Shown in pieces: positions 1 to 8,539 of a DNA stretch of 8,539 bases. Source of the DNA: Acidobacteriota bacterium (GTDB taxonomy: Bacteria; Acidobacteriota; Terriglobia; UBA7540); contig JAJYJL010000262.1 of the NCBI GenBank assembly GCA_021789565.1, forward strand, positions 1 through 8,539, read 5' to 3'. Below the pieces are notes generated by a model. The model had not been told where the DNA came from. It searched no databases and worked only from the letters and a program-made list of their open reading frames with translations. Within the stretch, counting starts at the first letter, position 1. Every line of letters starts with the position of its first letter. A program made the translations under genes and the position numbers.

Positions 1-153
1 ATGGCAGACCTGAAGAACCGTTGGCGCGGCAGGAAAGACAAACCCGCCTGGGTAGTCAGGATGATCGCGCTGCAAAGGAAAACGCTGGTGGTGTGCAAAT
101 CATGCCACGATGCAATCCACGCAGGCAGACCTTTACCCGACAAATGCATGTGA
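1..153 (+). CDS. ltrA: Group II intron reverse transcriptase/maturase, C-terminal HNH end (partial)
   Basis: These are the last 50 codons of a group II intron-encoded protein. The frame is open from base 1 to the TGA at 151-153. The peptide contains ADLKNRWRGRKDKPAW, then RKTLVVCKSCHDAIHAGRP, which is the second half of the HNH (H-N-H/CxxC...CxxCHxxIH) domain found at the C terminus of many bacterial maturases. In this family the HNH domain nicks the second DNA strand during retrohoming. The ATG at base 1 is almost certainly internal, because the RT, maturase X and first half of the HNH domain would lie upstream. The ORF lies inside the intron RNA and stops just before domain V, as expected. 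The symbol ltrA is used only as the generic family name. Confidence 0.85.
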   Translation: MADLKNRWRGRKDKPAWVVRMIALQRKTLVVCKSCHDAIHAGRPLPDKCM

Positions 154-161
154 GTTCTGGA

Positions 162-195
162 GAGCCGGATGACGCCAAAGGGTCAAGTCCGGTTC
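162..195 (+). ncRNA. Group II intron catalytic domain V
   Basis: This is a 34-nt hairpin, the standard length of domain V. The lower stem pairs 162-169 with 188-195 (GAGCCGGA with TCCGGTTC, including a G-U). Two unpaired bases, A186 and G187, form the usual two-nucleotide bulge, and the upper stem pairs TGAC 170-173 with GTCA 182-185. The catalytic AGC triad is present at 163-165. The apical part reads GCCAAAGG, so the usual GNRA-type GAAA loop appears to be replaced by CAAA. The hairpin starts nine bases after the maturase stop codon, where domain V is expected. Confidence 0.85.
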
Positions 196-252
196 GGAGG
201 GGGGTCTGGGGAAAAGTGCCTGCAAGGGTAACTCGCCCCTTTCCTACCCTAC
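196..252 (+). ncRNA. Group II intron domain VI region and 3' splice site
   Basis: This G-rich then C-rich stretch after domain V can fold back on itself (GGGG at the left, CGCCCC and CCTACCC at the right). A246 sits seven bases from the end and is the likely branch-point nucleotide. The segment ends in ...CTAC, matching the AY end of group II introns. The exact pairing inside the hairpin was judged by eye and is uncertain. Confidence 0.65.
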
Positions 253-684
253 TACTGCTTGATGCAGGCCTCCCGGCGCACCTGGCGCATCGGTCAGGTA
301 CACGATGTGGATGTGCACTTTGCCGTGTACCGTGACACAATGGAGCATCGAGCGGCGAGCCTCGTGGGACAGAAACTCGCTGCGGCGCAGCTCATCTACG
401 GAGATAGTGTGCAAGGCGCACTCGTCGATCAGGCGGCATCAGGACACGGGTTCCTCGCCGACCTAGCCCGGAGTGTCATCGAGCGCTCGCAAGTCGCCGA
501 TCTCGGTCATCTCTTTCGGCAAGTCTCGATGGCCGGAGGGAACGGGCATGCAACGAGCGAGTTCATCGGAGCCGAGCTATCTGAGGCAGCCGATGAGGCC
601 GAGATTGTAGCGGGCATGAAGGCAGCTCTTCAAGAGCCTCCGATGCCGGTGGTGATCAGCACCCGTCAGATGGCGCTCTTCTGA
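253..684 (+). CDS. SNF2/DEAD-type helicase, C-terminal 3' exon (interrupted by group II intron)
   Basis: This is the downstream exon of a superfamily 2, SNF2-like helicase gene. Reading from TAC at 253 gives YCLMQASRRTWRIGQ, then VDVHFAVYRDTMEHRAASLVGQKLAA. QASRRTWRIGQ is helicase motif VI, which carries the arginine finger used in ATP hydrolysis (QxxxRxxRIGQ in the family). The segment before it is normally a Y-S-L-Y/W-type strand, consistent with YCLMQ directly following upstream coding sequence. All ATP-binding motifs (Walker A, DExH) must lie in the 5' exon, outside the window. Only after splicing would a complete helicase mRNA exist. A TTG at 259 could be misread as a start but is mid-domain. 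The protein ends in RQMALF, which resembles a sliding-clamp-binding peptide. Helicases of this type commonly occur with RadC genes on integrative elements and plasmids; their exact role is not established. Confidence 0.8.
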   Translation, partial: YCLMQASRRTWRIGQVHDVDVHFAVYRDTMEHRAASLVGQKLAAAQLIYGDSVQGALVDQAASGHGFLADLARSVIERSQVADLGHLFRQVSMAGGNGHATSEFIGAELSEAADEAEIVAGMKAALQEPPMPVVISTRQMALF

Positions 685-690
685 TAGATC

Positions 691-729
691 GAGAGGGAGC
701 GGAGCATGATTCTGCTCCCTCTCTTTTTT
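691..729 (+). terminator. Rho-independent terminator after the helicase gene
   Basis: A perfect 10-bp stem (GAGAGGGAGC at 691-700 with GCTCCCTCTC at 714-723) can extend inward by a few G-U and Watson-Crick pairs. It is followed immediately by six T residues (724-729). It begins six bases after the helicase stop codon. Only 26 bases separate it from the next gene's ATG, too few for a full promoter, so the downstream genes need read-through or a promoter inside the helicase gene. Confidence 0.85.
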
Positions 730-755
730 CGAGTAGTGTAAGGAGGCAAGAGGGA

Positions 756-1220
756 ATGGACAAGCTGGAGTATCCGCTCCGAGTAGTGTTCTGGGATGGA
801 ACGGATGAAGATGAATCGGCCCATGATGGTTATGAGGTACATGGTCCCTTTCGGCGACCGGGCGACCTGTGGCGGTGGGCCAACGCTCAGTGCTATGTGA
901 ATGCCTATCCCGCCTGGCGCGATGACATCAATGCGATCATCCAGAAGCAAAGCCGGCATGGATGGCACGCCATAAAAATGGCGCTGGATGATTGGGCCAT
1001 GCGTGATCTCGAGGAATATGAATCTCCCTATGCGGATCGAGCACGCATCCTGCAGGGCGACGCGGCGTGGCGCGCTTGGCAAGCCGGATGGCGAGACAAA
1101 GATGGCGGGGAGTCAACAGTGCCAGATTCGTGGCGGCCAATCGGGCCGGTGAGCTCGTGCGGCTGTGAAGATTGGCCGTGCTGCGTGCATGCCGACGATT
1201 ATGCCTTTGTGCCTTCATGA
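756..1220 (+). CDS. Hypothetical protein, tryptophan-rich with Cys-rich tail
   Basis: This 154-residue soluble protein has no function I recognise. The start is well supported: AGGAGG at 741-746 sits nine bases before the ATG. The protein contains eleven tryptophans, many in the pattern expected of a compact helical fold (LWRWANAQCY, AWRAWQAGWR). It ends in a short cysteine cluster, CGCEDWPCCVH, with Cys at 135, 137, 142 and 143 and His at 145, which could bind a metal. There is no signal peptide or membrane segment. It is the first gene of a close cluster with an 85-residue ORF and radC, and starts just after the helicase terminator. Small uncharacterised proteins between a helicase and RadC are typical of integrative-element backbone DNA. 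Its coding status is fairly sure; its role is unknown. Confidence 0.65.
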   Translation: MDKLEYPLRVVFWDGTDEDESAHDGYEVHGPFRRPGDLWRWANAQCYVNAYPAWRDDINAIIQKQSRHGWHAIKMALDDWAMRDLEEYESPYADRARILQGDAAWRAWQAGWRDKDGGESTVPDSWRPIGPVSSCGCEDWPCCVHADDYAFVPS

Positions 1221-1226
1221 GGGGAA

Positions 1227-1484
1227 ATGCCTGTGCCTCTAAAGACCTGTGGGCAGTTCAGCATGGAAGATGGCGTCCTCACGGCCCCTCGCGTTTACAT
1301 GGAGGAGCAAGGGAACACTCTCGTGGACAAGATCCTTGCTGGAGATGATATGATTTTCAACATGACTTCAGAGCAATCACCTGACGTGGAGACAGCGATC
1401 CTCGTTCGGCTGCAGACGGACTATGCGGGGTGGATTGGGTTCAAAGAGGCAGAGGGCTGGCTGAGGCATGACCATCAGCAGTAA
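1227..1484 (+). CDS. Small hypothetical protein
   Basis: This 85-residue, acidic, soluble protein has no family I recognise. It lies six bases after the stop of the upstream gene and overlaps the first 17 bases of the radC-like gene, so the three are likely co-transcribed and translationally coupled. The Shine-Dalgarno-like GAGGGG at 1219-1224 overlaps the upstream stop codon and is only two bases from the ATG at 1227. A GTG at 1233 would have a better eight-base spacing and may be the true start, giving VPLKTCGQF as the N terminus. There is no Cys cluster, signal peptide or membrane segment. The position and spacing support it as a real gene. Confidence 0.55.
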   Translation: MPVPLKTCGQFSMEDGVLTAPRVYMEEQGNTLVDKILAGDDMIFNMTSEQSPDVETAILVRLQTDYAGWIGFKEAEGWLRHDHQQ

Positions 1485-2235
1485 CTTGGCAGAAGACCAC
1501 TTAGGCGGCCACCCCTGGTCACAGCTCTCGTACTTTGCGGGCGAAGAGGATGGGACTGCAGAGCGATTGTTACGGGAAATGCCTGAAGCTGAGCAGCCGA
1601 TGGCGCGCTTGGAACGCCTCGGCCCAGCGGCATTGTCGACTCCCGAGCTCCTCCAGCTGCTTCTGGATGCACGAACCGATCCGATGATTCCTTTGCGCCT
1701 GCAGGCGACCTGGCGCACCTTAAATCAAATGGCGCATGCAAGCCCACTCGATCTGTTGCGTGTAGAAGGAATGACCCGCCTACGATCTGCACGGCTGCGT
1801 GCGGCGATGGAGCTGGGAGGACGCGCAATGAACGAGCTGCCGGAGGAACGTCCGATCATCCGATCCCCGGCCGATGCCGTGCGCTTGTTTGCTCCCGAGA
1901 TGGCGGGATTGGAACACGAACAAATGCGCGTGCTGTGGCTCAACACCAAGAATCAGGCCATGGGGCAATCTCTGATCTACCAGGGCTCCGTTCACACCAC
2001 GGTGATCCGGGTCGCAGAGATCTTCCGCGAGGCGGTCCGTCGCAATGGTGTGGCCATCCTCGTTGCCCATTCGCACCCTTCCGGCGATCCTACTCCCAGC
2101 CCTGAAGATGTCGCGGTGACAAGGGAAATTGTGCAATCAGGCAAGCTTCTCGACATCGATGTACTCGATCATCTGATCATTGGTGATCCTAACCGCTGGG
2201 TGAGTTTGAAGGAACGCGGGTTAGGATTCGGCTAG
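1468..2235 (+). CDS. radC: RadC family protein (JAMM/MPN domain)
   Basis: This 255-residue protein matches the RadC layout. A helix-hairpin-helix type N-terminal region has RLERLGPAALSTPELLQLLL (about 47-66) and LLRVEGMTRLRSARLRAAMELG (96-117). The C-terminal JAMM metal-binding domain has HSHPSGDPTPSPED at 201-214, holding the two His and the Asp of the motif. Other family-typical segments are LWLNTKNQ and GSVHTTVIRVAEIFREAV. In RadC proteins the JAMM motif suggests a metal-dependent hydrolase, but the old DNA-repair assignment from E. coli was later questioned and the activity is not settled. Copies on mobile elements are frequent and may be element-specific paralogues. The ATG at 1468 overlaps the upstream ORF; an internal ATG at 1579 (MPEAEQPMARLERLG) looks more like a typical RadC N terminus and could be the true start. 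Confidence 0.88.
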   Translation: MTISSNLAEDHLGGHPWSQLSYFAGEEDGTAERLLREMPEAEQPMARLERLGPAALSTPELLQLLLDARTDPMIPLRLQATWRTLNQMAHASPLDLLRVEGMTRLRSARLRAAMELGGRAMNELPEERPIIRSPADAVRLFAPEMAGLEHEQMRVLWLNTKNQAMGQSLIYQGSVHTTVIRVAEIFREAVRRNGVAILVAHSHPSGDPTPSPEDVAVTREIVQSGKLLDIDVLDHLIIGDPNRWVSLKERGLGFG

Positions 2236-2243
2236 AAATGAAT

Positions 2244-2291
2244 GAGAGGGATGCGGCGACTGCGTCCCTCTCTGTATCAGGGCCTTTTTTT
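2244..2291 (+). terminator. Probable terminator after radC
   Basis: A stem forms between GAGAGGGA at 2244-2251 and TCCCTCTC at 2265-2272. It extends inward by about five further pairs (with two G-U) to a three-base loop. A run of seven T lies at 2285-2291, twelve bases beyond the stem, so it is not textbook but is plausible. The stem arms are the same eight bases as in the terminator at 691-729. It starts eight bases after the radC stop codon. Confidence 0.6.
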
Positions 2292-2494
2292 GTTTTGGTT
2301 TCGTGCCCAGCTCGCGTTAAAGAGCTAGATGACCATTGTGATTAGCTGGTGAGCAGAGTTCGCTTCTATCTGCCAAGCATCGTACCAAGCTAGGTGTTGT
2401 TGGACGAGCGATAGTAGTGATTTCTGTAGGTAGGCGGTCAGGACCCTCTAGACGGCAGGAGAACAATTCCACCCTGCAATGAGTCGTCTACTCA
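2292..2494. other. Gene-poor spacer between radC and the nuclease operon
   Basis: I see no convincing gene, RNA gene or insertion sequence here. A minor inverted repeat AGCTC/GAGCT (2309-2313 and 2322-2326) is present. The stretch separates the putative element backbone (helicase, radC) from the three-gene nuclease operon, so it may hold the junction of a cargo insertion. No attachment-site repeat can be recognised inside the window. Confidence 0.4.
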
Positions 2495-2507
2495 AGTTTG
2501 CGAAACT
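2495..2507. promoter_or_regulatory. Possible operator palindrome upstream of the -35 box
   Basis: AGTTT-GCG-AAACT is an inverted repeat with 5-bp arms and a three-base centre, ending two bases before the TTGACA of the operon promoter. Its position suits a regulator-binding site. No regulator gene is encoded nearby in the window, and a short palindrome of this size can occur by chance. Confidence 0.3.
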
Positions 2508-2509
2508 AT

Positions 2510-2537
2510 TTGACATTTCTCTCTTTCACCGGATAAT
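2510..2537 (+). promoter_or_regulatory. Sigma-70 type promoter of the nuclease operon
   Basis: A perfect -35 box TTGACA (2510-2515) and a near-consensus -10 box GATAAT (2532-2537) are separated by 16 bases. The predicted transcript would begin near 2544, leaving a leader of about 50 bases before the ATG at 2593, with AGGAGA at 2581-2586 as the ribosome binding site. It is the only strong promoter-like sequence I see for the three genes that follow, which are closely spaced and co-directional. Confidence 0.65.
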
Positions 2538-2592
2538 AATTCTGAGTTCGGGGTTCCATAGGCCAATCATGTGATTTCTAAGGAGAAAGCCG

Positions 2593-4878
2593 ATGCCAAA
2601 CTCAGAGGCGAGAAACCTTAGGGCGAGGACCGTCCCGACCGAGCCCAAGCCTACCCGCAGAATCGCCGTCATTGCACCGCGGCCGCTGAGGCTCGCTTTC
2701 GTAATCAACGCCAACACTTCAAAGCAGCAATTACTCAAGTACCTGAAATACAACTCCAACATCTGGGGTGGTTATTACAACTTATTCATTCCAACCGACG
2801 GAAAAACACTTCGACAAGACTGGTGCCAAGTGTTGCGGCGGAATGATCCTGATCTAGTCATTTTTGGAGGGCGTGTTTCAGCTAAACTCGTCACTGAAGT
2901 GCTTCAGAGAACAAGTCCGTTTTACGCGTGGAAATGGAGCAACCGCGCGTTGGCTCAGCGTCCTCCCGAGGCCGACATTTTCGGCTCCATACCCATGCTT
3001 TACCCCTTACTGTCACTCTATGAGAAGAGCCGACCTACATCAAAGTCAAACGTCCGAGTGCCGAAACTAGAACCGAGATACGAATACCCCGAATACATCG
3101 CCGCCCTATTTGGAGTACAACCGAGTGATATTGCCGAATTCTGTGTCGAGGGACTCCAGGGTGAATTTGTAGACGTCAAGAACGATAGCCTGGAAATCTA
3201 TCTAGCGCGTATTTCGGAGCTCGGCAATTTGCTTACGCCAATTCGCTTGACCAAAGTCGAGACGTCAACCTTTGCAGAGGCGCCGGGGATCGACTTCACA
3301 ATTGTTATCGCAAGCGGGAATCCTGCTCCCGATTTCTGCTTGTTTTGGAACATGCGTATGCTATCATTCCTCGGCCGTGAACGCGTGTTCATCTTGCCAT
3401 CCACTCTGTTGAGGTCCGAGCAGGATATCCAGTTTCTCGGCAAATGGTGCAACGAATCAGCAGGTGACACAAACCACATTACTCTCGCCTCGGCAACGCT
3501 CGGCAGGCGACGGCTTCTGGATCTCAGAAGTCGACTGCTGCCTCACTTGAATAGCAGGATCGAGCATGTCGACATATGGTTCTCGAATTTCCTGTTAGGA
3601 GGTCTTGGTGTTCACGGCAAGCAAGAGAAGCAAGAGATAAATTTCTCAGATGGAGATTACCGTTTCAAGGCCTTACCTCTCCCGTTTGTTGAACAACTGC
3701 ATGATGGAACTTGGGTGGTCGACATGCAATTGGAGGGCGAGGGCATTGCGCCAACAGGCTTCTGGCCTCCCAAAAGCGTCGAGATTGATCGGTTGCTTTC
3801 CGGTAGGCCCTCAGTTCTGTCCATAGATTTGAGTCGTGGCATCTCCACTCGCATTGCGAACGGGCAACTGTCACGCCGTACTCGACGGGATAAAGAATAC
3901 CTCTCGGGAAAGCTACCGACTGAAGAGGAAGTATTCAAAGCATTGCTCGAAGGGAAAGGTTATCAGGCAGCGGCCACCGATAAATGTCGATACGTTCGGG
4001 GCGTAACAGATCTCAGCGGTGGACTGCAAAACCTTGGCATATGGCGAGACCCTAAAGTTCGGAATATGTTCCTGGAGATGGGGAAAGGCGGCACCTTTAC
4101 AGTAAATAGGATGATGCAAATTCTCAGGCCAGGCGACGATGACGCTAAGCGGGATGCTTATCGCCAGATGATTGCTGACCTAACCTTGGAAGGTGTCTTT
4201 TTGCGAGGGTATCAAATTCGCTGCCCTGCTTGTGACCTGACCCGTTGGTATGCGACCGATGTAATCGAAGAGGAAATGCCCTGCGCGGGATGTTTGACCC
4301 TAATGCAACCTCCCCTCGAAGCTCCTTTTCATTACAAGCTTAATGAACTAGTAGCTCGAGCTATTGAGCAAGGATCTGGACCAGTACTGTTGACTTTGCA
4401 GTTGCTCCAAATGCTCTGTCGCGTAAGTTTCTTATCCCTCCCCGGGGTCGCGGTTCGAAAGGGAGGCGAAACGGATCTAGATATCATTGCAAGTTGTGAC
4501 GGGCATTTGGTTCTGGCGGAGTGCAAAGACCTTAGACGAGGGGCGAGTGGTCGTACGGTCAAAGAGATATCTTCTCAGCTCGCCGAGATTGTGGATATAG
4601 CTAAAGACCTGGACGCCGATATGGTTTTTCTCGCCGTTTTGTCGCCGACTATTCCCAAAACGCTCAGAACAAGAGTTGATAATCTTCAGAAGCACACAAA
4701 GTCTGTTGCCGTGCACCTGCTGACCGCTGCTGACTTGGAAAGAGGCTTCAAAGCGAGGCCGCGTCCGGCGGATCCCACAAAGGATGACCCATTGTCTCTG
4801 CAAGATCTCTTGCCTTCGCTAAAGACCCATGCAAGAGGATGGGTTAGAACTCCGGGTGTAAGAAGGACATCAGTCTAG
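2593..4878 (+). CDS. Large protein with zinc ribbon and C-terminal PD-(D/E)XK nuclease-like domain
   Basis: This 761-residue protein is not one I can name. It is soluble, with no signal peptide or membrane segment. Residues 33-93 form an N-terminal segment (LRLAFVINANTSKQQL, then NIWGGYYNLFIPTDG at 56-70, then DPDLVIFGG at 85-93) that looks like a distinct alpha/beta domain. A long middle region (about 94-530) is unassigned. A zinc ribbon follows: C544-P-A-C547 and C564-A-G-C567. The C-terminal part shows a nuclease core: ETDLDIIAS (D628, D630), then LVLAECKD (E643, K645), then a beta strand MVFLAVLSP, the D-Xn-ExK pattern of PD-(D/E)XK enzymes. The start has AGGAGA seven bases or so upstream. 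It is the first gene of the operon. A DNA-cleaving effector or sensor in defence is my inference; a repair or DNA-processing role is possible. Confidence 0.7.
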   Translation: MPNSEARNLRARTVPTEPKPTRRIAVIAPRPLRLAFVINANTSKQQLLKYLKYNSNIWGGYYNLFIPTDGKTLRQDWCQVLRRNDPDLVIFGGRVSAKLVTEVLQRTSPFYAWKWSNRALAQRPPEADIFGSIPMLYPLLSLYEKSRPTSKSNVRVPKLEPRYEYPEYIAALFGVQPSDIAEFCVEGLQGEFVDVKNDSLEIYLARISELGNLLTPIRLTKVETSTFAEAPGIDFTIVIASGNPAPDFCLFWNMRMLSFLGRERVFILPSTLLRSEQDIQFLGKWCNESAGDTNHITLASATLGRRRLLDLRSRLLPHLNSRIEHVDIWFSNFLLGGLGVHGKQEKQEINFSDGDYRFKALPLPFVEQLHDGTWVVDMQLEGEGIAPTGFWPPKSVEIDRLLSGRPSVLSIDLSRGISTRIANGQLSRRTRRDKEYLSGKLPTEEEVFKALLEGKGYQAAATDKCRYVRGVTDLSGGLQNLGIWRDPKVRNMFLEMGKGGTFTVNRMMQILRPGDDDAKRDAYRQMIADLTLEGVFLRGYQIRCPACDLTRWYATDVIEEEMPCAGCLTLMQPPLEAPFHYKLNELVARAIEQGSGPVLLTLQLLQMLCRVSFLSLPGVAVRKGGETDLDIIASCDGHLVLAECKDLRRGASGRTVKEISSQLAEIVDIAKDLDADMVFLAVLSPTIPKTLRTRVDNLQKHTKSVAVHLLTAADLERGFKARPRPADPTKDDPLSLQDLLPSLKTHARGWVRTPGVRRTSV

Positions 4879-4933
4879 ACGATAGGAATGTGGTTATTTT
4901 CTCGGACTTGCAAAGCACACACCATCCCAGGGG

Positions 4934-6382
4934 GTGCTAAAATTGGCTAAACCAGCGGATGAGGCCCAGCGTTTTCTTGCAGCGGTAGCAGCATCTCCTT
5001 ATCTTTGGCATTCCATCGACATCCGGGTGATGGCCGTCTACATCGATGGAGCTTGGCAGAATATCGCGACGCGTTGTTACCTCGATCCAAGATCGATGGG
5101 GCAGGTAGAAAGGTTCTCACATTTGCCGGCGACAGAGTACCTGTCCTGTTGGCAGTCTATCCTGTCTGTCAGGTCATTGCCTGCTGTATTGAACAGTGTT
5201 GCTGAGGGCATGCTACAAATCAAGAATGTGGATGTTCATTATCTGTCAGAAGTTGACTCTCCCACCAGGGAGCGAGCCTCCTATTCAAATGCTTCTTACT
5301 ATTTTAGTTTGTTATCCAGCCAGTCTCGTAAAGTCTATCCCCCTTGGAGCGCTCACGGCTTGATTATGTCCGGGCCTCAGATTGATGACCTCCTTCGGCG
5401 TGTGCCCTTGTCACGTTCTGAACTAGACAATTCCATTCGCGCACTAAAACACCCGTACGATGGGCTTGACGGGTTGGCAAAGGATGTGCTTGGCTTTATT
5501 GAGCCTCTTCAGTCTGGCCGTAGCGCAACCTTTGAAATATTCGCACCACTGCAAGGCAGGTTCAAACCAGAAGAATGTCGACTTGATCAAGGAGTGCTAA
5601 GTCTCTCAATATTGACAGATTCCATTACTTTCTCGAAGCACTGCAACGTGGGCTTTGTCGCGACAGAGGCTGGAGCTGCTCCCGTTTCTGATACGGTTGA
5701 GCTGCACTCGGAGAAATGGATATCAAGTGGCTCGCAATACCTCTTCAAAGGTGAGCGACCTATGGCAGCGTCCCGGGTCACCTTGTTTCTAAGGACAGCA
5801 AGTGCTATCGCCGATACGTTGACGCTAGTAGATATATCGGCAGAGGAACAAAACGCTAGAATCACAGCTTACCAGGTTTTCGACCCTGACTTGGATCTCT
5901 TTAGGTCATCGCTCAAGCCAGCCCGTTCAGGAGCCGGCGATTTTGAACGTGCTGTTGGACGGCTGCTGCATTTTTGGGGATTCAATGTTGATGTTCTGGC
6001 AGGATCCAGTCGACTTGGAGATGCAGTCGATGTAATTGGCTACGCATACCCATTGCCTGCAGTACTTGCGGTTGAGTGCACACTTGGAAGCATAGGAGCC
6101 GGGGGGAAACTTGGCAAACTGGTCGCACGTACGACTCAGATTCGCCAAGCACTTCCGGGTTACGAAGTCATCGGGGTCATTGTCACTGCGCTGAGGCGAT
6201 CAGATGTCTCCAAAGGCGAGCTCAGTGCTGCGAGCGCGGATGGACTCGCGGTATTGACGCAGGAGGATCTTGAGCAACTCCTGGAATTCCTTTCGACTGG
6301 CAAGTCTCTATCCCATTTGCTCGAGCTCATTCGCTCCAAAGTCCCTTCTATGGGTGCTCTTGATCGCTGGATCGGGCAGTAG
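4934..6382 (+). CDS. Unknown protein with C-terminal restriction endonuclease-like domain (variant ECT core)
   Basis: This 482-residue soluble protein has a long N-terminal region (about 1-330) that I do not recognise and a C-terminal nuclease-like fold (about 335-455). The visible core motifs are FERAVGRLLHFWGF (E338), LGDAVDVIGY (D363, D366) and VLAVECT (E381, T383), then GGKLGKLVAR and the strand YEVIGVIVTAL. In a canonical PD-(D/E)XK site the position of T383 is lysine. K392 or K395 might substitute, or the domain may be non-cleaving. The GTG at 4934 gives the longest frame, but GGGGGTG at 4930-4936 resembles a ribosome binding site and would serve a TTG at 4943 (MAKPADEAQRF) with six-base spacing. 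The gene lies 55 bases after the first operon gene and 15 bases before the third, so the products probably act together. Confidence 0.65.
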   Translation: MLKLAKPADEAQRFLAAVAASPYLWHSIDIRVMAVYIDGAWQNIATRCYLDPRSMGQVERFSHLPATEYLSCWQSILSVRSLPAVLNSVAEGMLQIKNVDVHYLSEVDSPTRERASYSNASYYFSLLSSQSRKVYPPWSAHGLIMSGPQIDDLLRRVPLSRSELDNSIRALKHPYDGLDGLAKDVLGFIEPLQSGRSATFEIFAPLQGRFKPEECRLDQGVLSLSILTDSITFSKHCNVGFVATEAGAAPVSDTVELHSEKWISSGSQYLFKGERPMAASRVTLFLRTASAIADTLTLVDISAEEQNARITAYQVFDPDLDLFRSSLKPARSGAGDFERAVGRLLHFWGFNVDVLAGSSRLGDAVDVIGYAYPLPAVLAVECTLGSIGAGGKLGKLVARTTQIRQALPGYEVIGVIVTALRRSDVSKGELSAASADGLAVLTQEDLEQLLEFLSTGKSLSHLLELIRSKVPSMGALDRWIGQ

Positions 6383-6397
6383 GAGGATAACTGATCG

Positions 6398-7531
6398 ATG
6401 CCGAATCGAATTCGAAAGCGCAAGAAATTGATAGCCCCAAAAGGGTCAAGTCGGGAAAAGGGCGATATTGTTGAACGGATCGTGGCCGATATGCATGAGG
6501 AATATGGGGTAAAGGTTGAGCAGAATGTCTTTCTCGCTGCCCAGGATGGAGGCGGAAGGACACGCGAGATTGATGTGCTGCTGTCTTCTGAAGTGGCAGG
6601 ATATCCCATTCGTGTTGCCATTGAATGCAAGAATGAGAAGGGTCGAGTAGGCATTGATGAGATGGATGAATACATAGGGAAACTCGGCGACGTTGGGATA
6701 CCAACGCAGAACAGCGTATTCGTTTCTGCTAGTGGGTATACGAGTGATGCTATCCTACGCGCACAAAAGGTAGGTATCAAGACCGCCGTTTTGCGAGATG
6801 CCACCGATAGTCTTCCACAGCAGATCCGTAAGGCTTTTCAGTCAATCATATACTTGCTACTGACAATCACTAATATCCAGGTCCAAAGCGATGCCGAGGG
6901 TCCGGTCTTAGCCGGGGAAATGCTATTCTTTCGAAATCAAGATGGTCGAGTGTGTGGCGCGATACCAGATCTAGTGTGGCACGAATGGCGTTCGGGCAAC
7001 ATTTCAGACCAACTTGGGAATCAACAGATCGAAGTGACCATCCCCAGTGAATGGTTGCACATTGTCAATGGACAGGTGCTCAGGTTGCCTAAAGTGAAGG
7101 TTGACGTGCAAATCACGGGGCACATGGTATCATTTCCCGGCTCGGTCTCCCGTCATCTACTAGTCAATGCATCAGATCAAAAGGTAGCCAAGTGGCAGAT
7201 TCAAGCGAAATTTGAGAGACCGCAGGGTACTTACTCCGTACAATCGTTCTTGACGGAAGAGGAGTTTCAGAAGATTCCCAAGCAAGAGAGCGGAATCGAA
7301 GTAATCGTGACTCGCATGCGCCTGCCCAGGATAAGGTGGGGCCCCCTATACTGGCCACCAAGTGGGGGCGCCGTCGATAGGTTGGTTGCCCTAACTAGGC
7401 AGGCTCTCGCCGAAGGAAGAACATTGGATCTATCATCAATGGACCTTGCAGCGCTGGAAGGCACCGACTTGAGAAAAGTATGGGAACCCATTTGGAAGGA
7501 GCATCCGTCTGCTAAAAAGCCATCCGATTAA
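6398..7531 (+). CDS. Mrr-like restriction endonuclease fold protein
   Basis: This 377-residue soluble protein has a clear N-terminal PD-(D/E)XK domain (about 18-135). It shows E26 in GDIVERIVADMHEEYG, then REIDVLL (D59), then RVAIECKN (E76, K78), then VFVSASGYTSDAILRAQKVGIKTAVLRD. This order is that of Mrr-type restriction endonuclease domains, which in Mrr and related type IV enzymes cleave modified or foreign DNA. All core catalytic residues are present, so nuclease activity is plausible. Residues 136-377 form a C-terminal part I do not recognise, with predominantly strand-like stretches. AGGAGG at 6381-6386, overlapping the upstream stop codon, supports the ATG at 6398. As the last gene of the operon it likely works with the two preceding proteins. 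Calling it a defence nuclease is inference from fold and context. Confidence 0.78.
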   Translation: MPNRIRKRKKLIAPKGSSREKGDIVERIVADMHEEYGVKVEQNVFLAAQDGGGRTREIDVLLSSEVAGYPIRVAIECKNEKGRVGIDEMDEYIGKLGDVGIPTQNSVFVSASGYTSDAILRAQKVGIKTAVLRDATDSLPQQIRKAFQSIIYLLLTITNIQVQSDAEGPVLAGEMLFFRNQDGRVCGAIPDLVWHEWRSGNISDQLGNQQIEVTIPSEWLHIVNGQVLRLPKVKVDVQITGHMVSFPGSVSRHLLVNASDQKVAKWQIQAKFERPQGTYSVQSFLTEEEFQKIPKQESGIEVIVTRMRLPRIRWGPLYWPPSGGAVDRLVALTRQALAEGRTLDLSSMDLAALEGTDLRKVWEPIWKEHPSAKKPSD

Positions 7532-7565
7532 TATCGACAGAAGATAGTATTGAGCTTTTCTCAGG

Positions 7566-8539
7566 TCAGTTGACAAGGTTCTCGCAGCGAGAATCCGGGT
7601 GCTTGAGCCTACGTGCCATCAATGTTGCAACAAGGCCAAGAATTGCGGACAGAACAAACCCGGTGCGGTAACCCCCAAGCATACCGAGCCCAAAGTTTCC
7701 TACGAGCGGCCCGATCACTCCTCCAATCCCCCACCCCAAGAAAACGATGCCATAGTTTGTACCCACATGGCGTGTGCCAAACCAATCGGCATTGATGGCT
7801 GGGAACAGTGTCAGTGTACCGCCGAACGTCAGCCCGATAAGGAGATAGAGCAGCAGCATCAGCCAGGCACTCGCGGCGAGGATCGGTATGAGGGATACTG
7901 TCATCGCAGTTAGGACAAAGTTCAGTGCCATGGTCTTATGACGACCAATCCGATCCGAGACCCACCCGACGATCATCCGCCCGAGTGCATTCCAGATAGC
8001 AAGCCACCCCACGAGGACCGCCGACAGTTCGGCCGGCTTGCCCGTAAAGAGATTCGCACCGATGATAGGGAGCGCATTCAACCAACCGAGCCCCTGCGCG
8101 GTCGCGAGATTATCGAAAGAAAACGAATCGAGAAAGTTCTTGGCGAAACTGATCACCATCAAGCCGGCAGCCGTGGAGAAGGCGTACATCAGAACCAGAA
8201 GGTAGGTGTGCCTCATCCGCAAGAGCTCGCGCGGACTGTAATGTCGCTTGTGCTCACCTCCTACAGAGAGCGAAGCCACAGAACCCGGATTCCAACCGGC
8301 AGGACGCCAGCCTGAAGGCGGATTCGTCAGAAGGAGTGACCCGAGAACAATCATGATGAAGAAAGCAATGCCGAGTTGGAAGAAGGTGTTCCAGATCCCG
8401 GTTTCCTGAATCATCGTATTCGCGAGGGGGCCAAAGATAGCTGCTGAGAGTCCGAAGCCGAAGACGGCGAGGCCGGTGACCAGACCTCGCCTGTCGGGAA
8501 ACCAGTGGATCGCAGTCGCCACCGGTGCGGCATAGCCCA
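7566..8539 (-). CDS. OFA-family major facilitator superfamily transporter (5'-truncated by the window)
   Basis: This is the C-terminal two thirds of a 12-helix inner-membrane transporter of the oxalate/formate antiporter (OFA) group of the major facilitator superfamily. The frame stays open through a GTG at 8522 to the window edge, reading GYAAPVATAIHWFPDRRG, the loop and start of helix 5 conserved in OFA proteins. The GTG is therefore internal and the true start lies beyond 8539. GLAVFGFGLSAAIFGPL is the next helix, and GWVSDRIGRHK is the MFS motif between helices 8 and 9. Several strongly hydrophobic segments follow, ending near GFVLSAILGLVATLMARRL with a basic cytoplasmic tail. Family members exchange or import small organic anions such as oxalate or formate, but the substrate cannot be told from sequence. 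It converges on the nuclease operon with a 34-base gap and shares no evident function with it. Confidence 0.88.
   Translation of the reverse strand, partial: GYAAPVATAIHWFPDRRGLVTGLAVFGFGLSAAIFGPLANTMIQETGIWNTFFQLGIAFFIMIVLGSLLLTNPPSGWRPAGWNPGSVASLSVGGEHKRHYSPRELLRMRHTYLLVLMYAFSTAAGLMVISFAKNFLDSFSFDNLATAQGLGWLNALPIIGANLFTGKPAELSAVLVGWLAIWNALGRMIVGWVSDRIGRHKTMALNFVLTAMTVSLIPILAASAWLMLLLYLLIGLTFGGTLTLFPAINADWFGTRHVGTNYGIVFLGWGIGGVIGPLVGNFGLGMLGGYRTGFVLSAILGLVATLMARRLKHPDSRCENLVN

Follow-up and report, generated by a model that had tools for sequence, protein, structure and literature searches.

In type III CRISPR systems, Can2, Card1 and Cdn1 (the DUF1887 family) serve as CARF4 PD-(D/E)XK nucleases. 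Their N-terminal CARF domain binds cyclic oligoadenylate, and nucleases of this kind are turned on by a signal molecule. A second setting in which nucleases are found is described in passages of another report: auxiliary and backup nucleases adjoin the cores of BREX and BREX-related (BR) systems (PMC12839542). Here, we describe three adjacent genes, A, B and C, in a stretch of 8,539 nucleotides of acidobacterial DNA (the window), each of which encodes a protein with a different PD-(D/E)XK-type core. We found no published description of this trio in the open-licence PMC text. Our work suggests that the three proteins resemble a Can2-type, a FokI/BspD6I-type and an Mrr-type nuclease, respectively.

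The three genes A (2593-4878, 761 aa), B (4934-6382, 482 aa, GTG start) and C (6398-7531, 377 aa) are intact, lie on the plus strand and are separated by gaps of 55 and 15 bases. They follow a strong sigma-70-like promoter on the same strand (2510-2537, TTGACA-16-GATAAT) that agrees with the consensus at 11 of 12 positions. Open reading frame analysis, promoter matching and shuffled sequences all bear out the earlier note's reading of one promoter and three co-directional genes: 200 dinucleotide shuffles of 2509-7531 yielded no open frame longer than 253 codons, promoter-grade sites are expected by chance at 0.033 per window on both strands, and one of 300 shuffles of 2236-2592 carried such a site on the plus strand. 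By eye, a Shine-Dalgarno-like stretch precedes each gene; in the case of B, its position suits a TTG at 4943 more than it does the GTG at 4934, and the TTG start would give a protein of 479 aa and a gap of 64 bases to A. The trio is flanked by radC (1468-2235, plus strand; Pfam PF04002, E 5.1e-37) and by an MFS transporter gene on the minus strand (7566-8537) that converges on C, with 34 bases between the stop codons. Upstream and outside the trio, at 259-684, lies part of a gene for an SNF2-type helicase. The GC content at third codon positions is 53% for A, 49% for B and 52% for C, with no difference among the three; radC and the MFS gene have higher values of 64 and 66% (p = 2e-8). Since A, B and C are alike in codon composition and unlike both flanks, they have probably arrived together. 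The three genes are likely read as one transcription unit, and the setting in a mobile element near radC that had been proposed earlier is plausible.

Protein A is predicted to consist of two Rossmann-like domains, a connector, a zinc-ribbon-like motif and a nuclease domain (all positions within the three genes refer to the plus strand). The first Rossmann-like domain (2683-3177, residues 31-195) appears in the predicted model as alternating strands and helices; R30, W58-G59-G60 and P86-D87 are conserved, and profile comparison gave no CARF or SAVED match. The second (3286-3582, residues 232-330; conserved D247, W252, R255 and S300) occupies the position of the CARF domain of Card1 in the model alignment, in which residues 232 to 715 of A were superimposed on residues 2 to 373 of Card1 (6wxw) with an rmsd of 14.1. 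It has no CARF sequence signal in profile comparison: a Rossmann-like domain is correctly placed at the N-terminus, yet the CARF profile probability is below 1. A helical, wHTH-like connector (3919-4188, residues 443-532) leads to the motif C544-x2-C547...C564-x2-C567 (4222-4293, residues 544-567), whose cysteines are present in 19 of 19 sequences. The C-terminal PD-(D/E)XK nuclease (4333-4743, residues 581-717) is supported by the model, by its conserved residues and by profile comparison with the nuclease domain of Card1 (probability 83). In its core, [D/E]628-x-D630...E643-C-K645, an acidic residue at 628, D630 and E643 are invariant (19/19 each) and K645 is found in 18 of 19 sequences; the putative catalytic codons are at 4480-4482 (D630), 4519-4521 (E643) and 4525-4527 (K645).

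In protein B, an N-terminal alpha+beta part is followed by an Ig-like beta sandwich (5552-5851, residues 207-306) and a cleavage domain resembling those of FokI and BspD6I (5861-6373, residues 310-480; E338, D366, E381-C-T383, K392 and K395). Neither the Pfam search nor model comparison found a family match for residues 1-206, and a PDB profile search of B gave no match. Evidence for the PD-(D/E)XK fold again comes from model comparison and from aligning the profile of B to that of the nuclease domain of Card1. D366 and E381 are present in all ten sequences and the lysine of the motif is absent, its place being taken by threonine (T383) in nine and by alanine in one. BspD6I is not known to carry the PD-(D/E)XK lysine either. 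Protein C combines an Mrr_cat nuclease (6470-6772, residues 25-125; PF04471, E 1.2e-6, 29 bits at a cut-off of 21) with a conserved C-terminal domain of unassigned fold (6833-7528, residues 146-377; near-invariant YWPP). Its core E57-x-D59...E76-C-K78 is nearly invariant among 120 sequences (E57 in 118, the other three residues in 119 each), and the fold is supported both by this family match and by the similarity of its profile to that of the nuclease domain of Card1. Thus, the Pfam family for C, the models for A and B, and the Card1 comparison for all three uphold the claim of a different PD-(D/E)XK core in each protein.

The trio does not correspond to a system with a name in the libraries searched, as the earlier note had supposed. 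A and B gave no match at E <= 1 in Pfam or PADLOC 2.0.0, A had accordingly no match to the Card1 endonuclease family PF09002, and with NCBIfam and PHROGs included the only match was NCBIfam RimP for A (E 0.11), which was set aside as chance. Matches of A to MotA (PDB profile search, E 0.07) and of C to Lon (E 0.097) were set aside in the same way. C touched only PDC-S02 in PADLOC (E 0.0054, residues 58-124), and none of the three proteins qualified by profile match as part of a named anti-phage system of PADLOC 2.0.0, a library version from which newer systems are absent. Profile searches with Pfam, PADLOC, NCBIfam and PHROGs recognised no ATPase, methyltransferase or helicase family inside the trio, in keeping with what had been noted from the sequence; a type I, II or III restriction-modification system with its methyltransferase in the operon was likewise not recognised. 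Among 13 members of the A family, PADLOC gave single weak matches to Cas12f (0.0085) and CARF4--CARF_PDDEXK (0.037), and Pfam found an Ada zinc-binding domain in one member (9.3e-7); the remaining Pfam matches were weak and included Hjc (two members, best E 0.072) and Mrr_cat (one member). Two of ten members of the B family touched Mrr_cat (best E 0.0048).

How are these findings to be explained? The reading that we favour, and to which we give about an even chance, is that the trio is a co-transcribed cassette of largely autonomous anti-invader nucleases borne on a mobile element, with A as a sensing effector that has interchangeable partners. The three genes would have come in by a common transfer and now sit between radC and the MFS gene, within an apparent mobile element. 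A would most likely act in the manner of CARF-family nucleases such as Can2, Card1 and Cdn1: its N-terminal Rossmann-like domains may sense a signal, be it a small ligand or a cue from the invader or from damage, and sensing would free the nuclease at the C-terminus. B and C might act as independent nucleases, reinforcing the response to foreign DNA or RNA or serving as its backup.

A possible but doubtful alternative places A at the centre of a modular system, as sensor and core effector, into whose operon B and C were recruited as interchangeable accessory or backup nucleases, as has been reported of BREX and BREX-related loci. The common composition of A, B and C is consistent with this idea, as are the nucleases reported in passages of PMC12839542 beside BREX and BR cores. 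Moreover, two further unassigned genes of the same orientation enclose the A-like gene at locus L080: X, which lies about 80 bases ahead of the open frame of A, and Y, whose open frame starts about 55 and whose first ATG about 155 bases after A. However, neither X nor Y matches a family above chance or a nuclease profile; an EVK motif seen by eye in X was not upheld as a sign of a nuclease (hhalign probabilities of at most 2.1 for the two). In addition, no partner gene is evident beside the A-like genes at L002 and L041, and relatives of B and of C occur without A.

It is unlikely that the three proteins are the subunits of one obligate restriction or abortive-infection machine, as the earlier note had proposed, even though one promoter, short gaps and a uniform composition would suit such a machine. 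B or C was found beside A at none of the 12 A-like loci read, and of 301 genomes from a single phylum that were searched with A, B and C, none held two of the three. The relatives compared (12 of A, 9 of B and 118 of C) had no length of the longest contig in common except that of the window's own contig, 20,202 bases. By a rough estimate based on six A contigs, a B gene that invariably came after A would lie past the contig end in all six with a probability of about 1e-5. The co-occurrence test covers samples of two phyla and the contig comparison, and the searches for A and B relatives scored only the candidates that shared most words. Outside the 301 genomes, G838 carries a short A-like gene and, about 5 Mb away, a partial match to the C profile that is confined to the nuclease core (E 1.4e-6, a distant C-type core). 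A relatives were present at two loci in genome contigs; B gave no match in G001, G002, the phylum of G002 and G632, in a search run without a positive control. Viral contigs searched with A, B and C and phages searched with C only gave no match, and the trio did not turn up a second time in genome contigs, viral contigs, whole-genome samples, plasmids (A, B and C) or phages (C only). Since the homologues do not co-occur in what was sampled, an outcome named beforehand as speaking against it, the obligate multi-subunit reading is unsupported; what stands of the proposed single module is the GC3 shared by the three genes and distinct from the flanks, and the likely common transcript.

Type IV-like restriction, in which at least one of the proteins cuts DNA bearing foreign modifications, would fit the Mrr catalytic domain of C, and the domains of B and C that lack a family match could read modified DNA; we regard this as quite improbable, as profile searches revealed no known modified-base reader domain in A, B or C. 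Processing of mobile-element DNA by recombination or repair instead of defence is very unlikely: the radC neighbourhood, the name Holliday junction resolvase given in one source to one A relative (P0002) and one B relative (P0015), and the Hjc matches of two A relatives (best E 0.072) point in this direction, but the name fits the fold class only, the architectures of A, B and C differ, and several A-like genes have defence or toxin-antitoxin neighbours.

With respect to the favoured cassette, it is tempting to speculate about a wider role of its sensing effector. A might be the founder of a CRISPR-independent family of signal-activated nucleases with tandem Rossmann-like sensors, a zinc ribbon and a Can2-type nuclease, which would be activated by a nucleotide signal that neighbours of the nucleotidyltransferase fold produce; B and C would be swappable partner nucleases. 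This improbable idea was suggested by the neighbours of A-like genes: the three short A-like proteins that lack the sensor part (L037, L081, L082) are each encoded directly next to a gene of the DUF4269 type, and AbiEii- or MNT-type genes adjoin two relatives of full length (L001, L042). If A is indeed a CRISPR-independent Can2-type nuclease, the signal and sensor logic of the type III ancillary nucleases would reach beyond CRISPR, and this could be tested with the single gene A. The cassette also offers an example of unrelated solo nucleases packed into what is likely one transferable transcription unit, and it cautions that a short nuclease operon need not equal one machine.

Compared with the described systems, the locus shares with the auxiliary nucleases of BREX and Hma (BREX-related) loci that unrelated PD-(D/E)XK genes are found beside other defence genes, and an A-like gene elsewhere (L040) adjoins the helicase HmaA; the core of these loci is absent from the window, however, and the nucleases stand alone. 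C shares residues 25-125, with the full catalytic set, with the Mrr-family restriction endonucleases (PF04471), and adds the separate YWPP domain in its C-terminal 230 residues. B has the cleavage-domain fold of FokI and R.BspD6I/Nt.BspD6I; in contrast to the ExK of FokI it carries ExT (9/10) or ExA (1/10), and the recognition domains are replaced by the Ig-like part and the N-terminus without a family match. No CRISPR repeat array is present inside the 8.5 kb window, and the genes around 12 A-like loci, inspected by eye, included none that were recognised as cas or type III CRISPR genes. The C-terminal half of A, which comprises the helical connector and the PD-(D/E)XK domain, is like that of Can2, Card1 and Cdn1, whereas the second Rossmann-like domain and the zinc-ribbon-like insert are extra, and A is with 761 aa far longer than the chains of Can2, Card1, Cdn1 and VC1899 (342-437 residues). 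Relative to the known Can2/Card1/Cdn1 proteins, A has an added four-cysteine motif and, at its N-terminus, a pair of Rossmann-like domains whose sequences are not similar to CARF.

The three adjacent genes A, B and C are real genes: they are open frames on the same strand at positions 2593-4878, 4934-6382 and 6398-7531, respectively, with 55 bases between A and B and 15 bases between B and C, and open frames in 200 shuffles did not exceed 253 codons. By eye, an SD-like stretch lies upstream of each of them, and in the case of B the SD spacing favours a TTG start at 4943 over the GTG at 4934. Upstream of A, a promoter at 2510-2537 agrees with the consensus at 11 of 12 positions (0.033 such matches are expected per shuffled window), and the three genes are probably transcribed together. 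The observation of the earlier note, a three-gene group with three different nuclease cores, is confirmed.

The proposal that all three proteins are nucleases proved right as well, both for the fold of each core and for the active sites, which are complete or nearly so. C carries the Mrr_cat domain (PF04471, E 1.2e-6, above the cut-off); for the A and B proteins of the window, neither Pfam nor PADLOC gave a family at E <= 1. When a profile of ten Card1-family proteins from genomes (10 of 11 loci used) served as the reference, the cores of A, B and C gave probabilities of 83, 71 and 81, respectively, always with the match on the nuclease part, and the remaining pieces of the proteins reached 0.9 or less. 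Since the matches of the cores to each other are weak (at most about 30), they represent different families of one fold class. The catalytic residues are kept in all 19 relatives of A (K645 in 18), in all ten relatives of B and in 118-119 of the 120 relatives of C. In B, the usual lysine is replaced by threonine (nine proteins) or alanine (one), and two invariant lysines follow nine and twelve residues beyond this position; in A, zinc-type cysteines are conserved. By eye, distant B-like proteins (L044, 8839-10470; L045, 9120-10673) have SATT in place of the VECT of B, and the acidic catalytic residue seems to be lost there.

The three genes resemble each other in composition. Their GC3 is 53% (A), 49% (B) and 52% (C) as compared to 64 and 66% in the flanking radC and MFS transporter genes (838 of 1620 third positions versus 377 of 578, p 2e-8), and does not differ among the three (p 0.16, 0.61 and 0.49). 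Moreover, the mean codon-usage distance is 0.08-0.09 inside the trio, 0.11-0.13 from the trio to the two flanking genes, and 0.10 between the latter. Thus, the cassette looks as if it had been acquired as one unit, or from similar sources. At the upstream edge of the window (1-684), the end of a group II intron (RF00029, 160-252, E 1.6e-8) follows a maturase-like tail, as judged by eye, and the tail of an SNF2-type helicase gene resumes at about 259-684; the intron seems to interrupt this gene just before motif VI.

The idea that the trio forms a single, obligate system was not supported by our sample, since relatives of A, B and C do not co-occur in the 301 genomes searched for all three, in the A-like loci read or on the contigs compared. 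Among these 301 genomes, from the phylum of the Chloroflexi genome G001 (source of locus L001), A-like genes were present in five, B-like genes in two and C-like genes in 19 (one full length, the others nuclease core only), and no genome had two of them. In the phylum of the Desulfobulbaceae genome G002 (source of locus L002), 247 genomes searched for A and B had A in three and B in none, and 346 genomes from the class of G001 had A in five, two of them already counted. Of the three genomes newly added by the class sample, G632 had neither B nor C and G773 lacked C when searched for it; in G838, a partial match to the C profile (E 1.4e-6) lies about 5 Mb from a short A-like gene. Neither B nor C was found in any of 12 A-like loci (L001, L002, L037-L042, L048, L080-L082; L037, L039 and L040 are short contigs). 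Likewise, contigs are listed for 12 relatives of A, 9 of B and 118 of C (120 of 273 C relatives being listed), and the three groups have no longest contig of equal size in common. If B always lay 55 bases behind A, the chance that it lay beyond the end of all six A contigs used would be about 1e-5, and the reverse test with five B contigs gives 0.002; these rough estimates exclude P0004, P0007 and P0010-P0013 (A) and P0015, P0019, P0020 and P0023 (B), assume random positions, use only the longest contig of each cluster and could miss very diverged partners.

The neighbours of A-like and C-like genes suggest a role in defence. An A-like gene stands about 0.5 kb from divergent AbiEi/AbiEii genes in L001, one in L042 is followed about 0.2 kb downstream by a Polbeta nucleotidyltransferase and HepT, and on the short contig L040 (3-5327) the N-terminal part of an A-like gene adjoins an HmaA-type helicase (PADLOC 1660 bits). 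On a Burkholderia glumae plasmid (L048, 774-13251), a phage-integrase gene stands with three consecutive tyrosine recombinases; next come a small protein with a weak HTH match, the A-like gene and a 464-aa gene without family. Short A-like proteins consisting of connector, zinc motif and nuclease, without the Rossmann part, are each directly adjoined by a DUF4269 gene (L037, 5502-7011; L081, 7184-8763; L082, 7589-8958; L039, which ends at a contig border, is left out of this count); the open frames overlap in two pairs and are about 0.1 kb apart in the third. Relatives of C adjoin a CHAT-domain protein in L043 and lie within a helicase/PD-(D/E)XK/ATP-binding/integrase stretch on a Rubrobacter plasmid. 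L002 and L041 have no recognisable neighbour beside the A-like gene.

Some further arrangements were seen. By eye, DUF4269 has an SDLDI-type nucleotidyltransferase motif, and a recA-like gene lies within 1.5 kb of the A-like gene in two genomes from the phylum of G001 (L037, 3034-4107; L039, 1464-2588). The closest relative of A from the whole-genome samples (L080, full length, 38% identity) stands between two genes without family, X and Y, in a second co-directional three-gene group, X-A-Y (6755-11258), in which X has an EVK motif by eye. On a Bradyrhizobium plasmid (L050, 4429-6342), a stretch resembling C in its nuclease core (45% across residues 17-129) is located near an AbiEii-type toxin gene.

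Gene order, a strong promoter, the folds of the cores, complete or near-complete active sites and the zinc-type cysteines of A are established. Most likely, A would sense a cue via its Rossmann-like domains and, once activated, would cut nucleic acid as Can2, Card1 or Cdn1 do. B and C would act as separate nucleases that share the promoter of A, and their recognition would reside in the domains without family, in line with the earlier note.

The new element is A, with a predicted nuclease architecture that has no match in the family libraries searched. A would work like the Can2-type nucleases but is not classed with them because PF09002 was not matched, the sensor is not a demonstrated CARF domain, and no CRISPR locus was seen near A or A-like genes in the sequence read; it is in its C-terminal half that A is related to the ancillary nucleases of type III CRISPR systems. 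B has the same type of cleavage domain as FokI and BspD6I, but without the lysine and without a known recognition domain. C belongs to the Mrr_cat domain family and carries an additional domain.
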